From a virus, in IMG/VR virus record IMGVR_UViG_3300026512_000048, positions 1 through 31,064 of that record: DNA of 31,064 nucleotides. One strand, given 5' to 3'. The notes under the pieces are model-generated. The model did not search any database, had not been told where the DNA came from, and was given only the letters and a program-made list of their open reading frames with translations. Positions within the stretch are counted from its first letter, which is position 1. Each line of letters opens with the position of its first letter. This document shows positions 1 to 31,064 of the stretch, one piece after another. A program made the translations under genes and the position numbers.

Positions 1-477
1 TAATATGCTCTTGTGTAGGTGTTACTTCAAAATCTTCTTTGCATATATCTACATCAAACATCTCTGCAAAATAGTTTCTTGCTGTCACAGTTCCAAACAT
101 CTTTTCAAAGTTAGCCATTTTAGAAAGCAATGCTATCTTTACACTATCTGCTACCTCTTTTTTCTCCTGAGTTAGATATACTGAAACTTTTAATGATGGT
201 TCACCCTTTACAACTGCTTGATGTTTTTTTACAAACTCCTCATCATAAGCATTTAGCTTTGAGATATTTACAGCTGGATCACATACTACAAGATTCATCA
301 AAACATCTTGACCACCTCTACTCTTTGGTAGTATATGGTCTATATGAAAGTTATCTATATGTAACTTCTTTGAACTATAGTAGCATCTCCCATCAAATGC
401 TTTAAAAAATGCTTTTCTAACTCTCTTGTCTTTTAAATCTACCTCTTTTAAATAGTATGGTGTTTCTTGGCATACTT
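1..477. repeat. Inverted terminal repeat, left copy
   Basis: Positions 1-477 are the reverse complement of 30588-31064 with five differences that I could find (128, 212, 256, 364 and about 456). All five are synonymous in the HNH reading frame. The first 127 bases are identical; the mismatch at 128 pairs with 30937. Homology stops sharply after CTTGGCATACTT at 477, at the junction between the N-terminal domain and the HNH domain. Confidence 0.93.
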
Positions 478-817
478 GGAGGTTTTGTAACTCTTTGATA
501 AACTCTTTTTCTATCGCTATAAAGTATGTACGAACCTCTTTACCTTTTGCTGTACGACTTGCCATTGAAATATGTTTTGCTGTGTCTGTTGTTATGATGT
601 ATTCTGTTTTAATAGTAGTTCCACGACCAGCTTTAACTTTTTGTTTATATGTAATGTAGTCCATATTTTCTTCAAGCCCTAATGTTTTGATTTGAGATTT
701 TATCCAATCTGTAAAAGGTTTTTTAATTTCTAAAGTTTCATATAACTCTCTTACATTTACACTATTTACAGTTTCAGCACCTATTAACACTTGACTTATT
801 TTGATTAACTCTTGCAT
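1..817 (-). CDS. AntA/AntB antirepressor-HNH endonuclease fusion (3' end cut by contig edge)
   Basis: Open reading frame of at least 272 codons that runs off the left edge without a stop. The ATG at 817 follows a good ribosome site (AAGGAAGT). Residues about 15-95 resemble the AntA/AntB antirepressor domain (VNVRELYETLEIKKPFTDWI, then a conserved NMDYI). Residues about 116-190 form an HNH nuclease domain with DGRCYYSSK, HIDHILPKSRGGQ (H158, D160, H161) and a following N-rich segment. Antirepressors normally counter a phage repressor; the HNH part should nick or cut DNA. From residue 116 on, the protein is identical to the gene at the opposite end of the window, which has a different N-terminus. 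It is divergent from a small HTH gene, so it is probably part of the regulatory switch. Its biochemical target is unknown. Confidence 0.8.
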   Translation of the reverse strand, partial: MQELIKISQVLIGAETVNSVNVRELYETLEIKKPFTDWIKSQIKTLGLEENMDYITYKQKVKAGRGTTIKTEYIITTDTAKHISMASRTAKGKEVRTYFIAIEKEFIKELQNLQVCQETPYYLKEVDLKDKRVRKAFFKAFDGRCYYSSKKLHIDNFHIDHILPKSRGGQDVLMNLVVCDPAVNISKLNAYDEEFVKKHQAVVKGEPSLKVSVYLTQEKKEVADSVKIALLSKMANFEKMFGTVTARNYFAEMFDVDICKEDFEVTPTQEHI

Positions 818-947
818 ATTACTTCCTTTAACTATTGATTTTATAGTTTATATTAAAAATTATATATAATTTAAATATATTTGTCAAGTTTAAAACTATT
901 ATATTAAATATATTTAGCTATAATTAAAACTATAAAATCAAGATATT
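818..947. promoter_or_regulatory. Divergent promoter/operator region between antirepressor-HNH and HTH gene 1
   Basis: Very AT-rich divergent intergenic region. It has a perfect 15-bp inverted repeat, TTGATTTTATAGTTT at 835-849 and AAACTATAAAATCAA at 927-941, with an AGTTTaAAACT palindrome between the arms. A rightward -10 box TATAAT lies at 919-924. The paired distant sites suggest a repressor that binds both divergent promoters, possibly by looping; that is inference. Confidence 0.55.
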
Positions 948-975
948 AAGCACATCACTTTTAGGTGAGATGCTT
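948..975 (+). promoter_or_regulatory. Leader hairpin upstream of HTH gene 1 (UUUUAR loop)
   Basis: AAGCA and TCAC pair with GTGA and TGCTT around the hexaloop TTTTAG, about 24 nt downstream of the TATAAT box and 15 nt before the start codon. The same position and loop recur before the HTH genes at 1831 and 2998 with different stem sequences, which points to a conserved RNA structure or to operator sites of diverged specificity. Confidence 0.5.
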
Positions 976-990
976 TAAAATAGGACATAA

Positions 991-1203
991 ATGAACTATA
1001 AAGAGTTTGAAGAAGAATTAAAAAAAGTAAAACTTAATAAAAAAGAATTTTCAGCTATAACTGAATTATCATATCAAACTGTTATGAATTGGAACAATAC
1101 TGATAATGTTCCAAAATGGGTAAAAAGTTGGCTATCAAACTATATTAAGGCAAAAGAGTTTGATAATGTGATAAAATCTGTTAAACCATATATTAAGGAT
1201 TAA
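991..1203 (+). CDS. Small HTH regulator, family member 1
   Basis: 70-residue Cro/XRE-like DNA-binding protein. The helix-turn-helix is visible in residues about 15-37 (LNKKEFSAITELSYQTVMNW), followed by a conserved PKWVKSWLSNY segment. Start chosen at 991 behind TAGGAC. Two paralogues follow at 1831 and 2998. Unlike them, it is not followed by a nuclease gene. After its stop there is an ATG-less coding remnant (about 1207-1287, reading KKIVLDIEKIKKLVEIKEM), which may be what is left of a partner gene. Probable role: autorepressor or antitoxin-like regulator; the partner is not identified. Confidence 0.75.
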   Translation: MNYKEFEEELKKVKLNKKEFSAITELSYQTVMNWNNTDNVPKWVKSWLSNYIKAKEFDNVIKSVKPYIKD

Positions 1204-1272
1204 ATATAAAAAAAATAGTTTTAGATATAGAAAAGATAAAAAAGCTTGTTGAGATAAAAGAGATGGTAAGAG

Positions 1273-1449
1273 ATGAAAAATACTGAAATTACAAATATAA
1301 TTAATATACCTGCTTCTACATTGTCAGATTGGAAAATCAAAGATGTTTCTAATTGGAGAAAAATAATTTATGAACTATTATCAAATACTGATAAAGAAGA
1401 GTTAATTAAAAAAGTAGAGGCTATAAGGCTTTTAAAAGGTTTAGAATAA
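1273..1449 (+). CDS. Tiny HTH protein, left copy
   Basis: 58-residue protein starting MKNTEITNIINIPASTLSDW, preceded by GGTAAGAG. The segment IPASTLSDWKIKD looks like the recognition part of a helix-turn-helix, and the rest is predicted helical. A near-identical protein (one visible change, N3 to D) is encoded at 30005-30181 on the opposite strand. Both copies are convergent with a truncated Rha gene, so the two genes form a conserved pair that was duplicated in inverted orientation. Probably a DNA-binding regulator; function unknown. Confidence 0.65.
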   Translation: MKNTEITNIINIPASTLSDWKIKDVSNWRKIIYELLSNTDKEELIKKVEAIRLLKGLE

Positions 1450-1485
1450 TGGGGTTTTGATTTTTTTGGTTGTTCTCCTTTTCCA

Positions 1486-1656
1486 TTATTTACTACCCCC
1501 CTCCGTTTGAAACGGAAGGGTACCAAACTGTTTAAAATCATCTTCATATTTACGAATAATCTCATTTACATTTTTTTGATTATTGTTTGTGTTCTCAGCT
1601 ATAACTCTATGGCTAACTCTTGGCTCATTTTCCACTACTTTTATTAACTCTTGCAT
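1486..1656 (-). CDS. Truncated Rha-type regulator, left copy
   Basis: 56 residues, start at 1656 behind AAGGAAT; an in-frame ATG at 1677 has no ribosome site. The motif EPRVSHRVIAENTNNNQKNV is the N-terminal half of the phage Rha regulator domain (family proteins are usually well over 150 residues), so the protein is truncated. Reading ends soon after LPFQTE, which is encoded by a 15-bp palindrome at 1502-1516. The right-hand copy (29811-30086) diverges at the same palindrome. It may be a relic, or a minimal protein that interferes with full-length Rha-like antirepressors. Confidence 0.6.
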   Translation of the reverse strand: MQELIKVVENEPRVSHRVIAENTNNNQKNVNEIIRKYEDDFKQFGTLPFQTEGGSK

Positions 1657-1785
1657 TTTAAATTCCTTTTTATTCAATTGAATAATTTATATTGGAATTG
1701 TATATCTAATTAGATAAATCTTAGCTTAATTAATTATTCATTTAGATATATTTTGATAAAATATCTTATTCAAATAAGTAAATAC
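1657..1785. promoter_or_regulatory. Divergent operator region between truncated Rha and HTH gene 2
   Basis: Contains perfect palindromes TTATTCAATTGAATAA (1670-1685) and ATCTAATTAGAT (1704-1715), plus an imperfect inverted repeat around 1744-1765. A rightward -10-like TAAAAT lies at 1757-1762. Likely repressor binding sites for one or both flanking genes. Confidence 0.5.
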
Positions 1786-1809
1786 CTTTTTCACTTTTAA
1801 GTGATAAAG
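1786..1809 (+). promoter_or_regulatory. Leader hairpin upstream of HTH gene 2 (UUUUAR loop)
   Basis: CTTT and TCAC pair with GTGA and AAAG around the loop TTTTAA, about 24 nt after the -10 box. The GTG inside this stem at 1801 could be mistaken for a start codon. Confidence 0.5.
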
Positions 1810-1830
1810 TCTATTTTTAGGGGTTTTTCA

Positions 1831-2037
1831 ATGACAAAAGAAGAATATAATCAAAAACTAAAAGAAGTTAAATTAACAAAAAAAGAATTGGCTCATATAC
1901 TTGGTGTAGCTGAACAAACTGTAAATAATTGGGGAAGCACAAATAAAGTTCCATATTGGATAGATACTTGGCTACAAAACTACATAGATAAAAAGAAATT
2001 TGATAATATTAAGAATATAATAAAAGATGAGATATAA
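1831..2037 (+). CDS. Small HTH regulator, family member 2 (nuclease cassette 1)
   Basis: 68 residues from the ATG at 1831, which sits behind TTTTAGGGG; the upstream GTG at 1801 lies in the leader hairpin and was rejected. The HTH is LTKKELAHILGVAEQTVNNW (residues about 12-31), followed by VPYWIDTWLQNY. The last 22 residues are identical to those of the paralogue at 2998, and the DNA from 1969 to 2052 matches 3139-3222 with one difference, whereas the N-terminal halves are diverged. The stop is 9 nt before a BECR-type nuclease gene, so the two are co-transcribed. By analogy with toxin-antitoxin operons it may repress the operon or neutralise the nuclease; this is inference. Confidence 0.75.
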   Translation: MTKEEYNQKLKEVKLTKKELAHILGVAEQTVNNWGSTNKVPYWIDTWLQNYIDKKKFDNIKNIIKDEI

Positions 2038-2046
2038 AATTCATTT

Positions 2047-2538
2047 ATGGAAAAAGAAGATATAGAAGCTCTTAGTTATGATGATTTCAATAAGATTGCA
2101 TTAAAAAGATGGCAGAAATTAGAAAAAGACTTTATTAAACTTAAACAAATTGAAGATAAAAAGAAAAACAAACTTACATCTGACCAAGAAAGTGTGTATA
2201 AATTTATAATGGGTGATACTAAAAAAGCACAATTCACTGTAAAAGATATAAATATATCATTTGGTAAAGGCAATAAAAGAGAAGGTTTAAAACATATCCT
2301 CCTTAGACACTACTGTGAAGGGTGTGATGGTGAGATAAGAGCTAGAGATATACTAAATATTGGTAATATTATTAAAAATGGAAACCCCATAGCTACAATA
2401 GAAACAGACAGCTATAATAGTAATAATGGACTAACAGGATATACTCAAGAGAAAGCAGGACATATCTATAAGCTAATAATAAATGAAAAAGGGCATATCA
2501 GTCAAATAATAACAACTTACAGTAATAAAAATGGATAG
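2047..2538 (+). CDS. Putative BECR-fold (barnase/EndoU/colicin/RelE-like) nuclease, cassette 1
   Basis: 163 residues. The N-terminal ~60 residues are charged and helical (possible coiled coil). The C-terminal part has GLKHILLRHYCEG (residues about 81-93), then a DILNIGNIIKNG helix and beta-rich segments ending SQIITTYSN. The KHILxRH motif followed by an xxIxxIIxxG helix is typical of phage-associated BECR nuclease domains found at the ends of MuF-type and polymorphic toxins; here the domain stands alone. It lies just downstream of HTH gene 2. H84 and H88 are the likely catalytic residues. Assignment is by motif memory only, so an RNase activity is plausible but unproven. It could serve as an accessory toxin or defence nuclease. 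Confidence 0.5.
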   Translation: MEKEDIEALSYDDFNKIALKRWQKLEKDFIKLKQIEDKKKNKLTSDQESVYKFIMGDTKKAQFTVKDINISFGKGNKREGLKHILLRHYCEGCDGEIRARDILNIGNIIKNGNPIATIETDSYNSNNGLTGYTQEKAGHIYKLIINEKGHISQIITTYSNKNG

Positions 2539-2686
2539 GGGCAAGAACACTTTAAACCTCCGAATGGGTAAACAAACATAAATTATGTAAGCGTGCCTCA
2601 CGATCCCGTATCGCTGAATAAGACGACGAATTTACGTCACACAATATACAAAAATATATATTCTATGAAGCAAATAATCAGTAGCT

Positions 2687-2769
2687 AAAATAAGACAAGA
2701 AAGGACAGATAAAACGAATCATCACTCTGATTCTACCTTTTAAAGGCTTATCTGCAACCCTCTCTCTGT
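2687..2769 (-). ncRNA. Candidate structured small RNA, copy 1
   Basis: A minus-strand -10 box TATAAT (2776-2781) would start an RNA near 2769 reading GGAAACAGAGAGAGGG. It then folds as a long stem CAGAUAA/UUAUCUG (2748-2754 with 2706-2712) enclosing a perfect hairpin GAATCA/TGATTC (2716-2721, 2728-2733) and a CCTT/AAGG hairpin, and ends in a U-rich tail. In copy 2 the stem changes G to A on the plus strand, which keeps a G-U pair only in minus-strand RNA. It is convergent with the nuclease gene and could act on its mRNA. Confidence 0.45.
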
Positions 2770-2924
2770 TTCCTGATTATATACTGATAGAACTTTATAA
2801 ATACTTAATAATAATTAAAATCACATTAATCAATTTTAAGATGAGCTGTTTTCTTAGCTCTTTGCACCTGTTCATATTTCGCATAATCATCTTAGTAACC
2901 CAGTAATCTTTAGTTAATTTTATG

Positions 2925-2930
2925 TATAAT
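2925..2930 (+). promoter_or_regulatory. -10 box of HTH gene 3
   Basis: TATAAT in the context ATGTATAATAA at the right end of the direct repeat, so the repeat supplies the promoter of the next cassette. The leader hairpin follows about 20 nt later. Confidence 0.55.
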
Positions 2931-2950
2931 AATTTAATCAAAGATGAAAA

Positions 2951-2979
2951 AGTTCACTCCCCTTTTAGGGGGAATGACT
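2951..2979 (+). promoter_or_regulatory. Leader hairpin upstream of HTH gene 3 (UUUUAR loop)
   Basis: TCA and CCCC pair with GGGG and TGA around the loop TTTTAG, about 20 nt after the -10 box and before ATAGGAC and the start codon. The stem is unrelated in sequence to those before HTH genes 1 and 2, but loop and position are the same. Confidence 0.5.
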
Positions 2980-2997
2980 ATTTATAGGACTAAAACA

Positions 2998-3207
2998 ATG
3001 AAAAAACAAGAATTTGATAAAACTTTAAAAGATATTGGCTTATCAAGACAAAAATTTGCAGATAAAACAAATTTATCTTATGGTGCAGTAAGTAATTGGC
3101 ACGATGAAAAGAAACCAGTACCAGGTTGGGTAAAAAGTTGGCTACAAAACTATATAGATAAAAAGAAATTTGATAATATTAAGAATATAATAAAAGATGA
3201 GATATAA
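2998..3207 (+). CDS. Small HTH regulator, family member 3 (nuclease cassette 2)
   Basis: 69 residues from the ATG at 2998 behind ATAGGAC; the in-frame ATG at 2944 lies before the leader hairpin and was rejected. The HTH is LSRQKFADKTNLSYGAVSNW (residues about 13-32), followed by VPGWVKSWLQNY. The C-terminal 22 residues equal those of family member 2. It is followed by a broken second HTH gene and a BECR-type nuclease gene in one apparent operon. A fragment of this gene (NLSYGAVSNWHDEKK) reappears at 4182-4253, which shows local duplication and deletion. Probable autoregulator or antitoxin-like partner. Confidence 0.75.
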   Translation: MKKQEFDKTLKDIGLSRQKFADKTNLSYGAVSNWHDEKKPVPGWVKSWLQNYIDKKKFDNIKNIIKDEI

Positions 3208-3216
3208 AATTCATTT

Positions 3217-3355
3217 ATGGAAAAAGTAACATATAAAGATATAGCAAATTATTTGGATACTTTTTGACCTTTTGGGAACTTTAATGTGTTAAAATATGTA
3301 AAATTAAAAGAGGTGCATTGAGTTGAAAGAGATAGTTAAAAAAGGTGGGAAGTAG
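3217..3355 (+). pseudogene. Broken copy of the MEKV-type HTH gene
   Basis: Starts MEKVTYKDIANYLD, identical to the intact gene at 29463-29660, but hits a stop at 3265 after 16 codons. Unrelated sequence follows, then the original 3' end reappears (ELKEIVKKGGK, about 3321-3355). The final TAG overlaps the GTG of the nuclease gene (TAGTG), so the ancestral gene was probably translationally coupled to it. The internal part was replaced or lost. Confidence 0.75.
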
Positions 3356-3762
3356 TGCCTGAACTTAGAGATAAGATATGTGCTCTTAGTCAGATTTCTA
3401 TTGAAGATAAACAACATGATGATAGTATTTATTTTCCATTATCTGATAGAGCTATCACTGAGATAGGTAAAGTTATCTTTAGAGCTAAACTAAAAGAGTA
3501 TAAGTTTGAAATAAACTCTCACGACATCAGACATACGAAGAAACGCCACCCAAATGACTTTCACTATGTATGTGAGATTCCAAAGATAGTTACAGAATTT
3601 ACTAAAGTAAAACATAGCTTAATAAAACATAAAAAAACTGGAAAAACTATCCAAAGCATAGAGTTTTATAAAAAATTTGATGATACTGAAGTTAAACTTG
3701 TAAAGGTTGATTTGTTGAAAGAAAAGATATTGAGGTTAAAGACTATCTTTATCCCTAGTTAA
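3355..3762 (+). CDS. Putative BECR-fold nuclease, cassette 2
   Basis: 135 residues from a GTG that overlaps the TAG of the broken gene upstream, behind AAGGTGGGA. The central segment INSHDIRHTKKRHP (residues about 53-66), followed by a short acidic stretch, an IPKIVTEFTKV helix and beta strands (KTIQSIEFYKKFDD), is the layout of the phage BECR-type nuclease domains: an HxxxR/KRH motif and then two strands. H56, R58, H59 and H64 are candidate catalytic residues. No signal peptide or membrane segment. It shows no obvious sequence identity with the nuclease of cassette 1 apart from this motif, so the cassettes carry different effectors behind related HTH genes. Probably a toxin or defence RNase; unproven. 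Confidence 0.5.
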   Translation: MPELRDKICALSQISIEDKQHDDSIYFPLSDRAITEIGKVIFRAKLKEYKFEINSHDIRHTKKRHPNDFHYVCEIPKIVTEFTKVKHSLIKHKKTGKTIQSIEFYKKFDDTEVKLVKVDLLKEKILRLKTIFIPS

Positions 3763-3765
3763 GAG

Positions 3766-3789
3766 TGTGCTAGACCAATTACTAGCACA
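3766..3789 (+). terminator. Hairpin after nuclease gene 2
   Basis: Perfect 8-bp stem TGTGCTAG/CTAGCACA with an 8-nt loop, directly after the stop codon at 3762. The following ATTTGTGG is only weakly T-rich, so this may terminate transcription or simply protect the 3' end. Confidence 0.5.
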
Positions 3790-3887
3790 TTTGTGGTTGT
3801 TTGCTAATGCCTACTTGAAACAGAGTATCCCTAGCTTAACGACTGAACGAAGTCCACTGGTTTTAGAAATAAAATGACAGAAATTTC

Positions 3888-4183
3888 CGTCACACAATAT
3901 ACAAAAATATATATTCTATGAAGCAAATAATCAAACAAGAAAGGACAAATAAAAGCGAATCATCACTCTGATTCTACCTTTTAAAGGCTTATCTGCAACC
4001 CTCTCTCTGTTTCCTGATTATATACTGATAGAACTTTATAAATACTTAATAATAATTAAAATCATATTAATTAATTTTAAGTTGAGCTGTTTTCTTAGCT
4101 CTTTGCACCTGTTCATATTTCGCATAATCATCTTAGTAACCCAGTAATCTTTAGTTAATTTTATGTATAATAATTTAATCAAA
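3888..4183. repeat. Long direct repeat, copy 2
   Basis: Second copy of 2635-2942, about 296 bp, downstream of nuclease gene 2. At 4183 it is joined to the middle of a truncated HTH gene and not to a leader hairpin, which marks a deletion between tandem cassettes. Between the nuclease gene hairpin and this repeat (3790-3887) I see no gene. Confidence 0.92.
3933..4010 (-). ncRNA. Candidate structured small RNA, copy 2
   Basis: Minus-strand TATAAT at 4017-4022, expected start near 4010. The outer stem is TTATCTG (3989-3995) against CAAATAA (3946-3952). In minus-strand RNA this reads CAGAUAA with UUAUUUG, so one G-C pair has become G-U and pairing is kept, whereas plus-strand RNA would carry an A-C mismatch. 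The inner GAATCA/TGATTC hairpin is unchanged. The U-rich tail of copy 1 is partly deleted here. Confidence 0.4.
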
Positions 4184-4253
4184 TTTATCTTATGGTGCAG
4201 TAAGTAATTGGCACGATGAAAAGAAGAATGTAATAAAGGATGAAGTAACTTAA
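4182..4253 (+). pseudogene. HTH gene fragment (no start)
   Basis: Reads NLSYGAVSNWHDEKK, identical to the middle of HTH gene 3, then jumps to NVIKDEVT and a stop. It lacks the N-terminus and the WVKSWLQNY region. It is a remnant of a third cassette fused directly to repeat copy 2. Confidence 0.8.
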
Positions 4254-4319
4254 AAAGCTTAAAGTGGCAGAGGTGCTACAACACCTCGTAAGTCCACATA
4301 TCAACAAAAGGAGGAACTT

Positions 4320-4407
4320 AATGAAGAAGTTCCAACTTAAGATTATCTTTGTAGTCCTAGGTTACAAAGTAATTTTTAGAGTGCAGAGGCTTTAGCCTTT
4401 GTACCTT
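4320..4407 (-). ncRNA. Candidate antisense antitoxin RNA (IsoA-like)
   Basis: A perfect extended -10 (TGATATAAT, minus strand, 4414-4422) predicts a transcript starting near 4407, just beyond the stop codon of the AapA-like ORF, and running leftward across it. This matches the layout of IsoA antisense RNAs. The 3' end is not defined by a clear terminator; 4320 is a guess. Confidence 0.45.
4321..4395 (+). CDS. AapA-like type I toxin micro-peptide
   Basis: 24-residue ORF beginning MKKFQLKIIFVVLGYKVIF, with a very strong ribosome site (AAGGAGG) 6 nt upstream. It is a cationic, hydrophobic, single-helix peptide. The pattern LKI-F-LG-KV recalls the C-terminal half of the Helicobacter pylori AapA toxins, small membrane-acting peptides of the AapA/IsoA type I toxin-antitoxin family. 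Supporting context: the ORF is covered by an antisense promoter (TGATATAAT on the minus strand, 4414-4422) and sits in highly foldable sequence just upstream of the partition genes, a natural place for a plasmid addiction module. Family assignment is from memory of the motif; toxicity is inferred. Confidence 0.5.
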   Translation: MKKFQLKIIFVVLGYKVIFRVQRL

Positions 4408-4413
4408 GTTGAA

Positions 4414-4422
4414 ATTATATCA
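4414..4422 (-). promoter_or_regulatory. Extended -10 of the antisense RNA
   Basis: Minus-strand TGATATAAT matches TGnTATAAT exactly. No good -35 is visible, which is normal for extended -10 promoters and for Campylobacterota sigma-70 promoters. Confidence 0.5.
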
Positions 4423-4473
4423 TAAACGGATTTACAATGAAAGATATGCATAAATCTAAAACTGATAATTAAG

Positions 4474-4534
4474 GTTTTAGTTATCTTTAAAACCAATATC
4501 TATATAATATCTTTTAACTATCATATAGATATTA
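4474..4534. promoter_or_regulatory. Inverted repeats upstream of parA (operator/centromere candidate)
   Basis: Two perfect inverted repeats: GGTTTTA (4474-4480) with TAAAACC (4489-4495), and AATATCTATAT (4496-4506) with ATATAGATATT (4524-4534). Partition operons of the ParA/RHH type commonly carry both operator and centromere sites here. The ATG of parA follows 10 nt later. Confidence 0.5.
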
Positions 4535-4543
4535 AGGAATAAA

Positions 4544-5194
4544 ATGAACTCTCTTGCTGATTTTAAATTAAAACTACCATTTGTTATAGTTGTTGCACAT
4601 CAAAAAGGTGGTAGTGGAAAAACTACTACTTGTATAAATCTATCTGTAGAACTCTCTAAACTACTTAACACTACAGTTATAGATGCAGATTCTCTTAAAC
4701 AGTTTACAACTTTTAATTCAAAGAGAAAAGAACCTCTTAACCAAAAGCATATCTCCACATCAGAAGCACTTGAACAACATCTAAGAGCTGATGATGGTTT
4801 AACTATAATTGACCTAGGTGGTTACGATAGTGATTTTTCAAGAGCAGCACTAATACTATCTGATATGATAATCATACCTATGAGTGATAGTGACAACGAC
4901 ATAGATGGTCTTGGAGAGTTTATGTCAATACTTGAAAAAACTCAAAGCGTAAGAGCTGATATAAAACCATTTGTTTTAGTGAACCGTGTTCACCATGCAG
5001 ATAAATCAACACACAATGATTTATCTGCATTTGCAAAAGACAAACCATTTGAGGTGTTTGATACAGTTATAAGAAACAACAAGCTTCATACTAAGATGAT
5101 TTTTACAGGTGAAAATGTTGTAGAAAAAAAACCTACTAGCAAACCAGCAAAAGAGATTTTATCTTTAGTTAAAGAAATTTTAACAAAGGCTTAA
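4544..5194 (+). CDS. parA: ParA-family partition ATPase
   Basis: 216 residues, the usual size of the short ParA/ParF class that lacks an N-terminal HTH. Deviant Walker A KGGSGKTT at residues 21-28, VIDADS at 45-50 (Walker A' region) and Walker B LTIIDLGGYD at about 86-95. Start at 4544 behind TAAGGAAT. The gene for a small RHH-like protein begins 2 nt after its stop, so the pair forms a standard two-gene segregation operon. ParA positions plasmid copies on the nucleoid so that both daughter cells inherit one. Its presence beside virion genes is the main evidence that this phage is maintained as a plasmid. Confidence 0.88.
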   Translation: MNSLADFKLKLPFVIVVAHQKGGSGKTTTCINLSVELSKLLNTTVIDADSLKQFTTFNSKRKEPLNQKHISTSEALEQHLRADDGLTIIDLGGYDSDFSRAALILSDMIIIPMSDSDNDIDGLGEFMSILEKTQSVRADIKPFVLVNRVHHADKSTHNDLSAFAKDKPFEVFDTVIRNNKLHTKMIFTGENVVEKKPTSKPAKEILSLVKEILTKA

Positions 5195-5195
5195 C

Positions 5196-5426
5196 ATGAG
5201 AAATAAATTTGAAGCTTTAAATAGCGATAGAGCAAAAGAGGTGATGGCTGATAGTCATTTGAAAGAAAACAAGCCAACTACTACAAAAGAAAAAACTAAA
5301 AAGAATCAAATGGTTTACGGAATACCAGTTGATTTAGCAGCAGCTGTTGATGCAACTGGTGAAAGTTTGAGTAGTTTTGCTAAGAGAGCAATGCTTAGAC
5401 TTGCTAAGGAAGAAGATATTTTTTAG
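5196..5426 (+). CDS. Ribbon-helix-helix partner of ParA (centromere-binding protein)
   Basis: 76 residues. The N-terminal ~38 residues are charged and likely disordered, as in ParG-like proteins whose tail stimulates ParA. Residues 39-75 (MVYGIPVDLAAAVDATGE then SLSSFAKRAMLRLAK) match a ribbon-helix-helix fold: a short strand, then two helices with a conserved G-S-S turn. It starts 2 nt after the parA stop, so it is translationally linked. Expected role: binds the repeats upstream of parA as centromere and operator. Its small size argues against a ParB/KorB protein. Confidence 0.7.
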   Translation: MRNKFEALNSDRAKEVMADSHLKENKPTTTKEKTKKNQMVYGIPVDLAAAVDATGESLSSFAKRAMLRLAKEEDIF

Positions 5427-5731
5427 TTTACTTCTCTATATAATTTGAGATGAGTTAAATATACTTTTGATTTTAACTCATCTTCTAGCTGTTTGATATA
5501 TTTTCTTTTACCTTTAGTGCTTGATAACTCTTCTATTGTTTTAGTTGTGGTTCTCATCAATATCGTTTGTTTTACTTCAAAGATTGCTATTTCTTTATCT
5601 ACATATACACATACATCTGCATATCGTGAACTTGAATCACTCTTTATGTTTAATTCTTTGACACATACTTCTCCTATGCTTGACGAAAACAATACATTTG
5701 AAATAAGTATCAACAATAATAAAAGTTTCAT
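5423..5731 (-). CDS. Small secreted/periplasmic protein, unknown
   Basis: 102 residues with a clear signal peptide (MKLLLLLILISNVLFSSS), then a mature part with two cysteines (GEVCVKEL and YADVCVYVD) that could form a disulphide. The C-terminal half is basic and helical. A minus-strand extended -10 (TGATATAAT, 5756-5764) and an AGAGAT ribosome site precede the ATG, so it has its own promoter; its 3' end overlaps the RHH gene by 4 nt in convergent orientation. The plus-strand ORF across the same bases was rejected because it has neither. A single-gene transcript with a secreted product inside a phage suggests lysogenic conversion or superinfection exclusion; this is speculation. Confidence 0.65.
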   Translation of the reverse strand: MKLLLLLILISNVLFSSSIGEVCVKELNIKSDSSSRYADVCVYVDKEIAIFEVKQTILMRTTTKTIEELSSTKGKRKYIKQLEDELKSKVYLTHLKLYREVN

Positions 5732-5755
5732 TATTTATCTCTTTTTTTTATTGTT

Positions 5756-5764
5756 ATTATATCA
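5756..5764 (-). promoter_or_regulatory. Extended -10 promoter of the secreted protein gene
   Basis: TGATATAAT on the minus strand, about 25 nt upstream of the ATG at 5731. It is identical to the box proposed for the antisense RNA at 4414-4422. Confidence 0.5.
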
Positions 5765-5784
5765 GATTCTAATATAATTGACCC

Positions 5785-5870
5785 ATAGATGCAGAAGACT
5801 AAAGCCGAGCCACAGCACGGCTTACATCATAGGATAAGCCCAGCAGGGCAAGGCGAGAAACTACCATTTT
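5785..5870 (+). ncRNA. Candidate structured RNA, GC-richer than its surroundings
   Basis: A plus-strand TATAAT at 5773-5778 would start transcription near 5785. The following segment has two neighbouring hairpins, AAGCCG/CGGCTT and GCCC-AGCA-GGGC, and is markedly richer in G and C than its flanks. No ORF with a ribosome site and no tRNA-like T-loop motif. Identity unknown. Confidence 0.35.
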
Positions 5871-6417
5871 ATAATTCTATCATATAAGCACGAAGACATA
5901 ATTAAACTTACGATTATCTTGGTAAGACTGACGGAGTGGGGCAGTTTTTGGGATGGGTTGGGTTTTTTGTTTCGTTTCGGTGTTTTTTTAAGGTTTGGGT
6001 GAGAATATGGTTTTTTCTTGAAACTTAAATGGGTGGTTTAGTTCATTTCTTGTAAGACATTTTTTAGTTGTAGTTTTGGTTTTTTATGGAATTTGGGAAT
6101 TTATCATAAAACTTATGGAAATATAAAAAGGTATTAATTTAGTATATTTTAATACCTAAATATGGCTTTTTTTTAAGTATTGCATAAGATAAGGTGACTG
6201 TTTAAGGTTAAATGGTTAAATCTGCTATTTTGGTTTAAGGTTAGGGTGAAATTTGAGAGGAATTATGAGAATAAAGTTAATGCAAGAGTTTTACATTAGA
6301 TAATGGTTATATGTAAAGTGCATTGCATATATGGTTCACAGCACATAATAATGCACTTGTAGTGCAATTTCCTAGTGGAACTGATGAGTTAATGCAGATA
6401 ATGACCATACACAACTG
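5871..6417. other. Non-coding, G/T-skewed stretch
   Basis: No credible gene. Positions about 5930-6100 are strongly G/T-rich on the plus strand (runs such as GGGATGGGTTGGGTTTTTT). Around 6300-6360 there is a hairpin TGCAC-TTGTA-GTGCA. A 12-codon ORF at 6265-6303 (MRIKLMQEFYIR) has a good ribosome site but no other support. The region may hold promoters, a packaging signal or an origin element; nothing decides between these. Confidence 0.4.
6129..6157 (-). terminator. Possible backup terminator for leftward transcripts
   Basis: Perfect 9-bp stem AGGTATTAA/TTAATACCT; on the minus strand it is followed at once by a TTTTT run. It lies leftward of the stronger terminator at 6418-6447. Confidence 0.4.
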
Positions 6418-6447
6418 AAAAAAAAAGGGGGGGGGTGGAAACCCCTT
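6418..6447 (-). terminator. Intrinsic terminator of the leftward operon
   Basis: On the minus strand a GGGG-TTTCCA-CCCC hairpin extended by a run of nine C is followed by nine T (plus strand A9 at 6418-6426, G9 at 6427-6435). It lies about 90 nt downstream of the last leftward gene. Confidence 0.75.
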
Positions 6448-6535
6448 TGCTTGGATTCTAATTACTACGATATGGTATCTATTATATAAAATAATTCAAA
6501 ATAAGCTTTTTTATTTATAAAAACATATATTAAGT

Positions 6536-6733
6536 TCAAAGTGTCACACCATTTTTATAAACGAGTTTAGGGTTAGGGGTCTTCGTGCTTGTTGGTTTTT
6601 CTTCATAACAATCACAAGAGATTACATTATCATTACCGACACCTGTACCATACTTAACATTTAATGCTTCACAAATTGCAAATTCATGCACACATGAATC
6701 ACATAGGTTTACTTTTTTTACTGCTTCAATCAT
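6536..6733 (-). CDS. Small cysteine-rich protein, possible zinc binding
   Basis: 65 residues with Cys11-x2-Cys14, Cys21 and Cys40-x-Cys42, a spacing that could hold one metal ion; the tail from residue 46 is proline/threonine-rich and probably disordered. It is the last gene of the leftward operon and overlaps the methyltransferase stop by 4 nt, so it is likely translationally coupled. Family not recognised. Confidence 0.6.
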   Translation of the reverse strand: MIEAVKKVNLCDSCVHEFAICEALNVKYGTGVGNDNVISCDCYEEKPTSTKTPNPKLVYKNGVTL

Positions 6734-7563
6734 TTAATTACCTCCTCAAAAAGTCCTACATTACATTGAGTCTTTTTTATATTTTCTTGACATATCTTGT
6801 AAAAATCTTCATCTAGTTCAAAACCTATAAATTGTCTATCTGTTTGAATACAACTCATAGCTATAGTTCCACGACCTGCGAAAGGGTCTAAGACTACATC
6901 ATTTTTATTTGATGAGTTTTTGATAAAAATGTTGTAAAGTTTTATTGGTTTTTGAGTTGGATGTTCTTTTTTACCTACTTCATTTGGTATTTTTACAATA
7001 TTGCTTGTACCCATGTTATGTATCGGTCTGTGTGGTCTTTTAGATAGAAGTAGTATAAATTCTGCACCTTGCATATAGTATTTGTTTGGTGTTAAATTTC
7101 CTTTATCCCAAATAAGAAGATTTTGAAACACAAAGCCCACTTTTTCAGCTTCATTTTGCAAAGTTGTAAGATTACGACTGTTTACCATCAGGTAACAATG
7201 AGTACCTTTTTTAAGTACACGGTACATATCAGGTAGCCATTCACTAAATTCTATGTCATTATGTTTAAACATCTTTCCATTTTTTACTGCACTTGACACT
7301 TCATCATCTTTTTTTAGCCACTTATCACTGCATTTTGTACCATCTGATATAACTTTTTTACCTCTATTTAGGCATCCTTTAGGGTCTGTTTTTGAATAAT
7401 CCCTTTTTCTTAGGCATCCAGCTGGTTCATCTCCAACATCAACAACTCGAACACCACCAGCTATGATTTTGTACGGAACATCTGAAACTATAAGGTCTAT
7501 ACTTTCATCATCAAGCTTTTTAAATAGTTTTAGGCTGTCACCTAAGTGTATATTATTTGTCAT
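6730..7563 (-). CDS. Beta-class DNA methyltransferase
   Basis: 277 residues from the ATG at 7563 behind GGGGTGAG (a GTG two codons upstream at 7569 is possible). The catalytic motif IV comes first (SDVPY, residues about 27-31) and the AdoMet-binding motif I last (DPFAGRGT, about residue 225), the order of beta-class N6-adenine/N4-cytosine enzymes. The catalytic motif is DVPY where the common form is DPPY; the following YKI and the HPTQKP segment before motif I are normal for the family. No restriction endonuclease gene is next to it, so it is probably an orphan phage methylase, protecting against host restriction or marking DNA. It lies directly downstream of the terminase large subunit. Confidence 0.85.
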   Translation of the reverse strand: MTNNIHLGDSLKLFKKLDDESIDLIVSDVPYKIIAGGVRVVDVGDEPAGCLRKRDYSKTDPKGCLNRGKKVISDGTKCSDKWLKKDDEVSSAVKNGKMFKHNDIEFSEWLPDMYRVLKKGTHCYLMVNSRNLTTLQNEAEKVGFVFQNLLIWDKGNLTPNKYYMQGAEFILLLSKRPHRPIHNMGTSNIVKIPNEVGKKEHPTQKPIKLYNIFIKNSSNKNDVVLDPFAGRGTIAMSCIQTDRQFIGFELDEDFYKICQENIKKTQCNVGLFEEVIK

Positions 7564-7581
7564 ACTCACCCCATTTTCTTT

Positions 7582-9147
7582 TTAATTCCATACGCTTTCC
7601 TCCTCATCTTCTGCTTCCCATTCGTCACTAAATGTTCTGTCTTTTATGAAGTGTAGTAAATAAGCTAGGGCATCCATTATGTCATCATGTAAGCTTTCTA
7701 CATCTATATCAAATGTTCCTAGTTGAGCTTCTAGTTCTGCTGTATTTATGTCATCTTCATTAAAAAAGATTTTATTTGTCATAAAAAGTGGGTGTAGATT
7801 TGATATACGGATATTTTTGTTTACACCACCATGTCTTAGTTCTTCTACTGGTATATTGATACCACTCTCTTTTTGAGCTACATCTACAGTATAGAAAAAA
7901 TCATTTTGAGCTCCAGCTTTTTCTATACCGAATCGGATAGGGTTAAAAGTAGCTTGAATACGGATAGCATTTAATGATTTTTCAAAAGGGGTCCAGTGTC
8001 CTGCACTTATATCTAGTAGGTAAATATTGTTATGTGTATCTATAGCAAATGTGAGAATTGCACTTTTATCTTTACCATCACTTGCTAAGTCCATAGTGCT
8101 ATATATGGTACAGTTTGCTAGTGGGATTGTTGAGCCATCTTTTAAAACTATATTTTTAGGTTTTTTTACTATGATTTTTTCAGATTCTAGTGCATTTTTA
8201 AACTCTATATTTCTTACTTTATTTTCATATTCTATATGGGAGAAGTATCTAAAATGTTCTCTTTTAAAAAGTGTTTTTTCCTCTGATTGAGCTATACAAA
8301 GGTATTCTTGATAAAATAAGTTATGTTTACCCTCTGAAAACAAACCTCTTTTTATAGACTCAATAGATTCAACCTCTATATGTTTACCTGTTTGTTTTAG
8401 ATAGTGCATCTCTTTTATTTTGGCATCTTCATCTGTCAATGGAAACCTATCAGCCCATACACTCTTTTCATCTCTAAGTATAGGTATAACAAGTTTTTTA
8501 AAGTTCTTTTTTCGTAAAAGTTTAGATATGAGTGAATCTGCGTGTAAGATAGTTCCTATAACTCTAGCTCTTCCAGCAACTGGATCTAGTGCAGGTAAAC
8601 AATCACCCAAAAACCATTCCCAAAGTTTTTCACGGTTTGCTCTTGAACGGATAGCATACTGACCCACTTTTGATTCTATATCATCAAATGTTTGTTTAGT
8701 TGGTCGCATAAAATTAAAACTACCACCACGAGGGTCTTGCCCTGCTCCTAATGCTTCTACAAAACAGTTATGTTTTCCATCTACTTTAACCTCTATCTCT
8801 GTATCGCTCCAAACACTACCTTTTTCTATGTGATAACCTTTTGCTATAGCTGAGATTATCATATTTTTAACATCTTTTAAAAACTTTTTAGCTTTTTTTT
8901 CAGTTGATGAAAATATTTGATGATATGGTTCATGTTCGTACAAAATATCTGAGAAAGTATCTATTTTATTTACAACTGTTGTTTTACCAGCACCACGAAA
9001 TATAGTAGCTACTTTGTATTTATCGAACTCATCTAAGAAGTCTAAAATCTCTTTATGTATGAGTGGTGATTTATTTGTAAAAATCTCTGGTGCTATATGT
9101 TTAGCAGTTTTTATTTTTAGGACTGCATTTGATTTAGTTTTACTCAA
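7582..9147 (-). CDS. terL: Terminase large subunit
   Basis: 521 residues, typical for TerL. ATPase domain: Walker A-like FRGAGKTT at about 50-57, a DPRGGSFNF segment, and a candidate Walker B TFDDIE. Nuclease domain: STMDLASDG (D at about 350), a GIEKAGAQNDF segment, and a C-terminal HDDIMDALAYL (about 484-494) that resembles the last acidic motif of RNase H-like terminase nucleases. It packages DNA into the prohead and cuts the concatemer. The start overlaps the upstream TerS gene by 8 nt. Unusually, it is transcribed away from the portal and capsid genes and lies in the replication operon. Confidence 0.85.
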   Translation of the reverse strand: MSKTKSNAVLKIKTAKHIAPEIFTNKSPLIHKEILDFLDEFDKYKVATIFRGAGKTTVVNKIDTFSDILYEHEPYHQIFSSTEKKAKKFLKDVKNMIISAIAKGYHIEKGSVWSDTEIEVKVDGKHNCFVEALGAGQDPRGGSFNFMRPTKQTFDDIESKVGQYAIRSRANREKLWEWFLGDCLPALDPVAGRARVIGTILHADSLISKLLRKKNFKKLVIPILRDEKSVWADRFPLTDEDAKIKEMHYLKQTGKHIEVESIESIKRGLFSEGKHNLFYQEYLCIAQSEEKTLFKREHFRYFSHIEYENKVRNIEFKNALESEKIIVKKPKNIVLKDGSTIPLANCTIYSTMDLASDGKDKSAILTFAIDTHNNIYLLDISAGHWTPFEKSLNAIRIQATFNPIRFGIEKAGAQNDFFYTVDVAQKESGINIPVEELRHGGVNKNIRISNLHPLFMTNKIFFNEDDINTAELEAQLGTFDIDVESLHDDIMDALAYLLHFIKDRTFSDEWEAEDEEESVWN

Positions 9148-9661
9148 AATCTACTTCTATCGCTTCAAATTCAGCTTTTAAATCTTGGCTTGACAATCTA
9201 TCTGCACCCATATCTGCTAGACGGTCTAGCATCTTATCTTCACGACCAGTTACGAGGACTGCTATATCTTTAGCTAACTTTATGTTGTCTAGTTTATAGA
9301 TACCTCTTGCCATCTCAGCTTTTACTTTTTCTATAAAACCCTCCATAACATCATACGAGCCACCTATAAGAATCGCATTTCTTTCAACATCCACTTTAGT
9401 TTTTTCATCAAGAACTGAGATAGCTTTTTCTTGTATATCTTTATCGCCTCCAGCTACTAAGATAGCTTTTTGTCTTTTAAGATGTAGTTGTTCTTCCCAT
9501 TTGTACTTTTTACTCCATCTATGAACACTTGCTTTACTTCCTGAGTATTGTTCTTCTTTTAGTTTTTCTGCTATTTTTGCAAAGGAGAGGGGTATAAAAC
9601 CATTTTCAAATGTTGCACTCTCTATATATAGGTCAAAACCTCTTTTTTCATTTGGCAACAT
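9140..9661 (-). CDS. terS: Terminase small subunit-like DNA-binding protein
   Basis: 173 residues. The N-terminal part (about 1-55) contains a helix-turn-helix: IPLSFAKIAEKLKEEQYSGS followed by KASVHRWSKKYKWEEQ. The centre and C-terminus are helical. HTH plus helical oligomerisation region, size, and the 8-nt overlap with TerL all fit a small terminase subunit, which recognises the packaging site. The identification leans mostly on position. Confidence 0.65.
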   Translation of the reverse strand: MLPNEKRGFDLYIESATFENGFIPLSFAKIAEKLKEEQYSGSKASVHRWSKKYKWEEQLHLKRQKAILVAGGDKDIQEKAISVLDEKTKVDVERNAILIGGSYDVMEGFIEKVKAEMARGIYKLDNIKLAKDIAVLVTGREDKMLDRLADMGADRLSSQDLKAEFEAIEVDFE

Positions 9662-9851
9662 CTCTATCCTTTGTTAAAGATTCTGCTACAAAGTCCATAG
9701 CTTCAGGATATGCTTCAAAGCTTGTTATAACTGTATTACCTTTTTTATATTTTATAGACACTTTAGGGTTTAGCCATACTTTTTTTTTAGTAGTTCTTGT
9801 TAAACCTATAGCACTTGGTTCTATAACTATCTCTTTTATTTGAAATGCCAT
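9648..9851 (-). CDS. Small protein upstream of terS, unknown
   Basis: 67 residues, basic (TRTTKKKVWLNPKVSIKYKK), with several predicted beta strands and a short C-terminal helix. It overlaps the TerS start by 14 nt and is the first gene of this leftward block after the GTCACG repeat cluster. No family recognised; possibly a small DNA-packaging accessory or head protein. Confidence 0.6.
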   Translation of the reverse strand: MAFQIKEIVIEPSAIGLTRTTKKKVWLNPKVSIKYKKGNTVITSFEAYPEAMDFVAESLTKDRDVAK

Positions 9852-9952
9852 CTAAAAAGCCCCTTTTTAAGTTATGTTTAATTAATCTGTCACGCAGTCA
9901 CGTCATTTTTTTGTTTGTCACGCCATTTTTTTAAAATGGAGTGACCTTTATA

Positions 9953-9972
9953 AAGCCCTGTTTTAAGGGCTT
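9953..9972. terminator. Hairpin AAGCCCT/AGGGCTT
   Basis: Perfect 7-bp stem with the loop GTTTTA inside the repeat cluster; on the plus strand a T-rich tract follows shortly. No strong U-tail on the minus strand. Confidence 0.4.
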
Positions 9973-10112
9973 AGATAGATGTTTTTTTTATTTGTCACCT
10001 TGTCACGGCTTTTTCCATGAAATTTGTGAGAAAAAAAAATAAATAAAAAAAAACTTTTTCAGAACCAATATGTAAGGTTTTATCTTGAGATGCCGTGACA
10101 ACACCCACTAAA

Positions 10113-10129
10113 AGCCCTAATATAGGGCT
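10113..10129 (-). terminator. Possible terminator of the primase-helicase transcript
   Basis: Perfect 7-bp stem AGCCCTA/TAGGGCT with a 3-nt loop, about 65 nt beyond the primase stop; only a short TTTAG follows on the minus strand. Confidence 0.4.
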
Positions 10130-10194
10130 GAAAACTGTCACGGCTTTTTTTAAAATGCCGTGACAAATGGCGTGACAACGTGACAAAAGTTCAT

Positions 10195-13083
10195 TTAATC
10201 GCTGTTTTGCTCAAAAATCACCACATCATGAGGTTTTTCATTGGATAATGTAATCTCATTTACTGGTATCTCTATGTTGTTGTATCTAAACGATTTAAAC
10301 TCATTGTTTTGTAAAGTTATGTTTAGTACAAATCTTGGTCGTTCAATCCCAAAGTATGAGGTTGCAAGTCTTATCTGTTTACCTGTAGTTTCTATGTTTG
10401 GCAGTTCATCTTTAATCTTTCTCCAAAAGTTGATTTCTGAATAAGGTTTAAAACCTTTTTCACTTGCCCATTCTTTATAGAAGTGGTACACAAAAGGTTT
10501 AGCTACCATACAGGAGTTATCTACTTTTAGTGTATCTTTTACAAATGTTCGCATAGGGTTTATCTCATCTTTGTATGCTTCTATCTCACCTTTCATCTTG
10601 TCACTTCTTGAGAACTTACCATTTTTTACCAGGACTGTTAATGCTTCTAGTGTCATGTTTAAAATACCTGCCATCTCATCTTTGAAACGGTCTGAGAGAT
10701 CTCTTATCTTTTCATCATCTTTTATCTCTGCATCGAAGTTTAAAAGTAACATTCTTCTAAAGACTGCACTATCTACATCACTACCTTTTGGTTTGTCATT
10801 ACCTGCAAAGATAAGTTTAGGTTTCTCATTTGGTTTTAGTTGGTATGGTTCTTTATTTTTGGGATTGATTTGTATAGAATCTTTTGGAGAAACGAGTGCT
10901 TTTAGTGTTGCTAATTGACCTTTATCTAAACCTTTAGCATCTATTTCACTTCCAATGTTTATAATTTTGTTTTGTAATGAACTTAGTTGATGGTCAAAGA
11001 ACTGTTGTAACTGAAGTGAAGAGGTGTTGTCTTCACCAAAAAAAGCACGGATAACATCTAGTATGACACTTTTTCCGTTTGCACCTGACTTTCCATACAA
11101 GAACATAAACGATTCATAGTTGTGCGTTGGTGCTAGGGTGTAGCCGATAAACTCCATAAGTGTTTGCTGGTCTTGTTTATCTGGCAGAACTCTGTTTAAA
11201 AACTTTTTCCACTTTGGAGCTGTTGCATTTTTGTTATAGTTAAATTTTAGTATGTTTGTTGCACAATCTTTTTTGTTATGTGACTCTACAAAGGTGTATT
11301 TACCCCTTTTTGAGATTTTGAGAGTACCATTTAAGAAATTCATAACTCTCCTCTCTTCATATCTTCTTGTTTCATCTATGTCGTAAGCTTTTGACATTAT
11401 ATTTTCTACTATCTCATCTATATTTCTTTTGGTTTGTTTTTTGATGTCAAATCTTGCATGAAAAAACCAAATATTATGAATCCAAGTTGTGAGTGCATCT
11501 AGGTTGTCTAAACATTCGTAGTGAGTACCAGTCCAAATATATAAATTGCCCTGGTACTTTGCAAAAGTATTTCCACTTTTTTTAGCCATTTTTAAAAAAG
11601 CTCTTAGTGCATCTACTATGTGTGTTTGTCTATAGTTTGTGAGTAGTATTTTTTTTATGTTCATAAATCTATCGAAAGTATTTTCCATGTTTTCAATCAT
11701 CTGAGCTTTATCATCACGACCTACTAAGACACTATTTATACAGATGTTTCTAAAGTGTTCATAGTCACTTTCATTGTTTGAACCAACTATCTTTTTTGAC
11801 TTTTTCAAATCTTGTAGGAACTTATCTACCTCTTCATCATCTAGTTCACCAACTATAGTAAAGATGTTGTAAGCATTTCCATCTTGGTCTGTTTTTGACC
11901 ACTCTCTTTTAATATCTCTAAAGTCTTTGTATGGTGCTAGTTCATGGTAGTTGGAAAAATCTTTATCACAAAATTCACCCATATCATCTATGAGTGAATT
12001 TGTTAATCTGTATGTTGAGTAAGATATAGCATGAAAAATCTCTTTTTTATTTGTAAATTGTTTCTCATACAAAAAGTCACTTATATCGTAACCTTTTGGT
12101 ATATCTGCATCTATGTGGTAAAAAAGCACTACAAACACATCACGAGCTATGCTCTTTAGTTCATAGTATTTTTTTATAGCATTTTCATAACCTGCTTTAT
12201 CATGGTCAAACCAAATGTAAACTATTTTATCTTTTAGTAGTTCTTTGTTATGTTCCCATGTGTTTGACACTCCACCTAGAGTTATATTGTTAATATCATA
12301 AGAGAGTAGATTAAGGGAGTCTTTTTCACCCTCAACTAATACAACTGCATCACTTTTGTGTTGTAGATAATACTCTAGTGGGAATGGGTGTCGGCTACCT
12401 TTGTACCAGCCTATCCATTTACCCTCATAATCTGAGCCATCTTGTTTCTTTTTAGTTCTATGTTTGATGTTGAAAAACTCATCTTTATATCTGTTTATAG
12501 TAACCACGCTGTTTTGTCTTGAGTCATATCCTAAGTAGTAGTTAGCCCATTCGTTGAAAATCTCCGTTTGATTTGGAAATATTTTTGCTATATCCTGATG
12601 GATAGTTCCATAAAAGTTTTTAAAATCTGCTAGGTAGGTTGGTGCAACTTTTGACATCTGTTGTTTAGCTTTTTGTCTAAGTTTGTTTTCCTCTTCTTGC
12701 TCTTTGAGTTTTTTCTTTTTCAACTCTTCTACAGCTTGGGTATGTTTTAGTTCTCTTTGTTTTTTCTCTTCTTCACTTAACTCTTTTGTGTTGTCACTCT
12801 CTTCATACTCTATGTTTTCTAGTTCACATACTCTTTTTGAAGCTTCATAGTTAGACAACTTTTCAAACTTTTCTACAAAACTAATAGCATCTCCACCACT
12901 AGAACAACCAAAACAATGAACAAAGTTGTTTTTTTGTTGGTAGGTAAAACTTGATGTCTTTTCCTCATGGAAAGGGCATCTAGCTTTGTTGTTTTTAAAC
13001 TCAATGTTGTAGTGTCTTTCTATGAACTCTTTTGTATTTACGCCTCTTTGTTTTATGGCAAGATATGTGTTATTCATCTTCAT
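10195..13083 (-). CDS. P4-type DNA primase-helicase
   Basis: 962 residues; start at 13083 behind AGGAG (an ATG two codons later is also possible). Domains in order: CHC2 zinc finger CPFHEEK...CFGC (C36, H39, C57, C60); a lysine/glutamate-rich linker (about 95-145); TOPRIM with LVEGEKDS (about 248) and YIWFDHDKAG (about 292); then a D5-like/SF3 helicase with Walker A LYGKSGANGKS (about 661-671), Walker B-type INIGSEID, sensor motif KLIFAGNDKPK and the arginine FRRM. It makes primers and unwinds DNA to replicate the element, as in phage P4 and many phage-plasmids. It is the first large gene after two short ones in the leftward operon. Confidence 0.9.
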   Translation of the reverse strand: MKMNNTYLAIKQRGVNTKEFIERHYNIEFKNNKARCPFHEEKTSSFTYQQKNNFVHCFGCSSGGDAISFVEKFEKLSNYEASKRVCELENIEYEESDNTKELSEEEKKQRELKHTQAVEELKKKKLKEQEEENKLRQKAKQQMSKVAPTYLADFKNFYGTIHQDIAKIFPNQTEIFNEWANYYLGYDSRQNSVVTINRYKDEFFNIKHRTKKKQDGSDYEGKWIGWYKGSRHPFPLEYYLQHKSDAVVLVEGEKDSLNLLSYDINNITLGGVSNTWEHNKELLKDKIVYIWFDHDKAGYENAIKKYYELKSIARDVFVVLFYHIDADIPKGYDISDFLYEKQFTNKKEIFHAISYSTYRLTNSLIDDMGEFCDKDFSNYHELAPYKDFRDIKREWSKTDQDGNAYNIFTIVGELDDEEVDKFLQDLKKSKKIVGSNNESDYEHFRNICINSVLVGRDDKAQMIENMENTFDRFMNIKKILLTNYRQTHIVDALRAFLKMAKKSGNTFAKYQGNLYIWTGTHYECLDNLDALTTWIHNIWFFHARFDIKKQTKRNIDEIVENIMSKAYDIDETRRYEERRVMNFLNGTLKISKRGKYTFVESHNKKDCATNILKFNYNKNATAPKWKKFLNRVLPDKQDQQTLMEFIGYTLAPTHNYESFMFLYGKSGANGKSVILDVIRAFFGEDNTSSLQLQQFFDHQLSSLQNKIINIGSEIDAKGLDKGQLATLKALVSPKDSIQINPKNKEPYQLKPNEKPKLIFAGNDKPKGSDVDSAVFRRMLLLNFDAEIKDDEKIRDLSDRFKDEMAGILNMTLEALTVLVKNGKFSRSDKMKGEIEAYKDEINPMRTFVKDTLKVDNSCMVAKPFVYHFYKEWASEKGFKPYSEINFWRKIKDELPNIETTGKQIRLATSYFGIERPRFVLNITLQNNEFKSFRYNNIEIPVNEITLSNEKPHDVVIFEQNSD

Positions 13084-13312
13084 CTGCTCCTAAATCTGCT
13101 ACTACTGCTAAAGCGTTTATGGTTGTGTTGTCTTTTATGTTTATGTTGTGTAGATCTATAGCTCTTAGGACTATGTCAAAAACATTTTTTTCTAAGTCTG
13201 GTTTTGCTAAGTGCCATCTAGCAGCGAAACTATGTAGTTCTTGTGCTGTCATCTCATTTATGGAGTAGATATGTTTTGTTACTTGTTTTTTTTGCTCTTT
13301 GGTGAAGTTCAT
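13070..13312 (-). CDS. Small acidic protein, early operon
   Basis: 80 residues, mostly helical (NFTKEQKKQVTKHIYSINEM), with an acidic tail LGADEDE. It overlaps the primase-helicase start by 14 nt and the upstream gene by 4 nt, so all three are one translationally coupled operon. Family not recognised; possibly a replication accessory factor. Confidence 0.6.
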   Translation of the reverse strand: MNFTKEQKKQVTKHIYSINEMTAQELHSFAARWHLAKPDLEKNVFDIVLRAIDLHNINIKDNTTINALAVVADLGADEDE

Positions 13313-13743
13313 GATAGTTCCTCAAAGAGGTTATTTTTTTGTATGAAGAGTTTTAGTAGTTTTTTTACTTCTAATGCTCGGCTAACTTGTGCAAATCTAA
13401 ATCTATGTAGGTATCTGTAGAGTGTGGCTGGTTTTTCATCTAAAAATAGTGTGTTTGCTATCTTAGATAACTCTTTAGCTAGGGTTAGCGTTGTTGGTGT
13501 TGATTGTAGTGCTATGTAGTACAAATCTTGTAGTTCTTCTTGTAATGGTGCATCATAAGAGGAGTTTACTAGAAGTGTACCATCTTTTGCTTGTTTGAAT
13601 TTTAGGTGATTACCTACTGTTTGTGTTTTGTATGTCATAGCTACTATGGATGCTGGTTGTATGTTTCTCTCATACGCAACAATCTCAACTGGTAAGAACA
13701 TACAAACACCACCGATAATAGAAAATATTTTAAATTGTATCAT
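13309..13743 (-). CDS. First gene of the leftward operon, unknown
   Basis: 144 residues from 13743, behind AGGAAAA; a second ATG 14 codons in (MFLPVEIVAYERN) may be the true start, because the first 14 residues are atypically hydrophobic. The C-terminal part has a basic helix (LYRYLHRFRFAQVSRALEVK) that could contact DNA or RNA. It is the promoter-proximal gene next to the operator region, where early regulators or replication adaptors usually sit. No family recognised. Confidence 0.6.
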   Translation of the reverse strand: MIQFKIFSIIGGVCMFLPVEIVAYERNIQPASIVAMTYKTQTVGNHLKFKQAKDGTLLVNSSYDAPLQEELQDLYYIALQSTPTTLTLAKELSKIANTLFLDEKPATLYRYLHRFRFAQVSRALEVKKLLKLFIQKNNLFEELS

Positions 13744-13934
13744 GTCGTGTTTTCCTGTCGTGTTTGTTTAAAGCTGTACAAAGCACTTGATGAAGCACTT
13801 AGAAACACGACTAACTAAGTGCTTTGTACAGCTTTAAGGATGTTTGGTTTATAATGTAATTAAATACTTAGTCTATAAATCATTTGTGTAACTTTATCAC
13901 TCAAATGATTAATTTATGATTAAAGGACTATCAA
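13744..13934. promoter_or_regulatory. Divergent operator/promoter region of the lysogeny switch
   Basis: Between the leftward early operon and the CI-like repressor gene. It contains a perfect 21-bp inverted repeat (13768-13788 with 13817-13837, core GCTGTACAAAGCACTT), an extra AAGCACTT in its 28-bp spacer (13793-13800), two GTCGTGTT repeats (13744, 13757) with the inverse AACACGAC at 13804, and a further 9-bp inverted repeat AATCATTTG/CAAATGATT (13878-13886, 13902-13910). A rightward -10 TATAAT lies at 13850-13855. One GTCGTGTT overlaps the ribosome site of the leftward gene. This is the best candidate for the repressor operator. Confidence 0.7.
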
Positions 13935-14321
13935 ATGAATGATACAGAGAAAGTTTTTGAGAGATTAAAATATGTTTTAGAGTTTAAAAAAGATGTAGAA
14001 CTCGCTGAATTTTTAGAGGTTATTCCTCAGCAAATATCTCAAATGAAAAAACGAAATAATATCCCATATTTAAAAATTATTGAAAATGGTAAACTTGGTA
14101 GATATAAACTTGATTATGTGTTTTTAGGTGTTGGCGATAGAAAACCAACACAAGTAAGTCTTAATCTTGATGCAGAAAAAGACACTAAAAAAATTGAAGA
14201 TATTGTTAATTCTAAAGAGTTAGCTATGTTGATTGATGATTTAATAAGCTATGGAAATAACGATTTATATAAAAACATAGAACAAAAACTAAAGGTTATA
14301 AAAGATGTTAGTCGTAATTAG
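13935..14321 (+). CDS. CI-like phage repressor (short form)
   Basis: 128 residues. Residues about 5-65 match the phage CI repressor HTH domain: FERLKYVLEFKKDVELAEFL, then EVIPQQISQMKKRNNIPYLKI and a GKLGRYKLDYVFLG end. There is no S24 peptidase domain; the rest is acidic and helical, perhaps for dimerisation, so induction would not be by RecA-stimulated self-cleavage and may instead depend on the antirepressors encoded at the ends of the window. It faces the leftward early operon across an operator-rich region and overlaps the convergent rep gene by 4 nt. Ribosome site AAAGGAC. Confidence 0.75.
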   Translation: MNDTEKVFERLKYVLEFKKDVELAEFLEVIPQQISQMKKRNNIPYLKIIENGKLGRYKLDYVFLGVGDRKPTQVSLNLDAEKDTKKIEDIVNSKELAMLIDDLISYGNNDLYKNIEQKLKVIKDVSRN

Positions 14322-15274
14322 GTCATCTCACTAACATCTATCTGCCCTTTTACCAGTTGGTATAGTGCTTTTTTTGGTAAGCTCTCTTTGAATGTGTAGA
14401 TTTGATAATCTTGTAAGCTTAGTAGTTCTAGGTTATAGTAGTTAGTTTTTTCTTCATCTTTTGTATAACTTTTTATGAGGTATTTGTTTTTTGATTTATC
14501 TGTAAAAACTTTTTCTATGAACTCTGTTATGTCAAATGCGATGTTTTGTTTTTTAAGTTCTATATGAAAAATTAAAGTGTCAATTTTGAATGATTTAATT
14601 TTTAACTCTTCTAACTGGACTGTAATATCTGTTTCTTTATTTATAATTTCAATAGATTTACTAAGTATTTTTTGTTTAAAATTTCCATATATTTTATAAG
14701 TACCCTCTTTTATTTCTAAATATTCTTTTAAATTTTCTAATGTAATTTTATACATTCCTTGTTTTGCCCAGCTTCTTAATAATTCATATAACTTTAACTG
14801 TTGAATACTTTTTATTTTTCCTATGTTGGATAGTTGGTATTTTGTATATTCTCCATTTAGTTCTAGTAGATAAGGCATCAAATCATCATCAATTTCTACT
14901 AAAATCTGTTTTGATTTTTTAGGATATTTAAATTTATTTTTAATTAAACCTAATTCGGTTGGTATTCCATCTTTATCAACAATACTAACAAATGTGGAAG
15001 ATAACTTTTTTAAACTATTAACTACTTTTGTAAATCTTCTGTTTGTGTTTTTTGTAATTCCAATAAGGTCAAGTTCTTTATAGTTTAAAGTATAAAAATC
15101 ATTAAACAAAGAATCTCTATAATTAATTTTTGAAATAATAGCTCTAAATAATTTTATATCATCAATCTCAAGATTAGAATAAAATGTTTTTCTTACTATC
15201 TCATTAGATTGTCCGACAACTCTATTTAAATCACTATTACTATTTTGTATGTTATCAATACTTTTGTCATTCAT
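14318..15274 (-). CDS. rep: Plasmid replication initiator (Rep_3 / RepB family)
   Basis: 318 residues, the usual size. The N-terminal winged-helix domain begins near VVGQSNEIVRKTFYSNLEID; the second is marked by IKSIQQLKLYELLRSWAKQG (about 155-175), YKITLENLKEYLEI and a YKIYGNFKQKIL helix, all typical of Rep_3 initiators that bind iterons. The ATG at 15274 has only a distant AAGG. Upstream lies an origin with 22-bp iterons, an inverted repeat and AT-rich repeats. It starts theta replication and probably controls its own expression by binding the inverted repeat as a dimer. Convergent with the repressor gene. Confidence 0.85.
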   Translation of the reverse strand: MNDKSIDNIQNSNSDLNRVVGQSNEIVRKTFYSNLEIDDIKLFRAIISKINYRDSLFNDFYTLNYKELDLIGITKNTNRRFTKVVNSLKKLSSTFVSIVDKDGIPTELGLIKNKFKYPKKSKQILVEIDDDLMPYLLELNGEYTKYQLSNIGKIKSIQQLKLYELLRSWAKQGMYKITLENLKEYLEIKEGTYKIYGNFKQKILSKSIEIINKETDITVQLEELKIKSFKIDTLIFHIELKKQNIAFDITEFIEKVFTDKSKNKYLIKSYTKDEEKTNYYNLELLSLQDYQIYTFKESLPKKALYQLVKGQIDVSEMT

Positions 15275-15402
15275 TAGTTATATTTACCTTGTTTTTATTT
15301 TTATCTTTCCCATTTACAGGGGCTTAAAAGCCTAATAATTTTGAAAGTGTACCTTTTTTTATATAAGAGTTATATAAACATACATATTGGTTATATGGCT
15401 TT

Positions 15403-15450
15403 TTTAACTTTAATATTACTGATTGTGTAGATGGTAATATTAAAGTTAAA
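15403..15450. promoter_or_regulatory. 17-bp perfect inverted repeat abutting the iterons
   Basis: TTTAACTTTAATATTAC (15403-15419) and GTAATATTAAAGTTAAA (15434-15450) with a 14-nt spacer. It ends at the base before the first iteron. Rep_3 proteins often bind such an inverted repeat as dimers to repress rep. Confidence 0.7.
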
Positions 15451-15536
15451 CCATACAAAGTAGTTATATCTACATACTGTTTGGTATTATTAAACCATAC
15501 AAAGTAGTTATACCTACCATACAAAGTAGTTATATC
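15451..15536. repeat. Iterons of the plasmid origin
   Basis: Three near-identical 20-mers CCATACAAAGTAGTTATATC start at 15451, 15495 (last bases ACC) and 15517. A degenerate unit (CATACTGTTTGGTATTAT) fits the 22-bp register at 15473, so the array is phased every 22 bp, two helical turns. A further weak match lies at 15378-15397. These are the expected Rep-binding sites. Confidence 0.85.
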
Positions 15537-15580
15537 AAATCCTTTTAAATCTCGTTGTAGTAGGGGCTGTGGGAGATGCT

Positions 15581-15660
15581 AAAATCAAGATATAAAATCA
15601 ATATAAAATCAAGATATAAAAAAGAGTTTTTTTTATTATTACTTTTGTTGAGAGTTGTAA
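15581..15660. other. AT-rich repeats, candidate origin unwinding element
   Basis: Short direct repeats of AAAATCAAGATATAAAATCA type (15581-15620) followed by an A/T tract with TTTTTTTTATTATTAC. Position just beyond the iterons fits a duplex-unwinding region. Confidence 0.5.
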
Positions 15661-15722
15661 TGTTTTAGTTTTTGACAAAATAGCATAATTTGTTTTTTAA
15701 AATGATGATTGTAAGGATTGTT

Positions 15723-17279
15723 ATGAAAAAAAATAAAATGGATAAAGATGTTTTTCTTGTAAATAAAGCTTTTGATAATCAACAAAAATATTTGGATAAA
15801 TGGGTTGATAATGAAAGATACTATAACGCTGAATATGAACCTAGTAAATTAAAAAGCTTAAAGAAGTCAAAAAGGTCTAGGATATTTATACCTGTTACTA
15901 GAAATATTGTGAATATTGTAAAAAGTATATTTTCTATGTCTTTTTTCTCTCAGGGTTGCCCTATTGAGTTGATAGCTGTTGATGATAAAGGTGGAGAATT
16001 TCAAAGAAAAATTACTAAGATTATTCACTATTATTATAAGAAACAAAAACCTAATAATGAACTAACTAAAGCTTTTTTAAGTTCGTTAATTTACTCTATG
16101 GGTATTGTTTTTATAAGTTGGGATTCTAAAAAAGATAAAGTTGTTACTTACCAAGTTCCTATAACTGATATAGCTTTTGATTGTGATGCTAGAAATATTG
16201 ATGATGTGGAATATGTTGCTTATAGATTTAAAGAATCTCAGAACCAAATTGTTAAGAAGATAAAAACAGGTGTTTATGATAAGAATGCTAAAGAGTTGAT
16301 TTTTAAAGATGATGAGAACATTACTCAAAGGTTTGAGATAAAGGAGTTGTATATTCGTGATGGTAATAAGTGGATATATAAAACCTTTTGTAAAGATATA
16401 CTTTTAAGAAAAACTACTGTTAAAAAGATACCTTTTAAGTGGGGGATAGCACTTGAAAGGTTAGCTTCTGTTGATGATGCAAAAAGAGAAGATGAAAATC
16501 TTGTTTATGGTGTTTCTCTTGTTGAGCTTATAAAAGAGCTTAATGATGAGATAAACCAAAAGAGGAATCAAAAGAATGATATACAAGAGGAGCATATCAA
16601 TCCATCTATAATTATCTCAGATAAAACTCAGATAAACCCTGCTGATATGAAAAAGGGAGCAGGTCAGAGGATTCGTGCTAAAGGTTCACTTGATGGGTTG
16701 ATGTTTGTGCCAGCACCTAATGACTACTCTTTAAATAATGATTTACCATTGTTAGATAAAGATTTAAATGAGGCTAGTGCTGTAAACTCTATACAGCAAG
16801 GGCAAACTGGTGCTAGTGATAGAAGAAGTGGTACAGCACTAGCTGTGGTTAATGCAAATTCAACTACAAGAATTACAAATATGGTAAACCTTATGAAAGA
16901 TACACTCTTTGAGCATTGGGCTAAAGAGTATGTTGAGTTAGTTTTAAAAAATGCAGATTCTAAGGTTATAGAACAACTTACAGGTGATAAATATTTTTTA
17001 GGTGCTAAGGGAAATAGAAAAAAGATTGATTATGAGATAAATATAAACTTTGGGATGACTGTTGATAAGGATAAAAAAATAAATGACCTTATGAATGTAC
17101 TTCTACCTATATCGCAAAATCAAAACATAAACCCTAAAATATCTGAGAGAATTTTAAAGCAGATTTTGACTATGAATTTTGGTGAAGCACCATTTTTAAA
17201 AGAGGTATTTGTTGATGGGGAGAGTGAGCCTTTAGATGAAAATGAACAAAAAGCTATGAAAGAGTTAGGTATCTCTTGA
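15723..17279 (+). CDS. Portal protein
   Basis: 518 residues from the ATG at 15723 behind TAAGGA; an ATG 11 codons earlier (15690) lacks a ribosome site. The architecture fits podovirus-like portals: an N-terminal head part (RIFIPVTRNIVNIVKSIFSM), MGIVFISWD, an IKELNDEINQKRNQKNDIQE helix, and a C-terminal helical region GTALAVVNANSTTRITNMV then LMKDTLFEHWAKEYVELVLK, typical of the stem and wing. It forms the ring through which DNA enters and leaves. It opens the rightward virion operon, directly after the plasmid origin. Confidence 0.75.
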   Translation: MKKNKMDKDVFLVNKAFDNQQKYLDKWVDNERYYNAEYEPSKLKSLKKSKRSRIFIPVTRNIVNIVKSIFSMSFFSQGCPIELIAVDDKGGEFQRKITKIIHYYYKKQKPNNELTKAFLSSLIYSMGIVFISWDSKKDKVVTYQVPITDIAFDCDARNIDDVEYVAYRFKESQNQIVKKIKTGVYDKNAKELIFKDDENITQRFEIKELYIRDGNKWIYKTFCKDILLRKTTVKKIPFKWGIALERLASVDDAKREDENLVYGVSLVELIKELNDEINQKRNQKNDIQEEHINPSIIISDKTQINPADMKKGAGQRIRAKGSLDGLMFVPAPNDYSLNNDLPLLDKDLNEASAVNSIQQGQTGASDRRSGTALAVVNANSTTRITNMVNLMKDTLFEHWAKEYVELVLKNADSKVIEQLTGDKYFLGAKGNRKKIDYEININFGMTVDKDKKINDLMNVLLPISQNQNINPKISERILKQILTMNFGEAPFLKEVFVDGESEPLDENEQKAMKELGIS

Positions 17280-17343
17280 TTGATTGACAAAATAGCAAAA
17301 GATACTTATTAGAATTATCTTTTAATATTTAAGGAGTTTTTTT

Positions 17344-17601
17344 ATGGCTGTTAAACCAAAGTTATTAGGGCGAGTTGTCAAGATACATGCTAGTGGTATC
17401 GTTGAAACTGACAAAGGTAAAAAGTCTAATATAAAGGCAGAAGTTGGTGATACTCTTTTACAAGATGTTCAAAGTAGAGAGGTGTTTATAAAGAAGAAAG
17501 CACCTCGTAACCCTCCTAAATCAAAAGATAAAAAAGAGATAGATGAAGATGTTATCTTAGATGATATGCAAGATAAAGAGGAAGAGATAGATGAAGAGTA
17601 G
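17344..17601 (+). CDS. Small protein between portal and scaffold, unknown
   Basis: 85 residues with a strong ribosome site (AAGGAG). The N-terminal half is beta-rich (LLGRVVKIHASGIVETDKGK), the rest charged with an acidic tail EDVILDDMQDKEEEIDEE. It overlaps the next ORF by 11 nt. It could be a head accessory or part of the scaffold; not recognised. Confidence 0.6.
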   Translation: MAVKPKLLGRVVKIHASGIVETDKGKKSNIKAEVGDTLLQDVQSREVFIKKKAPRNPPKSKDKKEIDEDVILDDMQDKEEEIDEE

Positions 17602-18187
17602 ATTTGGAATTTTTGCCATTTGGTCTTTTTTGTTTTCATTTTTAACTCTTAAAGTTGTTGATGATGATGGTGCAGGTGGTGGAGATGATACTTCTTCTGA
17701 TACTGATGGAGATGATACTTCTTCTGATGCTGATGATACTTCTTCTGATACTGATGGAGATGATACTTCTTCTGATGCCGATGATACTTCTTCTGATGCT
17801 GATGATACTTCTTCTGATACTGATGGAGATGATTTAAAACAGACGGTTGCAGAACTCAAAGAGTATATAGCTGCTCAGGAGCAGGACAAGTTGATAGCTA
17901 GTGCTGTTGAAACTATACAGAGTCGTTATGATGATTTTGATATAGGTAAGATTGAAGAGCATCTAAAAGAGATGGCTAAAGATAACCCACAAGAAGCAGA
18001 GCAATATAACAATCCTGTTGGTTGGGAACTTCTTTGGAGTAGAGAGTTTGCTACAAAAGATGTTGTAAATGATGAGTTTAACTTTGGTCGAGGTGATGGA
18101 GCTGAGAACAGAGATAAAGAGTTTGAAGATAAACTTGCTAAAGGTGAGTTGTTAAGTGTTGATGAACAATCACACTTTTTAAATTAA
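17591..18187 (+). CDS. Scaffold-like acidic protein with DDTSSD repeats
   Basis: 198 residues; the start overlaps the upstream gene and follows GAGGAAGAG. The N-terminus is oddly hydrophobic (FGIFAIWSFLFSFLTLKVV); then come six DDTSSD units alternating with TDG or A (residues about 32-81), an amphipathic helix LKQTVAELKEYIAAQEQDKL, and a helical charged C-terminus. Position directly before the capsid gene, strong acidity and a C-terminal helical part fit a scaffolding protein. The hydrophobic start is unlike a scaffold, so translation may begin elsewhere or the upstream gene may have been fused by frameshift. Confidence 0.55.
   Translation: MKSRFGIFAIWSFLFSFLTLKVVDDDGAGGGDDTSSDTDGDDTSSDADDTSSDTDGDDTSSDADDTSSDADDTSSDTDGDDLKQTVAELKEYIAAQEQDKLIASAVETIQSRYDDFDIGKIEEHLKEMAKDNPQEAEQYNNPVGWELLWSREFATKDVVNDEFNFGRGDGAENRDKEFEDKLAKGELLSVDEQSHFLN
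17684..17833 (+). repeat. In-frame tandem repeat encoding DDTSSD units
   Basis: Units of GATGATACTTCTTCTGAT followed by ACTGATGGA (27 nt) or GCT/GCC (21 nt), order 27-21-27-21-21-27. Both lengths are multiples of three, so unit gain or loss keeps the frame. Confidence 0.9.
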
Positions 18188-18196
18188 GGAGAGTAG

Positions 18197-19114
18197 ATGC
18201 AGGGATTGGTAAATCTGAAAAGTTGGGGTGGTGGTCAAGATGACCTCTATGAGAAAATAGCAAAGTTAGGTGCTGTAGATACACCTTTTTTTAGTGCTAT
18301 AAATAAGTATATGCCTAGTAGAAAGGCTGAGAGATGGAAAGGTCATAGTTGGAGATATGAAGATATGCCAACTGGTAAATCTAGTGCTGGTTTTCTTGGT
18401 GGTTCTGCACCAGCTGAGGCTGAGAGCTGGGGCTATAGTAATTCTCTTAATCATTATGAAATTTTTAAAGATACTTATGGGATTGAGGGAAGCATGGAAG
18501 ATGCTCAAAATGTTGAGGGTAAAGCTGAGTTAGCAAGACAAAAAACAATGGCAGCTATAAATCATAGACTTACTATAGAGCGTTCACTTTTCGCACTTGA
18601 TCAAGCACCTGTTCAAGAGGACAAAGCTAATGATGTAGCTGGTCGTATGGGTTCACTTGATCATTGGTGTGTTACAGAGAACACAATCGATGCAGATGAC
18701 AATATTATGAGTGACACTTTACTTAGAAATTTTGCAAAAATAGGTGGTACTGATAAGGGTATGCCTGTTACTCATATCTATGTTAATGATTTGGTTAAAG
18801 ACCAGATTGATGATTTGTTTAAAGCACAAGTTCGTCGTGGTGCTGGTGGTAAGGTTGTTGAGTTCCCTAACTATACTGAGGTTAAAAATCTTGCTTATAG
18901 TCCAAATATAAAGATTGTTTACTCTCGTTTTATTGAGCAGGGTTTAATGTTTGGTGTAAATATGCCATCACTTGCATTTGTTTACCAAAGACTAACAAAA
19001 GATGAAGAGTTAGGAAGAGTTAAAGATGCTGTTGAAAAAGAGATAATTACGGAAGCTACTTTAAGAGTTAATAACCCTTTTGCTGTTTGTAAGATGGAAA
19101 ACATAAAAGTTTAA
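18197..19114 (+). CDS. Major capsid protein, SU10 type
   Basis: 305 residues, ribosome site AAGGAGAG. The opening (GGGQDDLYEKIAKLGAVDTP then FFSAINKYMPS), an N-terminal loop with AESWGYSNSLNHYEIFKDTY, and a spine-helix region ELARQKTMAAINHRLTIERS match the SU10/DUF5309 major capsid family of HK97 fold. The C-terminal half has VNDLVKDQIDDLF, KIVYSRFIEQGLMFGVN and LRVNNPFAVCKME. It forms the icosahedral shell. No prohead protease gene is seen nearby, in line with capsids of this family that mature without one. Confidence 0.88.
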   Translation: MQGLVNLKSWGGGQDDLYEKIAKLGAVDTPFFSAINKYMPSRKAERWKGHSWRYEDMPTGKSSAGFLGGSAPAEAESWGYSNSLNHYEIFKDTYGIEGSMEDAQNVEGKAELARQKTMAAINHRLTIERSLFALDQAPVQEDKANDVAGRMGSLDHWCVTENTIDADDNIMSDTLLRNFAKIGGTDKGMPVTHIYVNDLVKDQIDDLFKAQVRRGAGGKVVEFPNYTEVKNLAYSPNIKIVYSRFIEQGLMFGVNMPSLAFVYQRLTKDEELGRVKDAVEKEIITEATLRVNNPFAVCKMENIKV

Positions 19115-19116
19115 CT

Positions 19117-19512
19117 ATGACTTATGGCACTTTTAAAACACATCTAAATGCTTTACTCTTGAGTGATAGAACTAAGGGTGATGATGCGTTGCTTTTACCT
19201 TTGTTGCGACAAGCACTTAATGCAGTTGCAATAGAATGTTTTGCTTTGAGTTTAGTTAGTGATGATAGTGCAGATGATATTTTAATAGCTTTAAACAAAG
19301 AGGGGCAATTTATAAGAGTGCCTCTCTTACCTGAAAATGATGATGATTTTATAGATATAGATGAATCTTTATGTTTAGCTGTTGTTAATGTTGTTGCTAG
19401 TTATATAGCTAAAGACAAAAGTGTTATGGTTAAGTGTTTAGCACGAGCAAATGAGTTTATGCATAATTATCGTTGGACTTTATATCGTGCCATGGAGAGT
19501 GATGATGTATAG
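19117..19512 (+). CDS. Head-completion/adaptor-like protein, putative
   Basis: 131 residues, starting 2 nt after the capsid stop. Mainly helical, with LRQALNAVAIECFALSLVSD and a C-terminal helical segment AVVNVVASYIAKDKSVMVKC. Size, helical content and position right after the capsid gene fit a head-tail adaptor of podovirus/siphovirus type; no family motif is firm. Confidence 0.55.
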   Translation: MTYGTFKTHLNALLLSDRTKGDDALLLPLLRQALNAVAIECFALSLVSDDSADDILIALNKEGQFIRVPLLPENDDDFIDIDESLCLAVVNVVASYIAKDKSVMVKCLARANEFMHNYRWTLYRAMESDDV

Positions 19513-19960
19513 AAATGAGAATATAGACAAAATGCTTAAAGTGCATGGTTTTAAAAAACCATATTGTGCCACTAATGCTATTGGTGGTGCAAGTTATGAT
19601 TTTGATGTAGATTTTATACTCATTTTAGATAGGTATTTAGCTGGTGAAGTTTTTGAGATAAGTAGGTCACACCAGCAGTTTATAAATGGTTATCTAAAGT
19701 GGGCTGATGAAGATGGTAATAACAATTTAGCATTTAAAAATCTTGATAGTTTACTTTTTGGAGTTGTTGAGAGTTTAGATCCTAATTCACAAGCTGTTGA
19801 TGAGATATTTAAAGAGGTTGATTTTAAAGCTGAGGCTATTAGTATTGTTGAAGCACTTGGTTCTTTAGAGAAGTTGAAATCAGATACTCAGAGCATAGTT
19901 GATGATGGTGTCGCATTAGCTATAGAAAAAGCTAAGAAAACGGCACTTATTTTAAGTTAG
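19505..19960 (+). CDS. Virion-associated protein, unknown
   Basis: 151 residues from the ATG at 19505 (or 19502) behind GGAGAG; it overlaps the upstream gene by 8 nt, so the earlier in-frame ATG at 19451 is rejected. The C-terminal half is helical and acidic (IVEALGSLEKLKSDTQSIVD, then GVALAIEKAKKTA). It may be a tail or head-tail joining component. Family unknown. Confidence 0.55.
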   Translation: MYRNENIDKMLKVHGFKKPYCATNAIGGASYDFDVDFILILDRYLAGEVFEISRSHQQFINGYLKWADEDGNNNLAFKNLDSLLFGVVESLDPNSQAVDEIFKEVDFKAEAISIVEALGSLEKLKSDTQSIVDDGVALAIEKAKKTALILS

Positions 19961-19971
19961 GGGTCAAAAAG

Positions 19972-21759
19972 ATGTCAAAAAAAAGTTTTGTTTCAATGGT
20001 TGTGGATATAGCTAATGTTAAGTATCCAAATATGTTAGAGATATATAAGAAGCTTACAGGTGAAGAGTTTAGTGCTGGTGGTAGTGTTGTTGTTGATAAG
20101 CCTAGTGGGTGTATGGGTGATTGTGATGATAATATTGTTGATGATGTTGATGATGTTGTGGAGGTTGATTATTTTGATGGTATCAATGTTGATTATAGGG
20201 ATAAGGTTTTACCAAATGGTTATGGTGTAGTTTATGACCCAGCTAGTATAAAAACGGTTGCAGTTCAAGAGAGTTATCTTGTTAGTGCCATAGTCACGCA
20301 TAAAGAGAGTGGTGATACACATAGGTATGATTTTGTGGAAACAGCTTACCCAGTAGTTCAAACACATGACAAGTATGGTCGTGAGTTTTATGATATGTCT
20401 GATGTTAGTGATAGTGAGTGTAAGACTATAAAGCTTCGTGAAAACAAGAGGTTTGTAAAGCCAAAAGATGATGATGAAGATGTTATGGTTATGTCAGCTT
20501 ATCAAGAGGTTTTAGGTCGTGCTTATGTTGGTAGTGAGGGTTTAGAGTATTGGGTCCAAGAGTTAAAATCTAAGGGTTGGGATGATGATACTTTAAAACT
20601 TGCTATAGCTAATGCTTCACTAGAAGATAATTTATGTGTACTTGCATCATCTAAAGCTAGGGATTGGCTAGAAGTAAATTACCCTAACTTTTCAAAAGAG
20701 GTTAGTGTTACAAGTAGGGTTAAATACTTTTTACCTGATGGTTACAGCATCACTTTTGAACCAGCTGATGTAAAAAGAGAATACGAACTAAGTAGTTATG
20801 TTGTTAATGCTACTGTTGTAAATAATTCTAATGGTGAAAAGAAATTATATACATTTAATGAAGCTTCTATAGTTATAGATGTTTTTGATGGTGTAGATGT
20901 TTTTAACAGAACCAACACACCTAGTGATGCAGTTTATGATGTTGAGTTTGCTCCAGCTGATAAAAAGAGTAGAACTATTGACACACAAGTTTATGATGTT
21001 AAAGCTAAGGTTACTCATAAGTTGAGTGGTAAGAGCAAGGTGTTTACTTTTAGTGAAACTATACAAGCAAAAGAGGCTGAATATAGTGCTGATGGTAGGT
21101 TTAAGTTGTATTTTGATGAGGAGTTACCATCTGATGATGAGTGTATAAAAGCACAAGGGTTATCAGGTGGTTATATCAGAATTGATACTACTGATACTAC
21201 TCAAAAGATGGTAGCTAAAGCATATAAAGATGTTCTAGGTCGTGAGTATATAGGTAGTGCAGGTTTTGCATACTGGTATGATGAAACTATTAGGGTTGGA
21301 TATACACAAGCAGTTTTAAATGAAACTATTGCATTTGGTGCATTGGGTCATGGTGGTTGTTCTGTTATGGTTGCAAAAGCAAAAAATTATCTAAAAAGTG
21401 TTGGTTTTAGCATAGATAATACAGGTGTTTATAAGGATGAAACTAACTATGTAAAAATAGCAAATGCTTGGAGTGAAAGAGTTATCGATAGAGCTTCATA
21501 TACAGAAAATTATACAGAAAATTGTGTTATGAGATGTTACTGGTGGGCTGGTGGAGTTAGTGAATGGTCTGGTTGTGGTCAGTCACATACGGACACTTGG
21601 GGTGATGCTACAAAGACTAATTATCAGGGTGAGTGTCCAGATAGTCCTAAAACAGTTAAAGTTAGTAAAACTAGAACTATACCAGCAACATATAAAACTA
21701 TAAATCATGCAGCTGTTTATGAGTGGCAAACTTCTAAAAAATATAGTTATAGGTTTTAA
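19972..21759 (+). CDS. Multi-domain tail/adhesin protein with DUF4214 domains
   Basis: 595 residues. Three related beta-rich repeats (about 78-130, 252-305, 310-365), each with a YDVEFxPAD-like strand, a stretch like VKAKVTHKLSGKSKVFTFSE and a following acidic turn, suggest Ig-like domains. Two DUF4214-type segments, AYQEVLGRAYVGSEGLEYW (about 176) and AYKDVLGREYIGSAGFAYW (about 415), lie between and after them. The C-terminus (about 500-595) is rich in Trp, Cys and Tyr (CVMRCYWWAGGVSEWSGCG). DUF4214 occurs in bacterial surface and S-layer-associated proteins; here it may bind the host envelope. Probably a large tail or appendage protein. Confidence 0.65.
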   Translation: MSKKSFVSMVVDIANVKYPNMLEIYKKLTGEEFSAGGSVVVDKPSGCMGDCDDNIVDDVDDVVEVDYFDGINVDYRDKVLPNGYGVVYDPASIKTVAVQESYLVSAIVTHKESGDTHRYDFVETAYPVVQTHDKYGREFYDMSDVSDSECKTIKLRENKRFVKPKDDDEDVMVMSAYQEVLGRAYVGSEGLEYWVQELKSKGWDDDTLKLAIANASLEDNLCVLASSKARDWLEVNYPNFSKEVSVTSRVKYFLPDGYSITFEPADVKREYELSSYVVNATVVNNSNGEKKLYTFNEASIVIDVFDGVDVFNRTNTPSDAVYDVEFAPADKKSRTIDTQVYDVKAKVTHKLSGKSKVFTFSETIQAKEAEYSADGRFKLYFDEELPSDDECIKAQGLSGGYIRIDTTDTTQKMVAKAYKDVLGREYIGSAGFAYWYDETIRVGYTQAVLNETIAFGALGHGGCSVMVAKAKNYLKSVGFSIDNTGVYKDETNYVKIANAWSERVIDRASYTENYTENCVMRCYWWAGGVSEWSGCGQSHTDTWGDATKTNYQGECPDSPKTVKVSKTRTIPATYKTINHAAVYEWQTSKKYSYRF

Positions 21760-21761
21760 AG

Positions 21762-22025
21762 ATGTTAGATACTGTAACTAAGCTAGATACTGTAGGTAAA
21801 GAGGTTGCACTTGTTGGGATGATACTTTTTAATCAAACTACAGAGGTTGTTAATGTAGGTTTGTTTTTAAATAGGGTCGGAGTGAGAACACAGTTTGCAG
21901 AGGTTGAGATGCAACCAAAAGAGGATAGGTTTATATCTCATAAACTTTTTTTAAGAGATGGTAGTTTTGTTGAAGTTGATGGTGATGTGAATGTTCTTTA
22001 CTCGGTAAGCATTGATGATAAGTAG
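21762..22025 (+). CDS. Small tail-associated protein, unknown
   Basis: 87 residues, beta-rich (VALVGMILFNQTTEVVNVGL, then RFISHKLFLRDGSFVEVDGD). Starts 2 nt after the large tail gene and ends overlapping the next gene. It resembles the small beta-sandwich proteins often found between tail genes; no family recognised. Confidence 0.6.
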   Translation: MLDTVTKLDTVGKEVALVGMILFNQTTEVVNVGLFLNRVGVRTQFAEVEMQPKEDRFISHKLFLRDGSFVEVDGDVNVLYSVSIDDK

Positions 22026-22197
22026 TTTAAGAAGTGGAACTATAAGCACCTCTTTAAACTTGGTGGAAAAGCTAGTTATAAAGAATGATGTTGAGTTTAA
22101 AAAAGATTTGAGGGTTGATGGTGTTGTTAGCGATAAAAACACCATGACCTCAGAAGAGTATGAAAAGATAAAAAAGGAGATTTTATGCCAGAAATAA
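22015..22197 (+). CDS. Small tail-associated protein, unknown
   Basis: 60 residues from the ATG at 22015, overlapping the upstream gene by 11 nt; its 3' end overlaps the next gene by 13 nt. N-terminal half MISSLRSGTISTSLNLVEKL, C-terminal half charged (SDKNTMTSEEYEKIKKEILC). The tight overlaps on both sides support it as real. Weak ribosome site. Confidence 0.5.
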   Translation: MISSLRSGTISTSLNLVEKLVIKNDVEFKKDLRVDGVVSDKNTMTSEEYEKIKKEILCQK

Positions 22198-22490
22198 GTG
22201 ATAGTGAGGTTTTAAGAAGACTTTTTAAAGATATGAAAGAAGCTATAGCTACCTCTCAGGTAGAAACAATAAAGATTCTTAAAAGCGAGATACAAACATC
22301 TCAGAAAGAAACTCTTAGGGCTATAAAAGATGAACTTCGTGGTTATAGTGATAATCTTGAAGGTATAAAATCTGTTGTTGTTGATAATGGTACTAAAAAA
22401 GAGGAACTTGGCGAGATACTAAATACTTTAAATTCAAATATTTTAAATTTACAAAAGTTTTTACAGAGGTTTATTAAAGAGGATTCTTAG
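22185..22490 (+). CDS. Coiled-coil protein, unknown
   Basis: 101 residues, almost wholly helical with heptad-like spacing (VETIKILKSEIQTSQKETLR, then LNSNILNLQKFLQRF). Ribosome site AAGGAG. It could trimerise as a tail-fibre or spike stalk element. Part of the tail operon, before two larger fibre genes. Confidence 0.6.
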   Translation: MPEISDSEVLRRLFKDMKEAIATSQVETIKILKSEIQTSQKETLRAIKDELRGYSDNLEGIKSVVVDNGTKKEELGEILNTLNSNILNLQKFLQRFIKEDS

Positions 22491-22562
22491 AGATTATTTA
22501 GGTGATTTCTAAGGAGTTCTCCATATAGCTTGACGAAGCTAAAACAAACTAAGGAAAGATTT

Positions 22563-23462
22563 ATGGCTGAAGAGTTAAAGACATTATCTCAAGAAGAGAT
22601 AGATAGTAAAAAAGAGGCTCAGGCGATTCTTGAGGCTCAGAATGATGTCAAGATAGTAGAACTGGGTGAGAAGCCAGTATCTACAGAGGTAGCGATAACA
22701 AGCATAAAGATAGCTGACCCTAAAGAGGTTTCATTTGTTGGAGTTGATGGTACTGAGGAAGCTGACAGTTTAGATGCTTACAACAAACCAGCTGAAACTT
22801 TAGCTAAGAGTATCAATGAAAATACAGTTGGTTTTCAAAAAGATATACAAGAAACTTTTAACCAGTTTGGTAAAGAGGTTGTTAGTGCTAACTCAGAAAT
22901 CAGAAAAGATGCAAATGTTGGTTTAGCTAAACTTTACGATAATATCTTAGCACTTCAATCAGCACACAATGCACAAGAGAAAAAGTTTGCTGCACTAGAT
23001 GAAGTTTATCAGACAGATATTGATGTAAGTGAGAGAACTGCTAAAATCATTGAGATAAACAAAGAGTTTGCTGGTGTTAATACTGATTTTTTTGATAACT
23101 TTAAAGCTATTGTTGAGAGAATCAACAAAACTGAGGTTACTACAAATAGAAAGTTTGTGATAGATACAAGTAGTGGTACTGCTAACTTCAATCTAAGACT
23201 GAATGATTTGGGTGAGTTTTCAAGTGGTGATGATTATATAGCTAAGATAGAGAGTGTTAGTGCTAGAAATGTTGATGCATATATATCTAAGGTTGATGGT
23301 GATGGTTTTGACATAGAGCTTATCTCAAAGAGATTTATTCTTGAAAAAGCACACAATGCAGAGGTAGAGCCAGTTACTGTTGTTATCTCTATATCGCACA
23401 TGATTAAAGAGGCATTTGTTATAGGTGATGGTGTTGGTATAAATAAAGAGGTAACTAAATAA
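22563..23462 (+). CDS. Tail fibre-like protein with coiled coil
   Basis: 299 residues from the ATG at 22563 behind TAAGGAAAG; the ORF can be extended 11 codons upstream without a ribosome site. The first third is acidic and helical; residues about 85-185 are predicted coiled coil (LAKSINENTVGFQKDIQETF and following); the last 100 residues are beta-rich. It shares a TAATG stop/start junction with the next gene. Fits the shaft of a tail fibre or spike. Confidence 0.55.
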   Translation: MAEELKTLSQEEIDSKKEAQAILEAQNDVKIVELGEKPVSTEVAITSIKIADPKEVSFVGVDGTEEADSLDAYNKPAETLAKSINENTVGFQKDIQETFNQFGKEVVSANSEIRKDANVGLAKLYDNILALQSAHNAQEKKFAALDEVYQTDIDVSERTAKIIEINKEFAGVNTDFFDNFKAIVERINKTEVTTNRKFVIDTSSGTANFNLRLNDLGEFSSGDDYIAKIESVSARNVDAYISKVDGDGFDIELISKRFILEKAHNAEVEPVTVVISISHMIKEAFVIGDGVGINKEVTK

Positions 23463-24361
23463 TGCTTTTAGAAAAAATGCAAGAAGCCCAAGAGGGTTCA
23501 ACATTTAAAGATGCAACAACTGGTGAGATAAATATATCAGCAGTTGCAGCATCTGTTTTGGATGATATGGTTAAAGCTGGAAAGATGAGAAAATGGAAAG
23601 AGGGTGATTTAACAAAAGCATCTGTTCTTAATGCTCATAATAAGGTGTTTTTTGAGGAGATGCTTAAAGTAGCAGAGCAAAATGACAAGGTTGTTACTGA
23701 GAGTAAAAAGTTAATAGCAAAAGGTGAAGAAGCTGTTGATAAAGCTATATCTAGTATTGCTGTACCATCTGTAGAGTTTATGTTAAAAGATGAGGGCGAT
23801 ACTAATTTCTCTCAGTTAGAGTTTAATCTTGCTGATACTAATATTGAATTTAATGATGTTGATTATCTTGAAGTCGTTACAACTGGATTAAACTTTACAA
23901 ATAACTCATATATGTATATGTATGCATTAGATAGTTCTAAAAATGTTTTATCTGGCTATATGGGATATACACAACATAGACTTTATGGTTCAACAAGTAG
24001 AAATGCTGAAGCTTCGCATAACTCAAACAACAGTTATATTTGGTTTCCAACTCAAAGTGAGATTTGTGCTAAAGATTATGGATATTATGGTGGTGGTATG
24101 AACATGGAGATAAAAATACCTATTCGACCGATGAATCGTAATGGCTATAAAGGCAATGGTGTTATCTCTTATGTATGTAGTGGTTGGGATACATCTTGTT
24201 CTACTTATCCACAAAGACAGACAGGGCAATGGTCTAACTATTCTAATCAATCGGCTTGGCGTAAAAATATATACGGGATTAGATTATGGGGTAGTGGTAA
24301 TTTTTACAATGGAACTGTAAAAGTGGTTGTGCATTTTAAACCTAAGAAAGTAGGAGAGTGA
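23462..24361 (+). CDS. Putative receptor-binding tail fibre tip
   Basis: 299 residues. Helical N-terminus to about residue 105; then a beta-rich, aromatic C-terminal domain with many Tyr, Trp, Asn and Ser (NNSYMYMYALDSSKNVLSGY, YGYYGGGMNMEIKIPI, SGWDTSCSTYPQRQTGQW) ending NGTVKVVVHFKPKKVGE. Aromatic-rich terminal domains of this kind are common in receptor-binding proteins. The gene directly after it looks like a tail-fibre assembly chaperone, which supports the role. Confidence 0.6.
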   Translation: MLLEKMQEAQEGSTFKDATTGEINISAVAASVLDDMVKAGKMRKWKEGDLTKASVLNAHNKVFFEEMLKVAEQNDKVVTESKKLIAKGEEAVDKAISSIAVPSVEFMLKDEGDTNFSQLEFNLADTNIEFNDVDYLEVVTTGLNFTNNSYMYMYALDSSKNVLSGYMGYTQHRLYGSTSRNAEASHNSNNSYIWFPTQSEICAKDYGYYGGGMNMEIKIPIRPMNRNGYKGNGVISYVCSGWDTSCSTYPQRQTGQWSNYSNQSAWRKNIYGIRLWGSGNFYNGTVKVVVHFKPKKVGE

Positions 24362-24364
24362 TTT

Positions 24365-24670
24365 ATGTTTAAATCTTTAAATGGTAAGAAAGTTAAAATG
24401 AGTAGTCAAGAGATAGAGGAGTTAGATGAGTTTCAAGCTAATCTAACCACTACAGATAGTGTAAGTGAGTTTGAAACAAAACTAAATGCATTTAGATACC
24501 AAAGAGATGTTTTGTTATCTGAGAGTGATTGGACACAAACAGTTGATAGTCCTCTTAGTGTTTCAAAAAAGAAAAGTTGGGCTAAGTATCGTCAAGAGTT
24601 GAGAGATTTAACAAATAATATTGATGATGGTACAGATTTTGATGCTTTAGAATTTCCAGTTAAACCGTAA
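24365..24670 (+). CDS. Tail assembly chaperone (APC-type)
   Basis: 101 residues. The C-terminal segment RDVLLSESDWTQTVDSPLSV followed by KKKSWAKYRQELRDL is the hallmark of the phage tail assembly chaperone family Phage_tail_APC (R-x-LL-x-S/D-DWTQ, then W-x-YRxxLRDL). These small proteins help fold or mount tail fibres. It follows the putative receptor-binding protein by 3 nt. Confidence 0.8.
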   Translation: MFKSLNGKKVKMSSQEIEELDEFQANLTTTDSVSEFETKLNAFRYQRDVLLSESDWTQTVDSPLSVSKKKSWAKYRQELRDLTNNIDDGTDFDALEFPVKP

Positions 24671-24681
24671 GTTTTAAAGTG

Positions 24682-25032
24682 ATGAACAACTCTATGTTTG
24701 CATATTTATCTATTTCATTTGTTTTAGGTTCTGCTATAGCTTTAGTTACTAGAGCTTGGCATCTTCTTAACAATACTAAAAAGATAAAAAAAAATAAGCA
24801 GGGAAAAATCTGCTGGTGGTTTGAAGTTGCTTATGGTTTCGTTGGTTCTCTTATTGGTGGTTTTGTTGCAGTTATTGGTTTTTTGATAGCTGGGCATTTG
24901 GGTGTTGAAGACCAAATATATCAAGTAGCGATAGCTGGTAGTTTTGCAACTGCTGGTGGTGAGATATGGTTGCTTTTACAAAAAAAAGTGATAACAATGG
25001 CACAGAGGTTAGAAAAAAATGAAAAAAAATAA
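24682..25032 (+). CDS. Holin-like membrane protein, LydA type
   Basis: 116 residues from the ATG at 24682. Three hydrophobic segments: about 5-22 (FAYLSISFVLGSAIALVT), 51-72 (GSLIGGFVAVIGFLIAGHLG) and a weaker one at about 80-100 (VAIAGSFATAGGEIWLLLQ), with a basic loop KKIKKNKQGK and a charged C-terminus. The layout resembles LydA-type holins. Its 3' end overlaps the endolysin gene by 14 nt, so they form a lysis cassette. Confidence 0.7.
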   Translation: MNNSMFAYLSISFVLGSAIALVTRAWHLLNNTKKIKKNKQGKICWWFEVAYGFVGSLIGGFVAVIGFLIAGHLGVEDQIYQVAIAGSFATAGGEIWLLLQKKVITMAQRLEKNEKK

Positions 25033-25495
25033 CTTTGAGATAGTTATAGACAAAACACTATCGCATGAGGGTGGTTATGTTAATGACCCTGATGACGCAG
25101 GTGGTGAAACAAAGTTTGGGATAAGCAAGAGAGCTTATCCCAGCATAGATATAAAAAGTCTTACACGAGATGAAGCAAAGGCTATTTATAAGCATGATTA
25201 TTGGGATAGATGTCGGTGTGATGATATAGATAATATAAATGTTGCATCTTCTATATTTGACTTTGGTGTTAATGCTGGAGTTCGTATGAGTTGTAAACTA
25301 GCACAAGCTGTTAGTGGTGCTGTTGTTGATGGTGTGATAGGTAACAATAGTATAGCTTTAATAAACTCTCTTGATAGTGAGCTTTTTTTAAGTAAATTTG
25401 CACTTGCTAAGATAACGAGATATGCAGAGATATGCAAAAGAAACCCTAAAAACAGAAAGTTTTTTTATGGCTGGGTAAAGAGAGCTTTAGCATGA
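25019..25495 (+). CDS. Endolysin, GH108 family
   Basis: 158 residues. LSHEGGYVNDPDDAGGETKF at residues 14-33 is the GH108 signature, with E17 as the predicted catalytic acid; SLTRDEAKAIYKHDYWDRC and ASSIFDFGVNAGV follow, then a small peptidoglycan-binding-like C-terminus (VDGVIGNNSIALINSLD). GH108 enzymes cleave the peptidoglycan glycan chain. No signal peptide, so export depends on the neighbouring holins. It overlaps both neighbours. Confidence 0.9.
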   Translation: MKKNNFEIVIDKTLSHEGGYVNDPDDAGGETKFGISKRAYPSIDIKSLTRDEAKAIYKHDYWDRCRCDDIDNINVASSIFDFGVNAGVRMSCKLAQAVSGAVVDGVIGNNSIALINSLDSELFLSKFALAKITRYAEICKRNPKNRKFFYGWVKRALA

Positions 25496-25917
25496 TTGAT
25501 TTTTTAGGATTAGCTAAGGTTGTTGGTGATGTGGTTGATGAAGTTTATACATCTGATGAGGAGCGATTAGAAGCTAGTAATGAGTTAGCAAAGGCTAATA
25601 ATCTTCATAAGCTTGAAAGTAAGAAGTTAGATATAGAGCTACAAAAGAGTGAAGATATAGCCGTGACTACACGATGGCAGAGTGATTCAGTTGCTGGTGT
25701 TATCTCACGGACTGCACGACCTTTAACTCTTCATGCTATGAGTTTTTTACTTTTTGTTATGGTTTTTGGTGCTATGTTGAATTTTGTAGTGCCAGAGTCG
25801 TATGTGCTTCTTGTTCAAACTTTGGTGATGACTGTTTATGTTGCTTATTTTGGTTCTCGTGGTGCTGAGAAAGTTCACTCAATCAAAAAAGGTTCTGACA
25901 ATGGGAGTGCTGTTTAA
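25492..25917 (+). CDS. Holin of the 3TM gene-transfer-agent type
   Basis: 141 residues. A cytoplasmic charged helix (about 20-60) is followed by TRWQSDSVAGVISRTARPLT, two strong membrane segments (about 78-98 and 103-122) and YFGSRGAEKVHSIKK. The R-x-x-RPL before the first membrane helix and the YFG-R--EK after the last are features of GTA_holin_3TM. It overlaps the endolysin stop by 4 nt. With the LydA-like protein, this makes two membrane proteins around one endolysin; one may be an antiholin or regulate timing. Confidence 0.75.
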   Translation: MIDFLGLAKVVGDVVDEVYTSDEERLEASNELAKANNLHKLESKKLDIELQKSEDIAVTTRWQSDSVAGVISRTARPLTLHAMSFLLFVMVFGAMLNFVVPESYVLLVQTLVMTVYVAYFGSRGAEKVHSIKKGSDNGSAV

Positions 25918-26723
25918 TGGGTTCACATATACTTCATGATGATGAGAGGTTAAAAACCTCTCAATCTCTTCATGATGATGAGATTGTAAAAAAAGATGAT
26001 GAGATAGTGGAACTTAAAGCTTCTAATACAGCTTTAAGTAAAACCATACAAAACAAAGATAGTGAGTATGCAACTATACAAGATGAGCTAAGTGATGCAT
26101 ATAAAAATGTTGAAGATGTAGAAAAAGAGTTTGAAGAGTATAAAGCACAAATAGTTGCTTTGGAGCAGATAACACCTAAAGATTTTACAAAAAGATATAA
26201 AGCACTTTATGGTGAAATCGTTGATGGTACTAAAGATACAGCATTTTACAAAGAGATGATAAAAAATATTAACGATAGCTTTGCAAACTATACCATTACA
26301 GATGAGGAAAAGATACAGTTACTTACTAACTCTATGATAGGTATAGTGAATGGTGTTACTCAAAATGCTATGAGTACGGCTTTACAGGTGTTAGACAAAG
26401 AGATAAAAATATCTTTAGAGCTAAAAACTTTATGGGCTGAGAGTGATTTAAAAACTGCACAGATTAAGGTTCAAAAAAATCAAGCTAAAGTTATGTTGGC
26501 TGATGAAGTTTATAAAAAGACTCAAGAGAAGACACTAAGAGAGAGTGTGACTGACAATAGACTTATAAAATCTTTAGATTCACAATCTGAGATGATAGGT
26601 ACTATCGGTGCTGGTGGTTTAGTTCCTAGTGAAACTATGTTTAAAAACTTTTATAAGTTAAATAATCTACTTTTACTAAACTCAGATATAAACCTAAGTG
26701 AAGATGTATCGGTGAGTAAATAA
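25917..26723 (+). CDS. Coiled-coil protein after the lysis genes, unknown
   Basis: 268 residues. Residues about 8-75 are a strong coiled coil with a repeated HDDE element (SHILHDDERLKTSQSLHDDE) and heptads to VEKEFEEYKAQIVAL. The centre and C-terminus are helical, ending LNSDINLSEDVSVSK. No membrane segment. It starts on the last base of the holin gene and stops with the next start, within the block of putative ejection proteins. Possibly an internal virion protein. Confidence 0.6.
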   Translation: MGSHILHDDERLKTSQSLHDDEIVKKDDEIVELKASNTALSKTIQNKDSEYATIQDELSDAYKNVEDVEKEFEEYKAQIVALEQITPKDFTKRYKALYGEIVDGTKDTAFYKEMIKNINDSFANYTITDEEKIQLLTNSMIGIVNGVTQNAMSTALQVLDKEIKISLELKTLWAESDLKTAQIKVQKNQAKVMLADEVYKKTQEKTLRESVTDNRLIKSLDSQSEMIGTIGAGGLVPSETMFKNFYKLNNLLLLNSDINLSEDVSVSK

Positions 26724-27199
26724 TGACTTCTAAAACTCATAGAAAATTAAAGAGAAAGAAAAAGCTTCAAAAACTTCAAGTAGCTAAAAAAATAGCTACA
26801 AATGGTGTCTTGTCTTTAGATATATCACATATAGAATTTGTTGTTGAGAAGTTGGGTGATGAGTGGAATAATACTATAGACATTAAAAAATACTACTTGA
26901 TGGTTTTAACTAACCCTAATTATTTAAAATTAGGGGTTGTTAAAAAAGGGGTCATAGTCAGTTTTTTTATAGTTCAGATAACAGATGAAAAGAGTGGTGT
27001 TTTTGTGGATAGTTGGAGTTATAAAAGAGCTAATAGGTTAGGTTTATACAAACTTGCTATGGATTGTTTTAACTCTACATCATTAGCAAAACCTTTTAAA
27101 CTTTGGTTTATGGGTGGTTCTTACGGAAGTATGTTCGTTAATCAAGCACTAGGTGATGTAGAGTTAAGAGAAGACTACTTTATGATAAAGGATGACTAG
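26723..27199 (+). CDS. Putative internal virion protein, weak GNAT-like pattern
   Basis: 158 residues with a very basic N-terminus (KTHRKLKRKKKLQKLQVAKK). A beta-rich centre (LGVVKKGVIVSFFIVQITDE, then SGVFVDSWSYKRANRLGLYK and LAMDCF) recalls the small acetyltransferase-like phage proteins such as T7 gp13, but the similarity is weak and no acetyl-CoA loop is clear. It lies between coiled-coil and membrane-active proteins. Unknown otherwise. Confidence 0.55.
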   Translation: MTSKTHRKLKRKKKLQKLQVAKKIATNGVLSLDISHIEFVVEKLGDEWNNTIDIKKYYLMVLTNPNYLKLGVVKKGVIVSFFIVQITDEKSGVFVDSWSYKRANRLGLYKLAMDCFNSTSLAKPFKLWFMGGSYGSMFVNQALGDVELREDYFMIKDD

Positions 27200-27946
27200 A
27201 TGGGGTGTGGTGTACCTATAGTAGATGACATAATAGATGCAGTAGTAGATGTTGTTGCTTCTATCGTAAATGCTATTGTAGATTTTGTTGTGAGTGTTGT
27301 AAATGTTATATCAAAGGCTTTTAAGTCTATTGGCAACCTTATAAGTAAAGCTTGGGCTAGTATAAAAGAGTATATAGTTGAGATAGTTGCTGTTGTTCTT
27401 ATAATCATTGCTGTTATATTTCAGCAGTATTATCTTGTACCTTATATATCTGAATATGCTGGTGCTATTACGGCTGCTGCATATTCAGTAGGTATAACTT
27501 CAAGTTTTGGTCTTATGAGTGTTTACTGGGCATCTTATGCGATTATGTATGTTGTTAGTGGTGAACTTCTTGATGGTATGACAGATATGGCGATAAGCAC
27601 TATGATAGGTGGTGTCGCACTCTCTATGCTTTCATATCAAAGAGAGGCTGCAAATGTAGGGTTTATGAACTCTTTGCTTGATGGTAGCATATTTGACTGG
27701 TTAGCTGGTGGTGAAAACCATAATGCAGTTTTTGCAGGTGGCACTCTTTTTTCATCTACTGGTATGCTGGAGAGAGATACTAAAATGTTTGGTAATATTC
27801 CTAGCACTTATACTGACTTAACCCCTTTAAAAAGGGAGGTTTTTTTAAATAACTTTGCAGGTGGTAATCTTTTTAATGGTCGCTTTGCAGGTAGTTCTAA
27901 CTATAAACCTTTCAATGGTATAGAGATGGATATAAGTTATTTTTGA
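27200..27946 (+). CDS. Membrane-active putative ejection protein
   Basis: 248 residues, starting directly after the previous stop. The first 120 residues are strikingly hydrophobic: an amphipathic/hydrophobic run (IVDDIIDAVVDVVASIVNAI and on to about 45), then a membrane helix (IVEIVAVVLIIIAVIFQQYY, about 64-84) and further hydrophobic helices to about 150. The last 90 residues are soluble, glycine/asparagine-rich (GGNLFNGRFAGSSNYKPFNG). Podoviruses carry such proteins inside the capsid and insert them into the host envelope during DNA entry. Assignment by composition and position only. Confidence 0.55.
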   Translation: MGCGVPIVDDIIDAVVDVVASIVNAIVDFVVSVVNVISKAFKSIGNLISKAWASIKEYIVEIVAVVLIIIAVIFQQYYLVPYISEYAGAITAAAYSVGITSSFGLMSVYWASYAIMYVVSGELLDGMTDMAISTMIGGVALSMLSYQREAANVGFMNSLLDGSIFDWLAGGENHNAVFAGGTLFSSTGMLERDTKMFGNIPSTYTDLTPLKREVFLNNFAGGNLFNGRFAGSSNYKPFNGIEMDISYF

Positions 27947-27997
27947 CAAAATCACAAAAAAAACTAAATATAGTAAATAAAAAATAAAGGTTAAAAT

Positions 27998-28240
27998 ATG
28001 TGGGAATGGCTAAAAAATGCTGATAATCTTTCAAGCATAGCAAAGATAGGTGGTGCTGTTGGTAGTGGATATGCTGCGATACAGCAAAGTAAATCTGCAA
28101 AAGGTATCTTAGATATGCAAAAGAGGTCTTTTGCAAGAGAGGAAAAAGCACTAAGTCAAACTCAGTTAAATCTTGACAATGCAGTAGATAGTGTTTATGC
28201 AAAGAAAAAGAAAAAACCAACATTAGCATTAGGATATTAA
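27998..28240 (+). CDS. Small putative internal virion protein
   Basis: 80 residues. A glycine/alanine-rich segment SSIAKIGGAVGSGYAAIQQS is followed by a helix with QKRSFAREEKALSQTQLNLD. The pattern of a GYAAxQQ hydrophobic start and Q-rich helix is reminiscent of T7 gp14-like internal proteins. Preceded by AAAGG. Confidence 0.55.
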   Translation: MWEWLKNADNLSSIAKIGGAVGSGYAAIQQSKSAKGILDMQKRSFAREEKALSQTQLNLDNAVDSVYAKKKKKPTLALGY

Positions 28241-28241
28241 A

Positions 28242-28517
28242 ATGATGAAGCACAGAACAGCTATAGACTCCTCTTTGGTATCTAAAATCGGTGGTACAGG
28301 TGTAGCACTTGCAGGTATAGGTAAAGCAGTAGATAGTGATATACAAACAAAGAAAGTAGATGCTGCTAATGCAGCTGCACTTGATTTAAAGACAAAGGCT
28401 GTAAATAGCACGATACGAAGAACTAAAGCAGTTACAGATAGAGAAAATAAGGCAGATATAAAAAAAAGAGAAGAAGCGAAAAGCAAAAATACTATCTATG
28501 AGAAACTTTTTAAGTAA
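28242..28517 (+). CDS. Small putative internal virion protein
   Basis: 91 residues from the ATG at 28242, 1 nt after the previous stop. Again a glycine/alanine-rich start (SKIGGTGVALAGIGKAVDSD), then a long helical, basic tail (KADIKKREEAKSKNTIYEKL). It looks like a paralogue in style of the preceding protein. Confidence 0.55.
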   Translation: MMKHRTAIDSSLVSKIGGTGVALAGIGKAVDSDIQTKKVDAANAAALDLKTKAVNSTIRRTKAVTDRENKADIKKREEAKSKNTIYEKLFK

Positions 28518-28896
28518 AGAGTATAAAGTAGATACATCACAGTATAGTGATGATGATATAGAATTTAATGGTGATAGAATTGAAAAAATCTATAAAGATA
28601 AGACATCAAGAAAACAACCTGCTTTTTACAATACAAATGATGGGATAGTTATGGTTTATGCAGATGAGAACAATAAACCAGTTACAAAACTTGCTTTTAA
28701 ATCGTCTTCTGAAAAAGATGAAAAGTTTGAAAAATGGGCAGATGATAAGGTTCAAGTAGATCCACGAAGTGGTTTATATGATGCAGAAGAGTTATATCAA
28801 TACAATGGTAAAGGTAGTTACTATGCTTCTAAAAAGACTTTTGAAGAAGCCCAGCAGGTGCAAAGAGCTAAGAAAACAGCTAAGTTAAAATTATAG
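28498..28896 (+). CDS. Last gene of the virion operon, unknown
   Basis: 132 residues, overlapping the previous gene by 20 nt. Mostly polar, with YKVDTSQYSDDDIEFNGDRI, beta strands around GIVMVYADENNKPVTKLAF and a basic C-terminal helix (FEEAQQVQRAKKTAKLKL). No family recognised. Confidence 0.6.
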   Translation: MRNFLSKEYKVDTSQYSDDDIEFNGDRIEKIYKDKTSRKQPAFYNTNDGIVMVYADENNKPVTKLAFKSSSEKDEKFEKWADDKVQVDPRSGLYDAEELYQYNGKGSYYASKKTFEEAQQVQRAKKTAKLKL

Positions 28897-29462
28897 TAAT
28901 GTTTTTTTTAGAGAAAATTAGATAATATCTCATTTCATTTAGGTTGGTTCTGTATAAATCTAAGTGTTGTTCGTTCTTTTATTTTTATATAGATGCAATA
29001 AAAGTTTAATTTTTTGTGATTTTTGAACATTGGATGTGGTGTTAGAGTCTAGCGACTTGAGGAGTTCAAAACACGGAGTATTAAGTATAATGGAACTGTT
29101 TATTTTAATAGTTAATTTTATATGGAGTATAGCTCAGATAATAGTTTATTTTACGAAGTAACTTTATCTGAACTGATTAAACTAGAGTTGCCTTTGCACG
29201 GCTAAACTAACCTTTGCTTGGTTAGAATAAAAGCAGAGTAAATTTGGATAGGTTCTTTTATATGCCCTTATAAGTGAACCGTAGTTGATAATGACTTCAA
29301 ATTTCTCTATATAAAATAATAACACACAAAAATAAAAATAAAAATAAAATCTTTCAAAAAATACTACTCTTTTTATAATGTTTTTGTAAAATCTTCTTTT
29401 TTCATCGTTCAAAGCCCTAATCTTAGTCATTTGCCCAAAAAGTCAAATGAGTTATTTTATAT
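28897..29462. other. Intergenic region between virion operon and right accessory end
   Basis: No convincing gene. Hairpins: TCAGATAA (29134-29141) with TTATCTGA (29164-29171), and CTAACC (29207-29212) with GGTTAG (29220-29225). A minus-strand ORF at 29182-29430 (82 codons, with FERFYFYFYF) has no ribosome site and is left out. Confidence 0.45.
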
Positions 29463-29660
29463 CTACTTCCCACCTTTTTTAACTATCTCTTTCAATTCCA
29501 TACACTTTTTAATATGTTCCATTGTTATATTATTCTTTTTGCAAAATACTCCTATTCTTGTTGCTTCTAAAAGGTTTGGGTATCTACTGCTCCAACTTTT
29601 AATAGTTGCTTCACTCTTATCCAAATAATTTGCTATATCTTTATATGTTACTTTTTCCAT
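29463..29660 (-). CDS. Small HTH (MEKV-type) regulator, intact copy
   Basis: 65 residues from the ATG at 29660 (the longer ORF start at 29693 lacks support, and the broken copy at 3217 begins at the same MEKV). YKDIANYLDKSEATIKSWSS (residues about 6-25) is a helix-turn-helix, followed by RYPNLLEATRIGVFCKKNNI and a basic tail ELKEIVKKGGK. The left-hand copy is coupled to a BECR-type nuclease; here no nuclease follows, so this may be an orphan regulator or antitoxin. It is divergent from the truncated Rha gene across three operator-like repeats. Confidence 0.7.
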   Translation of the reverse strand: MEKVTYKDIANYLDKSEATIKSWSSRYPNLLEATRIGVFCKKNNITMEHIKKCMELKEIVKKGGK

Positions 29661-29810
29661 AATGAATTTTATATAAAAATTGATTAATAACAACTTAGAA
29701 TTGTAAAAGGTGGATTATTGACAACTCTTTAATAACCATTTAAGTATATGTATGACACAATTTCACATCAAAAGGTTGTTAATAATCAACTTTTAAACAA
29801 GGAGAATAAA
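29661..29810. promoter_or_regulatory. Divergent operator region with three related sites
   Basis: TTGATTAATAACAAC (29680-29694), TGGATTATTGACAAC (29711-29725) and, inverted, GTTGTTAATAATCAA (29775-29789) share the core TTGATTATTAACAAC. The second overlaps a -35-like TTGACA (29718-29723). The ribosome site AAGGAGAA precedes the ATG at 29811. Confidence 0.6.
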
Positions 29811-30086
29811 ATGAAAGAGTTAATAAAAATAGTGGAAAATGAGCCAAGAGTTAGCCATAGAGTTATAGCTGAGAACACAAACAATAATCAAAAAAATGTA
29901 AATGAGATTATTCGTAAATATGAAGATGATTTTAAACAGTTTGGAATACTTCCGTTTGAAACGGAGAAATTAAAAATGGTGCAGGTAGGGGTCAAAAAAC
30001 CCCATTATTCTAAACCTTTTAAAAGCCTTATAGCCTCTACTTTTTTAATTAACTCTTCTTTATCAGTATTTGATAATAGTTCATAA
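29811..30086 (+). CDS. Truncated Rha-type regulator, right copy
   Basis: 91 residues. The first ~50 (KELIKIVENEPRVSHRVIAE and on to FGILPFETE) match the N-terminal part of the Rha domain and the left copy at 1486-1656. The rest (from about residue 60) is simply the antisense of the convergent tiny HTH gene and is not conserved protein, so this is a 3'-truncated Rha gene reading into its neighbour. Very strong ribosome site AAGGAGAATAAA. Confidence 0.6.
   Translation: MKELIKIVENEPRVSHRVIAENTNNNQKNVNEIIRKYEDDFKQFGILPFETEKLKMVQVGVKKPHYSKPFKSLIASTFLINSSLSVFDNSS
29988..30003. terminator. Small hairpin between convergent genes
   Basis: GGGGT/ACCCC stem with the loop CAAAAA, 2 nt beyond the stop of the tiny HTH gene. 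It lies inside the truncated Rha reading frame; U-tails are poor on both strands. Confidence 0.35.
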
Positions 30087-30181
30087 ATTATTTTTCTCCA
30101 ATTAGAAACATCTTTGATTTTCCAATCTGACAATGTAGAAGCAGGTATATTGATTATATTTGTAATTTCGGTATCTTTCAT
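30005..30181 (-). CDS. Tiny HTH protein, right copy
   Basis: 58 residues starting MKDTEITNIINIPASTLSDW, differing from the left copy (1273-1449) only at residue 3. Conservation of a full-length, nearly unchanged protein in both copies, while the convergent Rha gene next to it is broken in both, suggests that this small protein is the selected part of the block. It is divergent from the Rha-HNH gene across a repeat-rich operator region. Confidence 0.7.
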   Translation of the reverse strand: MKDTEITNIINIPASTLSDWKIKDVSNWRKIIYELLSNTDKEELIKKVEAIRLLKGLE

Positions 30182-30307
30182 AATGAAATACTACCATAAA
30201 TAAATTCGTATTTCATTTAAAACCCCGTAATACACTTGACATTTATTCTGAAATGATGATACACTTCCGTAATACGAAAATATAACTAAAATACGAAAAG
30301 GAAACAA
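30182..30307. promoter_or_regulatory. Divergent operator region with CGTAATAC and ATACGAAA repeats
   Basis: Perfect inverted repeat AATGAAATAC (30182-30191) with GTATTTCATT (30208-30217); CCGTAATAC twice (about 30225 and 30275); AATACGAAAA twice (about 30279 and 30291), the second just before the ribosome site AAAAGGAAA. Probably operators for the HTH protein or an antirepressor target. Confidence 0.6.
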
Positions 30308-31064
30308 ATGCAACTTATTAAAACTGAAATATCACTGACTAGCATAGAAATAGCAGAACTTACTGCTAAACAGCATAAGAATGTTAAAAGAGATATCGAA
30401 TCTCAATTGGGTGAATTAGGTGATGTGCTCAAATTTGAGCATATCTATAAAGATACTAGGAACAGAAATCAAACTATGTATGTACTTCCAAAAAGAGAAG
30501 TCCTTATTCTAGTAAGTGGTTATAATGTAAAACTTAGAGCTTCTATTATTGATAGGCTTGAATATCTTGAGAACAACCTCCAACCCAAAGTATGCCAAGA
30601 AACACCATATTATTTAAAAGAGGTAGATTTAAAAGACAAGAGAGTTAGAAAAGCATTTTTTAAAGCATTTGATGGGAGATGCTACTATAGTTCAAAGAAG
30701 CTACATATAGATAACTTTCATATAGACCATATACTACCAAAGAGTAGAGGTGGTCAAGATGTTTTGATGAATCTTGTAGTATGTGATCCAGCTGTAAATA
30801 TCTCAAAGTTAAATGCTTATGATGAGGAGTTTGTAAAAAAACATCAAGCAGTGGTAAAGGGTGAACCATCATTAAAAGTTTCAGTATATCTAACTCAGGA
30901 GAAAAAAGAGGTAGCAGATAGTGTAAAGATAGCATTACTTTCTAAAATGGCTAACTTTGAAAAGATGTTTGGAACTGTGACAGCAAGAAACTATTTTGCA
31001 GAGATGTTTGATGTAGATATATGCAAAGAAGATTTTGAAGTAACACCTACACAAGAGCATATTA
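30308..31064 (+). CDS. Rha-family regulator-HNH endonuclease fusion (3' end cut by contig edge)
   Basis: At least 252 codons, no stop before the right edge; ATG at 30308 behind AAAAGGAAA. Residues about 8-85 are a full Rha-type domain: LTSIEIAELTAKQHKNVKRD, then YVLPKREVLILVSGYNVKLR and an ASIIDRLEYLE helix. From about residue 95 (VCQETPYYLKEVDL) the protein is identical to the HNH part of the gene at the left edge, including HIDHILPKSRGG. Thus two different antirepressor-type domains are joined to one HNH domain. Role inferred: phage regulator with nuclease function, possibly acting on competing elements; target unknown. Confidence 0.8.
   Translation, partial: MQLIKTEISLTSIEIAELTAKQHKNVKRDIESQLGELGDVLKFEHIYKDTRNRNQTMYVLPKREVLILVSGYNVKLRASIIDRLEYLENNLQPKVCQETPYYLKEVDLKDKRVRKAFFKAFDGRCYYSSKKLHIDNFHIDHILPKSRGGQDVLMNLVVCDPAVNISKLNAYDEEFVKKHQAVVKGEPSLKVSVYLTQEKKEVADSVKIALLSKMANFEKMFGTVTARNYFAEMFDVDICKEDFEVTPTQEHI
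30588..31064. repeat. Inverted terminal repeat, right copy
   Basis: Reverse complement of 1-477, with the last 127 bases identical and the first mismatch from the end at 30937. The boundary at 30588 is the junction between the Rha-type and HNH parts of the gene. Confidence 0.93.

Follow-up and report, generated by a model that had tools for sequence, protein, structure and literature searches.

A leader hairpin of repressor-like HTH genes in antA-type switches of Campylobacterota phages as a candidate cis-acting RNA element

The 5' leader of a repressor-like HTH gene in the antA-type switches of Campylobacterota phages carries a hairpin, H1, which may well be a cis-acting RNA element. H1 probably acts as RNA, and quite possibly does so as a translational operator to which a factor is bound. 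The window, that is the whole stretch of 31,064 nucleotides analysed, is the viral record IMGVR_UViG_3300026512_000048 (31 kb), which contains terminase, portal-type, primase and methyltransferase genes, as well as three paralogous HTH genes, u1, u2 and u3, whose proteins have pairwise identities of 46-53%. The HTH family, PHROG 8898, is present in 165 of the 397 Campylobacterota genomes sampled, the named carriers of relatives being Sulfurimonas, Sulfuricurvum, Aliarcobacter, Arcobacter and Campylobacter; in an AlphaFold model of u3 the recognition helix is formed by residues 28-32. The HTH genes and the divergent genes that face them are:

1..817, minus strand: AntA-type antirepressor gene, divergent, facing u1; C-terminal part HNH-like; runs off the window edge
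991..1203, plus strand: HTH gene u1, 70 aa, PHROG 8898
1486..1677, minus strand: short Rha-like/ant-like gene, divergent, facing u2
1831..2037, plus strand: HTH gene u2, 68 aa, PHROG 8898; weak similarity to Phage_CI_repr/HTH_3
2998..3207, plus strand: HTH gene u3, 69 aa, PHROG 8898

The antirepressor gene is matched by the ant profile with an E-value of 1e-56, the AntA family (PF08346) having been identified in its relatives, and its predicted promoter, TTGACA-17-TATAAT at 887-859, faces u1. A 477-nt inverted repeat (99%) is found at both contig ends (1-477 and 30588-31064), and the contig end is probably a repeat; after it come further mirrored modules (1273-1458/29996-30181 and 1501-1684/29783-29966), the regulatory region thus being present in two copies. 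One HNH-like C-terminal part is found with two N-termini, that of AntA at 1-817 (minus strand) and a different one at 30300-31064 (plus strand). There is also a 232-nt direct repeat (98%) at 2711-2942 and 3952-4183, which ends in a truncated copy of u3 (4177-4225) and also takes in, inverted, a piece from the 3' end of the phage gene at 28498-28896. The genes downstream of u2 and u3 (2047-2538 and 3355-3762) are an ORF of 163 aa, whose HILLRHYC motif is found again in locus L234, and a PBECR3-like nuclease (PF18812, E 1e-8); toxin-like genes downstream of HTH genes, as in the window, occur again in L224.

The near-identical phages L225 and L226 differ at ~1600-2000, where the promoter, the operators and the half of the HTH gene that encodes the N-terminus are exchanged; on sequence comparison this reads as an immunity-specificity swap with its junction within the conserved SWLENYIKAK codons. 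The 3' halves of u2 and u3 are common to both, the same pattern as in this swap.

The sequence-only reading of this DNA had described three hairpins, one before each paralogous HTH gene, with the loop UUUUAG or UUUUAA closed by a C-G pair, and all three are present as claimed and non-random. The count itself was incomplete, as a fourth copy lies detached near the other end of the window:

949..974, plus strand: H1 of u1, AGCACATCAC-TTTTAG-GTGAGATGCT; 8/10 paired, mean pair probability 0.79
1785..1810, plus strand: H1 of u2, CCTTTTTCAC-TTTTAA-GTGATAAAGT; 8/10 paired, pair probability 0.75
2953..2978, plus strand: H1 of u3, TTCACTCCCC-TTTTAG-GGGGAATGAC; 8/10 paired, pair probability 0.71
29426..29451, minus strand: fourth H1 (u4), detached, CTCATTTGAC-TTTTTG-GGCAAATGAC

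Directly downstream of the u4 hairpin, on the minus strand, is a truncated HTH start (MKKEDFTKTL), and both hairpin and start are identical to those of L004 (IMGVR 3300026484_000162). On the plus strand of the window five hairpins of the H1 loop class have 7/10 pairs or more, against 1.0 expected, and those of u1, u2 and u3 are the only ones to reach 8/10. The loop type occurs in 61 of 959 background hairpins of equal geometry (6%). When the 31-kb record is searched with a covariance model built from 19 hairpins, those of the window included, the window H1s are recovered with E-values of 7e-7 to 4e-6, and an Rfam scan of the window gave no match at the gathering score.

Viral contigs, plasmids and genomes supplied relatives of the HTH genes, each of which was inspected over the 75 nt that precede its HTH start. 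This search for the hairpin pattern before homologous genes, which the sequence-only reading had proposed, gave 22 distinct H1 hairpins with arms of 10 bp and the loop UUUU(A/U)(G/A). The loops are TTTTAG, TTTTTG, TTTTAA and close variants, and the closing C-G pair is present in 22/22, in part because it was required as a selection criterion in the later scans. In 21 of the 22 the U-rich loop is on the sense strand, the exception being L326 (676-701 of the oriented locus), where the loop is inverted to CTAAAA and the arms are still paired. Pairing is conserved well above the controls: 88.6% of cells are paired against 63.2% in shuffles, there are 58 double-change cells against 23.9, six of the ten stem pairs show changes on both sides, and the covariation score of 0.64 compares with 0.21 in shuffles (0/500 as high) and at most 0.13 in slid registers. 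The earlier claim that pairing is kept in otherwise unrelated stems therefore holds for the pairing, borne out by the double changes, and not for the stems, for which outer families emerge once relatives are added (ACTTTT/AAAAGT, AGCATT/AATGCT and TCATTT/AAATGA).

H1 thus passes a double-sided covariation test above its controls, as a DNA palindrome would too. Indeed, pairing by itself is no proof of RNA, because in the inner stem just 4 of the 18 non-Watson-Crick cells are G-U pairs, which is not above the frequency of random change. The RNA z-scores of single leaders are modest (-0.5 for u2), and the pair probability of H1 within its leader is 0.6-0.99 for most, with two at 0.29 and 0.43.

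Counted from the predicted -10 box, the leader runs from the promoter to the HTH operator (about +1 to +16) and on through H1 (about +16 to +42) to the Shine-Dalgarno and start codon. The hairpin had been placed 20-25 nt past the -10 box, which agrees with 24 nt in u1 and 22 nt in u3, the automatic -10 call for u2 being unsure; these distances put its start at about +16 rather than at the "+12 or so" that had been suggested. The distance from -10 to start is ~70 nt in leaders with H1 versus 32 nt in those without (n=74), and H1 is thus a block of ~38 nt inserted downstream of the operator, which is at the transcript start, and upstream of the ribosome site. For 14 of 15 genes, 19-21 nt separate its 3' edge from the start codon (16 in u1), and in L226 only 13 nt separate -10 and H1, yet the distance from H1 to the start is kept at 21. 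RNA-level action is inferred because this edge roughly coincides with the upstream limit of the 30S footprint and because the loop and closing pair resemble a recognition element on a free stem. RNA is favoured over DNA since the loop is oriented and conserved and the start-codon distance fixed; the inverted loop of L326, which a loop-reading factor would not be expected to tolerate, is evidence against this.

An mRNA hairpin could also act purely physically, by protecting the 5' end from decay or as a spacer between operator RNA and ribosome site. The location of H1 between these two, the free variation of its stems and the insertion as a block would all suit such a role, as would L218 and L220, which have an L004-type recognition helix and carry long hairpins of quite different sequence in the place of H1 (e.g. 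GACAGTACCGATTTTAAATCGGTACTGTC). We nevertheless consider it unlikely, as a loop with a background frequency of only 6% is conserved, the openness of the ribosome site is unaffected, and H1 follows antA and not the operator type.

A weak terminator or pause hairpin, that is an attenuator, is a more doubtful proposition still. A short U-rich stretch often comes after H1 (CUAUUUUUAGG) and similar loops are seen in terminator-like hairpins of Campylobacterota genomes; however, that stretch is short and offset, with no T tract directly after the stem, and a terminator scan calls none of the three window H1s on the sense strand.

The other half of the earlier proposal was that each HTH protein has a private palindromic operator in H1. 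The palindrome is close to +1, its G-U pairs are few, and with inner half sites of 4 bp on either side of an AT-rich centre of 6 bp it resembles a 434-type operator in geometry. Candidate operators of the HTH proteins are, however, found elsewhere in the same promoters:

835..849: candidate HTH operator TTGATTTTATAGTTT in the divergent ant promoter of u1; 15/15 inverted match to 927-941
927..941: candidate HTH operator AAACTATAAAATCAA at the u1 transcript start, from the repeat search
1670..1685: candidate u2 operator TTATTCAATTGAATAA, with related sites at 1734-1748 and 1765-1780; for u2 alone not above shuffles
2931..2945: candidate u3 operator AATTTAATCAAAGAT, with an inverted partner at 2906-2920; alone not above shuffles

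Promoter repeats of this kind are found per locus, often starting ~20, 51, 83 and 113 nt before H1, with copies at the divergent promoter. The pair at 835-849 and 927-941 is found also in L234, whose HTH protein has the recognition helix of u1, and the u3 motif is seen again in other loci with the SYGAV helix (L222, L227 and L228). In the automatic repeat test several single loci were not above shuffles, and the operator claim therefore rests on the comparison across loci, where HTH proteins have promoter inverted repeats that match their recognition helix. Across the 13 loci that have both genes, the recognition helix gives a Mantel r of 0.70 (0/5000 permutations) with the 20 nt before H1, versus r=0.17 (p=0.07) with the H1 stems; against the whole N-terminal part of the HTH protein H1 gives r 0.42, as physical linkage predicts.

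Furthermore, proteins with the same helix and matching operators have differing H1s or none. The helix common to u1 and L234 goes with a 15/15 operator match and different H1s, L004, L014, L061 and L219 have one recognition helix and four different H1s, and L036, L218, L220 and L221 have the helix of the L004 group and no H1 of this type. Apart from tandem-leader loci and a few borderline cases, H1 recurs in the promoter region no more than chance predicts, and the ant promoter has no copy of the H1 sequence. The loop is asymmetric and oriented, and in L225 and L226 another H1 precedes a 117-aa non-HTH gene, probably as a leader that switched genes. As an operator of the 434/P22 type H1 was rejected on two counts, following neither the recognition helix nor the repetition expected at both controlled promoters. 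It is very probably not the operator of the HTH protein, a site private to each paralogue being very improbable, and of the two readings put forward from the sequence it is the RNA element that gains, through covariation, loop orientation and start-codon spacing, and the private operator that loses.

Homologous genes without a hairpin at this place were what the earlier reading had named as its refutation. About 160 of the 175 HTH relatives are indeed without H1, which is no general part of the HTH family; it belongs to the subset of HTH genes that face antA. A divergent antA (PF08346) gene lies beside 12 of the 15 H1 genes versus 4 of the 160 others, an association with a Fisher value of 7e-13 when relatedness is ignored. 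These four antA-HTH pairs are without H1, and the H1 genes without antA are u2, which faces the hybrid ant/Rha-like gene, u3 and the second HTH gene of L225. On a tree of 89 HTH proteins H1 undergoes 14 changes and is scattered like shuffled labels, and simple co-descent with the HTH gene is therefore unlikely. Among antA loci that do not face a gene of the HTH family, a start-coupled H1 is found in L305 only, where just a truncated remnant of the HTH gene is left. The antA searches relied on an ant profile in which some rows carry a few unsourced C-terminal residues, as does the last row of profile A13, and these profiles served for searching only. H1 as a general genomic element was also considered and rejected, its models matching few places in Campylobacterota genomes; the HTH leaders of G001 and G322 aside, these matches resemble terminators or coding sequence.

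The antA association, together with the few G-U pairs and the single loop-inverted hairpin of L326, could also be read as a DNA site of another protein, for example a roadblock that AntA forms in the leader of the repressor. This would seem improbable given the constant orientation in 21/22 hairpins and the spacing in L226, which is kept to the start codon and not to -10. H1 stems correlate with AntA at r 0.28, about the background of HTH with AntA (r 0.30), and the AntA domain model, a confident fold (pLDDT 87), gave in a structure search no confident match, to a DNA-binding fold or any other; for the AntA family no related solved structure was found.

Tandem units (two in L005, three in L229), the detached copies u4 and L296 and the cassette swapping close by would suit a hot spot of recombination or a remnant, folded like an attC or REP site and helping to shuffle regulatory cassettes. 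This is the remotest of the alternatives, as the junction of the L225/L226 swap is inside the HTH coding sequence and not at H1, and the start-codon spacing speaks for a role in expression.

Taken as a cis-acting RNA, H1 would be a translational operator in the repressor mRNA: a trans-acting factor on it would block or stabilise initiation, and its binding would shift the balance of repressor and antirepressor. In folding tests H1 neither exposes nor masks the ribosome site (mean difference 0.02), and hiding or insulation of that site through folding was dropped as having no consistent effect. So was an antisense interaction of the H1 leaders with ant mRNA, there being no signal between cognate (-17.4 kcal/mol) and non-cognate (-16.4 kcal/mol) pairs. 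A bound factor is the most economical reading because H1 changes no ribosome-site openness and pairs with no cognate ant mRNA. Candidates would be AntA, whose gene accompanies H1, the HTH protein, in the manner of Aca2, or a host protein. H1 occurs independently of HTH lineage, which argues against a requirement for the HTH protein and, together with the antA link, suggests AntA as the binder just as much. That AntA is (also) a post-transcriptional antirepressor, which binds H1 in the repressor mRNA and halts repressor synthesis, is a speculative extension to which we give only a small chance; were it to read only the loop and closing pair, the stem would be free to drift.

Several known systems are similar in part. 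Phage translational operators such as those of the MS2 coat protein and the T4 gp43 and RegA sites are hairpins near the ribosome site, and they share with H1 this position, a conserved loop and a covarying stem; the ribosome site is, however, outside H1, whose bound protein is putative. Operators of 434/P22-type repressors consist of half-site, AT-rich centre and half-site, a geometry that H1 has too, although it ignores the recognition helix, has an oriented loop and is accompanied by other operators. In P1/P7 an antisense RNA, c4, controls ant mRNA, and the likeness lies in an RNA control, here proposed, in a switch with an Ant antirepressor; H1, in contrast, is on the repressor side, with no cognate pairing to ant mRNA found. 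Aca2 is said, in a 2024 report, to bind RNA stem-loops in its own mRNA and to block translation.

Aca2 of phage ZF40 is a small phage HTH protein with the promoter inverted repeats IR1 and IR2 (PMC8434428). It is the nearest solved fold to the u3 HTH model (TM 0.70, E 0.17), and here too the HTH family has promoter repeats that track the recognition helix and a conserved stem-loop, predicted to be transcribed, in the leader before the HTH gene. By analogy the Aca2 precedent makes autoregulation through HTH-RNA binding plausible. Unlike the proteins here, Aca2 has a dimerisation domain of its own, and H1 is missing from most of the HTH family and accompanies antA. Sequence homology to Aca2 was not found, the HTH sequence profile matching other HTH proteins at E of at least 0.006, and no acr (anti-CRISPR) gene was seen in the loci read.

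A search of the literature found no description of the H1 leader element, which is apparently an undescribed element of a known general kind. For the RNA and DNA readings L326, with its inverted loop, is a test case, and H1 is itself a further, testable instance for a question that Aca2 raised, namely how common RNA hairpins are beside DNA operators in small phage HTH switches. If the RNA reading is true, an undescribed leader RNA element is present in a repressor gene of Campylobacterota phages, and the DNA operators of the repressor would be set apart from an RNA-level control tied to antA. H1 would then probably give the lysis-lysogeny switch a second, RNA-level control, and were AntA to bind H1 RNA this switch would contain an RNA-level double-negative loop.
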